A stretch of DNA of 64,000 nucleotides from Pontibacter korlensis (lineage in GTDB: Bacteria > Bacteroidota > Bacteroidia > Cytophagales > Hymenobacteraceae). The DNA is taken from NCBI RefSeq assembly GCF_000973725.1, contig NZ_CP009621.1, positions 2,570,001 to 2,634,000 of the forward strand, in the 5' to 3' direction. This document shows, piece after piece, positions 1-64,000 of this stretch. Within the stretch, counting starts at the first letter, position 1. The number at the start of each line of letters is the position of its first letter. The notes under the pieces are model-generated. The model had not been told where the DNA came from. It made no database searches and saw only the letters and a program-made list of their open reading frames with translations. The translations under genes were made by a program, and so were the position numbers.

Positions 1-1975
<1,975 letters not shown>

Positions 1976-2080
1976 GGTGCGGTGCACTGGCCCGCCGCTC
2001 TCGTAAATTTCCTTGCTTTTCTCTCCCCCACTTATCATGTCATAAAGCATAGGGCACGCATAGAAACCGTGCAACGATAA

Positions 2081-2190
2081 TGGTGGCTATGGCCCCGGTG
2101 AACACCTCTTCCCATTCCGAACAGAGCAGTTAAGCCCGGGAGCGCCGATGGTACTGGGGTCACACCCGGGAGAGTAGGTGGCCGCCAACC
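2081..2190 (+). rRNA. 5S ribosomal RNA
   Basis: This is a 5S rRNA about 110 nt long, starting near GGTGGCTATGG and ending near GGTGGCCGCC, whose ends can pair. It contains the conserved internal stretch CCATTCCGAACAGAG (about 2113-2127) and sits about 105 nt after the 23S gene, the normal 23S-5S order. The ends are estimated to within a few bases. Confidence 0.93.
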
Positions 2191-2196
2191 CCAACA

Positions 2197-2235
2197 AAGG
2201 GGCAGCAGGAGACAATCCCGCTGCCCCTTTTCCTT
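2197..2235 (+). terminator. Intrinsic terminator of the rRNA operon
   Basis: A 15-bp stem with one mismatch (arms 2197-2211 and 2217-2231, core GGGGCAGC/GCTGCCCC) has a GACAA loop and is followed by a T-rich tract. It lies directly after 5S rRNA, so it most likely ends the ribosomal operon. Confidence 0.9.
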
Positions 2236-2347
2236 TTTATACACCCACCAGGGAAGGGAGGCATAGCAGCCCCAACAAACTGGCCAAGATACAAGTATAG
2301 CTCTGGAAGCATGTTGTTTTTTCATCTGCTCCTCTTTAACTTGTGCT

Positions 2348-4357
2348 ATGGCATTCTTGTACCCGTCTTTCCTTTTTGCACTAGCCGCTGTGGCTGTTCC
2401 TGTTATACTTCACCTGGTGCAACTTAGGCGCGCTAAACGGGTGCTGTTTAGTAATGTGCGTTTCATACAGGTCTCCAAAGACCTGACTGCAAGTCAGCGT
2501 AATCTTAAGGAGCTACTTATTCTACTTTGCCGGATACTCTTTATTGTTTTCCTGGTTTTAGCCTTTGCACAACCTTTTTTGCCTGCCTCTGATACTGCGG
2601 TGGCTACTGATGAGTCAGATGTTGCTATAGCAGTTGATAATTCCTTTAGTATGCAGAATATGCATCAACAGGAAGACCTGACACTACTAAATGTTGCGAC
2701 AGACCAAGCAAAAGTAATTGCTGATCTTTTTCCAGCATCAGCTGCTATCATGTTGTCTTCTACAGACATGCTCAATCATGGAGCTCCTGTACAGAAGAAT
2801 GAGGCCGCTGCCATACTAGACCAGCTGAGTTTCTCTGCAAAGAGTTTCGCAGCATCCGCAGCCCTAAAGAGTCAACCTTCGCATCTGTTTATACTTTCAG
2901 ATTTCCAGAAGAACACCTTTTCGCCCTCTATACTAGGTGAGGCAGACTCTGCTACGCAAGTGCACCTGGTCCCTATGGCTGCTGCCACTACTACTAACGT
3001 CACTATCGATTCAGTTTATCTGGAGGACGAGTTTATCAGATCTGGGGCTGAAAACCTGCTACACGTGCTATTAACTAATACAGGGAGCGAAGCAATAGAA
3101 GATGTGCCTGTTAAGCTTTTCCTTCAGGATGAGCAGGCATCAGCCTTAAGTATAGATTTGCCAGCTAAACAAGCTACAGAGGCAGTATTGTCCTTCAAAG
3201 CTGCTGGAAACAAAACTACCAGAGCTTATGTGCAGGTGGAGGACTATCCTGTTGAGTTTGATAATACCTATTATTTTGTACTGGCTCAGTCTGCACCTAT
3301 TCAGGTAGTAGAAGTGTCTGATGCACCTAACTCAAACCTGCAAAGGCTATACAGCAACGAACCCTTTTTTAGGTTTACTTCTTTTCGAAGTGGTGCTATA
3401 AACTACGCTAGTATGGCTGGAGCCGATATTGTTATACTTAACGGTGTTGAATCGCTTACAGCAGCTCTTGCCGCTACAGTGGCTAATTATGTGAAAGAAG
3501 GTGGTAATTTGGCTGTTATTCCGCCGGCAGGTGAGAACAGAGGCGCTTATACTACACTTTTCCAGAATCTTAATTTACCCGCTTCGTTTACTGGTGCTTC
3601 GGCTGATGCAGCTAAAACCAGCTTAGCTACGCCGAATCCCAACAACCCCTTTTTCCGAAGCATTTTCTCAGACTTCAATGCTGACATGCAAATGCCATCG
3701 GCAGCTAAAAGCTTAGCTTGGTCTAGAGCATCTGATGACATATTGAAGTACAGAGGAGGTGCGCCTTTTCTGTCACGCTTCAACAGAGGGAGCGGCTCAG
3801 TTTTTATGATGGCAGCGCCACTAAAGGAGAACTACAGCAGCCTTCCAAACCATGCGTTATTTGTGCCTATAATGTATCGCCTGGCAATTAGCAGCTATAA
3901 ACAGTTGCAGCAGTTGGCCTACACCTTAGGTAGCGAAACCATACAAGTACCGGCCTTGGGGCAAAGGAATAAACGAGAAGGAGTATATGAGCTCCGTAAG
4001 GATACCTTAGCATACATTCCGGAGCAACAGGTGAGAGGAGGAAAACTTATCTTTAATGTACCTCCTGATATGGATGAGGCTGGCTTTTATACTTTACAGT
4101 TTCAAGACTCGGCAGTGGCAACGCTTGCCTTTAACTATAGCAAAGAAGAGTCTTACCTGGAGCAGTATAGCCCCGATGAACTGAAGGCATTGGTAGGAAA
4201 TGATCGGCCTAATGTTCATGTGTACGACTATGGAGATGCTTTTTCTGTGAAGGGAGAGTTCGAAAAAAGATATTTTGGCGTTAAGCTTTGGAAATATTGC
4301 CTAATATTGTGTCTGTTTTTCCTGATGGCCGAAATAGCACTTATTAGATTCCTCTAA
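2348..4357 (+). CDS. BatA-like membrane protein with degenerate VWA region
   Basis: The 669-residue protein opens with the double-transmembrane module of the BatA/aerotolerance family: a hydrophobic segment at about 4-25, the basic stretch QLRRAKRV, and a second segment at about 55-78. A VWA-like MIDAS sequence, DNSFS, follows at residues 97-101. The long periplasmic middle part resembles the glutamine-amidotransferase-like and DUF-type regions of this family. A final hydrophobic helix spans about 648-669. It ends one base before the next gene (TAA, one base, ATG), so the two are probably co-transcribed. In Cytophagales, homologues often stand next to a dihydroorotase-like gene; their function is not settled. 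I infer a role at the cell envelope only. Confidence 0.8.
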   Translation: MAFLYPSFLFALAAVAVPVILHLVQLRRAKRVLFSNVRFIQVSKDLTASQRNLKELLILLCRILFIVFLVLAFAQPFLPASDTAVATDESDVAIAVDNSFSMQNMHQQEDLTLLNVATDQAKVIADLFPASAAIMLSSTDMLNHGAPVQKNEAAAILDQLSFSAKSFAASAALKSQPSHLFILSDFQKNTFSPSILGEADSATQVHLVPMAAATTTNVTIDSVYLEDEFIRSGAENLLHVLLTNTGSEAIEDVPVKLFLQDEQASALSIDLPAKQATEAVLSFKAAGNKTTRAYVQVEDYPVEFDNTYYFVLAQSAPIQVVEVSDAPNSNLQRLYSNEPFFRFTSFRSGAINYASMAGADIVILNGVESLTAALAATVANYVKEGGNLAVIPPAGENRGAYTTLFQNLNLPASFTGASADAAKTSLATPNPNNPFFRSIFSDFNADMQMPSAAKSLAWSRASDDILKYRGGAPFLSRFNRGSGSVFMMAAPLKENYSSLPNHALFVPIMYRLAISSYKQLQQLAYTLGSETIQVPALGQRNKREGVYELRKDTLAYIPEQQVRGGKLIFNVPPDMDEAGFYTLQFQDSAVATLAFNYSKEESYLEQYSPDELKALVGNDRPNVHVYDYGDAFSVKGEFEKRYFGVKLWKYCLILCLFFLMAEIALIRFL

Positions 4358-4358
4358 C

Positions 4359-5624
4359 ATGAAAGTACTTCTCCGAGCAGCAACTATTTACAACCCACAG
4401 TCTGAGTATCACCTGCAGCAGCAGAACATCCTGATAGAAAACGGCACCATTACCTATATTGGTCCAGATGAAAAGGAAGCAGACCATACAATTGCCAGCG
4501 ATGGCTTAAGTGTATCAGCAGGATGGGTAGATATGCAAGCTTATACCGGAGAACCGGGCCTGGAGTATAAGGAGGATTTGGAAAGCTTAGCTGCAGCTGC
4601 AGCTGCGGGCGGTTTTACAGAAGTGCTCCTCTTGCCAAACACAGAGCCGGTGGTGCAGACAAAGAGTGCCATTAACTTCATCAAAAGTAAAGCGCAAACC
4701 TTACCGGTAACGCTCTTGCCAGCTGCTGCAGTAACTGTAGATGCACAAGGCAAAGACCTAACAGAAATGATAGACCTGCACCAGTCTGGTGCGATGGCCT
4801 TCACAGATGGTACGCACCCGCTACAGGGAGCAGATGTAATCTTAAAAGCACTGCAATACCTGCAGCCGCTCGATGGACTGCTGATGAACAGGCCAGAGCA
4901 TACACGCCTTACCGAAGGCGGGCAAATGCACGAAGGCGAAGCCAGCACACGTTTGGGTATGCGTGGTATACCTGCTTTGGCTGAAGAAGTAATGGTAAGC
5001 CGCGATTTACAGCTACTAAGCTATGCTGGTGGTAAACTCCACTTCTCATTAATCTCTACATCAGCTGCCGTAGAGGCTATCCGCAAGGCAAAAGCGGCTG
5101 GCCTGCAGGTAACCTGCGATGTAGCCAGCTACCAGGTAGCTTTTACAGATGACACCATTGAGCCATTCGATACAAACTATAAAGTAACACCTCCTTTCCG
5201 TAGTCATACAGATGCAGAGGCCATCAAAGAAGGTCTGAAGGACGGAACAATCGATGCGGTGGCTTCAGCTCATATGCCGCAGGATGTAGAGGCTAAAAAG
5301 CTTGAGTTTGATCTGGCAGATTTCGGCATCATTAACTTACAGACTGCCTTTGCTGTGGCTAATACTACATTGGAATTACCGGTTGAGGTACTAGTCGAAA
5401 AGCTTAGCTCTAACCCACGTCGTATACTTGGGTTGTCAGAAGCTCGTGTAGCGGTAGGCGAAGCTGCAAACCTTACCGTTTTTGATCCTAGCCCATCATG
5501 GATGCCAACGCAGGAGGCGAACAAATCTAAATCCCACAACAGCCCATTCTTTGGCAAAGAGCTAAAGGGCAAAGTGCTGGCGACAATTCATAAGGGGCAA
5601 CTAGTGCTCAACGATTCTTTTTAA
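4359..5624 (+). CDS. Dihydroorotase homologue lacking catalytic residues (PyrC'-type)
   Basis: The 421 residues align over the full length of cyclic amidohydrolases of the dihydroorotase type: the beta-rich start, LLPNTEP at 91-97, the STSAAVEAIRKAKA segment, and a closing beta region. Active dihydroorotases bind zinc through a DxHxHLREPG motif; here the equivalent is DMQAYTGEPG at 58-67, so both histidines are gone (Gln60, Tyr62). The general-base Asp of the TDHAPH motif is replaced (Ser303-Ala304-His305). By family knowledge this should be inactive in making dihydroorotate. Inactive PyrC' proteins in other bacteria scaffold aspartate transcarbamoylase (PyrB); that role is only an inference here, as no pyrB is in the window. 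A catalytic pyrC would have to be elsewhere. Confidence 0.85.
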   Translation: MKVLLRAATIYNPQSEYHLQQQNILIENGTITYIGPDEKEADHTIASDGLSVSAGWVDMQAYTGEPGLEYKEDLESLAAAAAAGGFTEVLLLPNTEPVVQTKSAINFIKSKAQTLPVTLLPAAAVTVDAQGKDLTEMIDLHQSGAMAFTDGTHPLQGADVILKALQYLQPLDGLLMNRPEHTRLTEGGQMHEGEASTRLGMRGIPALAEEVMVSRDLQLLSYAGGKLHFSLISTSAAVEAIRKAKAAGLQVTCDVASYQVAFTDDTIEPFDTNYKVTPPFRSHTDAEAIKEGLKDGTIDAVASAHMPQDVEAKKLEFDLADFGIINLQTAFAVANTTLELPVEVLVEKLSSNPRRILGLSEARVAVGEAANLTVFDPSPSWMPTQEANKSKSHNSPFFGKELKGKVLATIHKGQLVLNDSF

Positions 5625-5687
5625 TATATTTAAACCTATATTTAGGTGTAGCTAACCTCCTAGAAGGTAGGCTTATGTAGAGGGCTT

Positions 5688-6197
5688 ATGTTTAATCAAA
5701 CAATTGTTCGGGTAAGTATACGCTATGGCGTATTTGGAGGCATTGTAAGTTTTGCACTGGTGGCCCTGCTGTACCTCATAGGCTATAATCCTTTTGGAGA
5801 AATTGGCCGCATCTCATACTTGCCTATCCCTGTTTTCATATTTCTGGCCATACGTTACTTTAAAAAGTTTAACGAGGGCGAACTGAACTTTGGGAAAGGC
5901 TTTAGAGTAGGCCTGGCAACCTCTTTCTATATAGCCCTGTGCGCGGCTATGCTGGTGTTTGTCTTTATCTACTTAGTAGGGCCTGAGATCATGAACCAGC
6001 ATGTGGTAGAGATGAAGAGACTGCTGGAGGAAACTCGTGAGGAGCAGGTTAAGCTGCTGGGACAAAAAGTATATGATGAGGGCATAAGTGCTCTGGATAA
6101 TATAACGCCAAGTATGTTGGCTGCCGATGATTTTGTGCGGAGGATTTTTGCAGGGTTGGTATTTTCGTTAGTGGCTGCCGTTTACTTCCGGAAGTAA
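5688..6197 (+). CDS. DUF4199 family membrane protein (copy 1)
   Basis: The 169-residue protein has about four hydrophobic segments (about 12-32, 40-55, 75-100 and 150-166) and a charged helix between the third and fourth (about 104-130, rich in Glu, Arg and Lys). The pattern GVFGGIVSF...NEGELNFGKGFRVGL matches DUF4199, a family common in Bacteroidota with no assigned function. A second member follows 27 bases downstream, so the two look like a tandem duplication that has since diverged. It belongs to the same + strand run as the dihydroorotase homologue. Confidence 0.75.
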   Translation: MFNQTIVRVSIRYGVFGGIVSFALVALLYLIGYNPFGEIGRISYLPIPVFIFLAIRYFKKFNEGELNFGKGFRVGLATSFYIALCAAMLVFVFIYLVGPEIMNQHVVEMKRLLEETREEQVKLLGQKVYDEGISALDNITPSMLAADDFVRRIFAGLVFSLVAAVYFRK

Positions 6198-6224
6198 TAA
6201 CTTCTAACCTATAACATAATAACC

Positions 6225-6743
6225 ATGACTGAGAAAGAACCCTCTGTTGGATCTGTAGCCTTAAAGTGGGGCTTCATCTTTGCGCTAATTGGCGTAGTGT
6301 TTTCGTTAATTCTGATGGTAGCCGATTTGTCTGAGAACCGCTGGCTCTCAAGCCTGGCTTACATTATCCTGATCGTGGGCATTGTGGTAGCCATGAAAAA
6401 CTATAAGGAGTTAAACCAGGGTTTTATGTCTTATGGACAGGGCTTGGGTATAGGCTCCATTGTATCGGCTATTTTTGGCTTCCTGTCTGGTCTGGGTTCT
6501 TGGTTGTACATTGAATTTGTAGACCCGGAGTACATGGCGCGCGTTATGGAGAAACAGCGTGTGCAAATGCTGGAGCAGGGCCTGACGGATGAGCAGATAG
6601 ATGCAGGCATGGCAATGGCTGAGAATTTTCAGGGCCCGGTTACGATGATTCTTGGTGCTACCGTTGTCACATTAATATTAGGGTTTATCCTGTCGCTGAT
6701 CATCTCTGCGGTGATGAAGAACACGCGACCGGAGTTTGAATAG
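6225..6743 (+). CDS. DUF4199 family membrane protein (copy 2)
   Basis: At 172 residues it has the same layout as the preceding gene: four hydrophobic segments, the signature KELNQGFMSYGQGLGIGS after the second, and a charged loop before the last helix (about 100-130). Membership of DUF4199 is clear from layout and signature; the function is unknown. It ends three bases before the start of the glycosyltransferase gene, which suggests translational coupling and perhaps a role linked to glycan or lipid-linked sugar handling, though that is only inference from position. Confidence 0.75.
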   Translation: MTEKEPSVGSVALKWGFIFALIGVVFSLILMVADLSENRWLSSLAYIILIVGIVVAMKNYKELNQGFMSYGQGLGIGSIVSAIFGFLSGLGSWLYIEFVDPEYMARVMEKQRVQMLEQGLTDEQIDAGMAMAENFQGPVTMILGATVVTLILGFILSLIISAVMKNTRPEFE

Positions 6744-6746
6744 AAC

Positions 6747-7721
6747 ATGCAATACGCTTACGATATTTCGGTAGTAGTTCCGCTTTTCAACGAGGAGGAG
6801 TCGCTGCCTGAGCTCGTGCGCTGGATCAGGAGAGTGATGCACGCGCACGAGTTTTCTTATGAGGTGATACTGGTGGATGATGGCAGTACCGACCGCTCCT
6901 GGGATGTGATAAACACCTTGGGTGAGGAGGATAAAGCCGTGAAGGGTATCAGCTTTAACCGTAATTACGGCAAATCCGCTGCTCTTAACGAAGGCTTCCG
7001 CCGTTGTGAGGGCGAAGTGGTTATTACCATGGATGCCGACCTGCAGGACAGCCCCGAGGAGATCCCGGCGCTGTATGACATGATCAAGAACCAGAAGTAT
7101 GATCTGGTTAGTGGCTGGAAGAAAAAGCGCTTTGATCCACTCAGCAAGACTATACCCACCAAGTTTTTTAACGCTGCTACACGCAAGTTGTCAGGCATAC
7201 AGTTGCACGACTTTAACTGTGGTCTGAAAGCTTACCGCCAACTGCTGGTGAAAAGCATTGAGGTGCACGGTGAAATGCATCGCTACATACCTGTAATTGC
7301 TAAGTGGAACGGCTTTACCAAAATAGGCGAAAAGGTAGTACAGCACCAGGAGCGTAAGTACGGCACCACTAAATTTGGCTTGGAGCGCTTTGTGTATGGT
7401 TTCCTGGACCTGCTCTCTATAACCTTCGTGAGCCGCTTTAAGAAGCGACCGATGCACTTCTTCGGCTCCTTTGGTACACTTATGTTCGTGGTGGGTTTAG
7501 GTATTACCATATGGCTTATTTTACAGAAGTTGTTTGGCCTGTACTCAGGTGGTCGCGTGCGCGATATCGTAGATCAGCCTTTGTTCTTTCTGGCTTTAGT
7601 GGCCGTTATACTTGGTGTACAACTATTTCTGGCGGGCTTCTTGGCCGAGATGATCTCCATGGCGTCGAATAAGCGGAACGAGTACCTCATCCGCGACAAA
7701 GTAGGCGCAATCAAAAAGTAA
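6747..7721 (+). CDS. Family 2 glycosyltransferase with C-terminal membrane helices
   Basis: The 324-residue protein starts with a GT2 domain: VVPLFNEEESLPELV (about 9-23), the nucleotide-binding DDGSTDRSW (about 46-54) and the metal-binding DADLQD (about 95-100). Two hydrophobic segments at about 233-260 and 270-300 anchor it in the membrane. This layout is that of GtrB/dolichol-phosphate-sugar synthase-like enzymes, which move a sugar from a nucleotide donor to a polyprenyl phosphate. The sugar cannot be told from sequence. The stop codon overlaps the next start by one base (TAATG), so it is coupled to the second glycosyltransferase. Confidence 0.88.
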   Translation: MQYAYDISVVVPLFNEEESLPELVRWIRRVMHAHEFSYEVILVDDGSTDRSWDVINTLGEEDKAVKGISFNRNYGKSAALNEGFRRCEGEVVITMDADLQDSPEEIPALYDMIKNQKYDLVSGWKKKRFDPLSKTIPTKFFNAATRKLSGIQLHDFNCGLKAYRQLLVKSIEVHGEMHRYIPVIAKWNGFTKIGEKVVQHQERKYGTTKFGLERFVYGFLDLLSITFVSRFKKRPMHFFGSFGTLMFVVGLGITIWLILQKLFGLYSGGRVRDIVDQPLFFLALVAVILGVQLFLAGFLAEMISMASNKRNEYLIRDKVGAIKK

Positions 7722-8869
7722 TGGCAAAGCGGGTAACCATAGTTGGTCCGGCGCATCCTTTACGTGGCGGTGGTATGGCTACCTTTAACGAGCGGCTGGC
7801 TTATGCTTTTCAGGAAGCTGGCTGCGATGTGGAGATCGTCACTTTCAGCCTGCAATATCCTTCCTTTCTATTCCCGGGCAAAAGCCAGTTTACTGAAGAG
7901 CCTGCACCTCCAGGGCTGCGGATCAAAGTACTTGTTAACTCCATCAACCCTTTGAGTTGGTGGAGTGCTGGTCAGTACATCAGCAAGCAGAAGCCAGACC
8001 TGGTAGTGTTTCGGTACTGGCTACCATTTATGGGGCCTGCTTTGGGTACGATAGCACGACTTATCCGGCGCAACAAGTATAGTCGCATTCTGGCTATAAC
8101 CGATAACGTTGTGCCGCATGAGAAACGCCCAGGCGATGTACCTTTCACGAAGTATTTTCTTAGCTCTTGCCATGGGTTCGTAGCACTTTCCCGCTCGGTA
8201 CAGCAGGATCTGGAGCGATTTGAGCCTGCTAAGCCAAATGTATATCTTCCGCACCCACTCTACGACAACTTTGGAGCGGCCGAGACTAAAGAGGCTGCCT
8301 GTGCTGCCTTAGGACTTGATGCCAAGTATAATTACCTCTTGTTTTTTGGCTTTATACGCGCCTATAAAGGGTTGGACCTGCTGCTGAAAGCAATGGCTGA
8401 CCCATGGGTAAAAGAGCTGCAGAATCTCAAGTTGATCGTTGCTGGTGAGTTTTACGAAGATGCCGCTCCGTACCTGCAGTTGATTGAAGAGCTGCAGCTG
8501 CAGGACAGGCTTGTGATGCGTACTGACTTCATACCTAACGCTGAAGTACGCCACTACTTTTGCGCTGCCGACCTGGTGGTGCAGCCCTACAAGCATGCTA
8601 CGCAGAGTGGAGTAACACAGGTAGCTTACCACTTTGATAAGCCAATGGTGGTAACACGTGTGGGAGGCCTTTCTGAACTAGTTCCGAATGGCGAAGTAGG
8701 CTATGTGGCAGAACCACAGCCGGAGGCCATTGCTGCAGCTATTCAACAATTCTATACTTCTTCTGCAGGAACTGCCTTTTCAGAGAACATCAGAAAGTAT
8801 AAGAAGCGCTTTAGCTGGAGCCGCTTTGTACAAGCCATGTGGGAACTGGCCGAAAAGGTGAAAACATAA
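7721..8869 (+). CDS. Family 4 glycosyltransferase (GT-B fold)
   Basis: The protein has 382 residues. The N-terminal glycine-rich loop PLRGGGMATFNERLAYAF (about 12-29) and the C-terminal PYKHATQSGVTQVAYHFDKPMVVTRVGGLSELV region (about 287-320) are typical of GT4 glycosyltransferases. No membrane segment is visible, so it is probably cytosolic or peripheral. It starts on the last base of the GT2 gene. Together they probably build an envelope glycan or glycolipid, but the donor and acceptor are unknown. About 170 bases of non-coding DNA follow. Confidence 0.85.
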   Translation: MAKRVTIVGPAHPLRGGGMATFNERLAYAFQEAGCDVEIVTFSLQYPSFLFPGKSQFTEEPAPPGLRIKVLVNSINPLSWWSAGQYISKQKPDLVVFRYWLPFMGPALGTIARLIRRNKYSRILAITDNVVPHEKRPGDVPFTKYFLSSCHGFVALSRSVQQDLERFEPAKPNVYLPHPLYDNFGAAETKEAACAALGLDAKYNYLLFFGFIRAYKGLDLLLKAMADPWVKELQNLKLIVAGEFYEDAAPYLQLIEELQLQDRLVMRTDFIPNAEVRHYFCAADLVVQPYKHATQSGVTQVAYHFDKPMVVTRVGGLSELVPNGEVGYVAEPQPEAIAAAIQQFYTSSAGTAFSENIRKYKKRFSWSRFVQAMWELAEKVKT

Positions 8870-8977
8870 CATCCTGCCAAAGTAATAGCTCCTGTTCATA
8901 AGTGGCTCAGTGTCTTGTCTAGCTGAAGGTGCTTATGAGTAAATACAGAAAGGATTATAAATTTATAAGTCTGAATA

Positions 8978-9009
8978 TTTGTCGCAACATTAAACAATCC
9001 CTACATTTA
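8978..9009 (+). promoter_or_regulatory. Probable Bacteroidota-type promoter
   Basis: TTTG at 8978-8981 and TACATTTA at 9002-9009 are 20 bases apart. This is close to the Bacteroidota sigma-ABfr consensus (TTTG, about 19-20 bases, TAnnTTTG), with one mismatch in the -7 element. Transcription would begin near 9016, about 27 bases before the start at 9043. Confidence 0.6.
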
Positions 9010-9042
9010 GTTTTAAAATAGCCACGTCGCTTCTAACTATTT

Positions 9043-9777
9043 ATGCAAAAGGGATTGTTTATACTTGCTATTGCGCTAGCTCTCTTTTCATGGCCTTTTG
9101 TTGCCTCGTCGCAGGCTCACCTGGCTGATACCAGCTTTGTAGAGCAAGCCGTTGCAGATGCAGTGCAGTCCTACAAAAACAGCACTGGAGTACAGAGCCA
9201 CTTGTACACCGGATCTGAATACTACTACATCCCAGACTCTTACCTGGATGGTCATCAATTCTTCAAGTCAAAGATTTTCAGTACAGGGTCTGTGCAATAC
9301 GATGGTGTGTGGTACCGTGGTATACCTTTGCTGTACGACGTAGTGGTTGATGAAGTGCTTACCACTCACCCAACCAGTGGATACATCCTGAAACTGGTGA
9401 AGCAGAAAGTAAGGTCTTTTGAGCTAGGAGGAGAAACATTTATATACTTAGGTGCAGATAGCTCTGTCATTCAACCTGGTTACTACAGCCTTCTCCATAG
9501 TGGCAAAGTGAAAGTGCTTGCCTTTCGCGACAAGGAGGTGCAGGAGCGAACTACTACCAATGGCCTTGAGGGGGAGTTTAGGGTAACAGACAAATACTAT
9601 CTCTACAAAGACGGAAGCTATCATCAGGTTAACAAGAAGCGCTCTGTTCTGAATGTGTTGCGCGACGAGAAAAAACAACTGAACAGGTTTATCCGGGACA
9701 ACAATCTCAAGTTCAGAAAGCAGAAAGAGGCAGCTATCACCAAAGTAGCCCAATACTACGACACGCTTAAGAACTGA
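9043..9777 (+). CDS. Secreted protein of unknown function
   Basis: The 244-residue protein has a clear signal peptide (MQKGLFILAIALALFSW, cleavage probably after VASSQA at about 26). The mature part is rich in Tyr and Lys and mostly predicted beta strand, with a basic C-terminal helix (about 205-240). I recognise the type as one often found beside TonB-receptor genes in Cytophagales, but cannot name a family. It has its own likely promoter and is followed 50 bases later by the TonB receptor start, so it may belong to the same envelope system. Confidence 0.7.
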   Translation: MQKGLFILAIALALFSWPFVASSQAHLADTSFVEQAVADAVQSYKNSTGVQSHLYTGSEYYYIPDSYLDGHQFFKSKIFSTGSVQYDGVWYRGIPLLYDVVVDEVLTTHPTSGYILKLVKQKVRSFELGGETFIYLGADSSVIQPGYYSLLHSGKVKVLAFRDKEVQERTTTNGLEGEFRVTDKYYLYKDGSYHQVNKKRSVLNVLRDEKKQLNRFIRDNNLKFRKQKEAAITKVAQYYDTLKN

Positions 9778-9828
9778 TATCCCCCCGAGCATGTGCTTTT
9801 TTCGTTCATCAGTCGCCTAGGTTACTAT

Positions 9829-12612
9829 ATGCATCATATCTACCGAAAACTCTTTCTGCTGATCCTGCTTTCCGCGGGCACTATAGCAACTAGTTTGGCA
9901 CAGCAAGCCACCGAGCCATTGGTTACAGGCAAGTATACCAGCACTGCTTTTCAGGACTTCATTAAAGACCTGGAAGCGCAAACATCCTACACCTTTTATT
10001 TTGATCCTGCGGCGGTTGATAGTTTGGCGGTAACGATGCAGGTGAATGCGCAGCCGCTGAGCCAGGTAATAAAGCAGGCCTTGCAGGGAACAAACCTTCA
10101 CTTTGCCATCAGTCAGCAACGGCAGGTATTCATCACCGCAGAGAGAGCTATACTTACCAGACTACCGAAAGATTTTTTTACCAAAGGAGGCGCAACTGAA
10201 GCAGCAGGGCAGCCTCAGCTGGCAGAGTTATACTTACCACAGCAGCAAACACGGGCAAAGGCAGTCTCCGAAATCAAGCTATATGAAATAGGTACACCCA
10301 ATAGCAATAACAAGTCGGGCAAGGCGAATCTGGCCGGTACTATACGCGATGCCAAAACAGGAGAGGCCATAATAGGAGCCTATGTCTATATTGAGTCGCC
10401 TACCATAGGCACAGCTTCGGACCAATATGGGTATTACTCTTTAACGCTGCCTGTGGGAAGGCATGAGCTAAAGATTCGTGGAGTGGGGCTGAGAAACGCT
10501 CGCCGCCAGGTGATGCTCCACAGCAATGGGAAGCTTGATATTGAGATGGAAGAGGAGGTGCGCACACTGAAAGAAGTACTGGTGGAAGCGGAAAAAGACC
10601 GCAATGTGTCGGGCTTGCAGATGGGTATGGAACGCCTTGATATCAGAACCATAAAACAGGTGCCGACAGCCTTTGGCGAGACAGATATTTTACGCGTGGT
10701 ACTCACTTTGCCAGGTGTGAAGTCGGTGGGAGAGGGAAGTACGGGTATGAATGTGCGAGGTGGCTCCACAGATCAGAACCTGATTCTTGTGAACGATGCC
10801 ACCATCTATAACCCTGCCCACTTATTTGGCTTTTTCTCGGCCTTCAATCCGGATGTGCTAAAATCAGTGGAGCTATACAAAAGTGCTGTACCAGCCAAGT
10901 ATGGCGGCCGCTTGTCGTCGGTGCTGGAGGTAACAACCCGCGAGGGGAATAAAAAGGAGTTCTCTGGCTCTGGCGGTATAGGTTTGCTAACAAGCAGGCT
11001 GACGCTGGAGGGACCAATTATCAAAGATAAGACATCTTTTTTACTGGGAGGCCGCAGCACTTACTCTGACTGGATCCTGAAGCAGCTGCCGGACAAATCA
11101 TTCAAGAACAGCGAAGCCTCATTCTATGATTTGAATGCCCACATCAGCCACGAAATCGCTAGCAAGAACAGTTTATACTTTACCGGCTATTTCAGCAAAG
11201 ACAGGTTTAAACTGGCGGCTGATACGCTCTATCGCTATAAAAACCAGAACGCAAGTATAAAATGGAAGCACAACTTCCATAACAAGCTATACACTGTACT
11301 TACCGGTACACACAGCCATTACAGCTACGATATTTCTAACGAAGAAAATGCAGTTAATGCGGCAAAGCTAGCCTTCGGCATAAACCAGACTGGCCTGCAG
11401 CTCGACTTCAACTACTTCCCGGATTCTAAGCATACTGTTGATTTTGGAGCTAGCTCTATACATTATCATGTAACACCAGGCAGTCTCACGCCAAATAGCA
11501 GCGAGTCGCTGATTATGGAGGAAAAAGTACAGCGGGAGAAAGCTCTGGAGAGCGCAATCTATATCTCAGATCGCTTTGATGTAAGCCAGCGGCTGTCCCT
11601 ATCTTTTGGCCTCCGGTATTCTGTATTTAATGCACTTGGCCCAAGGGATGCGTTCACCTATGCGCCCGGAGTGCCTAAAACAGTAAGTTCTATAGTAGAT
11701 ACTCTTTCTTATGGTTCAGGTGAATCAATTGCCACCTACCATGGGCCAGAGTATAGGTTCTCGGCAAGGTATGGATTGTCTGATAACTCTTCTGTGAAGG
11801 CTAGCTATAACAGGCTACGCCAGTACGTGCACATGCTCTCTAATACAGCCTCCATGTCACCTACTGATACCTGGAAGCTGAGTGACAGGAATGTAAAACC
11901 ACAGATAGGGGACCAGGTAGCATTGGGATACTACAGAAACTTCAGGGCAAATACCATAGAATTCTCGGTAGAGGCCTACTACAAATGGATGCAGGACTTC
12001 CTGGACTACAGAAGCGGGGCCAGCATAATCATGAACCACCACATAGAGACAGATGTGGCTAATGCCGAAGGAAAAGCTTACGGCGTGGAAGTGATGCTGA
12101 AGAAAGCAACAGGCAAGCTGAACGGATGGGTGAGTTATACTTACTCCCGCACGTTAGTACGCATCAATGATCCAGCCACCTCTGAGATCATTAACAGGGG
12201 AGAGTGGTACCCGAGCAATTACGATAAGCCACACGACTTCACCATGATCAGCAATTACCGTTTTAGCCAACGCTTCAGTACATCCCTGAACTTTACCTAC
12301 AGTACCGGTCGGCCAATTACGCTGCCACTGGCCAAGTATCACGACGGCAGCACGCAGCGCATACTTTACTCTGACCGAAACCAGTACCGTATTCCGGACT
12401 ACTACCGTGTAGACTTCGCGATGAATATCGAGGGCAACCACAAGGTCAGGAAGCTGGCGCATAGTTCCTGGACGCTGGCTGTGTATAATCTTACAGGCCG
12501 CAAGAATCCTTATTCTTTATACTTCAAATCTGAGAACGGTCAGATTAACGGGTATAAAATGTCGGTTTTTGGGCAGCCTATACCTACTGTAACCTATAAC
12601 TTTAAGTTTTAA
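9829..12612 (+). CDS. TonB-dependent receptor with STN and carboxypeptidase-like domains
   Basis: I chose the ATG at 9829 (927 residues) over an in-frame GTG at 9793, because the signal peptide MHHIYRKLFLLILLSAG begins there. Domains in order: STN (secretin/TonB short N-terminal) at about 25-100, a CarboxypepD_reg-like beta sandwich at about 165-240, a plug with GMNVRGGSTDQNLILVNDA at about 310-330, and a 22-strand-type outer-membrane barrel to the end. STN domains usually signal to an anti-sigma factor, but no sigma/anti-sigma pair is in the window. The DUF4249 gene starts 4 bases after the stop. This is an outer-membrane importer of unknown substrate. Confidence 0.9.
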   Translation: MHHIYRKLFLLILLSAGTIATSLAQQATEPLVTGKYTSTAFQDFIKDLEAQTSYTFYFDPAAVDSLAVTMQVNAQPLSQVIKQALQGTNLHFAISQQRQVFITAERAILTRLPKDFFTKGGATEAAGQPQLAELYLPQQQTRAKAVSEIKLYEIGTPNSNNKSGKANLAGTIRDAKTGEAIIGAYVYIESPTIGTASDQYGYYSLTLPVGRHELKIRGVGLRNARRQVMLHSNGKLDIEMEEEVRTLKEVLVEAEKDRNVSGLQMGMERLDIRTIKQVPTAFGETDILRVVLTLPGVKSVGEGSTGMNVRGGSTDQNLILVNDATIYNPAHLFGFFSAFNPDVLKSVELYKSAVPAKYGGRLSSVLEVTTREGNKKEFSGSGGIGLLTSRLTLEGPIIKDKTSFLLGGRSTYSDWILKQLPDKSFKNSEASFYDLNAHISHEIASKNSLYFTGYFSKDRFKLAADTLYRYKNQNASIKWKHNFHNKLYTVLTGTHSHYSYDISNEENAVNAAKLAFGINQTGLQLDFNYFPDSKHTVDFGASSIHYHVTPGSLTPNSSESLIMEEKVQREKALESAIYISDRFDVSQRLSLSFGLRYSVFNALGPRDAFTYAPGVPKTVSSIVDTLSYGSGESIATYHGPEYRFSARYGLSDNSSVKASYNRLRQYVHMLSNTASMSPTDTWKLSDRNVKPQIGDQVALGYYRNFRANTIEFSVEAYYKWMQDFLDYRSGASIIMNHHIETDVANAEGKAYGVEVMLKKATGKLNGWVSYTYSRTLVRINDPATSEIINRGEWYPSNYDKPHDFTMISNYRFSQRFSTSLNFTYSTGRPITLPLAKYHDGSTQRILYSDRNQYRIPDYYRVDFAMNIEGNHKVRKLAHSSWTLAVYNLTGRKNPYSLYFKSENGQINGYKMSVFGQPIPTVTYNFKF

Positions 12613-12616
12613 GCAC

Positions 12617-13774
12617 ATGAGATTCCGAAACTGGAACAAGTTAATGCGTTGGCTTACTATGATGCTGTTGGTTAGCAGTTGCGTTGAGCCTTACTCGCCT
12701 GAAGTGCTGGAAGCGCCGAACAGCTTCTTAGTGGTGAACGGGTTTATCAATGCCAATGGCCCAACTACGATTCAGCTTCTCCGAACCCAGAACCTGAATG
12801 AAGAAACACCACCACCTGCAGAAACAGGGGCAGTTGTAAGAGTGGAGTCAGATGCCGGTGAGAGTTACACCCTGTATGAAGCAGGAGATGGCAGCTATAC
12901 AGCTGGCAACTTAAACTTAAATCAAGCAAATAAATATAGGCTGTTTATCAGGACCCAAAACGGGAGGGAGTATACTTCTGAGTTTGTAGAGGTCAAACAA
13001 ACTCCGGCTGTCGATGAAATTACTTGGGAGGTAATAGGCAACGAGGTGCAGTTGTACGTAAACACCCATGACCCAACCAATAATACACGCTACTATCGCT
13101 GGGAGTATGAAGATACCTGGCAGTTTCGGTCTGCTTTTTACACCAGCCTAAAGTTTGAGAATGACACGGTTGAAGATCGAACGGACAACGATCCGCTTAT
13201 CTACAACTGTTGGAGGTCAAGTAGCTCAAACACTCTAGAGCTCGGAAACTCTGTTAGGCTCAGCCAGGATGTGATCAGTAACTATAAGCTCTTAGCCCTA
13301 CCCTACAACACAGAGAAATTAGGTATTAAGTATAGCATGTTAGTAAGGCAATATGCCCTTACCCGTGAGGCCTATGAGTATTGGGAGATCCTCAAAAAGA
13401 ACACAGAAAGTATAGGTACGCTGTTCGATCCATTGCCCTCCCAGTTAACAGGAAACATACGAAGCGTGGATGATCCGCAGGAGCCTGTTATCGGCTTTGT
13501 GACGGCATCCACCACACAAGAGAAGAGAGTGTTTATAGAGCGGAAAGATCTGCCAAGAGAGTGGCGCACCTTTATTCCTACCTGTTCTATTGATACACTT
13601 CTATTCGGAGAAAGGAGCGTGAAAGATTTCTTCAGCAGTGCTTATGTACTGCCGGTTGAAGAAGTTCATCCTCCTAATGGGGCACCTGTTGCCATTGGAT
13701 ATACCTACGCTTCCAGAAACTGTGTTGACTGCAGAACCAGAGGTACAAATGTTAAACCTGACTATTGGGAATAA
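12617..13774 (+). CDS. DUF4249 lipoprotein
   Basis: The 385-residue protein has an N-terminal lipobox: a hydrophobic stretch ending MLLVSSC, with the acylated Cys at about 22, followed by VEPYSPEVLEAPNSFLVVNGFI. That start and the beta-rich body match DUF4249, a family of surface or periplasmic lipoproteins encoded next to STN-type TonB receptors in Bacteroidota. It is directly followed by the MG2-type gene (TAA then ATG with no gap). By analogy with SusD-like partners it may assist the receptor, but that is inference; no sequence similarity to SusD is seen. Confidence 0.82.
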   Translation: MRFRNWNKLMRWLTMMLLVSSCVEPYSPEVLEAPNSFLVVNGFINANGPTTIQLLRTQNLNEETPPPAETGAVVRVESDAGESYTLYEAGDGSYTAGNLNLNQANKYRLFIRTQNGREYTSEFVEVKQTPAVDEITWEVIGNEVQLYVNTHDPTNNTRYYRWEYEDTWQFRSAFYTSLKFENDTVEDRTDNDPLIYNCWRSSSSNTLELGNSVRLSQDVISNYKLLALPYNTEKLGIKYSMLVRQYALTREAYEYWEILKKNTESIGTLFDPLPSQLTGNIRSVDDPQEPVIGFVTASTTQEKRVFIERKDLPREWRTFIPTCSIDTLLFGERSVKDFFSSAYVLPVEEVHPPNGAPVAIGYTYASRNCVDCRTRGTNVKPDYWE

Positions 13775-16234
13775 ATGATGCTTCTTAAGCAAGAGTCAAA
13801 GGTGCCGAAAAAGTTATACAGGCAGTTAATGCGATTGAGTGTAGCCGCGCTAGGCATCATGTTTAGTCTGGGTCATACTCCTCATGCTTGGGCACAAAAC
13901 GGAGCGTTGGAAAGTATAGCGAAGGATTTTGACCAGCACCGGAAAAAAGCCTTACAGGAAAAGCTCTTCCTCCACGTTGATAGGCCAGCGTACATCTGCG
14001 GCGAAACCATGTGGTTTAAGCTCTATAATGTAGATGGTACCCTGCACAAGCCACTTGATATGAGTAAGGTAGCCTATGTGGAGGTACTGGATGCATCGCA
14101 GAAGCCGGTGCTGCAGGCAAAGATAGCCTTGAAAGAGGGTGTAGGCAGCGGGTCTTTTATCCTACCAGCTACGCTCGTTTCGGGCAACTATAGCGTCAGG
14201 GCTTACACTAACTGGATGAAGAACTTCAGCCCAGATTTATACTTTGAACAGGCTGTTACCATAGTTAATACTCTCCAAAAACTGCCGGTGCAGGAGGTGC
14301 CTAAAGGTGCGGCCCTTACTGCCCAGTTCTTCCCGGAAGGAGGAAACATGGTAGCTGGTGTTGCTAATAAAGTAGGCTTCCAGGTGGTAGACCAAGCTAC
14401 AGGCGAAGGTGTGGCCTTTAAAGGAGAAGTGCATGACCGGGAGGGGAATAAAGTAGCAGAATTTGAGCCTCACAAGTTCGGGATCGGACATTTTATATTT
14501 ACACCTGCTAAAGGCGGGGAGTACACTGCCATAATCAAACTGGCAGATAATCGTAGCCTGGTAAAGAAACTACCTTCAGCTTATGAGCAAGGATATGCGC
14601 TGCAATTAGAAGATACAGGTGCAGCGCAACTGCAGATAACGGTTAACCAAGCAGGAGTACAGGGGGAGCAGTTGTACCTACTCGGCCACACCAGGCAAAT
14701 GATAGCCATAGCCGATGTAGCAGTTGTAAGTCAGGGAAGGGCAGTGTTTCTGGTTGATAAGAAGTTGCTGGCAGATGGTATTATTCACTTTACCGTTTTT
14801 AATGCCAACAAGCAGCCAGTGTGCGAGCGACTGTACTTTAAACGGCCAACACAAACACTGCAGCTGAATGTGGCAGCAGATAAAGCAGGCTATAACTCAC
14901 GCGAAAAGGTAACACTGGACCTGTTAGCTGAGGCAGGTGTTGGTAAAGCTGCCTCAGCTAACCTTTCGCTAGCCGTGTTTAAACTTGACTCGCTGCAGAA
15001 GAACACCGGAAGTAGCATAGAAAGTTACATATGGCTTACTTCTGATCTGAAAGGTACAATTGAAAGTCCGAGCTATTACTTCTCTGCTGAAGGAGCAGCT
15101 GACCGTGAAGCCATGGACAACCTCATGCTGACTCATGGGTGGAGCCGCTTTAAGTGGGAAGATGTGTTGGGAAAGGAGCCGGCTAGTTATAAGTTCTTGC
15201 CCGAATACGATGGCCACCAGATAAGGGGTAGAGTTACATCTAGTGCAACCAGTAAACCGACTGAAGGCGTGGTTACCTATCTCGCCTCGCCAAGTAAGCT
15301 CATCCGCCTGTACAACTCCACCAGCAACGCGGATGGCTTTATTAGTTTTGACATGAAAGACTTCTTCGGAGATCGCGACATTGTGCTACAGAGCAACTAT
15401 ACCAAAGACAGCACTTATCACTTCGAGGTTTTCAGTCCTTTCTCTGATAAGTATGGACAGAAAAGTCAGTTGCCCTTTAATCTCTCCGAAGAACTGGAGC
15501 ATGAGCTCACCCTACGCCATGTGCAGGCACAGGTGCAGCAAGCCTACTTTAGCAGCTACAGCAACAGGATAAAGCCAGCCAACGTGGATAGCCTGGCTTT
15601 TTACGGAAAGCCTGATGAGCAATATTTCCTGGACGATTACAAGCGATTTAAGGTGATGGAAGAAGTGATGCGGGAGTATGTGCCAGGGGTGCAGGTCCGA
15701 AAGCAAGGGGGCAAGTTCCGCTTCATGGTTTTTAACAGGCCTTATAGAAGCATATTCAACAATAACCCGATGGTACTGTTGGATGGCGTGCCTGTTTTTG
15801 ATATAGATAAGATTATGGCTTTTGATCCGCTGAAGGTTAAAAAGCTGGATGTAATTTCCAGCCGCTTCTTCAACGGCCCTTTGATCTATGAGGGGCTAGT
15901 AAGTTATACTACTTACAAAGGCGATCTGGCAGGTTTTGAGTTGAATCCGAAAGCCTTGTTTCAGGCATACGAGGGACTGCAGCTAGAAAAAGAGTTTTAC
16001 GCCCCTAGCTACGAGACAACAGAGCAAAGACAAAGCCGCTTAGCCGATTTCCGCAATTTACTCCATTGGGAACCAAACCTCAGCCTGGAAGCCGGTAAAG
16101 GGAACAAATTAAACTTTTATACTTCAGACCAGGCTGGTACTTACCTAGTAGTGGTGCAGGGAGTTTCAGGAGACGGGTTGGTTGGCAGCAAAGTACATTC
16201 TTTCACTGTGAAGCAGCCACGCGTATTGGAGTAA
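13775..16234 (+). CDS. Large secreted MG2-domain protein with plug-like C-terminus
   Basis: The 819-residue protein carries a signal sequence at about 20-42 (ending HAWAQ). It continues with KLFLHVDRPAYICGETMWFKLY (about 65-86), the hallmark of the alpha-2-macroglobulin MG2 domain. More beta-sandwich repeats follow. Near 665-720 there is a segment like a TonB-receptor plug: MVLLDGVPVFD, then KVKKLDVISSRFF. No thioester motif of macroglobulins is present. It completes a three-gene unit with the receptor and DUF4249 gene, with no gap between genes. Such proteins are known companions of these receptors, but their job is not established. Confidence 0.78.
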   Translation: MMLLKQESKVPKKLYRQLMRLSVAALGIMFSLGHTPHAWAQNGALESIAKDFDQHRKKALQEKLFLHVDRPAYICGETMWFKLYNVDGTLHKPLDMSKVAYVEVLDASQKPVLQAKIALKEGVGSGSFILPATLVSGNYSVRAYTNWMKNFSPDLYFEQAVTIVNTLQKLPVQEVPKGAALTAQFFPEGGNMVAGVANKVGFQVVDQATGEGVAFKGEVHDREGNKVAEFEPHKFGIGHFIFTPAKGGEYTAIIKLADNRSLVKKLPSAYEQGYALQLEDTGAAQLQITVNQAGVQGEQLYLLGHTRQMIAIADVAVVSQGRAVFLVDKKLLADGIIHFTVFNANKQPVCERLYFKRPTQTLQLNVAADKAGYNSREKVTLDLLAEAGVGKAASANLSLAVFKLDSLQKNTGSSIESYIWLTSDLKGTIESPSYYFSAEGAADREAMDNLMLTHGWSRFKWEDVLGKEPASYKFLPEYDGHQIRGRVTSSATSKPTEGVVTYLASPSKLIRLYNSTSNADGFISFDMKDFFGDRDIVLQSNYTKDSTYHFEVFSPFSDKYGQKSQLPFNLSEELEHELTLRHVQAQVQQAYFSSYSNRIKPANVDSLAFYGKPDEQYFLDDYKRFKVMEEVMREYVPGVQVRKQGGKFRFMVFNRPYRSIFNNNPMVLLDGVPVFDIDKIMAFDPLKVKKLDVISSRFFNGPLIYEGLVSYTTYKGDLAGFELNPKALFQAYEGLQLEKEFYAPSYETTEQRQSRLADFRNLLHWEPNLSLEAGKGNKLNFYTSDQAGTYLVVVQGVSGDGLVGSKVHSFTVKQPRVLE

Positions 16235-16308
16235 TATCATTCTTTAATAACTTGAGCAAAGAAGTGCGGCGAGCGCAGTGTTCGTAAACTTTAAACTCAT
16301 CTAAAACT

Positions 16309-17094
16309 ATGAAAAAGAAGAACCACATACTTATACTGGGTGCCGGAGGAAACATAGGGGGCAAAGTAGCAAAAGAGTTAATCACTCTTGGCGAGCAGGT
16401 GGCTGTGTTTGGTCGTAGCCGCGAACGCCTGAGCAGCTTTGAAGGTAAGGCTGAGCTAAAAGAAGGCGATTTTAACGACGATAAAGCTTTAGGGCAGGCT
16501 CTTCAGAAAGCAAACAGCGTTTTCCTGACAGTGCCTGATGCTGCTTTTAACGATGCAACTGCTACGGCCAAACGTTTGGGTGTTTTGCTTCAGGAGACAC
16601 CTGTAACGCATGTTGTGAACATCAGTAACAGCATTGTCAGGAAAGGCGGCGTACCTACCAGGTTAGTAGCCTTGGAAAATGAGCTAAATGAAGCGCTAAG
16701 GCAACATCTGCTGCATTTGCGTTGTGCCAATTTTTTCGAGAACCTCAACTGGGGCTTACACACGCCATACGCACCAGACCTGAGGCTACCATATATTTCA
16801 TCCTACGAAGTGGCCTATGTGACTGCCAGGCATCTGCAGCAGCAGGACTTTACAGGCAAGCAGGTGAAGGCGCTGTTAGGCGAGCGCGACTATAGTATGG
16901 CTGAGCTGGCAGCCGCAGCAGGTGTAGCCTATCAGCAGCAGCCTTATACTCCTGAAAACATACACTTCTACAAACCTTTCAACGATGGTGATTTTGTGGT
17001 GGAGCAGCGACAAGACAGTCATACGTCTGTTCAGAAAGAAGAACGCTTTACCTTAGGCTATTTCCTTAAAAACAACTTATTGCTTCAGGTTTAA
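16309..17094 (+). CDS. NmrA-like NAD(P)-binding protein (atypical SDR)
   Basis: The 261-residue protein begins with a Rossmann motif, ILILGAGGNIGGKVAKEL (about 6-23), followed by a basic patch VFGRSRERL that fits NADP preference. The rest matches atypical short-chain dehydrogenase/NmrA proteins, which act as redox sensors or as reductases on small molecules. The usual SDR catalytic YxxxK is not evident. It is a single gene with 74 bases before it and a terminator after it, facing purB. Confidence 0.78.
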   Translation: MKKKNHILILGAGGNIGGKVAKELITLGEQVAVFGRSRERLSSFEGKAELKEGDFNDDKALGQALQKANSVFLTVPDAAFNDATATAKRLGVLLQETPVTHVVNISNSIVRKGGVPTRLVALENELNEALRQHLLHLRCANFFENLNWGLHTPYAPDLRLPYISSYEVAYVTARHLQQQDFTGKQVKALLGERDYSMAELAAAAGVAYQQQPYTPENIHFYKPFNDGDFVVEQRQDSHTSVQKEERFTLGYFLKNNLLLQV

Positions 17095-17144
17095 GAGTAC
17101 GTTTAGCTAAAACAGAGCTCTTAATTACATGAGGAAGTACACCA

Positions 17145-17191
17145 AAAACAAGAATCCCCGGAAACCAATGACGTCCGGGGGTTCTTGTTTT
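17145..17191. terminator. Bidirectional terminator between the NmrA-like gene and purB
   Basis: Arms 17145-17162 and 17174-17191 pair over 17 positions with one unpaired base on each side (core CCCCGGA/TCCGGGG, outer AACAAGAA/TTCTTGTT). A-tracts and T-tracts lie at both ends, so it can work for both converging genes. Confidence 0.8.
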
Positions 17192-17212
17192 AAAGATATT
17201 TATGAAGAGTGC

Positions 17213-18565
17213 TTATACCAACTCTACACCTGTATAGTTGAAAGGAGAGATTTTCTTAAGCTCCTCTTTCACGGCATCGCTTACCTGTAAGGTATCAATG
17301 AAAGTATGGATGCACTCTTCCGTCATTTTTTCGTTTTTACGCGTCAGTTCTTTCAGAGCCTCGTATGGTTGTGGGTATCCCTCACGGCGCAGCACAGTTT
17401 GTATACCTTCCGCTACTACAGCCCAGTTGTCTTCCAAGTGAGCATTCAGAGCAGCCTCATTCAGCTCCAGCTTACCAATACCTTTCTCTAACGATTTTAG
17501 AGCAATTAGTATGTGAGCTAGTGGTACTCCAACGTTGCGTAGTACAGTAGAGTCGGTTAGGTCACGCTGTAGGCGGGAGATTGGCAGTTTAGCAGCCAGG
17601 TGCTCCAGCAAAGCATTGGCAATGCCTAAATTACCTTCAGCATTTTCAAAGTCGATTGGGTTTACCTTGTGGGGCATGGCAGAAGAGCCTACTTCACCAG
17701 CTTTAATTTTTTGCTTGAAGTATCCCATAGACACATACTGCCACACATCGCGGGAGAAGTCTAGCAAGATAGTGTTCAGACGCTTAAGTCCATCGAAATA
17801 GGCTGCCAAGTTATCATAATGCTCAATTTGAGTGGTATACTGGCTACGCTGAAGACCCAGAACGTCCTGCACAAAGCGGTTGCCGAAGTCTGGCCAGTTA
17901 ATGCTTGGGTAAGCCACATGGTGTGCGTTAAAGTTACCGGTAGCACCGCCAAATTTAGCCGAAAAAGGCACCTGGCTCAGTAAGTTCAACTGTGCCTCCA
18001 GGCGCTCTGCAAAAACCATCATCTCCTTGCCCAAGCGTGTAGGAGAGGCCGGCTGTCCGTGGGTGTGTGCCAGCATCGGAATATCTTTCCACTGCTGTGC
18101 TAGCCCTTGCAGGGTTTGATGCACTTCCTGATAAGTAGGCTGCAGTACACGCTCGTGCGCCTCACGAAGTGAAAGCGGAATTGCTGTGTTGTTTACATCC
18201 TGTGAGGTTAAACCGAAATGAATAAACTCTTTGTACTCACTGAGGCCCAGCTCATCGAACTTTCCTTTGATATAGTACTCCACCGCCTTCACATCGTGGT
18301 TGGTGGTTTTTTCTGTTTCCTTTATAGTTAAGGCATCCTCCTCAGAGAAGTTCTCATAGATGGCGCGCAGCTCCGGAAACTGGCTGGAACTGATGTTCTG
18401 CAGCTGTGGCAGTGGTAGCTCGCAAAGTGCTACAAAGTATTCTACCTCTACCAATACGCGGTAGCGGATCAGGCCAAATTCAGAAAAGTAAGGGGCAAGG
18501 TCGCTGGTGTGGCGGCGGTAACGGCCATCAACCGGCGAAATAGCAGTGAGTGTTGTTAAGTTCAT
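17213..18565 (-). CDS. purB: Adenylosuccinate lyase
   Basis: The 450-residue enzyme splits adenylosuccinate to AMP and SAICAR to AICAR in purine synthesis. The sequence shows the family signature GSSAMPHKVNPIDFEN (about 293-308), the catalytic-His segment MLAHTHGQPASPTRLG (about 160-175) and the opening LTAISPVDGRY typical of PurB. The length is normal. It starts at ATG 18563-18565 with a good promoter upstream. No other purine gene is next to it. Confidence 0.96.
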   Translation of the reverse strand: MNLTTLTAISPVDGRYRRHTSDLAPYFSEFGLIRYRVLVEVEYFVALCELPLPQLQNISSSQFPELRAIYENFSEEDALTIKETEKTTNHDVKAVEYYIKGKFDELGLSEYKEFIHFGLTSQDVNNTAIPLSLREAHERVLQPTYQEVHQTLQGLAQQWKDIPMLAHTHGQPASPTRLGKEMMVFAERLEAQLNLLSQVPFSAKFGGATGNFNAHHVAYPSINWPDFGNRFVQDVLGLQRSQYTTQIEHYDNLAAYFDGLKRLNTILLDFSRDVWQYVSMGYFKQKIKAGEVGSSAMPHKVNPIDFENAEGNLGIANALLEHLAAKLPISRLQRDLTDSTVLRNVGVPLAHILIALKSLEKGIGKLELNEAALNAHLEDNWAVVAEGIQTVLRREGYPQPYEALKELTRKNEKMTEECIHTFIDTLQVSDAVKEELKKISPFNYTGVELV

Positions 18566-18590
18566 GTTATGGGGATGTGGTTCTCCTGTT

Positions 18591-18623
18591 CAAAGATACA
18601 CAGGTTTGCCTCAGGAAGCCAAA
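18591..18623 (-). promoter_or_regulatory. Promoter for purB
   Basis: Read on the - strand, TTTG (18620-18623) and TATCTTTG (18591-18598) are separated by 21 bases. The -7 element matches TAnnTTTG exactly. Transcription would begin near 18584, about 20 bases before the purB ATG. Confidence 0.72.
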
Positions 18624-18917
18624 TATGCACCGCTACTCTTATACTTTAGCTCTTTAATGCCTCATTTTTTGCAGATAATTTGATGCAACTTATTGACAGA
18701 TAGAATGTTTAAGATTCTGCCTAATGTGAAATTTTGGCACTAAGCTTGCGGAAAGTGGCGTTAAGGGTATATCCTAACAGGCCTGCAACCGTAATAGGTG
18801 AAGTATGTTTATAATATAGCTTAATACCATTAAGTATATATATAATTTAGTATATTAAAAGTACACCATAGATTTTTTGATACAATTCTTATTACTTAAT
18901 TCGCACCGGATTATATT
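18624..18917. other. AT-rich intergenic region between divergent genes
   Basis: About 290 bases separate the purB promoter from the start of the GT51 gene. The stretch 18780-18900 is very AT-rich with repeated TATA and AGTATA words. It must hold the promoter of the GT51 gene, but I found no good match to the consensus there. No gene or stable hairpin is visible. Confidence 0.5.
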
Positions 18918-20915
18918 TTGGACCGACGTTTGAAAAATAAAATACTGATTTGGGCTGGCGGAGTGCTGGCCTTCTTTATACTTCTGACTGTGCTGCTCTT
19001 CGCCTTCAGAAGCCGCTTGCTGGAGTATACCATTGAGCGGGTAATTGCCAAAGTAGAGAACAAGTACCCCGCGGATCTTAACATTGGCAGCGCTGAGTTT
19101 GTGGACTGGAACTCAGTTGTGCTTAGCGATATTTCTTTTGTACCGCATAACTTGGATACCCTCTTCACCACAGATAGTGTTCACGCTACTGTCAGTTTCC
19201 GCTCGCTCTTTAAAGGCCGAGTAGTTTTCAGGCGTTTGCAGGTAACCGATGGCTACCTCACTGCTGTAAAGAACAATGATGTAACCAACTTTGGCTTTCT
19301 CTTTAAGAATGGAGAGGAAACAGAGCAACCTGTTGATACTGCTAGTACGGGCCGAAACTATGGTCTCCTGCTCAATCGCTTGATAGAAACAGCTTTCGAT
19401 AACGTGCCGGATCAGGTAGATTTCAAAAACCTGAACGCCTCTTATACTTCGCCTAATCGTACCATCGACATCAGAATGCCATACTTGCTAATGGATGATG
19501 GAAACATTGATTCAGAGGTATATGTACGCACTGACTCCATAGAGAACAACATGCGTGTGCGAGGTACCATAGACCCCGGCGATTACCGGATTTCTGCCAG
19601 TCTCTATGCCGGCGACACTGCTGGCATACGCCTACCATATGTGCAGCAGAAGTTTAATGCAAAAGTTGCTTTTGATACGCTGCATGTAAGCCTGGAGGAT
19701 AAGGAGTTTCGGAATGATATGCTAACGGTTCGGGGTAACGCCATGGTAGATGACCTTGTGCTGAACCACGAAAAACTTGCTGCCGAGGATATACATGTTA
19801 GTGAGAGTGCTGTAGATTATGTGATAACGCTAGGGCCTAACCTTTATGTAATTGATAGCCTCACAGAGGTACGCGTAAACAGAGCCCGTACTAATATTTA
19901 TGCAGCTTATCAGAATAAAGATTCTAAGATTATAGACCTGAAGGTGAAAACCGAGCAGGTGGCTGCAAACGATTTCTTCGACTCCCTGCCATCTGGCCTG
20001 TTCGAGAACTTGGAAGGTATCAAGGCTGAAGGATGGCTGCAGTATGATATGAAGTTTCATGTAAACATGGATAGCCTGGAGCAGGTTGTGTTTGATTCAG
20101 ACCTAGATGCTTCTGAAGACTTTAAAATAGTACAGTGGGGTAATACCAATATCGAAAAGATAAATGGCTCGTTTACGCATACCATGTATGAGTACGGCAA
20201 GCCGATCCGTACCTTCACTGTTGGGCCTTCTAACCCATTCTACAGCCCTATTAGCCAGATTTCGCCGTACCTGCGTAACGCCATACTTACTGCTGAGGAT
20301 GCAGGCTTCTATAGCCACAACGGTTTTCACGAAGAAGCTTTCCGGCAGGCAATTATCAAGAACCTGAAAGAGGGAGAGTTCGCCCGCGGTGGTAGTACCA
20401 TCTCGATGCAGCTGGTGAAAAACGTGTTCCTGACTCGCCAGAAGACGGTAGCCCGTAAGGTAGAGGAGGCCATAATTGTTTGGTTAATTGAGAACCTGGA
20501 CCTGGTATCAAAGAACCGCATGTTCGAGGTCTACCTGAACATTATTGAGTGGGGACCAGATGTATACGGAGCTAAGGATGCATCCCGCTTCTATTTTGGT
20601 AAGCAGCCATCGGAGCTGAACCTGGCAGAAGCTATCTTCTTGACCAGCATTATACCTAGCCCGAAACGCTACCGTGCCTCCTTCGATAGCCACGGTAACC
20701 TGCGTAGCTGGAAATCTGGATATTACCGCATGATTGGAGGCATCATGCGACGTAGGGGGCTGATTACTCAGGAAGAGTATGAGAACTTATATCCGAACGT
20801 GCGCCTTTATGGCCGTGCCCGCGACCTTATTGTAACCGCTCCTGATACCTCTGTTGTGGAAGAGGAGGATAATGACCAGTTTGAGCTGGAAACAATAGAT
20901 ATGCTGGACTTCTAA
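18918..20915 (+). CDS. Monofunctional peptidoglycan glycosyltransferase (GT51) with long N-terminal region
   Basis: A TTG start at 18918 is forced: a stop lies in frame at 18897 and no ATG occurs before the conserved part. The 665-residue protein has one membrane helix (about 11-32), a beta-rich region of roughly 400 residues resembling AsmA/DUF3971-type domains, and then a GT51 domain. The GT51 motifs are ILTAEDAGFYSHNGF with the catalytic Glu (about 454-468), RGGSTISMQLVKN (about 490-502), RKVEEAI and YLNIIEWG. No transpeptidase domain follows, so it would only polymerise lipid II or act as an accessory enzyme. The joined N-terminal region is unusual relative to MtgA. Confidence 0.85.
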   Translation: MDRRLKNKILIWAGGVLAFFILLTVLLFAFRSRLLEYTIERVIAKVENKYPADLNIGSAEFVDWNSVVLSDISFVPHNLDTLFTTDSVHATVSFRSLFKGRVVFRRLQVTDGYLTAVKNNDVTNFGFLFKNGEETEQPVDTASTGRNYGLLLNRLIETAFDNVPDQVDFKNLNASYTSPNRTIDIRMPYLLMDDGNIDSEVYVRTDSIENNMRVRGTIDPGDYRISASLYAGDTAGIRLPYVQQKFNAKVAFDTLHVSLEDKEFRNDMLTVRGNAMVDDLVLNHEKLAAEDIHVSESAVDYVITLGPNLYVIDSLTEVRVNRARTNIYAAYQNKDSKIIDLKVKTEQVAANDFFDSLPSGLFENLEGIKAEGWLQYDMKFHVNMDSLEQVVFDSDLDASEDFKIVQWGNTNIEKINGSFTHTMYEYGKPIRTFTVGPSNPFYSPISQISPYLRNAILTAEDAGFYSHNGFHEEAFRQAIIKNLKEGEFARGGSTISMQLVKNVFLTRQKTVARKVEEAIIVWLIENLDLVSKNRMFEVYLNIIEWGPDVYGAKDASRFYFGKQPSELNLAEAIFLTSIIPSPKRYRASFDSHGNLRSWKSGYYRMIGGIMRRRGLITQEEYENLYPNVRLYGRARDLIVTAPDTSVVEEEDNDQFELETIDMLDF

Positions 20916-20985
20916 AGCATAGAGTATATACAAAACAGCCCCTGTAGCTCGTGCTGCAGGGGCTGTTTTGTATATACTCTATGCT
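20916..20985. terminator. Very long bidirectional hairpin terminator
   Basis: The hairpin begins on the base after the GT51 stop codon. Arms of 33 bases (20916-20948 and 20953-20985) are complementary except for one position, which can form a G-U pair in RNA, with a 4-base loop (TCGT). The inner part (CAGCCCCTG and CAGGGGCTG with A/T tracts) looks like a normal terminator; the outer 15 bases add an AT-rich extension containing AGTATATAC. It separates two converging genes. Confidence 0.82.
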
Positions 20986-21011
20986 GAGCAAACTCCGCTT
21001 AGCTTAAGCAA

Positions 21012-21845
21012 CTATTTGCATTGCTCTAACAAAGGGGCAATTTGAGCTTCTTTTACTCCTAGTTGCAGGGCTTTTTCTAAGTCTGACTTTGCAGAGCTTT
21101 TGTCGCCTAAGGCTAACTCAAGTTCTGCCCGTGTTACATAAGCTATACCATAGTCTGTGTCTAGCGCCAGCGCTGTCTTAATGTCTTTCATACCTCTGTT
21201 ATAGGCTTTCATTAGTAGGAACAAGTCTGCTCTGTTGTTGTACAGTATAGCATCTTGAGGATAATTTAGAATTAGGTCATTCAGGTCTGTTAGTGCTTCA
21301 TCATACTTACCTTCAAGTTTTTTAATATTGACTAAGTTGGATTTTGCCTGATAGTTTGTGGGGTTGATTTTTAGTAGGCTCAACAAGTCAGCTTTAGCTC
21401 CTTGCTGATCGCCTAGTAGTTTTTTAGAATAAGATCTGTTAAGTAAAGCTTCTTCGTTAGATGGATCCAGGGCTAAGGCTGCTGTATAGTCCTCTACGGA
21501 ACCTTTATAGTCTTCCATGACACGCTTAAGTGAAGCTCTGTTGTTGTAGACAAAGGCAGATTTGTTGTTTAGCTTACCCGCTTTACTGTAGGAAGACATG
21601 GCTTCTTTGTTTTTGCCTAGCCTGCGATACATGGTGCCCAAGTTGGAGAAGTGGATGTAGTTCTTCTCATTTTTTAGGGTCTTTTTTGATGGCAGCTTCA
21701 AGTTTCTCTATGGCACAATCCATATCATTTTGTTTAAAGCAGTTGTAGGACTGATCTACTAACTCACCGTGTGTCTGGGCCTGAACACCAACACTACAAG
21801 CCATAAGCAAGACAATGAGGAGGTTTTTTTCGTGCTTATTTTCAT
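21012..21845 (-). pseudogene. Secreted TPR-repeat protein gene, interrupted by two single-base shifts
   Basis: The gene reads as a signal peptide plus about six tetratricopeptide repeats, but not in one frame. From the ATG at 21845, MKISTKK is in the same frame as the TPR body (21012-21701). The signal-peptide core NLLIVLLMACSVGVQAQ and the first repeat (to about 21680) are in another frame. One extra A in the A7 run at 21822-21828 and one A fewer in the A6 run near 21671-21676 would give a continuous protein of about 277 residues. The alternative start, TTG at 21855, avoids the first shift only. It could be a real pseudogene, slippage-controlled, or a homopolymer sequencing error. TPR proteins mediate protein contacts; no specific role is visible. 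Confidence 0.75.
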
Positions 21846-21942
21846 GTTTATACAATGTTTATTAAGTATAGAAAATCTCAGTTTTATATCAAACCCATTC
21901 TTACTATAGTGTATAGTCCTGTTTTCTTTGATATATTCAGCC

Positions 21943-22965
21943 ATGACTAAAAATCAACAACCGCTTGGCCTTATACCACGTGCAGGAGCCATGGCCGCCC
22001 GGGTAGGCTTAGACTGGTTCCTGCTAGCGCTTATAAGTATGATTGTGCTGGCTTATTTATGGCCGGAGCTAGGTGTAGATCGGGAGCCAATATCCCTAGG
22101 TGATCTGGCCAATTATGGCGTATCCGTTATCTTCTTTTTCTATGGCCTGCGCCTGAGCCCTGAGAAGTTGAGGGTGGGCTTGAGTAACTGGAAGCTACAT
22201 GTAGTGGTGCAGCTGAGTACCTTTGTGCTTTTCCCGTTGCTGATTCTGCCACTGCACACTTTTTTTGAGGATACACCGCAGGAGCTTCTTTGGTTAGGCG
22301 TGTTTTACCTGGCAGCTTTGCCATCTACTGTTTCTTCTTCGGTAGTAATGGTATCGATTGCCGGTGGCAACATACCTGGAGCCATCTTCAACGCCAGCAT
22401 CTCCAGCCTGATGGGCATCTTTATTACCCCCCTTTGGATGGGATTGTTCTTGACGGCCAATACCGAAAGTTTTGATATGGGAAGTATAATGGGCAAACTG
22501 GCATTGCAGGTCCTTTTGCCAGTGATAATGGGTATAGTGTTGCATCGTTTCTGGGGAGAATTTGCAGAGCGAAACAAAAGCCGCCTGCGCATATTTGACC
22601 AGATTATCATTCTGATCATTGTCTATACTTCTTTCTGCGAATCTTTTGCCCGTGAGATGTTCAGTGGCTATAGTGTTGGAGATATACTTATTCTTGGCAC
22701 TGCCATGATTGGCCTCTTTTTCCTGGTGTACGGTCTTATCCTCGGCATTACGAAGTTGCTTGGCTTTAACCGCGAGAACCAGGTTACAGCGATCTTTTGT
22801 GGGTCTAAAAAGTCGCTTGTTCATGGCACTGTTATGTCCAAGGTACTTTTTCCGGGCGGCAACATGGTCGGTATTATCCTGCTTCCGATCATGATCTACC
22901 ACGCCTTGCAGCTGCTCGCAGCAAGCATCATAGCTAAGGCTGAGGCACGGAAAGCTGCTGATTAA
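21943..22965 (+). CDS. Bile acid:sodium symporter family transporter (SBF-like, YfeH type)
   Basis: The ATG at 21943 is preferred to an in-frame TTG at 21928; the product is then 340 residues. About nine or ten hydrophobic helices fill the protein. Segments FFFYGLRLSPEKLRVGL (about 64-80), YLAALPSTVSSSVVMVSIAGGN (about 126-147) and FCGSKKSLVHGTVMS (about 285-299) match the SBF-like group of the BASS superfamily, which is broadly a group of sodium-coupled organic anion carriers. The substrate is unknown. A convergent terminator follows at 23005. Confidence 0.85.
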   Translation: MTKNQQPLGLIPRAGAMAARVGLDWFLLALISMIVLAYLWPELGVDREPISLGDLANYGVSVIFFFYGLRLSPEKLRVGLSNWKLHVVVQLSTFVLFPLLILPLHTFFEDTPQELLWLGVFYLAALPSTVSSSVVMVSIAGGNIPGAIFNASISSLMGIFITPLWMGLFLTANTESFDMGSIMGKLALQVLLPVIMGIVLHRFWGEFAERNKSRLRIFDQIIILIIVYTSFCESFAREMFSGYSVGDILILGTAMIGLFFLVYGLILGITKLLGFNRENQVTAIFCGSKKSLVHGTVMSKVLFPGGNMVGIILLPIMIYHALQLLAASIIAKAEARKAAD

Positions 22966-23004
22966 CTCTTAGAAAGTGTACTGATCATCTTCAGACTTCA
23001 TAAA

Positions 23005-23036
23005 AAAGCCCCATCTGTTTTTACAGATGGGGCTTT
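23005..23036. terminator. Bidirectional terminator
   Basis: Perfect 14-bp arms (23005-23018 and 23023-23036, core AGCCCCATCTGT) with a TTTT loop and A/T flanks stand between the SBF-like transporter and the oppositely oriented DUF3817 gene. Confidence 0.88.
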
Positions 23037-23056
23037 GAATTATATAACTCCGCAGC

Positions 23057-23383
23057 CTATGCTACTTGCTTCTGCTTTTGAGCCTGTAAAGCGGCCTCCT
23101 CTTTATCTAACAGCTTCTTGTCAAGTATAAATGGGCCGAAAGGAAGCAAAGAGGCGATGAAGCCAGCTGCTACTTTCTTAAATGACCAGTTGTACGCTAG
23201 TGTTACCTGCAGTAGTGCCAGTATGTACAGTACAAACAGCAGGCCATGTGCCCAACCTACATACTTTACAAAGAGAGGCATGTCAAACATATACTTTAGG
23301 GGCATAGCAATACCTAACAAAATCAGGTAAGATAAGCCTTCGTAAATGCCCACTGTGCGGAGGCGCGAAATAGGAGTTTTCAT
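23057..23383 (-). CDS. DUF3817 small membrane protein
   Basis: From the ATG at 23383 the protein has 108 residues with three hydrophobic segments. The segment RTVGIYEGLSYLILLGIAMPLKY (about 8-30) followed by KYVGWAHGLLFVLY is the signature of DUF3817 (YdzA-like) integral membrane proteins, whose function is unknown. A longer open frame extends upstream to 23437 but lacks conservation features. It lies downstream of the aroG-type gene on the same strand, 148 bases after it, so it may or may not share that transcript. Confidence 0.8.
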   Translation of the reverse strand: MKTPISRLRTVGIYEGLSYLILLGIAMPLKYMFDMPLFVKYVGWAHGLLFVLYILALLQVTLAYNWSFKKVAAGFIASLLPFGPFILDKKLLDKEEAALQAQKQKQVA

Positions 23384-23531
23384 GAGTGCTATGATTCTTG
23401 GTGAATGTTGCTGCCTTGCAACATCATAAAGGTACAAAACGTGCCTTGCTTTACTTCTTAAATTCGACGGAAGTAAGGAAACAGCAGTTATTCGGCATGT
23501 TTCACCAATTAGATGGGACAGTCATTCCAGG

Positions 23532-24650
23532 CTACTCCTGCGTTACTGTTTTAGGTGTGGCAGGTGCTGCAAAAACTTCGTTCTGAATACCAAGAGAAAA
23601 GCCATGGATAGCATCGAAAATGGCTCTTACAAAATCCTCGTCCAAACCGATATCGCTCGCTGCTATAAGCCTGTTTTCCAGGAGTTGCTTCCAACGGCCA
23701 GCCTGGTAAATGTCAAGTGAATTGGCACGCTTGTACTCACCAATACGCTTCGATACATCAGCACGCAGGAACAGCACGTTAAGCAGTTCACTATCTAAAC
23801 GATCGATCAGGGCACGCAGGTCCTGCAACTGTTCTGGTTGTGCTACACGCTCCGACTCCAGGTCCAGTACGGTCAGCAACTTATCCAGTCCGGCTGGCGT
23901 TACCTGCTGCGAAGCATCGCTTAATGCTACATCCGGGTTGATATGTGTTTCAATCATCAATCCATCCACGCCTAGGTGCAGCGCCTGCTGGCTTACTGTC
24001 TCCAGTAAATCGCGACGGCCGGCAATATGGCTAGGGTCACAAAGTAGCGGAATGCCAGGGGCGAGATTACGAATTTCTTGTATAGTTTGCCACTTCGGGT
24101 GGTTGCGATAAGGCTTATTATTAGGAGTGGAGAATCCGCGGTGGATCAGGCCCAGGTCAGTGATGCCGGCACGGTTCAGGCGCTCCAGTGCTCCCAGCCA
24201 CAACTGTATGTCTGGGTTAACAGGGTTCTTTACCATTACCGGAATGTCTACGCCTTGTAGCGCATCTGCTACTTCCTGTACCGAGAAAGGGTTTACTGTA
24301 GTGCGTGCACCAACCCAAAGTATATCTACGCCATGCTTCAGGGCCTCTTCTACGTGTTGTGTATTTGCTACCTCAACGGCAGTTAGCAGGCCTGTTTCCT
24401 GTTTTACAGTTTTTAGCCACTCCAGGCCAATAGTACCTACACCTTCAAACATGCCCGGGCGAGTGCGGGGCTTCCATATTCCTGCACGGAAAATGGATAC
24501 ACGATGGTCTTTTTTCAACTCCAATGCTGTTTGCAGCATCTGTTCTTCGGATTCAGCACTGCAGGGACCGGCAATTACTGTTGGTAACGGACCACCGTTC
24601 AAGATTTTAGTAGTGGCAACTGTTTTTAGGTTAGATGTTGTGGTACTCAT
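23532..24650 (-). CDS. Bifunctional DAHP synthase / chorismate mutase (type II), active-type copy
   Basis: The 372-residue enzyme joins two steps of aromatic synthesis. Residues about 20-265 are a DAHP synthase: GPCSAES with metal ligand Cys30, KPRTRP at 60-65, Lys141 (VKNPVN), CDPSHIAGRR with His208, IETH with Glu234, and ALSDA with Asp245. Residues about 275-360 are an AroQ-type chorismate mutase with the expected Arg279 (LR), Arg296 (LRAD), Lys307 (YKR), Arg319 (GRW) and a late Gln. It is the last gene of the pheA-aminotransferase-DAHPS operon, starting 2 bases after the aminotransferase stop. The locus order matches other Bacteroidota, except that tyrA is missing. Confidence 0.94.
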   Translation of the reverse strand: MSTTTSNLKTVATTKILNGGPLPTVIAGPCSAESEEQMLQTALELKKDHRVSIFRAGIWKPRTRPGMFEGVGTIGLEWLKTVKQETGLLTAVEVANTQHVEEALKHGVDILWVGARTTVNPFSVQEVADALQGVDIPVMVKNPVNPDIQLWLGALERLNRAGITDLGLIHRGFSTPNNKPYRNHPKWQTIQEIRNLAPGIPLLCDPSHIAGRRDLLETVSQQALHLGVDGLMIETHINPDVALSDASQQVTPAGLDKLLTVLDLESERVAQPEQLQDLRALIDRLDSELLNVLFLRADVSKRIGEYKRANSLDIYQAGRWKQLLENRLIAASDIGLDEDFVRAIFDAIHGFSLGIQNEVFAAPATPKTVTQE

Positions 24651-24652
24651 GG

Positions 24653-25834
24653 TTATACTTTGGTTAATGTTTCCTTAGATAATTTGATTCTGTTGATGGC
24701 TTCCTGCAGCTGTTCTGCGGGGGCACAAAGAGACACGCGTAGATAGCGCTCGCCCTGGCTGCCGAATATTTTTCCGGGTGTCAGGAAAATTCCCTGCTCA
24801 TAGAGCAGCTCATCGAGATAAGCTTCTACATTAGATACTTCCTGAGGTACTTTGGCCCATACAAACATCCCAATCTGGTTTAACTGAAATGTGCAGCCAA
24901 GCTCCTCCAGAAGTAAATGTGCTAACTGCTGCCGCTCAGCATACACAGCATTGCGGGCAGAATGCCAGCTGTTACTGTTTTGAAGTGCGGCAATGGTGGC
25001 CTCCTGTATTGGTAGCAACTGCCCGGAGTCCAGGTTACTCTTCACGGCAAGTATGGCGGCAAGGTACTCCCGCTGTCCCAACACCATACCCACGCGCCAG
25101 CCAGCCATATTATGCGACTTGCTTAGCGAGTTTAGCTCTAAGCAATTCTCCTTGGCTCTGGCTATACTTAACAGGCTCAAAGGAGCTTGCTGGTGTAGCA
25201 CCAGGCTGTAAGGGTTATCATTAATAAGAAGCAGGCCGTGTTGCTGCGTAAAGGCTATAAGCCACTCAAACATTTCTGCTGTGGCAGCAGTTCCTGTTGG
25301 CATGTGCGGATAGTTGATCCACATCAGTTTAACACCGCCTTGAGCCACTAGCTTTTCCAATTCCTCACGCTGTGGTAACCAGCCATTAGCCTCATCCAGT
25401 GTATAAGTTACTGCCTCGGCACCTGCTAGTTTTGCTGCAGCAGCATAGGCCGGGTAGCCAGGGTTTGGAATCAATATTTTATCTCCCGGATTAAGAAAGG
25501 CCATAGAAATATGGAAGATACCCTCCTTTGATCCAGCCAGAGGCAGTACTTCCTGCTCCTTCAGTTCTACCTTGTAGAGTTGCTGATACCACTGTTGCAT
25601 AGCCTGTCGTAGCTTGGCGGTACCATTATAAGGTTGGTATCCGTGAGTAGTAGCCTGCTGCGCCGACTGCGTTAGTGCTTCTACTGTAGCCGGGGAGGGC
25701 GCCATGTCGGGGCTGCCAATGCCAAGGTTAATGATGCTTTTTCCCTGAGCCTGCAGTGCACGCACCTCTGCCAATTTTCGGGAGAAGTAGTACTCCTGAA
25801 CATGCTGTAACCGGTCTGCTTTAGGTATGATCAT
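24653..25834 (-). CDS. Class I/II aminotransferase, probably aromatic or prephenate aminotransferase
   Basis: The 393-residue protein is a fold-type I PLP enzyme. The Schiff-base lysine lies in SLSKSHNMAGWRVG (about 233-246). Other family marks are IPNPGYPAYAAA (about 131-142), NYPHMPTG (about 174-181) and the phosphate-binding arginine after it. It resembles LL-diaminopimelate aminotransferase-like and AspC-like proteins. Placed between prephenate dehydratase (6 bases upstream) and DAHP synthase/chorismate mutase (2 bases downstream), it very likely transaminates phenylpyruvate to Phe. The exact substrate is inference from the operon. Confidence 0.88.
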   Translation of the reverse strand: MIIPKADRLQHVQEYYFSRKLAEVRALQAQGKSIINLGIGSPDMAPSPATVEALTQSAQQATTHGYQPYNGTAKLRQAMQQWYQQLYKVELKEQEVLPLAGSKEGIFHISMAFLNPGDKILIPNPGYPAYAAAAKLAGAEAVTYTLDEANGWLPQREELEKLVAQGGVKLMWINYPHMPTGTAATAEMFEWLIAFTQQHGLLLINDNPYSLVLHQQAPLSLLSIARAKENCLELNSLSKSHNMAGWRVGMVLGQREYLAAILAVKSNLDSGQLLPIQEATIAALQNSNSWHSARNAVYAERQQLAHLLLEELGCTFQLNQIGMFVWAKVPQEVSNVEAYLDELLYEQGIFLTPGKIFGSQGERYLRVSLCAPAEQLQEAINRIKLSKETLTKV

Positions 25835-25840
25835 AACTCC

Positions 25841-26707
25841 TTAATGTGTAGCTAAAGCCTCTTTTTCTGGTGTTGCTACACTTGGTCGTGCAGCCTTCTC
25901 CAGCATTCCCAATACCTGCATGTCTTCCACTAACGGCCTTACCTGTGCAATTGCCTCCTGCAGTTGCTCCACATGCGCAGCCTCCAATTCGGCAACCAAA
26001 TGCGCGCGGGTATCAGTTGTTGGCAGTGTTTGCAGGAGCGTAAGCTCTACCTGGTGCTTTTGCAACAGGCTAAGGAGTAAGGTTAGGGTAGAGGTATGTA
26101 GTGGTTTCCTGAAGGAGAGAATAGCTTTATCCGCTCCGGCTGCTACTTCAGGATTCTGACGCTGTAAAAGCAGGAAGCGGGTGTAATTATCAACAGAATC
26201 AGCAATGTTACTGGCCAATACCTCCAGTCCGTACAGTGTAGCAGCTGCCTTACCTGCAATGGCTGCGGTGTTCTTTAGCTGCTGCTCCAGTATGATTCTA
26301 GCGCTGTCAGCAGTATCGTGCGTCTCTACAGGCTGCAGTTGTGGGTGCTGCTGTAAGAAGGCACCACATTGTGCCAACGCCACTGGGTGCGACAGTACAG
26401 TTTGGATTTCTGTTAAGTTCTGCCCCGGCAACGCCAGCAGGTTCTGGTCTATTGGCAGCCAATGCTCTGCTATAACATGCAGCCCGTGCTCCTGTAGCAA
26501 TGTATAATTTGGCAACAGGCTCCCGGCCAACGTATTCTCAATAGCCATTACTGCGGCATCTACTTCACCTTGCTCCAAGGCTGTGCAGAGGCTACGGAAG
26601 GTAGTGTGAGGCACCGACTCAACGGCATTACCCTGGCACAGCTGCCTGGCGGCCGCATCATGGAATGAGGCTGGGCCACCCTGGATTGCGATTCTGGTTC
26701 TGTTCAT
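25841..26707 (-). CDS. pheA: Prephenate dehydratase with divergent ACT domain
   Basis: The 288-residue protein converts prephenate to phenylpyruvate. The catalytic domain (about 1-190) shows IAIQGGPASFHDAAA, the pocket VMAIENTLAGSLLPNY (about 54-69) and the NYTRF motif (about 174-178) with its key Thr. The following domain (about 195-275) has the ACT length. However, the usual Phe-binding GALxxL and ESRP motifs are not there: the matching segments read TSTLTLLL and LLQTLPT. Classic Phe feedback may therefore be weak or absent. It is the first gene of a three-gene operon, behind an attenuator with an aromatic-rich leader peptide. Confidence 0.93.
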   Translation of the reverse strand: MNRTRIAIQGGPASFHDAAARQLCQGNAVESVPHTTFRSLCTALEQGEVDAAVMAIENTLAGSLLPNYTLLQEHGLHVIAEHWLPIDQNLLALPGQNLTEIQTVLSHPVALAQCGAFLQQHPQLQPVETHDTADSARIILEQQLKNTAAIAGKAAATLYGLEVLASNIADSVDNYTRFLLLQRQNPEVAAGADKAILSFRKPLHTSTLTLLLSLLQKHQVELTLLQTLPTTDTRAHLVAELEAAHVEQLQEAIAQVRPLVEDMQVLGMLEKAARPSVATPEKEALATH

Positions 26708-26732
26708 GGTGAGGTACAGGCTTAAAAAGAAA

Positions 26733-26755
26733 AAGCCCCGCTTTTGGCGGGGCTT
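26733..26755 (-). terminator. Attenuator terminator in front of pheA
   Basis: On the - strand a 9-bp stem AAGCCCCGC/GCGGGGCTT (arms 26747-26755 and 26733-26741, 5-base loop) is followed by TTTTTCTTTTT. It lies between the aromatic-rich leader ORF and the pheA start, 25 bases before the ATG. The first arm can pair instead with CGGGGCT inside the leader ORF (near 26803-26809), giving an antiterminator. This is the classical attenuation layout. Confidence 0.85.
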
Positions 26756-26792
26756 CTCGGTTATACTTTGTTAGTTCACAAACACAATAGCA

Positions 26793-26858
26793 TTACCTGT
26801 GGAGCCCCGTCGGAGTACCAAAAAAGTAATAGCTAAAGTAAAACGTGTTGTGTAACAT
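26793..26858 (-). CDS. Phe/Tyr-rich leader peptide of the pheA operon
   Basis: A 21-codon ORF begins with ATG at 26858 and ends with TAA at 26793-26795. Residues 6-13 read FYFSYYFF: four Phe and three Tyr in eight codons. The next codons (ACG GGG CTC at 17-19) form the antiterminator strand. A ribosome stalled in the aromatic block for lack of charged tRNA-Phe or tRNA-Tyr would leave that strand free to open the terminator at 26733-26755. A ribosome reaching the stop would cover it and let transcription end. The design parallels the enterobacterial pheA leader; it was read directly from the sequence and has not been tested. Confidence 0.85.
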   Translation of the reverse strand: MLHNTFYFSYYFFGTPTGLHR

Positions 26859-26884
26859 TTGTCTTTCTTGTTCTTATCTGGTGC

Positions 26885-26915
26885 TAAATGTACTTAGCGG
26901 AATTTATAAATCCAA
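26885..26915 (-). promoter_or_regulatory. Promoter of the pheA leader
   Basis: Read on the - strand, TTG (26913-26915) and TACATTTA (26885-26892) are separated by 20 bases, with one mismatch to TAnnTTTG. The start of transcription would be near 26878, about 20 bases before the leader ATG. The promoter begins just after the stop of the upstream DAHPS-like gene, so the pheA operon has its own transcript. Confidence 0.6.
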
Positions 26916-26934
26916 CTAATAAATTGTTTTTTTG

Positions 26935-28041
26935 CTAAGCCACGGCAGATGATCCTACTCCGCTTTGCGGATTCTGGCGATGCTGCTGTAGTGCATTCAT
27001 CAATGATTTGACGAAATTACTGTCCATGCTGCCTGCGCTGTCACGCTGTAGCCATGAATCAAGCTCCTGCTGCCAATGAGAAGTTTGCAGGCTTTCCTGT
27101 ACATCGCCCATCTGGTGCAGGCTTATCTTTTGAGATACCTCACGGCGGCGCAGCAACAGCTCTACCAAGGCCTTGTCCATGTTGTCCATTTGCTGACTAA
27201 GGTCGTCCAGCTGCTCTACCAGGCGGTTAGTGCCATCTAATTTTACTTTCGTTTCGATGGCATTGATCAGTAGTTCTAACTCCTGCGGCATAAGCTGCTG
27301 CTGTGGGCTGCTTAAAGCAGCTGCAGGGTTCATGTGCGACTCAAACAAGAGACCGTCAACGCCAAGATCTACTGCTTTCTGGCTAACCGGGTATAACATA
27401 CTTCGGCGGCCAGCTATGTGTGCTGCATCACACAGTATAGGCAGCTCAGGGTGCATTTCCTGCAGTTGTAGCATGTGGTCCCAGCGTGGGTGGCTACGGT
27501 ACGGATACTGCTCGTCGGCAGCAAAGCCGCGGTTAATCAGGCCAAGGTCGGTGATGCCGGCTTGGTTCAGGCGCTCCAGAGCACCAAGCCAAAGGCGCAT
27601 GTCTGGGTACACCGGGTTATTTACCAGCACAGGCATGTCGGTACCTTTCAGGGCAGCGGCAATTTCCTCCATAGCGAAAGGGTTTACCGTAGCGCGTCCG
27701 CTGATGCTCAGGATGTCTATGCCATGTTTCATGGCCTCCTCGGCATGCTGTGCATTGGCCACTTCGCAAGCGGTGCGCAGGCCGGTTTCTTTTTTCACCA
27801 TATCGAGCCACTGTAGCCCCACCGTACCGACGCCCTTGAAGGAATTGGGGCGTGTGCGCGATTTCCAGATTCCTGCCCTTAACACATTAATGCCTTTGAT
27901 GGCTTTTAACTGTTGGGCAGTTTTCAGCATCTGCTCTTCGCTTTCGGCACTGCATGGTCCCGCAATTAGCACAAGCTTGCCGTCTGCGTGTCGGAAGCTG
28001 CTTTGTTGTGCTACATTGATGGGTGTTCTACTTGCTTTCAT
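26935..28041 (-). CDS. Divergent DAHP synthase / chorismate mutase paralogue, probably inactive in both domains
   Basis: The 368 residues align without gaps to the other DAHPS/CM in this locus for about 250 positions. Cys30, His208 and Glu234 are kept. The equivalents of the metal ligand Asp245 and of Lys141 are Ser245 and Asn141. KPRT becomes KSRT, DPSH becomes DAAH, and His170 becomes Asn. In the mutase part the key Arg of LRxxID (now LSQQMD, 281-286), the Lys (now LHQ, 308-310) and the Arg before Trp (now SHW, 321-323) are replaced. By family knowledge it should not catalyse either step. A regulatory or scaffold role, perhaps pairing with the active copy, is inference. It is preceded by its own leader and terminator. 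Confidence 0.85.
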   Translation of the reverse strand: MKASRTPINVAQQSSFRHADGKLVLIAGPCSAESEEQMLKTAQQLKAIKGINVLRAGIWKSRTRPNSFKGVGTVGLQWLDMVKKETGLRTACEVANAQHAEEAMKHGIDILSISGRATVNPFAMEEIAAALKGTDMPVLVNNPVYPDMRLWLGALERLNQAGITDLGLINRGFAADEQYPYRSHPRWDHMLQLQEMHPELPILCDAAHIAGRRSMLYPVSQKAVDLGVDGLLFESHMNPAAALSSPQQQLMPQELELLINAIETKVKLDGTNRLVEQLDDLSQQMDNMDKALVELLLRRREVSQKISLHQMGDVQESLQTSHWQQELDSWLQRDSAGSMDSNFVKSLMNALQQHRQNPQSGVGSSAVA

Positions 28042-28114
28042 GGTTGTTGCATGTTAAAAAATTTCTTTTTCTGTTTTGGTGTTGGGTTTAGTTTGAAATA
28101 GGCTGAAAACAAAA

Positions 28115-28137
28115 GAGCCCCGCTGATGGCGGGGCTC
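28115..28137 (-). terminator. Attenuator-like terminator before the DAHPS paralogue
   Basis: A perfect 9-bp stem GAGCCCCGC/GCGGGGCTC (arms 28129-28137 and 28115-28123 on the - strand, loop 28124-28128) is followed by TTTTGTTTTC. It stands between a short leader ORF and the gene start, as before pheA. GCGGGGCT at the end of the leader ORF can pair with the first arm over eight bases as an antiterminator. Confidence 0.78.
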
Positions 28138-28181
28138 CCTTGGTGGTTTATTCTTGACAACTTTTTACGCTGCATAATACA

Positions 28182-28250
28182 CTACCTCAGAAGCCCCGCA
28201 TGAGGCACCTTAAAGGAATTAGTATTAATATTGGCCAGTAGTTGTAGCAT
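28182..28250 (-). CDS. Leader ORF of the DAHPS paralogue, related to the pheA leader but without the aromatic block
   Basis: A 22-codon ORF runs from ATG 28250 to TAG at 28182-28184. It shares the start (ATG, then YTA CA) and the end (GCGGGGCT... AGG then stop) with the pheA leader, and sits in the same place before a terminator, so the two leaders look like duplicates. Its middle reads ANINTNSF: three Asn and a single Phe in place of the aromatic run. Whether it senses Asn, another amino acid, or nothing cannot be decided from sequence. Confidence 0.55.
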   Translation of the reverse strand: MLQLLANINTNSFKVPHAGLLR

Positions 28251-28371
28251 GTCTTGTTCTAATTTTAAGCAAGTAAGAAAATTATTCTGTATAAATGCAA
28301 GTCTTTGCTGTAATTTATTTTTTGTAAATTATTTGATTTGCTGCAAAGACTGTTGCTCCTGAGCCTGAGGA

Positions 28372-29313
28372 CTATTCCTTGATAGGAGGCTCAGGCAAGT
28401 CGCTTTCCTTCTTGGGGAAGAGCAGCGAGGCAATGATAGAGATGGCCAGTATAGCTCCCACTGCTATAAGCGCATAGCGCATATCCATATGGTAAATATC
28501 GCTGATCAAGAGTTTTACCCCGATGAAGGCCAGTATAAGCGAGAGACCGTAGTGCAGGTAATGGAACAGCTGCATAATGCCAGCCAAAGCAAAGTATAGC
28601 GCCCGCAGACCCAGCAGCGCAAACACGTTGGAGGTGTACACGATAAATGGATCCTTCGAGATGGCAAGTATGGCCGGAATCGAATCGGCAGCAAAAACCA
28701 CATCTGTACTTTCTATCATGATAAGGACCAGGAACAGGGGAGTGGCGTACCACTTGCCATCTATCTTGGTGAAGAACTTTCCGCCAACGGCAGTTTTGGT
28801 GATAGGCAGGTGCTTACTGGTCCACTTAACCAGTGGGTTGTGCGCTGGGTCCACATCATTATCATGCGTAAAAGCCATTTTAATACCCGTATACACCAGA
28901 AAGGCGCCCAGGATGTAGATAAGGAAGTGAAACTTGGTGATAAGCGCCACACCCACAAGTATAAAAATAGCGCGCAGCACCAAGGCTCCGAACACTCCCC
29001 AAAACAACAGGTTGTGCTGGTACTTGGGCGGTACTTTAAAGTAGTTAAAGATCAGGATGAAGACAAAGAGGTTGTCTACGCTCAGGGATTTCTCTATCAG
29101 GTAACCGGTGAGGAACTCCATGGCGGGCTGTTCCCCTTTCCAGAAGTAGATAAGCACATTAAAGCATAACGCCAGCACGATCCAGAACAAGCTGGTAAGC
29201 AGTGCTTCCTTTATCTTCACCTCGTGCTCCTTCCGGTGGAACACAAACAGGTCCAGGACGAGCATTAGAACCACAAAGGCATTAAAGATGATCCAGAAAT
29301 ATATGCTATCCAT
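28372..29313 (-). CDS. TerC/Alx family membrane protein
   Basis: The 313-residue protein has about eight or nine membrane helices. Family marks include a conserved acidic segment in LIEKSLSVDNLFVFILIFNY (about 72-91), the segment LVLIMIESTDVVFAADSIPAILAI (about 195-218) with its paired Asp residues, and VYTSNVFALLGLRALYFAL. TerC/Alx proteins are linked to manganese export and metal homeostasis, and in some bacteria to metalation of secreted proteins. On the - strand an exact -7 element (TATATTTG, 29348-29355) lies 35 bases upstream, without a clear -33. Confidence 0.9.
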   Translation of the reverse strand: MDSIYFWIIFNAFVVLMLVLDLFVFHRKEHEVKIKEALLTSLFWIVLALCFNVLIYFWKGEQPAMEFLTGYLIEKSLSVDNLFVFILIFNYFKVPPKYQHNLLFWGVFGALVLRAIFILVGVALITKFHFLIYILGAFLVYTGIKMAFTHDNDVDPAHNPLVKWTSKHLPITKTAVGGKFFTKIDGKWYATPLFLVLIMIESTDVVFAADSIPAILAISKDPFIVYTSNVFALLGLRALYFALAGIMQLFHYLHYGLSLILAFIGVKLLISDIYHMDMRYALIAVGAILAISIIASLLFPKKESDLPEPPIKE

Positions 29314-29347
29314 AAGCGTAAGGATATTGTGCTGTTCTATGAAAGTC

Positions 29348-29355
29348 CAAATATA
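29348..29355 (-). promoter_or_regulatory. Possible -7 promoter element for the TerC gene
   Basis: TATATTTG on the - strand matches the Bacteroidota -7 consensus TAnnTTTG exactly and lies 35 bases before the TerC start. No TTG stands at the usual distance upstream, so the call is tentative. Confidence 0.4.
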
Positions 29356-29556
29356 AGGAAGGGAAACAAGACTTGCTGATTCTGTTATACAGAATACTAG
29401 TGCAGGAGTAAAAATCTGGCTTTGAGGGTAAAACAGTTCACAGATTCCCTCTTACTCAAGCAGGTACTAAAGGGTAGACCGACTTTGATATTCCGAATCT
29501 ACAAACTAGCAGGAAGGTGCTCGCCGCGGTCACATTATAAGTGGGAGTAGTATGAT

Positions 29557-30291
29557 TTAATAGCGGTCGAAGTGACGAAAGTAGCTATTGATCTTCATCT
29601 TGAGCACACCAAGTACAGCCTCCTTAAAAATACCGGATGACATTTTAGATACACCCTTGGTGCGGTCAGTAAAAATGATTGGCACCTCTTTGATCTTGAA
29701 GCCATACTTGTAAGTAAGAAACTTCATCTCGATCTGGAAAGCATAGCCCACAAAGCGGATTTTGTTTAGCTGGATGGTCTGCAGAACCTTACGGCGATAG
29801 CACTTAAAACCAGCAGTAGTGTCGTGGATAGGCATACCTGTAACGAGGCGCACATAAAAACTGGCAAACCACGACATGAGCACGCGGCTCATGGGCCAGT
29901 TAACCACGTTTACCCCCTGCACATAGCGGCTACCAATAGACATATCATAGCCATCAACGGCACAGGCTTCGTAAAGGCGCAGCAGGTCTTCAGGGTTGTG
30001 TGAAAAATCGCAGTCCATCTCGAAGATGTACTCATAACCGTGGCGCAGTGCATACTTAAAGCCATGGATATAAGCTGTACCCAAACCTAATTTACCCTGG
30101 CGGGTTTCAAGGTGCAGGCGGCCTGGGAACTCATGCTGCAGTTGGCGGACAATGTCTGCAGTACCATCGGGAGAACCGTCATCAATAATCAGCAACTCAA
30201 ACGGGTGACTCAAAGACATCACCTTACGTACCATCGCCTCTATGTTTTCCCGCTCGTTATAAGTTGGGATGATCACCAACGCATCTTTCAT
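29557..30291 (-). CDS. Polyprenol-phosphate mannosyltransferase-type GT2
   Basis: The 244-residue protein is a soluble GT2 enzyme of the dolichol-phosphate mannose synthase type: VIIPTYNERENIEAM (about 6-20), DDGSPDGTADIV (about 37-48), and DCDFSHNPEDL (about 94-104) with the metal-binding Asp residues. Unlike the GT2 at 6747, it has no clear C-terminal membrane helices. It would transfer a sugar, often mannose, from a nucleotide to polyprenyl phosphate for later use outside the cytoplasm. It starts 17 bases after the stop of the protoporphyrinogen oxidase gene, so the two are probably one operon. Confidence 0.87.
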   Translation of the reverse strand: MKDALVIIPTYNERENIEAMVRKVMSLSHPFELLIIDDGSPDGTADIVRQLQHEFPGRLHLETRQGKLGLGTAYIHGFKYALRHGYEYIFEMDCDFSHNPEDLLRLYEACAVDGYDMSIGSRYVQGVNVVNWPMSRVLMSWFASFYVRLVTGMPIHDTTAGFKCYRRKVLQTIQLNKIRFVGYAFQIEMKFLTYKYGFKIKEVPIIFTDRTKGVSKMSSGIFKEAVLGVLKMKINSYFRHFDRY

Positions 30292-30308
30292 GCTTCAAAT
30301 ATAGCTAA

Positions 30309-31655
30309 TCAGCTATTGTAGGCATGAGGCAGAGTTAAATTAATTTTGTTTGCCAGCTCTTTGGCATACCTGATACAGCTGGGAACTGATATACCTGAGT
30401 GCCAATTTGCGGCTATAAACATACCTTCTCCTTCGAGGGTGCAGGCCATCTTGTGTGCGTCCTCGATGTGTAAGTCGTACTGCGGCATAGACTGTTGCCA
30501 GAGGTGAGTGTACTGGAAGTTTGGCTTATCTGCTGTAATGTTGTGCAGGTTTTTTAGTTCCTGGTGCACTTGCTGTAGCAGCCCTTCTGGCTTTGTTAAG
30601 GCATGCTGCTCCGACTGTGTACCTCCCACAAAAGTAGTAAACAGCACCTCGTGCGGACGGCAGCGGCCGCTAAACACTGAGCTGCTCCAGATACACCCTG
30701 TGGTAAAAGCATCTTCAGCCTTTGGGTGCATTGCTCCAAATCCTTTCAAAGCGTTTCCCACATCCCGACGGTTGTAGGCAGTGTGTACCACATGAAGGGG
30801 TGGGTAATGGATGTTTTGCAATGCAGCAGCCATGCCCGGAAAAGTATAGTGCAACAGGTCTGCTGCTTTGGGAGCAGGCAAGGCCAACACCAGCAGGTCA
30901 TACTCTTCATTGTCGGTATCGGCAGGGGAGGTGCAGCTAATAATATACTTTCCCTGGCTGCGGGTTATCATTTCTACGCGGTGTTCCGTGTGTAAGGAAA
31001 TGAGCTTATCTGCAATAGCCTTTGGCAAAGTTTGCATACCCTCTACAAAAGAGAACAGCTCAAGGTAGTCTGCCTCATTTGAGCACTGTGCCAAGCCTTT
31101 CAGTACCGAACCATGTTCCTGCTCCAGCCTTTTTAGCTGAGGAAACAACTTCCGGATGAGTAGTTTATCTGGGTCGCCGGCATAAAGGCCGGTAACAAAG
31201 GGGTTAACACCGTAATCCAGCACGCCTGCCCCAAAGCGACGCTCAAAAAACTCTGTTACTGTTTCGTACTCATGTCCGGCAGGAGGAACGTTTTTCTCCT
31301 GTAGGATGCGGTACTTTGTCTGCCAGGAGAAGAAGTTATTTGATAAGAGGGAAAAAGGTGTGAGCGGAAGCCTTTCATAGGTGCCGTTGCGTAGTACGTA
31401 GTGATTGCGACTGTTACTGTCGGCAGGCAACACTTCCTGCTCCAGCTTCAGTTCACGAATCAGATCTTCCAGTTCTGGGGTGTATTGTATAGAGTTAGGC
31501 CCTAGCTCCAGGAGGTAATCGCCTACTTTTACGGTTCGTACATTACCACCTACCTGCGTGCCTGCCTCAAACAGGTCGTACGGAATACCTAGCTTCTGAA
31601 GGTAGTAAGCCAGCGCCAAGCCTGAAATTCCTGCTCCAATAATCGCTACTCTCAT
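30309..31655 (-). CDS. hemG: Oxygen-dependent protoporphyrinogen oxidase
   Basis: The 448-residue flavoprotein opens with the FAD-binding VAIIGAGISGLALAYYLQKLG (residues 3-22) and EAGTQVGGNVRT. The body contains ELGPNSIQY (about 51-59), FVTGLYAGDPDKL (about 147-159) and a C-terminal GMFIAANWHSGISVPSCIRYAKELA FAD contact, all as in HemY-type protoporphyrinogen oxidase. It makes protoporphyrin IX in haem synthesis and is probably a peripheral inner-membrane protein. The symbol hemG is the current name for this HemY-type step. No other haem gene is near. Confidence 0.9.
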   Translation of the reverse strand: MRVAIIGAGISGLALAYYLQKLGIPYDLFEAGTQVGGNVRTVKVGDYLLELGPNSIQYTPELEDLIRELKLEQEVLPADSNSRNHYVLRNGTYERLPLTPFSLLSNNFFSWQTKYRILQEKNVPPAGHEYETVTEFFERRFGAGVLDYGVNPFVTGLYAGDPDKLLIRKLFPQLKRLEQEHGSVLKGLAQCSNEADYLELFSFVEGMQTLPKAIADKLISLHTEHRVEMITRSQGKYIISCTSPADTDNEEYDLLVLALPAPKAADLLHYTFPGMAAALQNIHYPPLHVVHTAYNRRDVGNALKGFGAMHPKAEDAFTTGCIWSSSVFSGRCRPHEVLFTTFVGGTQSEQHALTKPEGLLQQVHQELKNLHNITADKPNFQYTHLWQQSMPQYDLHIEDAHKMACTLEGEGMFIAANWHSGISVPSCIRYAKELANKINLTLPHAYNS

Positions 31656-31780
31656 CTGCTGCCTGTGTTCCTGTTTTGTGGCACTTAAGTTAGTGGCTCT
31701 GCCCTTGCCTAAACCACTAGATACTTTCTTAAACGTGATTTTATGTAATTTAGCGCCTTAACAAATGCAAACTATCCCAC

Positions 31781-32299
31781 ATGCAAAAGCAAAAGTGTGT
31801 ATTTCTGGACCGCGATGGCGTGCTTAACCGCGAGCGTGGCGACTATACGTATGCTTTAGAAGACTTTGAGGTACTGCCCCGAGTGCCGGAGGCGCTAAAG
31901 TTGCTGAAGAAGAACGGTTATCTGCTGATAGTGGTTACAAACCAGGCGGGCGTAGCCAAAGGCTTGTATACCAAGGCTGATGTTTTAGCTTGCCATCAGA
32001 AACTGCAGGATACTTGCGACACATTAATCGATGCTATTTATGTGGCTCCAAATCACCCGAACTTTTCGGCCTCCCTTTCCAGAAAACCAGATAGCCTGAT
32101 GCTGGAAAAAGCCATAGCGAAATATAGTGTCGACCCGGCGCAGTCGTGGTTGGTAGGAGACTCTGAGCGGGACCTGCAGGCTGCTGAAAAGGTGGGAGTG
32201 CGCTCTATATTAGTGGGAGACAAATATGCGCCAGCTACTCATGCCCATCAGATGCAAGACCTGTGGGAAGCTGCACAATTTATACTTCAGAATGCTTAA
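31781..32299 (+). CDS. HAD-IIIA phosphatase, GmhB-like but without the zinc-binding cysteines
   Basis: The 172-residue protein has the HAD motifs FLDRDGVLN (about 7-15, nucleophile Asp), VVTNQAG (about 50-56), RKPD (about 106-109) and GDSERDLQAA (about 127-136). The closest known family is D-glycero-D-manno-heptose 1,7-bisphosphate 7-phosphatase (GmhB), or the histidinol-phosphate phosphatase relatives. GmhB has a Cys/His zinc loop between these motifs; here the matching region reads APNHPNFSASLSRKP, with all cysteines gone. It may still act on a sugar bisphosphate, but the exact substrate is open. It is divergent from hemG. Confidence 0.8.
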   Translation: MQKQKCVFLDRDGVLNRERGDYTYALEDFEVLPRVPEALKLLKKNGYLLIVVTNQAGVAKGLYTKADVLACHQKLQDTCDTLIDAIYVAPNHPNFSASLSRKPDSLMLEKAIAKYSVDPAQSWLVGDSERDLQAAEKVGVRSILVGDKYAPATHAHQMQDLWEAAQFILQNA

Positions 32300-32432
32300 G
32301 GAGTAGGGATAGCAGGGAGGGCGTAGTTGAGATTTCCTTCTTGTACTGGGAGTATTTCTTGGGCTATCAGATTACTATGCACTAGGGCCGGCGGTATGAG
32401 TCAGAATTACAATGTATACCTAAAAAACAGGA

Positions 32433-32843
32433 CTACTCAGCCGGATCGTTTGCTTTTCGCCTTTTGATCTCTACCTCTGAACTTCCTTTGTAAATCTTAC
32501 CTGTTTTGGCGTTCACGCGGTACATGTAATACTTGTGTGCATCATACTCGATATAATACCCAGTTTCAGGATCCAAGACTTTGCTTATATGTGGATAGAG
32601 CCGTAAGCCAGATTCCGGATCATCTACATGTGTTTTGGAAACATCAATCGGGTTAGGCATAGGAACAGAGGATGACACGCTATTGGAAGCATCTGGAGAG
32701 GTGGTCCATCGCAGTTTAGCATAAGGCGTTTTTTTGAAAGTCTCGAACTTCTCTGCAAAAGCTTCCTTTTTATCAGACTGAGCATATGCCCCGAGGGTAT
32801 ATATAACAGCTAGTGCTGTCAGTACATGCTTTAGAATTCTCAT
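32433..32843 (-). CDS. Small secreted protein of unknown function
   Basis: The 136-residue protein has an N-terminal signal peptide (hydrophobic core LTALAVIYTLGAY, cleavage near AYAQ at about 22). The mature part is rich in Lys, Asp and Ser and includes DPETGYYIEYDAHKYYMYRVNAKTG, which suggests a small beta-rich domain. I recognise no family. It stands alone between the HAD phosphatase and the small lipoprotein. Confidence 0.6.
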   Translation of the reverse strand: MRILKHVLTALAVIYTLGAYAQSDKKEAFAEKFETFKKTPYAKLRWTTSPDASNSVSSSVPMPNPIDVSKTHVDDPESGLRLYPHISKVLDPETGYYIEYDAHKYYMYRVNAKTGKIYKGSSEVEIKRRKANDPAE

Positions 32844-33073
32844 CTTTGCCTTTCTTTTAGCTTGTAAAAATATAGCTACAATTATTTATAATTTTAAGTT
32901 GTGAAATATTGGCTGCTAAACCGATCTGCGTGTCCCGTTTTAAAAGAGTACTGAAGCTATTCGACTCGTTAGATGTGAGGTCATGTCGCAAAACAGACAT
33001 TCGTGACCTAATGTAGTTTCATGTGCTGTACTACCTCTGTTGGTGCAGCACGATCAATGTTACTAAAAACAAA

Positions 33074-33096
33074 AAAACCGGCCTGAAGCCGGTTTT
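33074..33096. terminator. Terminator after the small lipoprotein gene
   Basis: A perfect 9-bp stem AAAACCGGC/GCCGGTTTT with a 5-base loop and A/T flanks on both sides lies 33 bases after the stop of the small lipoprotein gene (- strand). It may also stop readthrough from the other direction. Confidence 0.82.
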
Positions 33097-33128
33097 TCTA
33101 TATGTATGATTTAGCTCTTCTTAGTGAA

Positions 33129-33296
33129 CTAGATGCTGGCATTATCAGTTGCCTGCACCTCAGCTGAGGCAGTTACTGCGGTTTTTTCCTGAGCCTGGTT
33201 CTCTACGCTTGCGTAGTTGTACGCCGGGCAATACGTTTTGCAAGAGGCCATACCAAGTGCCAGGCACAGACTTCCCATTAAGATAACTTTCTTCAT
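33129..33296 (-). CDS. Small lipoprotein (55 residues)
   Basis: From ATG 33296 to TAG 33129-33131 a 55-codon ORF encodes a signal sequence with lipobox (KKVILMGSLCLALGMASC, probable acylated Cys19). Next come KTYCPAY and an Ala/Glu/Thr-rich tail without clear structure. A very good promoter lies 29 bases upstream and a terminator follows, so it is an independent gene. Short lipoproteins with a CPAY segment occur repeatedly in Hymenobacteraceae as far as I know; no function is assigned. Confidence 0.78.
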   Translation of the reverse strand: MKKVILMGSLCLALGMASCKTYCPAYNYASVENQAQEKTAVTASAEVQATDNASI

Positions 33297-33324
33297 GATT
33301 ATGATTTTTTGGAGGATTCTAAAT

Positions 33325-33354
33325 CAAAAATAGTATAAATACTTTAAAAGCAAA
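33325..33354 (-). promoter_or_regulatory. Promoter of the small lipoprotein gene
   Basis: On the - strand, TTTG (33351-33354) and TATTTTTG (33325-33332) are 18 bases apart; both match the Bacteroidota consensus exactly. Transcription would start near 33318, about 22 bases before the ATG at 33296. Confidence 0.72.
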
Positions 33355-33384
33355 ATAACTGTTACAAAAAATATAGGATGTTAC

Positions 33385-34779
33385 CTATACTTCATAGCCC
33401 AGGATTCTCATCATTGACTCACTTGACTGCTCTGGTGCGAACTGCCAAGAAATCAACTCGCCATTCTCGTCCCGATCAATCAAAATATGCTGTGGTGATG
33501 GAATTAAGCAGTGTTTAATGCCTCCATAACCGCTTAGCTGCTCTTGGTACGCTCCCGTATGGAAGAAGCCAATGTACAACGGATCATTCTTTGGGATTTT
33601 TGGTAAGAATACCTGGAACGAGTGCATTTCCGAATTGTAATAATCCTGGCTATCGCAAGTCATTCCACCTATCTGTATCTTACGGTATTCTTTGTCCCAA
33701 TGATTCACTGCCAACAGTGGCCAGCGCTGGTTCAAAGCCCATGCATCCGGCAGGTTTGTGATAAACGACCCATCGATCATATACCACAGCTCCTTGTCGT
33801 TTTGCAGCTTCTCGTCAAGTATAGAGTAGATAGTGGCAGCACTCTCACCTACAGTAAAGATACCGAACTCTGTAAAGATGTTTGGTTCCGGCACGCCCTC
33901 CTCGTTACAAATACGCTTGATGGTGCGCAGGATCTCCTCTGTCATGTACTGGTAATCATAGTCAGCCTGAATGGACGTCTTTATCGGGAATCCTCCACCG
34001 ATATCAATTGTATCCAGCTCAGGGCATACCTTCTTTACCTCTGCATACTTATGTACAAAACGGCTAAGTTCAGACCAATAGTATGAGGTATCTTTTATAC
34101 CAGTGTTAATAAAGTAGTGCAGCATCTTCAGCTCAAACTTAGGGTCTGGCTTAATCTGCTTCTCGTACAGGTCGATTACGTCGTTGTAACGAACACCCAG
34201 GCGCGATGTATAGAACTCGAACTTCGGCTCCTCGTCAGAGGCCAGGCGAATGCCTACCTTGGTCTTCTCGTTTACGTGCTCCTTATAGTACTCAATCTCA
34301 CCCAGGTGGTCGAGTATAGGCATGCAGTTTACAAAGCCCTCGTTAATCAGCTCTGAGATCCACTGGCGGTAACGCTCTCTTTTAAAACCGTTACAAACAA
34401 TGTATGTATTCTTATCGATTTTACCTTTTTTGTATAGTGCTCTAATGATCTGAATATCATAACCTGATGAGGTCTCGATATGTATATCATTTTTGAGAGC
34501 TTCTTCCATTACAAAAGAGAAGTGGGAAGCCTTAGTGCAGTAGCAGTAAGTATAGGTGCCTTGGTAGTCAAGCTTTTGCATACCTTCATTGAACAAGCGC
34601 TTAGCCTTTTGGATCTGAGAGCTTATTTTAGGGAGGTATGTTAATTTAAGGGGTGTGCCATATTGCCTGATGATATCCATCAGCGGAATCCCATTGAAGA
34701 AAAGCTCATTGTTCTCTACCTGAAACTCAGCTGTTGGGAAGTCAAAAGTTTGGTGTATTAGATCAGTGTATTTATCCAT
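33385..34779 (-). CDS. speA: Arginine decarboxylase, short Bacteroidota type
   Basis: The 464-residue enzyme is a fold-type III PLP decarboxylase. The Schiff-base lysine is in TYTYCYCTKASHFSF (about 75-89), the phosphate-binding loop is TIDIGGGFP (about 235-243), and the C-terminal substrate Cys region is GGMTCDSQDYYNSE (about 372-385). It would turn arginine into agmatine for polyamine synthesis. It is much shorter than the roughly 650-residue enterobacterial SpeA, which is usual for this phylum. It is transcribed away from an arginase gene, 179 bases apart, so the two arginine-using genes share one control region. A role on diaminopimelate or ornithine cannot be fully excluded. Confidence 0.85.
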   Translation of the reverse strand: MDKYTDLIHQTFDFPTAEFQVENNELFFNGIPLMDIIRQYGTPLKLTYLPKISSQIQKAKRLFNEGMQKLDYQGTYTYCYCTKASHFSFVMEEALKNDIHIETSSGYDIQIIRALYKKGKIDKNTYIVCNGFKRERYRQWISELINEGFVNCMPILDHLGEIEYYKEHVNEKTKVGIRLASDEEPKFEFYTSRLGVRYNDVIDLYEKQIKPDPKFELKMLHYFINTGIKDTSYYWSELSRFVHKYAEVKKVCPELDTIDIGGGFPIKTSIQADYDYQYMTEEILRTIKRICNEEGVPEPNIFTEFGIFTVGESAATIYSILDEKLQNDKELWYMIDGSFITNLPDAWALNQRWPLLAVNHWDKEYRKIQIGGMTCDSQDYYNSEMHSFQVFLPKIPKNDPLYIGFFHTGAYQEQLSGYGGIKHCLIPSPQHILIDRDENGELISWQFAPEQSSESMMRILGYEV

Positions 34780-34958
34780 TTATGGTACTTGTGAAATAAG
34801 AAAACATGCAATATTGATGGTTATTTACCATCTTTGCAAAAACTTTGTTCAAGATATTATGTGAAACGCAAATTGAATTAATTTAATTCAGGATCAGCAC
34901 TTAAGTAAAATACTTTAATGCAGCGCTTCATGTGGTTTTTGATGCTAATAGGTAACGC

Positions 34959-35945
34959 ATGAAAAAAATTAAACTGATAGAAGTTAGATCTGAGTTGGGA
35001 GCTGGTACACGCGGAGCCAGCATGGGTATTGACGCACTTAGAGTTGCCTGCTGGGACAAGGGATCTGATTACTTCAAGCGGTTTAATTCTATCAGCGTAC
35101 CAGATTTGAACTATACCTTGTTCGATCCGGACGTTTTCCCAAACGCTCACCGTATTGACAGCATACTGACCGTGCAAAAGAACATAGCAAGGGCAGTAGA
35201 ACAAACCATTTCACAGGATATGTTTCCGCTGGTGCTGGCCGGCGATCATTCTAACGCTCACGGTACTATTGCTGGTATAAAAGCTGCCTACCCAGATAAG
35301 ACTTTAGGTGTAATCTGGATAGATGCACACGCTGATATTCACTCTCCTTATACCTCACCATCGGGTAACGTGCATGGCATGCCGCTGGCCATGGCTCTTA
35401 ATGTTGATAACCTGGACCGCCAGATCAACGACCCGGCTCCGGAGACAGTGTTCTTCTGGAACTCGCTGAAAAAGCTGGGTTATAATGGGCCAAAGCTAAA
35501 GCCAGAGCACCTGGTATATATTGTGGTGCGTGATACAGAGGAGCCAGAGGATTATTTCATCAAGAAGAATGGCATCAAGAACTTTACGTATGCCGAGTTT
35601 ACAGCCAAAGGAGCGAAGGCAGTGGCCGAAGAAACACTGGAGCGCCTGAAAGACTGCGACATCATTTACGTTTCGTTCGATGTCGACAGCCTCGACTCCA
35701 AGTTCTCAAAAGGAACGGGTACGCCGGTAGAGGTAGGCCTGACAGTGCAGGAAGCAAAAGACCTGAACTACTACCTGCTGCAGGACCCGCGTATTGTGTG
35801 CTACGAAATGACAGAGATCAACCCTACGCTGGATAGCGAAAACACCATGGCAGAAAATGCCTTTGATATTTTAGAAACGGCCACAGAGGCTATCTTGCAA
35901 AAAGAATCTAAAAGCACTGAATCTAAAAGTACAGCCATACATTAA
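34959..35945 (+). CDS. Arginase family hydrolase
   Basis: The 328-residue protein shows the ureohydrolase metal motifs: AGDHSNAHGT (about 92-101), WIDAHADIHSP (about 121-131) and SFDVDSLDSKF (about 237-247). Overall it is closest to Bacteroidota arginases, which hydrolyse arginine to ornithine and urea; agmatinase or formiminoglutamase activity is the alternative. Given the divergent arginine decarboxylase, agmatinase would also make sense, so I give no symbol. The stop overlaps the argS start by one base (TAATG). Confidence 0.83.
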   Translation: MKKIKLIEVRSELGAGTRGASMGIDALRVACWDKGSDYFKRFNSISVPDLNYTLFDPDVFPNAHRIDSILTVQKNIARAVEQTISQDMFPLVLAGDHSNAHGTIAGIKAAYPDKTLGVIWIDAHADIHSPYTSPSGNVHGMPLAMALNVDNLDRQINDPAPETVFFWNSLKKLGYNGPKLKPEHLVYIVVRDTEEPEDYFIKKNGIKNFTYAEFTAKGAKAVAEETLERLKDCDIIYVSFDVDSLDSKFSKGTGTPVEVGLTVQEAKDLNYYLLQDPRIVCYEMTEINPTLDSENTMAENAFDILETATEAILQKESKSTESKSTAIH

Positions 35946-37735
35946 TGCAACTTCAAACCACCATTAGCCAAAGCATCAGCCAAGCATTACAGGCTGTGTT
36001 CGGAATTACTGTTGACGCCTCTCAGATAGCACTACAGCCAACCCGCAAGGAATTTGCCGGTTCATTTACCTTCGTTACGTTCCCTTACACCAAACAGGTG
36101 GGCAAAGGGCCAGAGCAAATTGGCCAGGCATTGGGCGAATACCTGAAGGAAAATGCTCCAGAAGTAAAAGACTTTAACGTGGTGAAGGGCTTCCTGAACC
36201 TGGAAGTAAAAGAGGCAGAGTGGCTGCGGTTGTTCCGCAACATTATGGCTGACCCTAACTTTGGCCATGGCGAGGGGAGTGGACGAAACGTAATGGTGGA
36301 GTATTCTTCTCCAAACACAAACAAGCCTCTGCACCTGGGCCACCTGCGCAATAACTTCCTTGGTTACTCAGTGGCCGAGATCTTGAAAGCCAACGGCCAT
36401 AAGGTGATGAAGGTGAACCTGGTGAACGACCGAGGTATCCACATCTGTAAGTCGATGCTGGCTTACGAAAAGCTTGGCAACGGCGAGAACCCTGATAGCA
36501 GCGGCATTAAGGGAGACCACCTGGTGGGCAAGTACTACGTGCTGTTTGACAAAGCTTACAAAGAGCAGATAGACGAGTTGGTAGCACAGGGTATGGATAA
36601 GGAAGAGGCTAAGAAAAAAGCTCCTTGGATGCTGGAAGCACAGGAAATGCTACTGAAGTGGGAGCAAGGCGACGAGCACGTGGTAAACCTTTGGAAAACC
36701 ATGAACAGCTGGGTGTATGCCGGCTTTGATGAGACTTATCGCACCATTGGTGTTGATTTCGATAAATACTACTACGAGTCTGAGACTTATACTTTAGGTA
36801 AGGAGCGCGTAGAGGAAGGCCTGCAGAAAGAAGTATTCTTTAAAAAAGAGAATGGCTCTGTGTGGGTTGACCTAACTGACGAAGGTTTGGACGAGAAGCT
36901 GTTGCTTCGAGCAGATGGTACCTCGGTATACATTACCCAAGATTTGGGAACGGCTGAGCTGAAGTACAACGACTTCCCGTACGACCAGTCTGTATACGTG
37001 GTGGCGGATGAGCAGAACTACCACTTCCAGGTACTGAAGGCTACGCTGAAGAAGCTTGGCAAATCTTACGCCGACGGTATCTACCACCTGTCTTACGGCA
37101 TGGTAGATCTGCCTTCTGGTAAGATGAAATCCAGAGAAGGTACCGTAGTGGATGCTGATGAACTGGTGCAGGAGATGGTAGACACAGCGCGTCAGCAGAC
37201 AGAGGAGCTAGGCAAGATTGAGGGCTTTACCCAGGAGCAGGCACAGGAGCTGTATCATACACTGGCTATGGGCGCTCTGAAGTACTTCCTGCTGAAAGTA
37301 GATCCGAAGAAACGTATGCTGTTCAACCCGCAGGAATCTATTGACTTCCGTGGTAATACAGGTCCGTTTATACAATATACCCACGCTCGAATCTCTGCCA
37401 TACTTCGCAAAGCAAGTGAAATGGGAATCAAGTTCGACCCGGCCGCATTCGACAGCTTTGATAACCTGCACGAAGTAGAGCAGGAGGTAATCATACAACT
37501 AGGCAACTTTCCGGCTGTAGTGAAAGAGGCAGGCAACCTGTACGCACCGTCTGTAATTGCAAACTATGTTTACGAATTGGCTAAAGCTTACAACCGTTTC
37601 TACCAGGAGATCTCTATCTTCAACGAGACAGATGAGCAAGCACGTAGCTTCCGTATTGCACTGTCGGCTATGGTGGCCCGCTTCGTACGCGAGAGCATGA
37701 AGCTGCTGGGTATCGAGGTGCCGGAGAGAATGTAG
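35945..37735 (+). CDS. argS: Arginyl-tRNA synthetase
   Basis: The 596-residue class I synthetase has the HIGH-type motif SSPNTNKPLHLGHLRN (about 120-135), the KMSKS-type SGKMKSREGT (about 392-401), and a C-terminal anticodon-binding helical domain ending in ESMKLLGIEVPERM, normal for ArgS. An N-terminal Add-1 domain precedes the catalytic core. It starts on the last base of the arginase gene and thus is translationally coupled to it, which links arginine breakdown and charging in one transcript. Confidence 0.96.
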   Translation: MQLQTTISQSISQALQAVFGITVDASQIALQPTRKEFAGSFTFVTFPYTKQVGKGPEQIGQALGEYLKENAPEVKDFNVVKGFLNLEVKEAEWLRLFRNIMADPNFGHGEGSGRNVMVEYSSPNTNKPLHLGHLRNNFLGYSVAEILKANGHKVMKVNLVNDRGIHICKSMLAYEKLGNGENPDSSGIKGDHLVGKYYVLFDKAYKEQIDELVAQGMDKEEAKKKAPWMLEAQEMLLKWEQGDEHVVNLWKTMNSWVYAGFDETYRTIGVDFDKYYYESETYTLGKERVEEGLQKEVFFKKENGSVWVDLTDEGLDEKLLLRADGTSVYITQDLGTAELKYNDFPYDQSVYVVADEQNYHFQVLKATLKKLGKSYADGIYHLSYGMVDLPSGKMKSREGTVVDADELVQEMVDTARQQTEELGKIEGFTQEQAQELYHTLAMGALKYFLLKVDPKKRMLFNPQESIDFRGNTGPFIQYTHARISAILRKASEMGIKFDPAAFDSFDNLHEVEQEVIIQLGNFPAVVKEAGNLYAPSVIANYVYELAKAYNRFYQEISIFNETDEQARSFRIALSAMVARFVRESMKLLGIEVPERM

Positions 37736-37901
37736 TAGAACTCAACTACTTCAGAAAAAGCATTGTGATAGCCCCTTATGGCTGCTGTAGGAGAGGAGTA
37801 ACCAGTAGAAGTATAAAGTATAGTACGCTGCAACAAAGCAAATGCTGGGTTGTTGTAGCTGCACAAGAGTGAACTGTAACGCAACATCAACCAAAACTCG
37901 T

Positions 37902-38507
37902 ATGCTCAAAAAGTTTACAAACTCTCTACAAACAGCTATGCTGCTGGGCCTGTTAAGTATAACAGTGGCTTGCCAGCAGAGCAATGGTGCTAACCAAACA
38001 ACCGAAACAATGGCTTCAGAAATGAGTACCAACAACCAGATCAGCGACTTTTACACATTTAAAGTGAATGGGCTGGATGGCAAAGAAGTGGATTTCTCTC
38101 AGTATAAAGGCAAAAAAGTATTGCTGGTAAACACTGCCTCTGAGTGCGGCTACACCCCGCAGTACGAGGGTCTACAGCAGCTGCACGAAACACACGGAGA
38201 TGAGGTGGTAGTGCTGGGCTTTCCGGCTAACAACTTTGGCGGCCAAGAGCCGGGCTCTCACGAGGAGATTGCCTCTTTCTGCCAAAAGAACTATGGCGTA
38301 AGCTTTCAGATGTTTGAAAAAGTATCTGTAAAAGGAGAAGACAAGCATCCGCTGTATGTGTGGCTGACAGAGAATGCTCCGGGCAACGAAGAACCAAGTT
38401 GGAACTTCTGCAAGTACCTAGTTGATGAAAATGGTAAAGTAGTGGCCTTCTATCCATCTAAGGTTAAGCCGATGGATGAGGAACTGCTAAGTGCTATACA
38501 AAAGTAG
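37902..38507 (+). CDS. Glutathione peroxidase-family lipoprotein
   Basis: Starting at ATG 37902 the protein has 201 residues. The hydrophobic segment SLQTAMLLGLLSITVAC is a lipoprotein signal (Cys at about 24). The peroxidase part shows the catalytic Cys in NTASECGYTPQY (about 85-96), the Gln in NNFGGQEPGS (about 125-134) and the Trp-Asn in SWNFCKY (about 180-186). Cysteine-type members usually use thioredoxin-like reductants. The protein would sit in the envelope and remove peroxides. An ORF extension upstream to 37842 is Cys-rich and unlikely. Confidence 0.88.
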   Translation: MLKKFTNSLQTAMLLGLLSITVACQQSNGANQTTETMASEMSTNNQISDFYTFKVNGLDGKEVDFSQYKGKKVLLVNTASECGYTPQYEGLQQLHETHGDEVVVLGFPANNFGGQEPGSHEEIASFCQKNYGVSFQMFEKVSVKGEDKHPLYVWLTENAPGNEEPSWNFCKYLVDENGKVVAFYPSKVKPMDEELLSAIQK

Positions 38508-38561
38508 TATGGCTGGGGCGCTTTTAATCTGCGCCAGCAATAGAATCCTAATTTCAAGGTT

Positions 38562-39497
38562 TTGAATACATCACATCACACAAATACCCAGAATCCAGGT
38601 CTAATAAAGGTCTGGATTTCGGCTTTTAGGCCTCGCACCCTTCCGCTGGCACTCTCTTGTATAGGCATGGGAGGCTTTATGGCAGCTGCGAATGGCTTTT
38701 TCAATGCAACGGTGGTAGCGCTCTGTATATTTACAACGCTCTTTCTGCAGATACTCTCTAACCTTGCCAACGACTACGGCGACTCCAAGCACGGAGCCGA
38801 CAGTGTACATAGGGAAGGACCAGTGCGGGCAGTGCAGGCTGGCCTTATTCAGGCTGAGCAAATGAAGAAAGGTATGATCGTGTTTAGCCTGCTGTCGCTG
38901 GTTTCAGGTTTGCTGCTGTTGTGGGTAGCCTTCGGAACTGAAGGTATGCTGCTCTTTCTGCTGTTCCTGGTGCTGGGGCTTGCCTCTATCTGGGCAGCTA
39001 TTAACTATACCGCAGGCGACAACCCTTATGGCTACGCAGGCTTGGGAGATATTTTCGTGTTCATCTTCTTCGGGTTGGTGGGCGTACTAGGTACATACTT
39101 TCTGCAAGCGCAGGCGCTGGAGGCAACGGTTATACTTCCTGCGCTGGTGTGCGGCTTTTTCTCTGTGGCCGTTCTCAACGTTAACAACATCCGCGATATT
39201 AATTCTGATGTATTAGCAGGCAAGCGCTCCATACCCGTAAGGCTTGGGCCGAAGCGTGCGCGCGTGTACCATGTGCTGATACTGTTTAGTGGTGTGCTAA
39301 GTGCATTTGCCTATGTGTTGCTAACCTATGAAAGCCCTTGGCAGTTCCTGTTTGTGCTCACACTGCCGCTGGTCTTGGTAAACGGAGTGAATGTGTGGCG
39401 AAAGCAGACTTCTAAGGAGCTGGACCCATACTTAAAGCAAATGGCCATGACTACACTGCTGTTCGTGCTTCTGTTTGGGATAGGACAGGTGCTGTAA
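38562..39497 (+). CDS. menA: 1,4-dihydroxy-2-naphthoate polyprenyltransferase
   Basis: The 311-residue UbiA-type prenyltransferase has eight or nine membrane helices and the two Asp-rich motifs: NLANDYGDSKHGAD (about 66-79) and NNIRDINSDVLAGKRSIPVRLG (about 208-229). These are typical of MenA, which attaches the polyprenyl chain in menaquinone synthesis. The start is a TTG at 38562; an in-frame stop at 38541 and the lack of a nearby ATG leave no alternative. A long convergent terminator follows. Confidence 0.92.
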   Translation: MNTSHHTNTQNPGLIKVWISAFRPRTLPLALSCIGMGGFMAAANGFFNATVVALCIFTTLFLQILSNLANDYGDSKHGADSVHREGPVRAVQAGLIQAEQMKKGMIVFSLLSLVSGLLLLWVAFGTEGMLLFLLFLVLGLASIWAAINYTAGDNPYGYAGLGDIFVFIFFGLVGVLGTYFLQAQALEATVILPALVCGFFSVAVLNVNNIRDINSDVLAGKRSIPVRLGPKRARVYHVLILFSGVLSAFAYVLLTYESPWQFLFVLTLPLVLVNGVNVWRKQTSKELDPYLKQMAMTTLLFVLLFGIGQVL

Positions 39498-39506
39498 GAG
39501 GCATTA

Positions 39507-39564
39507 AAGTATAAAAAGAAAGCCGCCGGTACTAATCAGTGCCGGCGGCTTTCTTTTTATACTT
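39507..39564. terminator. Long bidirectional hairpin terminator
   Basis: Arms of 25 bases (39507-39531 and 39540-39564) pair with one G-U position, around an 8-base loop. The inner GCCGCCGG/CCGGCGGC core with A/T tracts is a normal terminator, and AAGTATAAAAA extends the stem outward. It lies between menA and the oppositely oriented 39614 gene. Confidence 0.85.
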
Positions 39565-39613
39565 GTCGCTAAATCATCTCACTTTTTGATGAACGAGAAT
39601 TAAGGCAACGTAG

Positions 39614-40024
39614 CTATTTTACAGGTTCTGCATGTTGTTTGTAATTCTCATCAGCCAACTCTGTTGCTTCAGTAGCTCTGTTGGTAAGAATGTACATTCG
39701 TAGAAGTATGGCTACAAGTAAACCAGCTGCCGTGGCTAGAAGGTCCTTATAGTCAAAAGTTCTGGAGGTGTATTGCTGCTCTATTTCATAGGCCATTGCT
39801 CCGAGTGCCGCAAAGAGAATACTGCTACCGTTGCTTTTAGAACTAAACCCTGACAAGAGCAAACAAGCCCCAAGAGCATAGAAACAGCTTGGTCCAAAAC
39901 CTTGAAAGCCCCAGTCTTCAATGCCATTTTCTAGCACCCAAGGCCTGTACAAAAGCTTGCAAACAAAGCCCAATATGGCTGCAACTATTCCTGCTAGTAT
40001 TAAATGCTTCTTCTGATCATCCAT
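39614..40024 (-). CDS. Small membrane protein of unknown function
   Basis: From ATG 40024 the protein has 136 residues with about four hydrophobic segments (about 6-25, 45-60, 68-82 and 100-118). The last two frame a charged EIEQQYTSRTFDYKDL segment. This resembles VanZ-like or DUF2809-like small membrane proteins, but the match is too weak to name. A longer open frame to 40096 would overlap the end of the TonB receptor gene and is not favoured. It lies 34 bases after that receptor on the same strand. Confidence 0.6.
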   Translation of the reverse strand: MDDQKKHLILAGIVAAILGFVCKLLYRPWVLENGIEDWGFQGFGPSCFYALGACLLLSGFSSKSNGSSILFAALGAMAYEIEQQYTSRTFDYKDLLATAAGLLVAILLRMYILTNRATEATELADENYKQHAEPVK

Positions 40025-40058
40025 TCTTATTAGAATTAATATTTTTTCAGAAGCAGGC

Positions 40059-42512
40059 TTAGTTGTTACCGCCGCCGCCATTGTCCCCTCCGCCACTTTT
40101 CAGGTCGTCGTTCTTAATGCCGCGCTTGGTGCGCTTAATGTCCTCTTTCAGCTTGCCGAACTTATAGCTGAGGCCGATGCTGATGCGGCGGCGCTGGTAG
40201 CGGTACTCGCTACGCTGGTCAAAGTTCTGACCGCTGATGTCGCTGTAGCTGGTAAAGTACTTGTTAAACGGGTTCTGGACAGAAAGACTGATGCTGGCCT
40301 TTTCATCCTTCAGAAAGTCCTTGCTTAGGGAGAAACCGCTCCAGAACTGCCCGTTTGAGCGGCCCTGCAGCAGCACGCGTGGGGCATAATAACCAGCGTT
40401 TATACTGGCGCGCCAGTTCTTCTCGAACCTGTAGCTGATGTAGCTGTACATGAAGCCGCTCACGCCACTGTTCTCCAGGTTCTGGCCCTCTATATTGCCG
40501 CTGAGTTCGCTGTAAGAAAGCGAACCGTTCAGGCTCAGACTTAATTTCTTGAACAGCGTAGAGTTGCCATTGAGCGAGAGGGTAGTGGTGCTGTTACGGC
40601 CAATGTTACCATAGGTAGTGGCACTCACAGAGTCGGCCGGATTAAAGGTGGTATAGCTCTGAATGGCGTTGTTGGTAAACGAATGGGTAAGTGTGCTGTT
40701 TAAGGAGTTGCTGTTTTTAAACATGCTGTGCCCCAGGCTAAATACGTGGCTTGTGGCGGCTTCCAGTTTCGGATTTCCGTAGGAAATGGCCTTTTCGTTC
40801 TGGCGGTTCACGTAGGGGTTCAGGTACCACAGGCTTGGGCGTTCGATGCGCTGCGTATAGGATACCTTCAGGTTGGCCATGTTCTTCAGGGTGCGCGTCA
40901 GCGTCAGGCTTGGAATCAGGTTCAGGTAATCCTGCTCCGCCACCGATCCCGAGGATTTGAAGTTGGCATCCACCACGGTCTGCTCCAGGCGCGTTCCTGC
41001 GCGTATGCCCCACTTGTCGTAGCGCAGGCTGGCCGAGGTATAAGCCGCGTATATGTCCTGGTCGTAATCAAACTCGTTGCTCAGCTCGGGCACCTCCTCA
41101 AATGTGTTGGTCTCAGCGTTGTAATTGCGGTAAAAGTAGTCGCTGCCGTTGTCTCGGAGTATGGTTTTGGCGCCAAGCTCCAGCGTGTGCTTCTTAAAAG
41201 GGTGCACGTAATCCACCTGCATGGTCTGTTCCACGGATTTTCCGTCGTTCAGGGTACGGGTATCGGCAGGTCCCCTGTAGTTCAGGATCTCCTCAAATGA
41301 CAGGTTTGCCTCGTCGCGGTTGTTGTTGTCGCCGATTTTATAAGAGAGCGTGAGCAACTGGTTCTTGTTCCGTTTGAAGGTGTGCTGATAGTCCAGGCCT
41401 GCCTCCATACCGTCCCAATTTCCGGTGGTGTTTTGGTTGCGGTTAAACGCCTGCGTCTGGTTACCTGCTGCATTCAGCTGGTCTACCGTCTGCAGACCCA
41501 GTTGCTCCCAGTTACTTCTGTTAATGCTGAACTTAGCCGAGAGCAGGTTGAGCGTGTCTATCTCATAGCTCATTTCACTGTCTATGTATCGGAACTGGTT
41601 CTCGCTGTTTCCCTTGCTTTGCTGCAGCAAACTTGTGCCGGTGTTCCTGTCCTGGCGCTCAAAGCTACTGTTAAAGGTTGGGTTCGTGAACTTGTTAACC
41701 CCAGCGTAGGCTGAGATGCCGAGCTTGCCGACTTTGGCCTTGATGCTAGCCGAACCGAACCGGCTGTCGGGGGTAGCCTGCGATAGGTGCACGCTCCCGT
41801 TGTAGCCGTTGGACGGCTCGTTGTGCGTGATCACGTTAATGATACCGCCAACGCCCTCTGCATCATACTTGGCAGGCGGGTCGGTAATTACCTCAATGCG
41901 CTTAATCGTGTTGGCGGGCATGCTTTTGAACACATCTTTCGGGTTGCGGGCGAAGAGGGTGGAGTTTCTGCCGTTTACCAGCACCTTAAAGTTGCTGTTG
42001 CCATTTAGCTGTATGTTCTCGTCAGAGTCGAGGCTGAGCATGGGCACCTTACGGAGCATATCCAGTGCAGTAACGGTTTTGCTCTCCGGGTCAAACTCTA
42101 CATTATAGCTGATTTTGTCGATGTCTTGGGTAATCAGCATTTTCTCGGCTGTTACCTCTACTTCCTGCAGTTGTTTGGCAGAGTTAACTAAGGCAATCTT
42201 GCCTAAATCTACCACAGGCTTACCTGGTTCAGGCGCAGGTACGTTCATCGAGAAGGGTTTATACCCAACAAATGTCAAAATAAGCTTGTAAGGAGCATAC
42301 GGCAGACCAGATAGTTCAAAAGCGCCATTATCCTGAGTGAAAGTTGTTTTGAGCGCTTCTTCTTTGTCGGGTTGGCTAATAACTACGGTAACGTAGCTGA
42401 GAGGTACTTGACTGGCAGAATCTACTACTACTCCTTTGATGGTACCTGTAGTTTGAGCCCAACTAAAGGAGCAGAAGAATAGACACAGTGCCAGCAGTGC
42501 TGTTTGTTTCAT
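40059..42512 (-). CDS. TonB-dependent receptor-like outer-membrane protein (outer membrane beta-barrel family)
   Basis: The 817-residue protein has a signal peptide (LLALCLFFCSFSWAQ, about 4-20), a CarboxypepD_reg-like domain (about 22-105) with IKGVVVDSASQVPLSYVTVV, a plug (about 130-235, including NGNSNFKVLVNGRNSTLF and IEVITDPPAKYDAEGVGGIINVIT), and a barrel of the type found in OMP_b-brl_3 proteins. No STN domain. The C-terminus carries a short Gly/Asn-rich tail after the last strand, which is usual for this subfamily. It is likely an outer-membrane transporter of unknown substrate; GC content is slightly higher than around it. Confidence 0.88.
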   Translation of the reverse strand: MKQTALLALCLFFCSFSWAQTTGTIKGVVVDSASQVPLSYVTVVISQPDKEEALKTTFTQDNGAFELSGLPYAPYKLILTFVGYKPFSMNVPAPEPGKPVVDLGKIALVNSAKQLQEVEVTAEKMLITQDIDKISYNVEFDPESKTVTALDMLRKVPMLSLDSDENIQLNGNSNFKVLVNGRNSTLFARNPKDVFKSMPANTIKRIEVITDPPAKYDAEGVGGIINVITHNEPSNGYNGSVHLSQATPDSRFGSASIKAKVGKLGISAYAGVNKFTNPTFNSSFERQDRNTGTSLLQQSKGNSENQFRYIDSEMSYEIDTLNLLSAKFSINRSNWEQLGLQTVDQLNAAGNQTQAFNRNQNTTGNWDGMEAGLDYQHTFKRNKNQLLTLSYKIGDNNNRDEANLSFEEILNYRGPADTRTLNDGKSVEQTMQVDYVHPFKKHTLELGAKTILRDNGSDYFYRNYNAETNTFEEVPELSNEFDYDQDIYAAYTSASLRYDKWGIRAGTRLEQTVVDANFKSSGSVAEQDYLNLIPSLTLTRTLKNMANLKVSYTQRIERPSLWYLNPYVNRQNEKAISYGNPKLEAATSHVFSLGHSMFKNSNSLNSTLTHSFTNNAIQSYTTFNPADSVSATTYGNIGRNSTTTLSLNGNSTLFKKLSLSLNGSLSYSELSGNIEGQNLENSGVSGFMYSYISYRFEKNWRASINAGYYAPRVLLQGRSNGQFWSGFSLSKDFLKDEKASISLSVQNPFNKYFTSYSDISGQNFDQRSEYRYQRRRISIGLSYKFGKLKEDIKRTKRGIKNDDLKSGGGDNGGGGNN

Positions 42513-42661
42513 GTGTATGTAGGTTATATAGTGAGTAAGCTATTCTAAGGTGAGTACAAAATGACTGTACCCATACTTTCAGGCTCTCACGGTTTTCCTC
42601 TTACACATTAGTCGGCTGTGCCCAACACCTCCCTAAAAGTTTCTCCTTTTGAAGGTACAAC

Positions 42662-42698
42662 AAAGATTTTAAACTATAACTATAGTTGTTAAATCTTT
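42662..42698. repeat. Imperfect 37-base palindrome, possible operator
   Basis: The outer arms AAAGATTT and AAATCTTT are perfect inverse copies, and the inner ACTATA/TATAGT pair again around the centre at about 42680; one base offset separates the two blocks. It lies 150 bases before the TonB receptor start. A dimeric regulator could bind here, but this is inference from symmetry only. Confidence 0.35.
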
Positions 42699-42879
42699 TA
42701 TCATAAAATTAATATAACATGAGGTGTGGGAAAATGTCTTTGGCTTGCTAGATACTACAGTGAAATCTACTAATCTCCGTAATTGGCAGTGGCCTGACCA
42801 AAGTATAGTTATATATAAGTAAAGAGTGCTAAAAAGGTACGAAGTATAAGAGGAAGTAGCTGTAGTTATGAGTATAAAT

Positions 42880-42912
42880 AAAAAGCCACTGCCAACAAGG
42901 CAGTGGCTTTTT
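42880..42912 (-). terminator. Terminator after pncA
   Basis: Perfect 14-bp arms (core AGCCACTGCC/GGCAGTGGCT) with the loop AACAA and A/T flanks lie 18 bases after the pncA stop on the - strand. The T-run on the - strand suits termination of the rhlE-pncA transcript. Confidence 0.85.
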
Positions 42913-42930
42913 ATTATGAGTGCAAAACCT

Positions 42931-43539
42931 TTACAACAGAGTATGGCTTTGTATAATCTGCCCTCCTCGTTGTACTAAATCTGCCTTGGCCTCCTCGAAG
43001 CCCTCTGCATTTATAGCACGTACAGCGTCTTCAACATAATATACTTTGAATCCCTCTGTTAGTGCATCCTTTGCAGAAAAGTAAACACAGAAGTCGGCGG
43101 CAAGGCCTGCTAAGTATACTTCAGTTATGCTTTTGCCCCGCAGGTAGTCAGCTAGTCCGGTGGTCTTTAAGCGGCCATTGTCATAAAAGCCGCTGTAGCT
43201 GTCTATTTCCGGATCAGTACCCTTTCTGAAAATAGCCTCGACACGGTTCTGCTCCATTTCTTTGGAGAACTCAGCGCCTACAGTACCCTGCATACAGTGG
43301 TCTGGCCACAGTACCTGCTCCAACCCGTTAAGGTTTATTGTCTCGAACACATTTTTGCCCTCGTGCTGAGAGGCAAAACTCTTATGGTTTATCGGATGCC
43401 AGTCTTGCGTAGCTACAACCAGTTCAAACTTATCCTGAAGTTTATTTACAACAGGTATAATAGCGTCTCCTTCTGGCACGGCAAGTGAACCTCCAGGTAG
43501 GAAGTCGTTTTGTATGTCTATCAGCAGTAAAGCGCGCAT
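42931..43539 (-). CDS. pncA: Nicotinamidase
   Basis: The 202-residue isochorismatase-fold hydrolase turns nicotinamide into nicotinate for NAD salvage. Seen motifs: LLIDIQNDFLPGGSLAV with the catalytic Asp (about 4-20), TQDWHPINHKSF with the metal-binding Asp/His (about 45-56), WPDHCMQGT, and GLAADFCVYFSAKDA with the nucleophilic Cys (about 144-158). The length is normal. It begins 9 bases after the stop of the DEAD-box helicase, so the two form an operon. Confidence 0.94.
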   Translation of the reverse strand: MRALLLIDIQNDFLPGGSLAVPEGDAIIPVVNKLQDKFELVVATQDWHPINHKSFASQHEGKNVFETINLNGLEQVLWPDHCMQGTVGAEFSKEMEQNRVEAIFRKGTDPEIDSYSGFYDNGRLKTTGLADYLRGKSITEVYLAGLAADFCVYFSAKDALTEGFKVYYVEDAVRAINAEGFEEAKADLVQRGGQIIQSHTLL

Positions 43540-43548
43540 AGTTAATGT

Positions 43549-45087
43549 TTATGCTTGTGGCGGTGTGGCAGGTGCATTGTTTGCTGCTGTATTGCCGCCT
43601 TGGTTGTTGTTCTTGTTTCTGTTACGGTTCCTGTTATTACGTTTCTTACGTGGCTGTTGTGCCTGCTGATCACCAGTTACCTGTACCTGTTGATTAGCTT
43701 TACCTTCTGCAGAAGCCTGGCTTGGTTTGTTGCCGCTTCTGTTTTTGTTACGGCCACCATGGCTTTTACGATTTTCTCCTCCTCTGGAACTACCAGCACC
43801 AGGTTTACTGCCACTTCTATGGCGATGGCTGCCTGCATCTCTGCGGCCTGGCTCATACTTAGGGCCCGGACCAAAGTCTTCTGGTAAAGGTAATTTAGGC
43901 AATTCCCGCTCGATCAGTCTCTCCACCTTCTGCACCCGGAACATATCCTTTTCGTTCACAAAAGTGATGGCAACACCTGTAGAGGCAGCACGGGCCGTAC
44001 GACCTACGCGGTGTACATAATCTTCCGCATCCTGTGGCATGTCAAAGTTTACCACATGGCTCAGGCTGTCAATATCTATACCTCTGGAGAGAATATCTGT
44101 GGCTACCAGGATCTGGTACTGCTTGTTCTTAAAGCCTTGCAGTGCCCACTCGCGTTCTTCCTGCGTCATGTCAGACTGTATGCCCTCGGCGGTGAAGCCC
44201 ATCTTCTTTAGGGAGCGTACTATCTGAGACACGTTAGATTTACGCGATGTGAAGATGATCATGTTAAGCACCTCCAGGTTACGCAGCAGGTGCTCCAGTA
44301 GTGGCAGTTTCTGGTTATCGTAGGTTAGGTAAAGGCGCTGGTCTATACCTTCGGCAGGCTTAGAAATGGCCAGGTTAACTTCTGCCGGTTGCTGCAGGAT
44401 TTGCTGTGCAAGGTCACGAATCTTACGTGGCATCGTAGCCGAGAACAGGAGTGTCTGGCGCTGCTTTGGCAGTTGGCCGATGATCTTGATCAGATCATCC
44501 ATAAAGCCCATGTCCAGCATTTTATCTGCCTCATCCAGCACCAAATGGTTAAGCTTGTCTAGTTTCACATAGCCCATAGCCATGTGCGAGAGCAAGCGGC
44601 CCGGTGTAGCTATAATTATGTCAGCGCCTGTGGTAAGCGCACGCTTCTGCTGTTCCCAGTCGTCGCCTTTGTTACCGCCATAGATAGCAATGGAGCTTAC
44701 TGAGGCAAAGTAACCAAAGCCTTCTACCTGCTCATCAATCTGCTTGGCAAGTTCGCGGGTTGGTACCAGAATAAGTGTGCTGGTGTGGTTGTAGCCTTCG
44801 TGTGATATGCGGTCGATAAGGGGAAGCAGGTAAGCGGCTGTTTTACCTGTACCTGTCTGGGCACACGCTATAAGGTCCTTTTGATCCAGAATCAGGGGGA
44901 TAGCCTGTTCCTGAACAGGGGTAGGCTTGTTGTAGCCCATTGAGTTGATGCCTGTTAGCACATCCTCATGTAGGTTAAAAGAATGGAAGTCCAATGTCTT
45001 ACTGTTTTGGTTAAATACATGGCGGCCATCTTTTTCCTCAGCCGCTTTTCTCAGTAAATATACTACAAATATGCCCATAAGCATCAT
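43549..45087 (-). CDS. DEAD-box RNA helicase, RhlE type
   Basis: The 512-residue ORF has all DEAD-box motifs: PTPVQEQAIP (Q motif), AQTGTGKTA, PTRELAKQ, TPGRLL, VLDEADKML, SAT, and the C-terminal ARGID-like SRGIDI and HRVGRTARA. A basic, Gly/Asn/Arg/Lys-rich tail (about 415-512) is low in complexity and probably binds RNA. The start is unsure: the first 31 residues are unlike the family, and a TTG at 44994 would give the usual beginning, MDFHSFNL. It probably remodels RNA, for example in ribosome assembly or cold adaptation. Confidence 0.92.
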   Translation of the reverse strand: MMLMGIFVVYLLRKAAEEKDGRHVFNQNSKTLDFHSFNLHEDVLTGINSMGYNKPTPVQEQAIPLILDQKDLIACAQTGTGKTAAYLLPLIDRISHEGYNHTSTLILVPTRELAKQIDEQVEGFGYFASVSSIAIYGGNKGDDWEQQKRALTTGADIIIATPGRLLSHMAMGYVKLDKLNHLVLDEADKMLDMGFMDDLIKIIGQLPKQRQTLLFSATMPRKIRDLAQQILQQPAEVNLAISKPAEGIDQRLYLTYDNQKLPLLEHLLRNLEVLNMIIFTSRKSNVSQIVRSLKKMGFTAEGIQSDMTQEEREWALQGFKNKQYQILVATDILSRGIDIDSLSHVVNFDMPQDAEDYVHRVGRTARAASTGVAITFVNEKDMFRVQKVERLIERELPKLPLPEDFGPGPKYEPGRRDAGSHRHRSGSKPGAGSSRGGENRKSHGGRNKNRSGNKPSQASAEGKANQQVQVTGDQQAQQPRKKRNNRNRNRNKNNNQGGNTAANNAPATPPQA

Positions 45088-45395
45088 ATGTGTATTTCCT
45101 GATATTTTATAGGATATATTAGTTGTTTTATGAATTGGATTATGTTTTTAAAATTAAACGATTTGTGAGGCAAAAGATGAGTGAGGTTCTTTTATAAGTT
45201 CAACTTTGCGAGTGTCCATTTTGCAGCATAATGAAGGTTTTTAAGCAGTTTATATACATTAGCTTGCCTATATATATTATATAGTATAGGTAAAGTTATA
45301 GTCTGTTGCAACATTGTCTGCAGGATGGCGTAAACATCATCTAACAATGGAAAACCATAACATCATAAAAAGTATATATTAATTTCAATATAGTC

Positions 45396-45482
45396 ATGAA
45401 AAAAGTTATACAAGAGTCACCTAACTTCTTTCTGTTGTTAGGGCTTAATATTATAAATGCTATCTTTATGCTGTTGCTTTAG
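45396..45482 (+). CDS. Possible 28-residue hydrophobic small protein
   Basis: A short ORF starts with ATGAAAAAAG (45396) and ends at TAG 45480-45482. Its product has a basic/polar start (MKKVIQESPN) and a hydrophobic rest, FFLLLGLNIINAIFMLLL, long enough to enter a membrane. A strong terminator follows 30 bases later, and no other gene would use that terminator in this direction. Small membrane proteins, type I toxin-like peptides or a chance ORF are all possible; no family is recognised. Confidence 0.4.
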   Translation: MKKVIQESPNFFLLLGLNIINAIFMLLL

Positions 45483-45512
45483 TTACAGTAGTTTAGATAT
45501 TTAGATACACTG

Positions 45513-45550
45513 AAAAGAGCGGTTCTGCATGATGCGGAACCGCTCTTTTT
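45513..45550. terminator. Strong hairpin terminator
   Basis: Arms 45513-45530 and 45532-45549 form a long stem (core AGAGCGGTTC/GAACCGCTCT) with one mismatch near the top, followed by a T-run. It lies after the 28-codon ORF and 90 bases before yebC, so it marks a separate short transcript from about 45.3 kb. Confidence 0.82.
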
Positions 45551-45639
45551 GTGTCTTTTAGGCAAAATTTCCTTATTTTGTAAGGAAGGGGTGGCGTACC
45601 CTTGGTATAAATGCACATAAGTAAAGTTATAATCAACTC

Positions 45640-46395
45640 ATGGCAGGACATAACAAATGGTCGCAGATAAAGCGTAAGAAAGGCGCACTGGACGCTAAGC
45701 GCTCTAAAATCTTTACGAAACTGATGAAGGAAATAACAGTGGCGGTAAAAGAAGGCGGAGTAGACCCTGATGGAAACCCGCGCCTGCGCCTAGCTATCCA
45801 GACTAGTAAGGCAGCCAATATGCCCAAGGATAACATTGAGCGTGCAGTTAAAAAAGGAGAAGGAAGCGATGCAGGTAACTACAGTGAGGCAACTTATGAG
45901 GGCTATGGTCCCAATGGTGTGGCCGTGTTTGTAGAATGCCTGACAGACAACATTAACCGTACTGTACAAAATCTTCGCACCATGTTTAACAAAAGCGGAG
46001 GCAGCCTGGGCACCAGCGGCTCTGTAGAGTATCTTTTTGACAGAAAAGGTGTATTTGTAGCGAAGTTGGATACGGAGATGCCTGTGAAGGAAGATGAGCT
46101 GATGCTGGAGTTGGCAGATGGAGGAGCTGAAGAAGTGGAGTTCGAGGAAGGCTATGTTACTATTTACAGCGCTATGGAAGACTTTGGGGCAGTACAAAAG
46201 AAGGTGGAGGAGCTAGGGCTGGAGCTTGAAAGTGCTGAACTGCAGCGCCTGCCCCAAACAACAGTTAAGGTCGAGGACCCGGAGGCAGTACGGAAGATAC
46301 TTCGTTTGATAGACTGGCTGGAAGATGACGACGATGTGCAGAAGGTGTATCATAACCTGGAGCTTAGCGAGGAAGTTATGGCTGAGCTAGAGTAG
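45640..46395 (+). CDS. yebC: YebC/PmpR family protein
   Basis: The 251-residue protein begins with MAGHNKWSQIKRKKGALDAKRSKIF, the fixed start of the YebC/TACO1 family. It continues with NPRLRLAIQTSKAANMPKDNIERAVKKG and the NGVAVFVECLTDNINRTVQNLR segment, over the usual three-domain length. Members act as transcription regulators or as translation factors that help ribosomes over proline stretches. A rho-independent terminator follows at 46416. Confidence 0.95.
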   Translation: MAGHNKWSQIKRKKGALDAKRSKIFTKLMKEITVAVKEGGVDPDGNPRLRLAIQTSKAANMPKDNIERAVKKGEGSDAGNYSEATYEGYGPNGVAVFVECLTDNINRTVQNLRTMFNKSGGSLGTSGSVEYLFDRKGVFVAKLDTEMPVKEDELMLELADGGAEEVEFEEGYVTIYSAMEDFGAVQKKVEELGLELESAELQRLPQTTVKVEDPEAVRKILRLIDWLEDDDDVQKVYHNLELSEEVMAELE

Positions 46396-46415
46396 ACTTA
46401 ACCACTTTTAATCAC

Positions 46416-46446
46416 AAGCCGCAAACGTTATGTCTGCGGCTTTTTA
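46416..46446 (+). terminator. Terminator of yebC
   Basis: An 8-bp stem AAGCCGCA/TGCGGCTT (46416-46423 and 46435-46442) with an 11-base loop is followed by TTTTATTTTTATTT, 21 bases after the yebC stop. Confidence 0.8.
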
Positions 46447-46526
46447 TTTTTATTTACTGAACGATGTACAGCTGCTTTGTCTGCTGTGCCTTAAAGCCAG
46501 CTAGTCTGCTGAACTAATAGTATACC

Positions 46527-47675
46527 ATGACACAACCGATTTTTAAAGACATGCTGGTGCTGGAGCTGGCAAGTGTGCTGGCCGGGCCAAGCGTTGGGCA
46601 GTTCTTTGCCGAACTGGGAGCGAAGGTGCTGAAAATTGAGAATGCTGCTACCAAGGGCGATGTTACCCGCAGCTGGAAACTAAACTCAGAACCTGCTGAC
46701 GCCGATACTCCTGCCTACTTCTGCGCGGCTAACTGGGGAAAAGAATCGCTGGCGCTTAACTTAACAGATGCCGGGCAGCTGCAGCAGCTGTATACTTTAG
46801 TAAAGCAGGCGGATGTAATTATTGCCAGTTATAAACCGGGGGATGCTGAAAAGTTAAAGGTTGATTATGAAACACTCAAAAGCATAAACCCACGCTTGGT
46901 GTACGGGCACATCACAGGGTATGGACCTGATGATATGCGGGCTGGCTATGATGCGGTGGTGCAGGCAGAGAGCGGCTTTATGTATCTGAATGGGGAGCCA
47001 GGCGGGCTACCAACAAAAATGCCAGTGGCACTGATGGACGTTCTTACTGCTCACCAACTAAAGGAGGGGCTGCTAGTAGCGCTTCTGCAGCGGGAGAGGA
47101 CAGGGGAAGGGCAACTGGTACAGGTGTCGCTGTTGCAGGCGGCAGTTTCATCCTTAGCCAATCAGGCTACAAATTACCTGGTGGCAGGGCAAGAGCCAAA
47201 ACGTATGGGGTCGGAGCACCCTAATATTGTACCTTACGGCTCTGTTTACACTTGTAAGTGTGGTAAGCAGGTGGTACTGGCCGTAGGCGACGACAGGCAA
47301 TTCAGGAAGTTGTGTGTTATACTTGGTGCCGAAAGTATGGCTGAAGACCCAAGGTTTAAAAATAACTATGCGAGGGTACAGCATCGGCAGGAGGTTAATG
47401 AGCGGTTGAGGCAGCTAATAGCGCAGCAGGACCGGGAGACTTTTCTACAGCAGTTGCATGTGCTACATGTACCTTCTGGGGCTGTACATACCCTGCCTGA
47501 AGTGTTCGCTATGCCGCAGGCACAACAGATGCTGTTACATGCCAGAGAAGTTAAGCCAGGGCTTCGGCAGATCGCTTTTAGGCTACTAGGGCAGGAGCCG
47601 CTGGAGTTAGTGCCTCCTCCAAACTATGGGAACTACGGGGAAACGTTATCTGTAAAATTGCCTGAGCATCAGTGA
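46527..47675 (+). CDS. CaiB/BaiF family CoA transferase (class III)
   Basis: The 382-residue protein matches class III CoA transferases: VLELASVLAGPSVGQFFAELGAKVLKIE (about 10-37), the segment IINPRLVYGHITGYGPDD with its RLVY-type pattern, and GYDAVVQAESGFMYLNGEPGG (about 138-158), where the catalytic Asp is expected. Such enzymes move CoA between carboxylic acids; the substrate here is unknown. It stands alone with a 131-base gap upstream. Confidence 0.9.
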   Translation: MTQPIFKDMLVLELASVLAGPSVGQFFAELGAKVLKIENAATKGDVTRSWKLNSEPADADTPAYFCAANWGKESLALNLTDAGQLQQLYTLVKQADVIIASYKPGDAEKLKVDYETLKSINPRLVYGHITGYGPDDMRAGYDAVVQAESGFMYLNGEPGGLPTKMPVALMDVLTAHQLKEGLLVALLQRERTGEGQLVQVSLLQAAVSSLANQATNYLVAGQEPKRMGSEHPNIVPYGSVYTCKCGKQVVLAVGDDRQFRKLCVILGAESMAEDPRFKNNYARVQHRQEVNERLRQLIAQQDRETFLQQLHVLHVPSGAVHTLPEVFAMPQAQQMLLHAREVKPGLRQIAFRLLGQEPLELVPPPNYGNYGETLSVKLPEHQ

Positions 47676-47859
47676 TAAGTAGGAGTTGTCTTATTTGAGC
47701 GTCCTGAGAAGCTAGGGTAACAGAATGTGCGGAGAAATTCTGTTCAGGTACTGTCTTTAAGCTGCAACTTGTGGCTGCGCTAACATATTCATACAGCTTA
47801 ATTTGAACAAAGTGGCTGAAACAGCGGTAAAAACATAATCCGACACACTCAACAACGGC

Positions 47860-48552
47860 ATGCAAAGTACTATGGAAGATAAGTTAAACGATATTGTAAA
47901 CGGCTTACATCACAAGTCTAAAACCAAGCAAGTCATTTACCGCAACACGAAAGATACTTTTGAGCGGATGAAGCAGATCTCGCAGGAGTTGGTGGCAGAC
48001 CTTACGGAGCGCGTGACACAGCAAGATGATGAATTAGTGATAGAGTACCGCAATATAAGTGAGCATGAATTTCATATCAGGTTCACGGGCGACCTGCTGG
48101 TGTTCGTGATGCACACGAATATTGTCACCTTCCCTGATGACTACGAGATTATGCGCAACGACTATGTGGATGAAGATTTTAGGAGAAGGTTCTTTGGAAC
48201 CATCATGGCCTATAATTTTATGGCTGATTCTGTTAAGTATAACCGCCTGGATGACCCAGGTTACCTGGTGGGGCGAATGCTCATCAACATCGATAACCAC
48301 TTCTGTATTGAGGGGGTAAAGCAGCTGGACCTACCGAAAGAAAGAATAAGCAACATTGCTGAAAATGTGGTTTCAAACAAGGTGCTGCGTATTATAGTAG
48401 AAAGCGCCATGATTGCAGCCGTTAATAACGACCTGATGGGCCAGGATGTGAGCGATATAGAACGTATCACGCTGAAGCAAAAGCTGGAGAACATGCACCT
48501 GACCAGACCTCATAAACTAGGCTTCCAGATTAATCCTCAGCTTACACATTAA
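47860..48552 (+). CDS. Conserved protein of unknown function
   Basis: The 230-residue protein starts at ATG 47860 (or at 47872, four codons later). No signal peptide or membrane helix is visible. It has an acidic, mixed alpha/beta make-up with several conserved-looking blocks: YRNISEHEFHIRFTGDLLVFVMHTNIVTF (about 58-86), YLVGRMLINIDNHFCIEGVKQLD (about 132-154) and a helical C-terminus. I believe the family is widespread in Cytophagales but has no assigned function. It is followed by a convergent terminator. Confidence 0.72.
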   Translation: MQSTMEDKLNDIVNGLHHKSKTKQVIYRNTKDTFERMKQISQELVADLTERVTQQDDELVIEYRNISEHEFHIRFTGDLLVFVMHTNIVTFPDDYEIMRNDYVDEDFRRRFFGTIMAYNFMADSVKYNRLDDPGYLVGRMLINIDNHFCIEGVKQLDLPKERISNIAENVVSNKVLRIIVESAMIAAVNNDLMGQDVSDIERITLKQKLENMHLTRPHKLGFQINPQLTH

Positions 48553-48571
48553 TCTAGAGGCGTAAGCCATA

Positions 48572-48602
48572 AAAAATGCCCGGGCAGCACCCGGGCATTT
48601 TT
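48572..48602. terminator. Bidirectional terminator
   Basis: Perfect 13-bp arms (AAAAATGCCCGGG/CCCGGGCATTTTT) with the 5-base loop CAGCA separate the conserved unknown gene from phhA, which converge here. Confidence 0.9.
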
Positions 48603-48613
48603 AAATTAAAAAC

Positions 48614-49360
48614 TTATTTGTCAGCCTCTACTGGCTCCTCCCGCAGTTTCTGAATGGCTTCTTCTATCTGCTGCAGGCTCTCTAGCAGCTGCTCAAAACT
48701 TTCTATGCAGAAGTACTGGCTCTGGAAGGTCTCCTTGATATAAGCCGTGTCCAGAATATGTTCCACATCAAATCCGTACTTCACGCTTTCATCTGACACT
48801 GATAAGTTACTCTCGCCTACCGAAGAGAGTATACCTGCACCGTAGATACGAGCCTCTGCGCCTGGCTTGCGGAACAGGCCAAATTCAATGGTGTACCAGT
48901 AAATGCGCGTCAGGCGGTCAATAATGTCCGGGCGATCTACGTGTTGTAGTGCCATGGCCGACAGTTTAGCCAAAAACTCGCAGTAGACAGGGATAGTGAG
49001 CAGCGGCACGTGCCCGAAAACATCGTGGAACATATCCGGTTCTTCCAGGTAATCGAGCTGGTCCATTTTTCTGATCCATACAGTGGCCGGAAACTTCTTC
49101 TCAGCTATAAGGCCAAAGAACAGCGCATCGTCTACAATGCCGGGAGCAGCCACTACCTCAAAGCCAGTTAAGGGCTTCAGACGCTTGTTAACCTCTTCAA
49201 AATTAGGAATGCGGTCCGGCTGGAAATTCACTAGCTTCAGCCCCTCAAAGAACTCTGGTATAGCTTTATTGGGTAGGTTCTCAATCTGGCGCTGGAACAG
49301 GATAGCCCAAACGTTATGGTTTTCTTCGGTGTAGGTGCTGTAGTTTTGTGTCAGGTTCAT
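48614..49360 (-). CDS. phhA: Phenylalanine 4-hydroxylase (aromatic amino acid hydroxylase)
   Basis: The 248-residue non-haem iron enzyme has the ligand motif FHDVFGHVPLL (two His, about 113-123), the Glu ligand in YTIEFGLFRKPGAEARIYGAG (about 152-172) and GFEVVAAPGIVDDALFFGLIAEKKFPATVWIR (about 69-100), as in bacterial monomeric PhhA. It uses a pterin and oxygen to turn Phe into Tyr. It is single-gene, behind a Tyr-rich leader and a terminator. That control fits a job in making Tyr rather than only breaking down Phe. No pterin-recycling gene is next to it. Confidence 0.94.
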   Translation of the reverse strand: MNLTQNYSTYTEENHNVWAILFQRQIENLPNKAIPEFFEGLKLVNFQPDRIPNFEEVNKRLKPLTGFEVVAAPGIVDDALFFGLIAEKKFPATVWIRKMDQLDYLEEPDMFHDVFGHVPLLTIPVYCEFLAKLSAMALQHVDRPDIIDRLTRIYWYTIEFGLFRKPGAEARIYGAGILSSVGESNLSVSDESVKYGFDVEHILDTAYIKETFQSQYFCIESFEQLLESLQQIEEAIQKLREEPVEADK

Positions 49361-49401
49361 GTTATTGTAATTTGATATTTCTGATTTGGTATAAAATAAA
49401 A

Positions 49402-49428
49402 AAAGCAGGGGCTCAGGGCCGCTGCTTT
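49402..49428 (-). terminator. Attenuator-like terminator in front of phhA
   Basis: On the - strand AAAGCAG (49422-49428) pairs with CTGCTTT (49402-49408), extended by GG/CC after one mismatch, around a 7-base loop, and is followed by TTTTATTTTAT. It lies 41 bases before the phhA ATG and 71 bases after the Tyr-rich leader stop. A transcript ending here would not reach phhA, so it must be bypassed for expression. Confidence 0.75.
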
Positions 49429-49499
49429 GGCAGGTTCACCGTTGGAGGGCCTTTGGGCTACGCTCCTGTGTCTAAAATTAGTAGTTGTTGGTGATTGCC

Positions 49500-49589
49500 T
49501 TAGCTGCGGGTGCGGTAATAGCGATAATAATAGCTGTAATAGCTATACACGCTCAGGCAATAAGAATAAGCAGAATACAGCAGCGCCAT
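49500..49589 (-). CDS. Tyr-rich leader peptide of phhA
   Basis: A 29-codon ORF runs from ATG 49589 to TAA 49500-49502. Eleven of its 29 residues are Tyr (positions 5, 8, 10, 15, 17, 18, 20, 21, 22, 24, 25; nine TAT and two TAC codons), with SYYSYYYRYY at residues 16-25. There is no Phe or Trp. It is placed as a leader peptide before a terminator and phhA. Ribosome stalling when Tyr-tRNA is low would be expected to change folding downstream and allow transcription of phhA. I could not identify the antiterminator pairing with certainty. Confidence 0.82.
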   Translation of the reverse strand: MALLYSAYSYCLSVYSYYSYYYRYYRTRS

Positions 49590-49952
49590 GCCTGTGGAAG
49601 TAGGCAGAGAAAGTGTAGTCGCTATGGCTGCTGGTTTATGCATTCAAGGTTTTCGTGTTGCAATAATGCAATGCTTCTGGGTTAAACGCAAGAAATTTGA
49701 TAAAGTTTTTCCGGTTTAGGATTCCCAAGTTCAAATTTTGCCTCTCTATAACAAGCGCAATGCCCATGTTTCTGAACATGACAAATACCTTCCCTAAATA
49801 TATTTTTAATTTGTTGTTTGCTCTGTAGCACAATGAGTTATGTGGTAGTGTTGGTAATTTAAGTTGCCTAAATCCTGATGCCATATTGTTGCTGCAAATC
49901 GTATAAATTATTATACCTAAAGTGGTTAGGTTTTTTATTAAGTGAAAAAGGT
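49590..49952. other. AT-rich intergenic region between phhA leader and AlkP-family gene
   Basis: About 360 bases carry the upstream regions of the phhA leader (- strand) and of the lipoprotein gene at 49953 (+ strand). The stretch 49690-49940 is AT-rich. I found no clear match to the promoter consensus and no gene. Confidence 0.45.
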
Positions 49953-51008
49953 ATGAAGCAGGTAATATCTATAGCAAGCTTAATTGTGTTGATGATTACC
50001 TCTTTTATAGCCTGTACTTCACCACCTTCTGATACCAAGCAACTTCTAACGGAGCATGTCATTATTGTAGTGATTGATGGCTCCCGCTATTCTGAGACAT
50101 GGGACACCACGCCAGGTTTGATACCCAACATGTCAACTAACCTGAAAGGCAAGGGAAGTTTTTTAGGCAACTTTTACAATGATGCCTATACCTACACTAA
50201 CTCAGGGCATGCTGCTATAACAACTGGGGTAAACCAGCCTATCGATAACGATGGAGATGAGTTTCCCGCAAATCCTTCTATCTTCCAGTATTACCTGAAG
50301 AAGACAGGCAAGCCGGCTACTTCTGCCTGGATTGTATCAAGCAAAGACAAACTCCACATACTGGCGGACACTAAACAAGAGGAATGGCAAGGGGCATACC
50401 AACCCTCCATAAATTGTGGAGTAAATGGCCCTGGCTCCGGTTATCGTATGGATTCACTGACGCTGGTGGAGGCAAAAAGGGTACTGACAACACACAAACC
50501 AAACCTGATGCTCATCAACTTTATGGAACCGGATGGATATGCCCACGCAGGCAACTGGGATAACTACCTGCGAGGTATTGTCCGCAACGACAGGTATGTT
50601 ATGCAGCTTTGGGAGTTCTTGCAGGAGGATCCTGCTTTCCATAAAAAAACGACACTGCTGGTTACCAATGACCATGGGCGGCACTTAGATGGAATAAACG
50701 GAGGTTGGATGGAACATGGGGATAAGTGTGCGGGGTGCGAGCAGATCTTTTTGCTGGCATTGGGGCCTGATTTTAAGAAAGGGGAGGTTGCTGCCAGATA
50801 TACTTTGGTAGATATTGCCCCAACAGTTGCCCATTTACTTCAGTTTGAGATGGATTCAGTGGTAGTGGTGCCTCGACCAGATACCACAGTGGTAGAGCTA
50901 GCGATGGACTCTACTGTAGTAGGAGCCAGGAAAGACTCTATACAGGTAGAGATGAAAACGGATACAACCATTTTGCAAGGCAGAGTGATAAAAGAGCTAT
51001 TCAAATAA
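49953..51008 (+). CDS. Alkaline phosphatase superfamily lipoprotein
   Basis: With the ATG at 49953 the protein has 351 residues and a lipoprotein signal (LIVLMITSFIAC, Cys about 21). It matches the AlkP/nucleotide pyrophosphatase-sulfatase fold: VIIVVIDGSRYSETWD (metal-binding Asp, about 40-55), YTNSGHAAITTG (about 84-95, position of the catalytic Ser/Thr), MEPDGYAHAG, and LLVTNDHGRHLDG (about 232-244), then a closing His. The substrate is open: phosphodiesters, phosphate monoesters or sulfates. An upstream extension to 49878 is not favoured. Confidence 0.85.
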   Translation: MKQVISIASLIVLMITSFIACTSPPSDTKQLLTEHVIIVVIDGSRYSETWDTTPGLIPNMSTNLKGKGSFLGNFYNDAYTYTNSGHAAITTGVNQPIDNDGDEFPANPSIFQYYLKKTGKPATSAWIVSSKDKLHILADTKQEEWQGAYQPSINCGVNGPGSGYRMDSLTLVEAKRVLTTHKPNLMLINFMEPDGYAHAGNWDNYLRGIVRNDRYVMQLWEFLQEDPAFHKKTTLLVTNDHGRHLDGINGGWMEHGDKCAGCEQIFLLALGPDFKKGEVAARYTLVDIAPTVAHLLQFEMDSVVVVPRPDTTVVELAMDSTVVGARKDSIQVEMKTDTTILQGRVIKELFK

Positions 51009-51096
51009 GCTGCACAATTCCTGGTGTTACTTTGCTCTCGATCCTTTGCCACACGTTCTGAACATGGGGAGATAAAACCAGTGGCTCTTCGAAGCT

Positions 51097-52206
51097 ATGC
51101 AAAGGCCTCATCTGTTTTTCCTGATCATACTACTATGGCTGTGCATGCCTCCACAGCTAAGGGCGCAGCCAGATTCTAGTTTACTCATTTCTGCTACAGA
51201 CTCATCTGCTCTTTTAAAGCTGCAGAATCCGCTCTTCATAAACCAGGAGGTGCTTCACTTTAAGCTGTCAATGGATGTAAGGACAGTGTTGAAAGATCGG
51301 GGAGAAGATAGAAAAGACCATCGGGCAGTTATATCCTACAAGAGTGCTGATGGAGCACTTGTGGATGAAAAGCTCAAGGTAAAAGTGCGCGGAAACCGCA
51401 GACGCGACCCATCTGTATGTAATTTCCCGCCCCTGCAGCTGAACTTCTCCCGCAAAACGGTGGAGAAAACCATGTTCGGCAAAGTGAACAAGCTGAAAAT
51501 GGTGACCCACTGCATCAACGATGAGTTTGTGCTGCGGGAGTACCTAGTGTACAAAGTATATAATGCCTTGACTGATACGAGTTACAGGGTTCGGCTGTGC
51601 CGTGTAGAGTATGAAGATATGAGAGGGAAGCGAAAAACAGAAATAAGGTATGCTTTTCTTATTGAGGATGATGATATAATGGCGGCCCGGTACAATGCTA
51701 AAGTAATACCAGAAGAGCTGATCATTGGGATGGATAAGACAGAGCTTTCATCTATGGCGAAGATGGCATTTTTCCAGTTCATGATCGGAAACACAGACTG
51801 GTCAGTACCCTATCGCCACAACATAGACCTCTTATCCTTTGACTCGCTTGCTCCACCCGTTCCTGTACCCTACGACTTTGATTATGCCGGTATTGTGGGC
51901 ACACCGTATGCCTCGCCACCACCGGAGCTGGGAATTGCTACGGTAAGGCAACGTTTATTCCGGGGCTACAGCTATCCTGAGGAGGTCTATGCGGAGGTAC
52001 AGAAGCACTTTAACAACAGAAAAGCTGCCATATATTCAGTTTACCAAAATTTTGAGCTGCTGGATGAACGGTATACCAGGCAAACCCTAAAATACCTGGA
52101 TCAGTTTTACAGTGCGCTCAACAACAAGAAGGACTTTTATAACGCATTTGTGCGGATGGGGCAGCGGAATGAGCGAAACAGGGTAGTGGTAAAAGGGTTG
52201 GATTAA
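51097..52206 (+). CDS. Secreted protein, possibly CotH kinase-like
   Basis: The 369-residue protein has a signal peptide (LFFLIILLWLCMPPQLRAQ, about 6-24). The pattern KVKVRGNRRRDPSVCNFPPLQLNF (about 96-119), followed by KLKMVTHCINDEFVLREYLVYKVY and later VPYDFDYAG (about 256-264), recalls the CotH/spore-coat kinase fold: an RxRGN strand, an LREYLAY-like helix and a late DxDxxG metal site. The resemblance is by pattern only, so the call is tentative. It follows the AlkP-family gene by 88 bases. Confidence 0.5.
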   Translation: MQRPHLFFLIILLWLCMPPQLRAQPDSSLLISATDSSALLKLQNPLFINQEVLHFKLSMDVRTVLKDRGEDRKDHRAVISYKSADGALVDEKLKVKVRGNRRRDPSVCNFPPLQLNFSRKTVEKTMFGKVNKLKMVTHCINDEFVLREYLVYKVYNALTDTSYRVRLCRVEYEDMRGKRKTEIRYAFLIEDDDIMAARYNAKVIPEELIIGMDKTELSSMAKMAFFQFMIGNTDWSVPYRHNIDLLSFDSLAPPVPVPYDFDYAGIVGTPYASPPPELGIATVRQRLFRGYSYPEEVYAEVQKHFNNRKAAIYSVYQNFELLDERYTRQTLKYLDQFYSALNNKKDFYNAFVRMGQRNERNRVVVKGLD

Positions 52207-52210
52207 AAGA

Positions 52211-52240
52211 GAAGCCCTTCCTGGTTTCAGGAAGGGCTTC
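52211..52240. terminator. Bidirectional terminator
   Basis: Perfect 13-bp arms (GAAGCCCTTCCTG/CAGGAAGGGCTTC) with a 4-base loop and A/T flanks separate the CotH-like gene from the convergent ABC-F gene. Confidence 0.87.
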
Positions 52241-52248
52241 TTATAAGA

Positions 52249-54129
52249 CTACATTATCTCTGCCAGCTCCAGCCAGCGAAACTCTTTCTCCTCCAGCTGC
52301 TCGTTTATAATTTCGAGCTCAGAAGCCAGCGCATGCAGTGCCTCGTGCTCGGTCACGCTGCCGCTGTTCATCGACTCAATAATCTCAGCTTTGCGACTCT
52401 CTAACTGCTCTATCTCCTGCTCCAGGCGCTCATACTCTTTCTTCTCGTTGTAAGTTGCCTTACGTTTGTTCTCGGGCTGTTCCTGCTTTTTAGGGGCTAC
52501 TGGGGCAGGTATAGCTGTTTTAGCTTCTTCCTGCAGTACCTTTTCCTGCTCTTTCTGCCACTCGCGGTAGTCAGTATAGTTGCCCGGGAAGTTGCGGATT
52601 TTGCCATTGCCTTCGAACACGAACAGGTGCTCTACCAGCCGGTCCATAAAGTAACGGTCGTGGCTCACGATGATCAGGCAGCCTCCAAAGTTGAGGAGGA
52701 AATCCTCCAAGATGTTCAACGTGATAATGTCCAGGTCGTTGGTTGGCTCGTCGAGAATCAGGAAGTTCGGATTCTTGATAAGCACGCGCAGCAACTGCAG
52801 GCGACGCTTTTCTCCACCGCTCAGTTTGCTTACAAAAGTATACTGCTGTGGCGGCGCAAACTGGAAGTGCTGCAGAAACTGGCTTGCCGTAATTACCTCG
52901 CCGTTGGCCATTTCAACTACTTCAGCAATTTCCTTCACAATATCGATTACGCGCTGGTCTTCTTTATACTCCAGCTCGTCCTGTGTGTAGTAACCAAAAA
53001 CGGTTGTTTGCCCGGCTTCTATCACGCCTGCATCTGGCTGCAGCTTGCCCGTAAGCATGTTCAGGAAGGTCGATTTGCCTGCTCCGTTAGGGCCAACTAT
53101 ACCTATGCGATCTTTCTTTTTAAAGATGTAGCTAAAGTCGTCCACAATCTTCTTCTCCCCAAAGGATTTAGAGATATGGTCAACTTCTATGATTTTTCCG
53201 CCCTGTCGGGTAGTCTTCACTGACAGTTCCAGCTGTGGAGCTGCTGTTTTCTTAGCTGCCTTCTCCTTTAGCTCCTCAAAAGCATCTACTCTATACTTGG
53301 CCTTCGTGCCTCGTGCCTTTGGCTGGCGACGTATCCAATCCAGCTCCTTGCGCATCAGGTTACGGGCCTTCTCGGTTTCGGCAGCGGCAGACATTTCCCG
53401 TTCTGCCTTCTTCTCTAGAAAGTAGCTGTAATTACCTTTGTAAGTATAAATCTCACCGTTGTCGAGCTCAGCAATCTCATTGGCCACTTTGTCCAGGAAG
53501 TAACGGTCGTGAGTTACCATCAGCAGGGTAGTGTTCTGCGTGCTCAGCATTCCCTCCAGCCACTCTATGGTGTCCAGGTCCAGGTGGTTAGTGGGCTCAT
53601 CAAGTATAAGCATGTCCGGCTCCTCAATCAGCACACGGGCCATGGCTACTCGCTTGCGCTGCCCTCCCGAAAGGCTTTTGATCTGCACATCCAGGTTGTT
53701 GATGCCTAGCTTGGAGAGAATCTGCTTCACCTTCACCTCAAAGTCCCAGGCCTGCAGCTCGTCCATGCGCACCATCAGTTGCTGCATCTTGTCTGCACTG
53801 GTATTTGGGTTGGCGATAGCTGCCTCATATTCCTTGATCAGTTCCAACGTCTCGTTCTGCATAGCAAAGATCGTTTGCTGCACAGTCAGCTCCTCATCGA
53901 ACTCCGGGTTTTGCCCCAGGTAGCCAATGCTGACTTCTTTACGCACGCTCACGCTGCCTTCATCAGGCGGTAACTTGCCCGCCAAAACGTTAAGCAGGGT
54001 GGTTTTGCCGGAGCCGTTTACGCCCACCAACACCACGCGCTGCCCCTGGCTGATACCAAAGTTCAGGTTCTTGAAAAGCCAGCGGTCGCCGAAGCTTTTT
54101 GAAATGTTTTCTGCTGATAAATAATTCAT
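52249..54129 (-). CDS. ABC-F family ATPase (Uup-like)
   Basis: The 626-residue protein has two ABC domains in one chain and no membrane helices: Walker A GVNGSGKTT (about 36-44) and GPNGAGKST (about 349-357), signature motifs LSGGQRKR and LSGGEKRR, and Walker B LILDEPTNHLD and LILDEPTNDLD. A coiled-coil C-terminal extension (about 555-626) after the second domain is typical of Uup. ABC-F proteins act on ribosomes in translation quality control, ribosome assembly or antibiotic protection. Uup-type housekeeping use is most likely. Confidence 0.93.
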   Translation of the reverse strand: MNYLSAENISKSFGDRWLFKNLNFGISQGQRVVLVGVNGSGKTTLLNVLAGKLPPDEGSVSVRKEVSIGYLGQNPEFDEELTVQQTIFAMQNETLELIKEYEAAIANPNTSADKMQQLMVRMDELQAWDFEVKVKQILSKLGINNLDVQIKSLSGGQRKRVAMARVLIEEPDMLILDEPTNHLDLDTIEWLEGMLSTQNTTLLMVTHDRYFLDKVANEIAELDNGEIYTYKGNYSYFLEKKAEREMSAAAETEKARNLMRKELDWIRRQPKARGTKAKYRVDAFEELKEKAAKKTAAPQLELSVKTTRQGGKIIEVDHISKSFGEKKIVDDFSYIFKKKDRIGIVGPNGAGKSTFLNMLTGKLQPDAGVIEAGQTTVFGYYTQDELEYKEDQRVIDIVKEIAEVVEMANGEVITASQFLQHFQFAPPQQYTFVSKLSGGEKRRLQLLRVLIKNPNFLILDEPTNDLDIITLNILEDFLLNFGGCLIIVSHDRYFMDRLVEHLFVFEGNGKIRNFPGNYTDYREWQKEQEKVLQEEAKTAIPAPVAPKKQEQPENKRKATYNEKKEYERLEQEIEQLESRKAEIIESMNSGSVTEHEALHALASELEIINEQLEEKEFRWLELAEIM

Positions 54130-54196
54130 ACTGCAAAGTTAGCGATGTGCTGACACAAAAGATAATGGCGCAGCTACAAACCTTCAAGTATAAAAA

Positions 54197-54222
54197 AAGG
54201 CTGACCTTGCGGGGCCAGCCTT
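54197..54222 (-). terminator. Terminator after the SPW-repeat gene
   Basis: A 7-bp stem AAGGCTG/CAGCCTT with a partly paired loop (CC/GG) is followed on the - strand by seven T residues, 22 bases after the SPW gene stop. Confidence 0.75.
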
Positions 54223-54244
54223 CCTGTAGCTTTTAAAGTTTGTT

Positions 54245-54634
54245 TTAGTGACGAATGTCATGTGTTGCATGACGTGATACGTATGTTTCGCTTGGTCTGC
54301 GGTGTGTAGTAAGCGATGATAAAATGGCAAATATACCACCGATCAGATGCGGCATAAACACGCGGTCAGCAAAGTTAAACATCCATGGCGACAGTGCCAG
54401 GATCACACCCATACCAAAGTCAATCATCAGGTGTGTCTGCATCGGGATCTTGTGAACAAGACCTACCTCAAAGTCGGTCATCACTGTCATTAACAAGGTA
54501 GCAAGACCAGCTGCAACTATAGTCCAGGTTGCCCAGCCTGAATCAGAAAAGCCAAACAGCCATGGGGCAGCTATTAAAATAAGTCCTACTACATAGTCTA
54601 ATATCCCGTGGAATCGGGTTGGAATAAATCTCAT
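54245..54634 (-). CDS. SPW-repeat membrane protein
   Basis: The 129-residue protein has four hydrophobic helices arranged as two SPW repeats: APWLFGFSDSGWATW (about 23-37) and SPWMFNFADRVF (about 82-93). The SPW family has the motif S/A-P-W followed by a helix pair and no known function. The N-terminus RFIPTRFHGILDY and the C-terminal His/Arg-rich tail (THRRPSET... HDIRH) are probably cytoplasmic. Confidence 0.85.
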   Translation of the reverse strand: MRFIPTRFHGILDYVVGLILIAAPWLFGFSDSGWATWTIVAAGLATLLMTVMTDFEVGLVHKIPMQTHLMIDFGMGVILALSPWMFNFADRVFMPHLIGGIFAILSSLTTHRRPSETYVSRHATHDIRH

Positions 54635-54723
54635 ATTAATCCTCCTTTCGTAATTAGTTCATACTGCTTTATACGATGTTGGAAGGATTAGTATGAAAAA
54701 TAATGCAATTTTTAAGTGAACGG

Positions 54724-55227
54724 TTACTCGTTAACAACAAGAGCACGTGCAAAATAATCGTGCAACATCTGGCTGCGGCGGGAGTTCACCATCAGTAAGA
54801 AACCCAACCCAAGTGGCACAAGCGATAAAAGCTTGCAGAAGTAACGTAAATTGGCCTGCACAAATGTAATTGGCTTACCGCGCAGATCCGTTACCCGAAG
54901 GCCCAGCGTAAACTTGCCAATTGTAGCCTGCTTCTGCGAAGACTCCAGCAATGTGTAATAGGCCCAATGGATAATAGGGAAGTACGGGTTCAGGAATATT
55001 GCTTTTCCAACCTCAACTAACTCCCACAGATTGATACCGTCTACTGCCATTTTATCCCAGGTCTGCAGGTGTTCAGGAACAGCGCTCAGTCCGTACAACA
55101 GGAAAGTGTAGGAAAAGACGATTAGGGTAGTATCCACCAGGAAAGACACAAGACGGGCCGACAGCGTGCCATAAAGGGCAGAGCGTTTTACCGTAGGAGC
55201 ATTTGGAAGAGCGAAGGTAGTTTGCAT
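54724..55227 (-). CDS. RDD family membrane protein
   Basis: The 167-residue protein matches the RDD family: RLVSFLVDTTLIVFSYTFLLYGL (about 25-47) with the Arg and Asp of the name, a second helix at about 75-95, and QATIGKFTLGLRVTDLRGKPITFVQANLRYF (about 102-132). RDD proteins have three or so helices and unknown function, perhaps transport. It is upstream of the SPW gene on the same strand by 89 bases, so a shared transcript is possible. Confidence 0.87.
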   Translation of the reverse strand: MQTTFALPNAPTVKRSALYGTLSARLVSFLVDTTLIVFSYTFLLYGLSAVPEHLQTWDKMAVDGINLWELVEVGKAIFLNPYFPIIHWAYYTLLESSQKQATIGKFTLGLRVTDLRGKPITFVQANLRYFCKLLSLVPLGLGFLLMVNSRRSQMLHDYFARALVVNE

Positions 55228-55558
55228 GTGCGTAAGGGTTTTAGGTCCTGCGTGGCGATGGTAGTTCCTGTCAGTTGATTCTTTCCCTGGTACTCTGGAG
55301 ATACACCTTGAAACAAGGTTAGCGTTTTTTTAGAGCGCTAAGTGTGGAGCGGTACTGCTATAAAAATAACTTTTTATTATTTATTAGCAAATGTGTAGGA
55401 ATATTTTTATTTACTCCTGTTCTGTATGTAAAATTATTATTTGCTAATATAACTTTTTGTTGAAAGGGTAGATTCAAAAAGGTTACAAAATATTGTGAAC
55501 GAACTTAATTTCAGGGTGAACAGCTTCTGAATTGGGCTTTTAGTTAATTTCGCTCATT
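55228..55558. other. AT-rich intergenic region between divergent genes
   Basis: These 331 bases lie between the RDD gene (- strand) and murI (+ strand). The stretch 55330-55500 is AT-rich with T-runs. It must hold both promoters, but no convincing consensus pair was found. There is no gene and no stable hairpin. Confidence 0.45.
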
Positions 55559-56374
55559 ATGATGCAGGAAAAGAAAGACAGACCTATCGGAATTTTTGAC
55601 AGTGGGATTGGTGGACTTACTGTAGCCCAGGCAATTATAAATGTGCTTCCAAACGAGCGACTAGTTTATTTTGGCGACACTGCTCACCTGCCTTACGGCG
55701 ACAAATCTACAGCAGCTATTCAAGCTTATGCAGTAAAGATCTGCGACCTGCTGATTCGGCAGCAGTGTAAGGTTATATTGATTGCATGCAATTCGGCTTC
55801 GGCGGCGGCTTATGAGTTGGTAAAGGAGTATGTAGGGAGTAAAGCAAAGGTGCTAAATGTGATAGATCCTATTGTGCAGTACATTGGCCGAACTTATCCA
55901 AACAAAACGATAGGCCTGATTGGCACTAAGCAAACGGTAAATTCCAATGTATACCGCAAGAAGGTAGACGAACTGGACAGAAACATTGAGTTGAAGTCTC
56001 TGGCAACACCTTTGTTGGCTGCCATGATAGAGGAAGGCTTTTTCAACGAATCCATCTCTGAAAGCGTTATCAACGCTTACCTGTCTGACCAGCACCTGCA
56101 GGGCACAGAAGCACTTATACTTGGCTGTACACACTATCCGCTTATCAAGAAGCAAATAGAAAAGTATTATGAAGGCAAAGTGGATGTACTTGATGCCAGC
56201 CAAATTGTAGCTCAGCACGTGAAAGAGTACCTGGAGCAGCATAACCTCGCCTCTGATAGCCCTAAAGGTGACCATACCTTTTACGTTTCTGACTTTACCC
56301 GCTCTTTTGAAGAGAGTACACGCATCTTCTTTAAGCGTAAAGTTCAACTGGAGCACTATCCGCTGTGGGAGTAG
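55559..56374 (+). CDS. murI: Glutamate racemase
   Basis: The 271-residue enzyme makes D-glutamate for peptidoglycan. It starts near the family signature PIGIFDSGIGGLTV (about 9-22), has the first catalytic Cys in LIACNSASA (about 75-83) and the second in LILGCTHYPLI (about 183-193), and shows GDTAHLPYGDKS (about 41-52). The length is normal. It is cofactor-independent and cytosolic. The start at 55559 is followed by a second ATG two bases on in frame (MMQEKK), so either may be used. Confidence 0.95.
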   Translation: MMQEKKDRPIGIFDSGIGGLTVAQAIINVLPNERLVYFGDTAHLPYGDKSTAAIQAYAVKICDLLIRQQCKVILIACNSASAAAYELVKEYVGSKAKVLNVIDPIVQYIGRTYPNKTIGLIGTKQTVNSNVYRKKVDELDRNIELKSLATPLLAAMIEEGFFNESISESVINAYLSDQHLQGTEALILGCTHYPLIKKQIEKYYEGKVDVLDASQIVAQHVKEYLEQHNLASDSPKGDHTFYVSDFTRSFEESTRIFFKRKVQLEHYPLWE

Positions 56375-56618
56375 CAGGAGTTGGAAAGTTAAGTCTTACT
56401 TCCCACCGATTCTTTGGTTAAGATAGGAGATGAGCCGATCTTTTTGTCCTGGTAGTTTAGCCTGAGTTCTTACTTAAATGTAAGTAACTATTTGTGTAAT
56501 AGGATATTATCCGGGATGAAAGGCTAGATAGGCTTGACTTCTATGAAGTATAAATTCCACCAATTGAAGAGGCTTCCGCGTAAAAAGGGTATCTTTAAGC
56601 TAATCAAGACTAATCCCG

Positions 56619-57167
56619 ATGAAGAAGAAATATCTGACCATAGGAGACCTGAAGCGCAATGCCTTCATTGTAGCTGCCGCCGCCTGCATGGGCCTAACCA
56701 GTTGCGGCTCCAACAACCAGAACGAGGAATGGAATACAGGAGAAGAAGTAGCGGTGCCAGATGGTGTAATAACAGAGTTAACTGAGGAGGCTCCTGACGA
56801 ATGGAAAATTACCGATGAGCGTACTACCGCACCCGGCCAGAGCATGGCTATCCTGAAGTATAACGATGGCCGCGTAGATACGCTGCAGGGGCTGGAGCTG
56901 CAGAACCAGATGCAGGCATTGGCTAATAACCAGCAAGTATACCAACAAGGCGGATTTGGTATGAGTAGTGTGCTTTGGTGGAGTGCGCTTGGGTTTATGG
57001 CTGGCCGTACTACAGCACCACGCCCAGGATACTATGCCAATCCTAACCTGATGAACAATACTGCCGCCTGGCGCCAGAATGTGCAGACCTACCGCCAGCA
57101 GAGTACAGCGCCACGCTCTGGGCGTAGTGGCTTTTTCAGAGGCCGTAGTGGTGGAGCAGGTGCTTAA
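56619..57167 (+). CDS. YgiB-like lipoprotein (putative)
   Basis: The 182-residue protein has a signal with lipobox: FIVAAAACMGLTSC, Cys about 29. It is followed by an acidic part (about 35-70), a Gln/Asn-rich segment, a short hydrophobic stretch SSVLWWSALGFMAGRTTAPRPGYYANP (about 116-142), and a Ser/Gly/Arg-rich end. This general layout recalls the DUF1190/YgiB proteins (a lipoprotein with a Pro/Tyr segment and a Ser-rich end). The YgiC-type gene 15 bases downstream supports the link, as ygiB-ygiC is a known pair. The sequence match itself is weak. Confidence 0.6.
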   Translation: MKKKYLTIGDLKRNAFIVAAAACMGLTSCGSNNQNEEWNTGEEVAVPDGVITELTEEAPDEWKITDERTTAPGQSMAILKYNDGRVDTLQGLELQNQMQALANNQQVYQQGGFGMSSVLWWSALGFMAGRTTAPRPGYYANPNLMNNTAAWRQNVQTYRQQSTAPRSGRSGFFRGRSGGAGA

Positions 57168-57182
57168 TTTCAGAGAGATTTA

Positions 57183-58361
57183 ATGCAGAACAATAACTTA
57201 ATTCGCTTGGAGCCGCACTCCGGCGACGTAGAAACGGCTGTGCGTGGCCTGGGCTGGGAGTGGTGCGTAGAAGACGGCTGTGCTAACTATGTGCCTGGCG
57301 AGGCGATAGTACTTCCTGAGCAGGAGGCTGATGCCCTGTTGGAGGCAGCTGATACACTGTATGAAATGATGGTGAACGCCATTCCGGATGAACTGCCGGA
57401 TGAATTTCTGAATGTGTTAGGCATACCCCAAAACCTGTGGGAGCTGGTGCGGCACTCGTGGAACGATGAACGACACTGGCACCTGTATGGCCGTTTCGAC
57501 CTGGTGCAGACACCGGAGGGACCTAAGTTGCTGGAATTTAATGCTGACACAGCCACTTCTATACCTGAAACAGCTGTGGTGCAGTGGGCAAGTCTGGCTG
57601 CAGCCGGTAAAAACAATGCTAAACAGTACTCAGGTCTGTATGAAGCATTAGTAGAGCAGCTGAAAACCTGGCGTATGTTAAACCCTGATTTAGCACCAGC
57701 CCTGTTGCTTACCTACATGGGAGGAAGCGCCGAAGACGAAACGAACTGCGCCGTTGTAGCCCAGGCAGCTACTGAAGCAGGCTTTGATCCACATATCTGT
57801 GCTGCCGAAGACATCAATGTTTCTACCGAAGGGGTTGAACGAGGCGTTTGGGCACAGGTAGAAGCAGAGCAGTGGCGGCAGTTCCCTTTCCTGTTTAAGT
57901 TACTCCCTTGGGAGCAAATAGCCTGGGACGAGCCGGAGCTATGTGAGAGCCTGACACAGCTGGCCGCCACCCGCAATGTAGTCATTGCCAATCCGGCTTA
58001 TACTTTACTTTTCCAGAGCAAAGGTATGCTGGCCTGGCTTTGGAAAGCTTACCCGTACCACCCACTGTTGCTCGAAACAGACCTTACGCCCATCAACGGG
58101 AAATATATCCGGAAACCTTACTTTGGCCGCGAAGGGCAGAGTGTGGAAGTGGTAGACCGGGTGCGCGTGACAAAGGTGCCGGGGGATTATGACAATCAGC
58201 AGCAGGTATACCAACGTTGGTGCGACTTACCCGAAGATAATAAAGGCTACCAATACCAGGCTGGGGTGTTTTGGGCAGGAGAAGGCTGTGCTATTGGTTT
58301 CAGGCGTGAGAAGGGAATTATCACAAACTTGTCTCAATTTGTACCGCACCTGGTGGAGTAA
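57183..58361 (+). CDS. Glutathionylspermidine synthase-family ATP-grasp protein (YgiC-like)
   Basis: The 392-residue protein matches the glutathionylspermidine synthase C-terminal domain family: FDLVQTPEGPKLLEFNADTATSIPETAVVQW (about 103-133), with the metal-binding Glu and Asn, plus the later KYIRKPYFGREGQSVEVVD (about 306-324) that forms the ATP site. The usual amidase domain of the bifunctional enzyme is absent, so it resembles the stand-alone YgiC/YjfC group. These probably form peptide-like bonds with an unknown amine acceptor. It is translated with the upstream lipoprotein gene. Confidence 0.87.
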   Translation: MQNNNLIRLEPHSGDVETAVRGLGWEWCVEDGCANYVPGEAIVLPEQEADALLEAADTLYEMMVNAIPDELPDEFLNVLGIPQNLWELVRHSWNDERHWHLYGRFDLVQTPEGPKLLEFNADTATSIPETAVVQWASLAAAGKNNAKQYSGLYEALVEQLKTWRMLNPDLAPALLLTYMGGSAEDETNCAVVAQAATEAGFDPHICAAEDINVSTEGVERGVWAQVEAEQWRQFPFLFKLLPWEQIAWDEPELCESLTQLAATRNVVIANPAYTLLFQSKGMLAWLWKAYPYHPLLLETDLTPINGKYIRKPYFGREGQSVEVVDRVRVTKVPGDYDNQQQVYQRWCDLPEDNKGYQYQAGVFWAGEGCAIGFRREKGIITNLSQFVPHLVE

Positions 58362-58437
58362 AGCCTAATATTTTGAGGAGTAACTTTCTTCTGAAGTCCA
58401 GTTGATTAGTAACAAAGACAGATTCCAGAGGTATGCA

Positions 58438-58484
58438 TTCAGCTCCGGCTGCAGCTTAACACCAGTGCTGCGGCCGGAGCTGAA
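58438..58484. repeat. Long GC-rich inverted repeat without T-run
   Basis: Arms of 18 bases (58438-58455 and 58467-58484) pair with a single mismatch, around an 11-base loop; the core is CAGCTCCGG/CCGGAGCTG. No T-tract follows on either side, so it is not a standard terminator. It lies in the 264-base gap before the aldose epimerase gene. Confidence 0.55.
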
Positions 58485-58625
58485 CCATTTTAAGAGCTTC
58501 CGCTCACCGAGATTTTAGTGTCGCCTTGGCAGTTAATGTTGCACGCTACTCAGCACTTTCAACAGTCAAAGTAAAATTATATATTTAAAAGAAATAGGGC
58601 TGTACTTTAATGTATTAACTTTGAT

Positions 58626-59843
58626 ATGAAAAAAGGAAAATCGAATAAGGCGTTGCTGTTGCTTGCTCTGGTGGGCTGCATTGGTGCAACAGGTATTACT
58701 GGCTGCTCCGGCCAAAAAGATAGCGAGGCAAACACTCAGGCAACAGCCACATCAGAAGAACAAGATAGAATGAAAATTAAGCAAGAACCCTTCGGCACAA
58801 CAAAAGACGGACAAGAGACTACCCTTTATACTTTAGCCAACCAGCAGGGCATGCAGGTGAAAATTACTGATTTTGGTGCTACCGTTACTGCTGTGCTCAC
58901 TCCTGATAAAAATGGGGAGATGGGCAATGTGGCACTAGGCTTTGACAGTCTGGCTGGTTACCAGAGCCCGGAGTACCTGAAGAGTTGGCCTTATTTTGGT
59001 GCTACAATAGGCCGGTTCGGGAACAGAATTGCCAAAGGCCGGTTTACCCTGAATGGGCAGGAGTATAAACTAGCTACAAACAATGATGAAAACCACCTTC
59101 ATGGTGGCAATAAGGGTTTTGATAAAGTTATTTGGGATGCTGAGCCGTTACCAGACCAGAATGCTATCCGCTTTACTTATGTAAGTCCGGATGGAGAGGA
59201 GGGTTATCCAGGTACTTTGTCCACGCAGGTAACTTACACCCTTACCGATAACAACGAGATCAAAATAGACTATAAAGCTACTACCGACAAGGCTACTCCG
59301 GTAAACCTGACTAACCACAGTTATTTTAACCTGGCTGCAGGTAAGGCTAACGATGCGCTGGATCATGTGCTTACGATCAATGCAGACAAGTATACTGTTG
59401 TGAATGCATCGCTTATTCCTACGGGAGAGCTACGTCCGGTAGAAGGTACCGTGATGGACTTCAGAGAGCCGCAGTCAATAGGGGCACGGGTGAACCAGGT
59501 TGAAGGCGGAGGCTACGACCACAACTACGTGCTTAATGGCGAGAACGGGACCTTGAAAAAGGCTGCCACTGTATATGAGCTAACCAGCGGCAGAGTAATG
59601 GAAGTGCATACCACAGAGCCAGGCATGCAATTCTATTCCGGCAACTTTCTGGATGGAACCTTAACAGGCAGCGGTAATAAAGTCTATAAAAAGCACTACG
59701 GCTTCGCTTTGGAAACTCAGCACTTTCCTGACTCTCCAAACCAGCCAGACTTTCCGTCTACCATACTCGAGCCTGGTGAAACTTATGAGTCTACTACTGT
59801 TTATAAGTTCGGGGTAAGAGATAACGAAGGGCAGGCAAAGTAG
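58626..59843 (+). CDS. galM: Aldose 1-epimerase lipoprotein
   Basis: The 405-residue protein has a lipoprotein signal (LLLLALVGCIGATGITGC; the lipobox Cys is the one at about 27) followed by a linker rich in Thr and Glu. It then has a full mutarotase fold: TDFGATVTAVLTPDKNG (about 80-96), FGATIGRFGNRIAKGRF (about 124-140), NDENHLHGGNKGFDK (about 152-166, active-site His), NLTNHSYFNLA (about 227-237, second His) and a late acid residue in TTEPGMQFYSGN. It interconverts alpha and beta sugars, probably in the periplasm. TAACTTTG just before the start looks like a -7 box but would place the transcript start inside the gene. Confidence 0.92.
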   Translation: MKKGKSNKALLLLALVGCIGATGITGCSGQKDSEANTQATATSEEQDRMKIKQEPFGTTKDGQETTLYTLANQQGMQVKITDFGATVTAVLTPDKNGEMGNVALGFDSLAGYQSPEYLKSWPYFGATIGRFGNRIAKGRFTLNGQEYKLATNNDENHLHGGNKGFDKVIWDAEPLPDQNAIRFTYVSPDGEEGYPGTLSTQVTYTLTDNNEIKIDYKATTDKATPVNLTNHSYFNLAAGKANDALDHVLTINADKYTVVNASLIPTGELRPVEGTVMDFREPQSIGARVNQVEGGGYDHNYVLNGENGTLKKAATVYELTSGRVMEVHTTEPGMQFYSGNFLDGTLTGSGNKVYKKHYGFALETQHFPDSPNQPDFPSTILEPGETYESTTVYKFGVRDNEGQAK

Positions 59844-59864
59844 AAGGAGATAAAGTATACTTTG

Positions 59865-59906
59865 TAGTCCCGCATTTCAGTAAAAAGGTGCGGGGCTACT
59901 TTTTTT
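59865..59906 (+). terminator. Terminator of galM
   Basis: Arms 59865-59874 and 59889-59898 (TAG.CCCGCA/TGCGGG.CTA with one mismatch) with a 14-base loop are followed by TTTTTTT, 22 bases after the galM stop. Confidence 0.72.
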
Positions 59907-60014
59907 CTTGACGCCTTCACGTGAGCAAGACCCGCAGGCGACTCGTCTACTACTCTGCTCCCTCCTCCAGGTCCTGATTAAGGCGCTACTTCTCCAATTC
60001 TCCAAATTAACCCT

Positions 60015-60022
60015 TACCTTTG
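60015..60022 (+). promoter_or_regulatory. Probable -7 promoter element of the nuoH operon
   Basis: TACCTTTG matches TAnnTTTG exactly, 23 bases before the nuoH ATG. The -33 element is weak (TTC at about the right distance). With the terminator after galM it marks the beginning of a new transcript at nuoH. Confidence 0.55.
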
Positions 60023-60044
60023 CAGGGATAAAGACAAAACGCTT

Positions 60045-61148
60045 ATGCTTGCTTTTCTGCTGACCTTAGGAGCTCTGCTTGGAGTGGTGGTTGTGCTGGC
60101 TTATGCCGAGCGCAAAGTGGCCGCTTTTATGCAGGACCGTATGGGACCTACCGAAGCGGGGCCACAAGGTTCACTGCAGGCTGTAGCCGACGTGCTGAAG
60201 TTGCTGCAAAAAGAGGACATTGTGCCGGCTGCTGCTGATAAAAAACTGTTTAAGCTGGCCCCGATTCTCATTTTTGCTGCTGTGTTTGCTGGTTTTGCGG
60301 TGATACCTTTCACTCCGGATCTGATACCGGCAGGCATTGGTATCGGTGTGTTTTACCTGCTAGCAATAGTATCACTGGATGTGATAGGTTTGCTAATGGC
60401 AGGCTGGGGCTCAAATAATAAGTATGCTATGCTGGGTGCGATGCGCTCAGTTGCACAAATTGTTTCCTATGAGATTCCGGCTGGCCTGGCTATACTTTCG
60501 GCTGTAATGATTTGCCAGTCGCTGGACTTCCAGGAGATAAGCTACCAACAGGGAGCCTTGATGAACCAATTTCCGGGAATGGAATACGACATGAACTGGT
60601 TGTTCGGCATCGAAGCACTAGGTATAAATACTACGACTGTCGGTGGCATCACCACCTGGAATATTTTCCGGGCACCTATATTGCTGGTTAGCTTCGTGAT
60701 TTACTTTATTGCGTCGCTGGCTGAAAGTAACCGTGCTCCATTTGATATTCCGGAGGCGGAGTCAGAACTGGTGGCAGGTTTCCACGTGGAGTACTCAGGC
60801 TTCCGGTTTGCCGTGCTGTTTTTGGCAGAGTATAGTATGATGGTGCTGGTGTGCCTGGTGGCGGTTATACTGTTTTTGGGTAGCTGGAATACGCCACTTC
60901 CTAACATTGGCCCTGTTAGCTTAGCCTATTGGTCAACTGGTATTCCCGGTGAACTGTCTGGTATACTTTGGGGTGTTTTTTGGTTGCTGAGCAAGACGTT
61001 TGTGCTTCTGTTTCTGCAACTGCAGCTTCGCTGGACTTATCCGCGCCTGCGTGTAGACCAACTGATGCACCTGTGCTGGAAAGTGCTTACACCAGTTGCG
61101 CTGGGGGTTGTACTGATTGCAGGCATCTGGCGTTTGTTGATGATCTGA
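60045..61148 (+). CDS. nuoH: NADH-quinone oxidoreductase subunit H
   Basis: The 367-residue protein has eight membrane helices. Marks of NuoH are YAERKVAAFMQDRMGPTEAGPQGSLQAVADVLKLLQKED (about 20-58), IPAGLAILSAVMI (about 145-157) and AESNRAPFDIPEAESELVAGFHVEYSGF (about 226-253), the quinone-site region. It forms part of the membrane arm of complex I close to the quinone channel. It is the first gene after a terminator, so subunits A-G must be encoded elsewhere. Confidence 0.96.
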   Translation: MLAFLLTLGALLGVVVVLAYAERKVAAFMQDRMGPTEAGPQGSLQAVADVLKLLQKEDIVPAAADKKLFKLAPILIFAAVFAGFAVIPFTPDLIPAGIGIGVFYLLAIVSLDVIGLLMAGWGSNNKYAMLGAMRSVAQIVSYEIPAGLAILSAVMICQSLDFQEISYQQGALMNQFPGMEYDMNWLFGIEALGINTTTVGGITTWNIFRAPILLVSFVIYFIASLAESNRAPFDIPEAESELVAGFHVEYSGFRFAVLFLAEYSMMVLVCLVAVILFLGSWNTPLPNIGPVSLAYWSTGIPGELSGILWGVFWLLSKTFVLLFLQLQLRWTYPRLRVDQLMHLCWKVLTPVALGVVLIAGIWRLLMI

Positions 61149-61237
61149 TAGTAGTTAGGAAGTTAAAGAATTAGAAAGTTTAAAAGTGATAGTGATAATC
61201 AGCAACTTTCTAACCTTCTAACTTTCTGAATTTTAAT
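61149..61237. repeat. AT-rich imperfect inverted repeat between nuoH and nuoI
   Basis: TTAGGAAGTTAAAGAATTAG and its imperfect inverse around 61205-61230 (about 20 of 28 positions pair, ending in AACTTTCTAA-type words) make an AT-rich hairpin in the 89-base gap. It lies inside the operon and could modulate expression of the downstream genes or protect the message; no function is shown. Confidence 0.4.
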
Positions 61238-61852
61238 TTGAATGAAGTGAACAAAGCTATAAAACAACATAATGGTTTCGGGTATGTGGTGAAATCGCTG
61301 CTAAGCGGGCTGAGCCTAACCTGGAAGCATTTTAAGAATGCCCGAAACCGACGTACACCCGATTATGTGTCGGACGAAAATTACTTTAAGCAGCCTGATG
61401 GTATGGCTACGCTTAAGTATCCGTACGAATCTATTCCGGTGCCTGACAATGGCCGCTATCGTTTGCACAACGAGATAGACGATTGCATTGTCTGCGACCT
61501 TTGCGCCAAGATCTGCCCTGTGAACTGCATCACGATTGACTCTGTGAAGGCCACAGAGGATATAGGAGTAACTTCTGACGGCACGAAGAAGCGCTTGTAC
61601 GCTCCAACTTTCGATATCGACTTAGCCAAGTGCTGCTACTGTGGCCTCTGCACCACTGTTTGCCCCACCGACTGCCTCACCATGACGCCGGTATACGACT
61701 TTTCAGAGGTTAATATCAAGAACATGGTGTACCACTTCACTAACCTTACGCCGGAGCAGGCTGAGGAGAAGAAGCAACTGTTTGCGAAACAGCAGGAGGA
61801 GATAGCGGCAGCCAAGGCAGCGGCTCTGGCAGCGCGGAAAAGCAATCAATAG
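61238..61852 (+). CDS. nuoI: NADH-quinone oxidoreductase subunit I
   Basis: The 204-residue protein carries two 4Fe-4S ferredoxin motifs: CIVCDLCAKICPVNC (about 86-100) and CCYCGLCTTVCPTDC (about 132-146), giving the N6a/N6b clusters of complex I. An Ala/Lys-rich C-terminal tail (about 175-204) follows. The start is a TTG at 61238 (or GTG at 61247); no ATG is in frame before the conserved part. Electrons pass through it towards the quinone site in NuoH. The next ATG follows 2 bases after the stop. Confidence 0.94.
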   Translation: MNEVNKAIKQHNGFGYVVKSLLSGLSLTWKHFKNARNRRTPDYVSDENYFKQPDGMATLKYPYESIPVPDNGRYRLHNEIDDCIVCDLCAKICPVNCITIDSVKATEDIGVTSDGTKKRLYAPTFDIDLAKCCYCGLCTTVCPTDCLTMTPVYDFSEVNIKNMVYHFTNLTPEQAEEKKQLFAKQQEEIAAAKAAALAARKSNQ

Positions 61853-61854
61853 TG

Positions 61855-62034
61855 ATGCAGGCAGCAAAGATTATACTTTCATTGCTAGTTGTGGCCCTGG
61901 GGTGGTTTTTCTTGGGGTATGGCTACAGCACTTTGCTTGGGCACCCGATTTCTACCGTTCTCTTCATTGGAGGGCTGGCGTTATCTTTGGCAGGAGTAGT
62001 AGGTGTCATCTTAAGTGCCAGAAGTAAAGCTTAA
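61855..62034 (+). CDS. Small membrane protein in the nuo operon, unknown function
   Basis: From ATG 61855 a 59-residue protein is encoded. It is almost wholly hydrophobic, with two helices: IILSLLVVALGWFFLGYGY and TVLFIGGLALSLAGVVGVIL. It lies between nuoI and nuoJ with almost no gap. It is not a recognised complex I subunit. It could be an accessory subunit or an assembly aid, but that is inference from position. Confidence 0.65.
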   Translation: MQAAKIILSLLVVALGWFFLGYGYSTLLGHPISTVLFIGGLALSLAGVVGVILSARSKA

Positions 62035-62044
62035 GCTGAAAAGA

Positions 62045-62473
62045 ATGAAGCCATCTATCGGAGACCTGCAGGTAGTCATATTCTACGCACTGGGAGCAGT
62101 CTTTCTTCAGTTTTCGCTCAATCACGGTTGGAGTGCGCCGGAAGCTAACACAAGTGACCAATACATACTTGCCGCCTTCTTTGGCGCAGGTATGGTTTGG
62201 CTGCTGTTTGAGCTGTTCCGCTTTATTAATAGTGCTCAAAGCCTTTCCGATCTCTTTCCTTTACTGATTAACCTGGTTGGTTTAGGATTGTGCGTAGGCT
62301 ACTTGATGCATGTGGAAGAGGGACGTGCCGAGCCACTTATGTCGCAGCCAAAAGATGTGGATACAGTCACCATTTCGGGCGATACGCTTCTGGGCATTCA
62401 GAAAGGCGACACGATTTTCTATAGAATAGGGGATAAGGTACTTATTGATAAAAAGGCCGTACAAAAAAAGTAA
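62045..62473 (+). CDS. Membrane protein in the nuo operon, unknown function
   Basis: I favour the ATG at 62045 (142 residues) over a GTG at 62015 that would overlap the preceding gene. About three hydrophobic helices lie at about 8-25, 40-58 and 70-90. A short beta-rich soluble tail follows: DTVTISGDTLLGIQKGDTIFYRIGDKVLIDKKAVQ (about 106-140). No family is recognised. With the preceding small gene it forms a two-gene insertion before nuoJ. Confidence 0.65.
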   Translation: MKPSIGDLQVVIFYALGAVFLQFSLNHGWSAPEANTSDQYILAAFFGAGMVWLLFELFRFINSAQSLSDLFPLLINLVGLGLCVGYLMHVEEGRAEPLMSQPKDVDTVTISGDTLLGIQKGDTIFYRIGDKVLIDKKAVQKK

Positions 62474-62477
62474 ATAC

Positions 62478-62990
62478 ATGCTTTTCTACATCTTCGCCAT
62501 ACTAGCCATACTTTCCGCAGCATATGTGGTGCTGACGCGTAACCTGCTGTACGCAGGTTTTTCGCTGCTGATCACGCTGTTAAGTATAGCTGGCATTTAC
62601 GTGCTGCTGTTTGCAGACTTTATCGCCGTAACACAATTAATGGTATATGTGGGGGGAGTGCTGGTGCTGATACTGTTCGGTATTATGCTCAGCAGCCGTG
62701 TGCACGATAAGTCGGTGCTGTCGGAGAGTGTAAACAAAGTATGGGGCACACTGGTGGCTGGCCTTATACTCGTAGGATTAAGCTACACTATTCTTAAAGC
62801 CAACATCAACTCTCTGCCGTGGCTGCAGACAATGCAGGTAGATGTACTGGGAGAGCAAAAAAGTACCGTGCAAAGTATAGGCATCAAGCTGATGACAGAT
62901 GTAGTGGTGCCCTTTGAACTGGCGTCGCTGCTACTGCTGGTTGCCCTGATGGGAGCTGCCTATATTGCCACCGACAAACAGAAAGCATAA
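62478..62990 (+). CDS. nuoJ: NADH-quinone oxidoreductase subunit J
   Basis: The ATG at 62478 gives 170 residues and five membrane helices: YIFAILAILSAAYVVLTRNLLYAGFSLLITLLSIAGIYVLLFADFIAVTQLMVYVGGVLVLILFGIML, the NuoJ core, covers about 4-70. This is a membrane-arm subunit of complex I. The upstream extension to 62445 overlaps the preceding gene and is not favoured. The next gene begins 2 bases after the stop. Confidence 0.92.
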   Translation: MLFYIFAILAILSAAYVVLTRNLLYAGFSLLITLLSIAGIYVLLFADFIAVTQLMVYVGGVLVLILFGIMLSSRVHDKSVLSESVNKVWGTLVAGLILVGLSYTILKANINSLPWLQTMQVDVLGEQKSTVQSIGIKLMTDVVVPFELASLLLLVALMGAAYIATDKQKA

Positions 62991-62992
62991 GT

Positions 62993-63301
62993 ATGAATAT
63001 TCCTTTAGAACATATTCTGCTCTTGAGCGCCGTGCTGTTCAGTATCGGCATATTGGCTGTTATATCCAAGCGCCATGCGGTAGTAGTGCTGATGGGTATT
63101 GAGCTGATCTTTAACGCCGCGAACCTTAACCTGGTAGCTTTTAGCCGGCATGATCCGCAGCTGTTGCAGGGGCAGATGTTCTCCTTGTTCGTGATTTTGG
63201 TCGCTGCCGCTGAGGCTGCCGTGGCCTTGGCCATAGTGCTGCGGGTTTACCAGTACTTTAAAACGGCTAACCTGAGTGAGGTAGTGACAAAGGAACAGTA
63301 G
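62993..63301 (+). CDS. nuoK: NADH-quinone oxidoreductase subunit K
   Basis: The 102-residue protein has three membrane helices and the NuoK pattern LEHILLLSAVLFSIGILAVISKRHAVVVLMGIELIFNAANLNLVAFSR with the conserved membrane Glu (MGIELIFNAANL, about 33-44) used in proton movement, and a second Glu in AAAEAAVALAI (about 66-76). It is a membrane-arm subunit of complex I. Confidence 0.95.
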   Translation: MNIPLEHILLLSAVLFSIGILAVISKRHAVVVLMGIELIFNAANLNLVAFSRHDPQLLQGQMFSLFVILVAAAEAAVALAIVLRVYQYFKTANLSEVVTKEQ

Positions 63302-63357
63302 CTCCAAGCTTATACTATTCCATATTAACTATCCTTATTACTTTACACCAAAGTATG

Positions 63358-63365
63358 TAACTTTG
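63358..63365 (+). promoter_or_regulatory. Possible internal -7 promoter element before nuoL
   Basis: TAACTTTG matches the -7 consensus exactly in the unusually long (about 170 bases) gap between nuoK and nuoL. A -33 TTTG is not clear. It may give nuoL and later genes an extra start. Confidence 0.35.
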
Positions 63366-63470
63366 CCCGCTGTTAGCTGGCGCAGCCACGCATTCCAGAA
63401 ATAAAACCGAAAGTATACGTTGGAGCTATCCGAACTTATAAAGCCTTTGGCAACCACTCCCGAAACTTCA

Positions 63471-64000
63471 ATGGCATTAGTTGTGCTGTTGCTGCCATTG
63501 GTGGGCTTTCTGGTATTGTTTCCTTTAGGCAAGCGCTTGCCGCGCCAGGGCGACTGGCTGGGCATTGGACTCACAACGATTGCACTTATCTTGTCCGGAT
63601 GGCTGTATTCACAGACTTGGAACACTGCTACTTTCCACAGCCGCTCTACCTGGTTTAGCCTGCCTGGCAGTTCACTCATAGATTTTACCGCTGGTATTCT
63701 TATTGATAACCTCACTGTGCTGATGCTGGTCATTGTTACCTTCATCTCACTGCTGGTGCAGCTGTTTTCGGTGGGCTACATGCACGGCGACAAAGGCTAT
63801 AGCCGTTATTTTTCCTTCCTGGGCCTGTTTACTTTTAGTATGCTGGGAATTGTGCTGGTAGACAACCTGCTGCTCCTGTTTATGTTCTGGGAGTTGGTGG
63901 GACTGTCCTCTTACCTGCTTATAGGCTTCTGGTTTCATAAGCCTGCAGCAGTAGCAGCCAATAAAAAGGCGTTTCTAGTAAATCGTATTGGCGATATTGG
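63471..64000 (+). CDS. nuoL: NADH-quinone oxidoreductase subunit L, 5' part (cut by window end)
   Basis: From ATG 63471 an open frame runs to the window end (176 codons). It encodes hydrophobic helices and the NuoL features GYMHGDKGYSRYFSFLGLFTFSMLGIVLVDNLLLLFMFWELVGLSSYLLIGFW (about 103-155), with the ELVGLSSYLLIGF proton-channel motif, and it ends at NRIGDIG. An in-frame TTG at 63420 could add 17 residues. It is the large antiporter-like subunit of complex I. Confidence 0.9.
   Translation, partial: MALVVLLLPLVGFLVLFPLGKRLPRQGDWLGIGLTTIALILSGWLYSQTWNTATFHSRSTWFSLPGSSLIDFTAGILIDNLTVLMLVIVTFISLLVQLFSVGYMHGDKGYSRYFSFLGLFTFSMLGIVLVDNLLLLFMFWELVGLSSYLLIGFWFHKPAAVAANKKAFLVNRIGDI

Follow-up and report, generated by a model that had tools for sequence, protein, structure and literature searches.

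A predicted tyrosine-codon leader attenuator upstream of the phenylalanine hydroxylase gene phhA in Pontibacter korlensis and its relatives

Ribosome-mediated attenuators such as trpL, pheL and hisL of E. coli, and the Rfam families Trp_leader and Phe_leader (RF01859), combine a leader peptide rich in codons for the end product with a terminator, a mutually exclusive antiterminator and a biosynthetic gene downstream. The same elements were recognised upstream of phhA in Pontibacter korlensis, where, in contrast to the trpL, pheL and hisL type, the leader names Tyr alone, the target is a phenylalanine hydroxylase (PAH), and there is no Rfam match. A search of the phhA leader against Rfam, including the Phe, Trp, His, Thr and Leu leaders and the T-box, gave no match at E ≤ 5 except two chance matches on the other strand. 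The AroR leader before aroF of Corynebacterium glutamicum is also an aromatic leader with a Tyr codon (Phe-Tyr-Phe), and ribosome-mediated attenuation is common to both systems; AroR, however, answers to Phe, with Tyr availability having no effect (PMC11802643), whereas the phhA leader contains 11 Tyr codons and no Phe codon. Tyr genes elsewhere are listed under T-boxes, and the Tyr T-boxes of Firmicutes resemble the phhA leader in sensing tRNA-Tyr charging and controlling Tyr genes (PMC1262725). Unlike the phhA leader, these T-boxes bind the tRNA directly and have no translated leader, and no T-box was matched at the phhA leader.

To our knowledge, few attenuators have been tested in Bacteroidota, and a first-pass annotation of this DNA knew of no well-studied examples in the phylum. 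Attenuation had nevertheless been predicted there before, in 5' regions of Flavobacterium psychrophilum (PMC9723704) and in the Bacteroid-trp leader RF01692 (PMC2864571); these are of the same phylum and general kind as the phhA leader, and the available portions of those reports do not show attenuation for Tyr or phhA. Biosynthetic PAHs that make Tyr are described in Dyella, Legionella and Echinicola, the last a member of the Cytophagales, and fitness data on the Tyr requirement exist for relatives; the Tyr-making role is alike, and no leader attenuator is described in the available portion of that source (PMC7311316). Neither the participation of PAH in Tyr synthesis nor leader attenuation in Bacteroidota as such is therefore new, and the mechanism is classical. 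The new part is the Tyr class of ribosome-mediated attenuator: a Tyr-specific leader attenuator was not found in the searched open-licence literature or in Rfam, in line with the first-pass annotation, which knew of none for this enzyme.

The window, meaning the whole stretch of 64,000 nucleotides of P. korlensis DNA that was analysed, carries phhA on the minus strand at 48614–49360 as a single gene with its neighbours on the other strand. The gene call made earlier was borne out, with a start at 49360 and a product of 248 amino acids that passes NCBIfam NF008877 (phenylalanine 4-monooxygenase; 270 bits, above the cut-off) and also matches PF00351. Residues 3–228 align with a solved bacterial PAH and the HDxxGH motif is retained; the protein is a member of the PAH family with the iron-ligand motif. 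Upstream of the leader, a promoter is predicted at 49660–49691 (minus strand), with TTGCG at about -33 and TATTGC at about -7. Its TTGC boxes, at 49691 and 49665, keep both spacings from the leader ATG in the majority of 40 relatives, and we take them to be a promoter of the Bacteroidota type.

The leader was examined in an alignment of the 40 closest phhA loci of the same genus. The frame originally proposed, at 49589–49500 on the minus strand, translates to MALLYSAYSYCLSVYSYYSYYYRYYRTRS, 29 codons with 11 Tyr and no Phe or Trp; at least 11 Tyr in 29 codons would arise by chance with a probability of about 7e-9, assuming that Tyr makes up 4% of codons. This composition stood but the start did not. 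The ATG at 49643 shares one column in 40/40 genomes and is separated from the Tyr block by gaps whose lengths are multiples of three, while the ATG at 49589 is replaced by another codon in most of them, and the true start is therefore placed at 49643. The resulting ORF (49500–49643, minus strand; MHKPAAIATTLSLPTSTGMALLYSAYSYCLSVYSYYSYYYRYYRTRS) has 47 codons, still with 11 Tyr, 0 Phe and 0 Trp. Its Tyr codons form a block at 49515–49577 (minus strand), and in the alignment Tyr is found at columns 36, 43 and 47 in all 40 genomes, at column 46 in 39 and at column 41 in 37. Four to five Tyr codons are thus near-invariant and the flanking codons vary, with leaders averaging 9.1 Tyr and 0.55 Phe. 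This conservation is more telling than the chance figure. In this respect the predicted phhA leader is what would be expected of an attenuator, a short ORF in which codons for the regulated amino acid follow in a run.

Between leader and phhA, a terminator is present in all 40 same-genus genomes. In P. korlensis it is the intrinsic terminator noted in the first pass, a stem-loop followed by a T-run at 49398–49428 on the minus strand (AAAGCAGCGGCCCTGAGCCCCTGCTTTTTTT; -13.1 kcal/mol, z -2.9). Folding of the 40 genomes and pair counts placed the antiterminator at the end of the leader, with a 5' arm at 49490–49509 (CCGCAGCTAAGGCAATCACC) that spans the stop codon and a 3' arm at 49419–49440 (GGTGAACCTGCCAAAGCAGCGG) that shares bases with the terminator's first arm, both on the minus strand (z -2.7). 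Complementarity to the terminator arm had earlier been located only within the first leader codons. That pairing (GGCGCTGCT with AGCAGCGGCC) is real, but was dropped in favour of the leader-end arm, which forms the longer pairing and is conserved.

When the segment between the last Tyr codon and the terminator loop was folded in the 40 genomes (that of locus L035 being too short), the long-range antiterminator helix, or a local equivalent, was obtained in nearly all, with a mean z of -2.5. The arms paired in 97.3% of cells in the 16 genomes of one sequence type and in 97.6% in 21 of the others, compared with 8–46% when the arms were slid by one to three columns. Base-pair swaps from G-C to A-U and from G-C to C-G keep the pairing, and, as the helices hardly vary, covariation within a type is limited. 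Arms from the same genome also outpaired swapped arms (0/10000 permutations, not corrected for kinship); a G+C-rich arm accounts for one cross-type combination that likewise pairs well. Over its whole length of 211 nt, the leader is only marginally more stable than shuffled sequences (z -1.25). The predicted structure is an antiterminator exclusive of the terminator that would be left free by a ribosome stalled at the control codons. A further possible hairpin, CAGCAGC/GCUGCUG, lies within the first leader codons (window positions 49575–49633, minus strand) and is visible in many genomes; it is perhaps a pause hairpin, and its pair counts were no better than those of shuffles.

Taken together, the comparative sequence data make it highly probable that transcription of a Tyr-making phenylalanine hydroxylase is controlled here by a ribosome-mediated attenuator that responds to the charging of tRNA-Tyr. 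Sequence comparison documents the leader ORF with its Tyr codons, the terminator, the antiterminator that excludes it, and the connection with Tyr supply described below. From these we infer ribosome stalling, masking and Tyr-dependent readthrough. With plentiful Tyr, the first ribosome would pass the Tyr codons and arrive at the stop codon within the 5' antiterminator arm; with this arm masked, the terminator would form and transcription would stop before phhA. Under Tyr shortage, the ribosome would stall at the Tyr codons, upstream of the 5' arm, which would then be free to pair with the first terminator arm; no terminator would form, and phhA would be transcribed and Phe converted to Tyr. 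The leader would thus most likely switch phhA on at Tyr shortage. Where the stop codon is located about 20 nt or more past the 5' arm, as in some relatives, masking would have to be effected by the transit of the ribosome and not by its waiting at the stop.

Tyr-rich leaders are not confined to the close relatives. Leaders from the family's other genera and from two outlying Pontibacter are still Tyr-rich, with no clear sequence similarity (MNNAYYYYYYHQSRRFGVGCVCS, MHLFSQSYYYYYPTCQPTGFGNGRVCTTASEQTL, MTRFTSRYYAYAYYAPQGSGAAAACRNQE). Differently spelled Tyr-rich leaders with terminators precede phhA in Hymenobacter, Nafulsella, Fulvivirga and Echinicola, and Roseivirga phhA, which like that of the last three lies outside the family, also has a Tyr-rich leader. 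The alignment of relatives proposed as a check in the first-pass annotation accordingly came out in its favour, the ORF and Tyr codons being kept in 40/40 and also in the differently spelled leaders elsewhere. In leaders of the Hymenobacter type, the same job falls to a different sequence, GGAGCGGAGCGG, which follows the Tyr codons and pairs with GCTTCCGC-containing sequence in an arm of the terminator; in the genus designated g6 (L043–L050) the long-range helix was not clear in the same computation. Many phhA genes of Cyclobacteriaceae have no Tyr leader. Algoriphagus phhA loci (e.g. L097, L098, L106 and L131) have a conserved short leader, MNPTPRTYVHHSYHLLH, with His and Tyr codons, followed by a terminator and a possible antiterminator before phhA. 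Phenylalanine hydroxylase-like genes with 43–44% identity were observed on four viral contigs from IMG/VR (L220–L223), which may be host sequence.

Two other aromatic leaders were found in the same genome. Upstream of tyrA (prephenate dehydrogenase), outside the window (L157:5327-5451, equivalent to about 2672326-2672450 of G000:C1), a Tyr-only leader, MNSNNLYYYYYCISLSRDLGTGCC, is followed by a terminator and a matching antiterminator; a Tyr-rich leader precedes tyrA in 5 of the 23 same-genus relatives looked at. Within the window, the pheA operon (23532–26707, minus strand), encoding prephenate dehydratase, an aminotransferase and a DAHP synthase/chorismate mutase, is preceded by a mixed Phe/Tyr leader peptide (26793–26858, minus strand; MLHNTFYFSYYFFGTPTGLHR) that is conserved in 20/20 relatives. 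The first arm (AGCCCCG) of its terminator (26724–26754, minus strand) pairs with CGGGGCT at 26803–26809 as an antiterminator (z -2.5), and the leader scores 38 bits against Rfam Phe_leader, below the gathering score of 55. Since Tyr-only leaders stand before the two Tyr-making enzymes and a Phe and Tyr leader before the shared branch, codon content tracks the logic of the pathway. Some Pontibacter (L212–L215) have two tandem Phe/Tyr-rich leaders, each with a terminator, before prephenate dehydratase. A whole-genome scan for runs of Tyr codons was uninformative relative to its control.

The distribution of TyrA relates phhA to Tyr supply. Of 49 good genomes of the genus, 23 lack TyrA (PF02153) and every one of these carries a leader-bearing phhA, and the eight Pontibacter genomes without phhA all have TyrA. 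Family-wide, phhA of the leader-bearing type was present in 35 of 38 TyrA-less genomes (Fisher p 4e-11, not corrected for kinship), eight genomes with only weak TyrA matches (E 1e-6 to 1e-3) being counted as TyrA-less. When TyrA presence is mapped on the PhhA tree, well-supported branches account for at least 8 changes. PhhA thus stands in where TyrA is missing, and is the only recognised Tyr source in the 23 TyrA-less Pontibacter genomes. Prephenate dehydratase (PF00800) is also absent from 15 of these, with chorismate synthase retained (G151, G152, G155, G156, G159, G161, G164, G174, G177, G178, G184, G189, G191, G192 and G195). Because they lack both enzymes and keep chorismate synthase, these 15 are probably Phe auxotrophs that import Phe and convert it to Tyr; alternatively, they may use an unrecognised dehydratase.

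Annotations usually treat bacterial phenylalanine hydroxylase as a breakdown enzyme. The leader might accordingly sense Tyr while phhA serves mainly Phe breakdown, low Tyr being the signal to refill the homogentisate route, a reading that we regard as improbable even though HPD and hmgA-like genes (the latter under the family cut-off) are each found in 48 of 50 genus genomes. Opening on Tyr shortage would be the wrong sign for a breakdown enzyme, tyrA carries the same kind of Tyr leader, and second-type phenylalanine hydroxylase copies in a Hymenobacter-like genus are without a Tyr leader; the reading also has to contend with the 23 TyrA-less genomes. The presence of HPD makes a second, catabolic role of phhA possible, and both roles may coexist. 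The suggestion of the first-pass annotation that the hydroxylase serves Tyr synthesis, and does not only degrade Phe, is supported by the predicted Tyr-only leaders of phhA and tyrA and by the presence of phhA in 23/23 TyrA-less genomes.

The leader might instead act as an arrest peptide, or as a sensor of a general slowdown of translation, and not as a reader of Tyr-tRNA charging. In its favour, conservation in the 40 genomes extends to the N-terminal residues PAAIAT..G..LL and to a Cys, but TAT and TAC are exchanged at the conserved Tyr positions, only Tyr-richness and not the peptide sequence is common across genera, and the pheA leader has Phe and Tyr in place of Tyr alone, all of which make this very unlikely. 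That the ORF arose by chance, with the hairpin merely a spacer or the terminator of another transcript, might be suggested by the lack of an obvious ribosome site before the ORF when judged by eye, which is common in Bacteroidota, but is already refuted by conservation of the ATG, Tyr codons and terminator in 40/40 genomes and of the antiterminator (which folds in nearly all 40), and, as the neighbouring genes are on the other strand, no other transcript on the phhA strand needs a terminator here.

With the Tyr-sensing attenuator as the preferred reading, it is on balance likely that Tyr-specific leader attenuation forms a class not yet described, spread widely through the Cytophagales and joining phhA and tyrA in a Tyr regulon, that leader codons tell anabolic from catabolic PAHs by sequence alone, and that Tyr supply is animal-like (Tyr from Phe) in lineages without TyrA, often also without prephenate dehydratase. 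With such a leader, Tyr would join the amino acids for which sensing by ribosome-mediated attenuation is known, and a phylum with few tested attenuators would gain a clear and easily tested case. A Tyr-only leader would reveal the use that the cell makes of PAH in dozens of species at once, and its presence on phhA would explain how Tyr synthesis has persisted after the repeated loss of TyrA.
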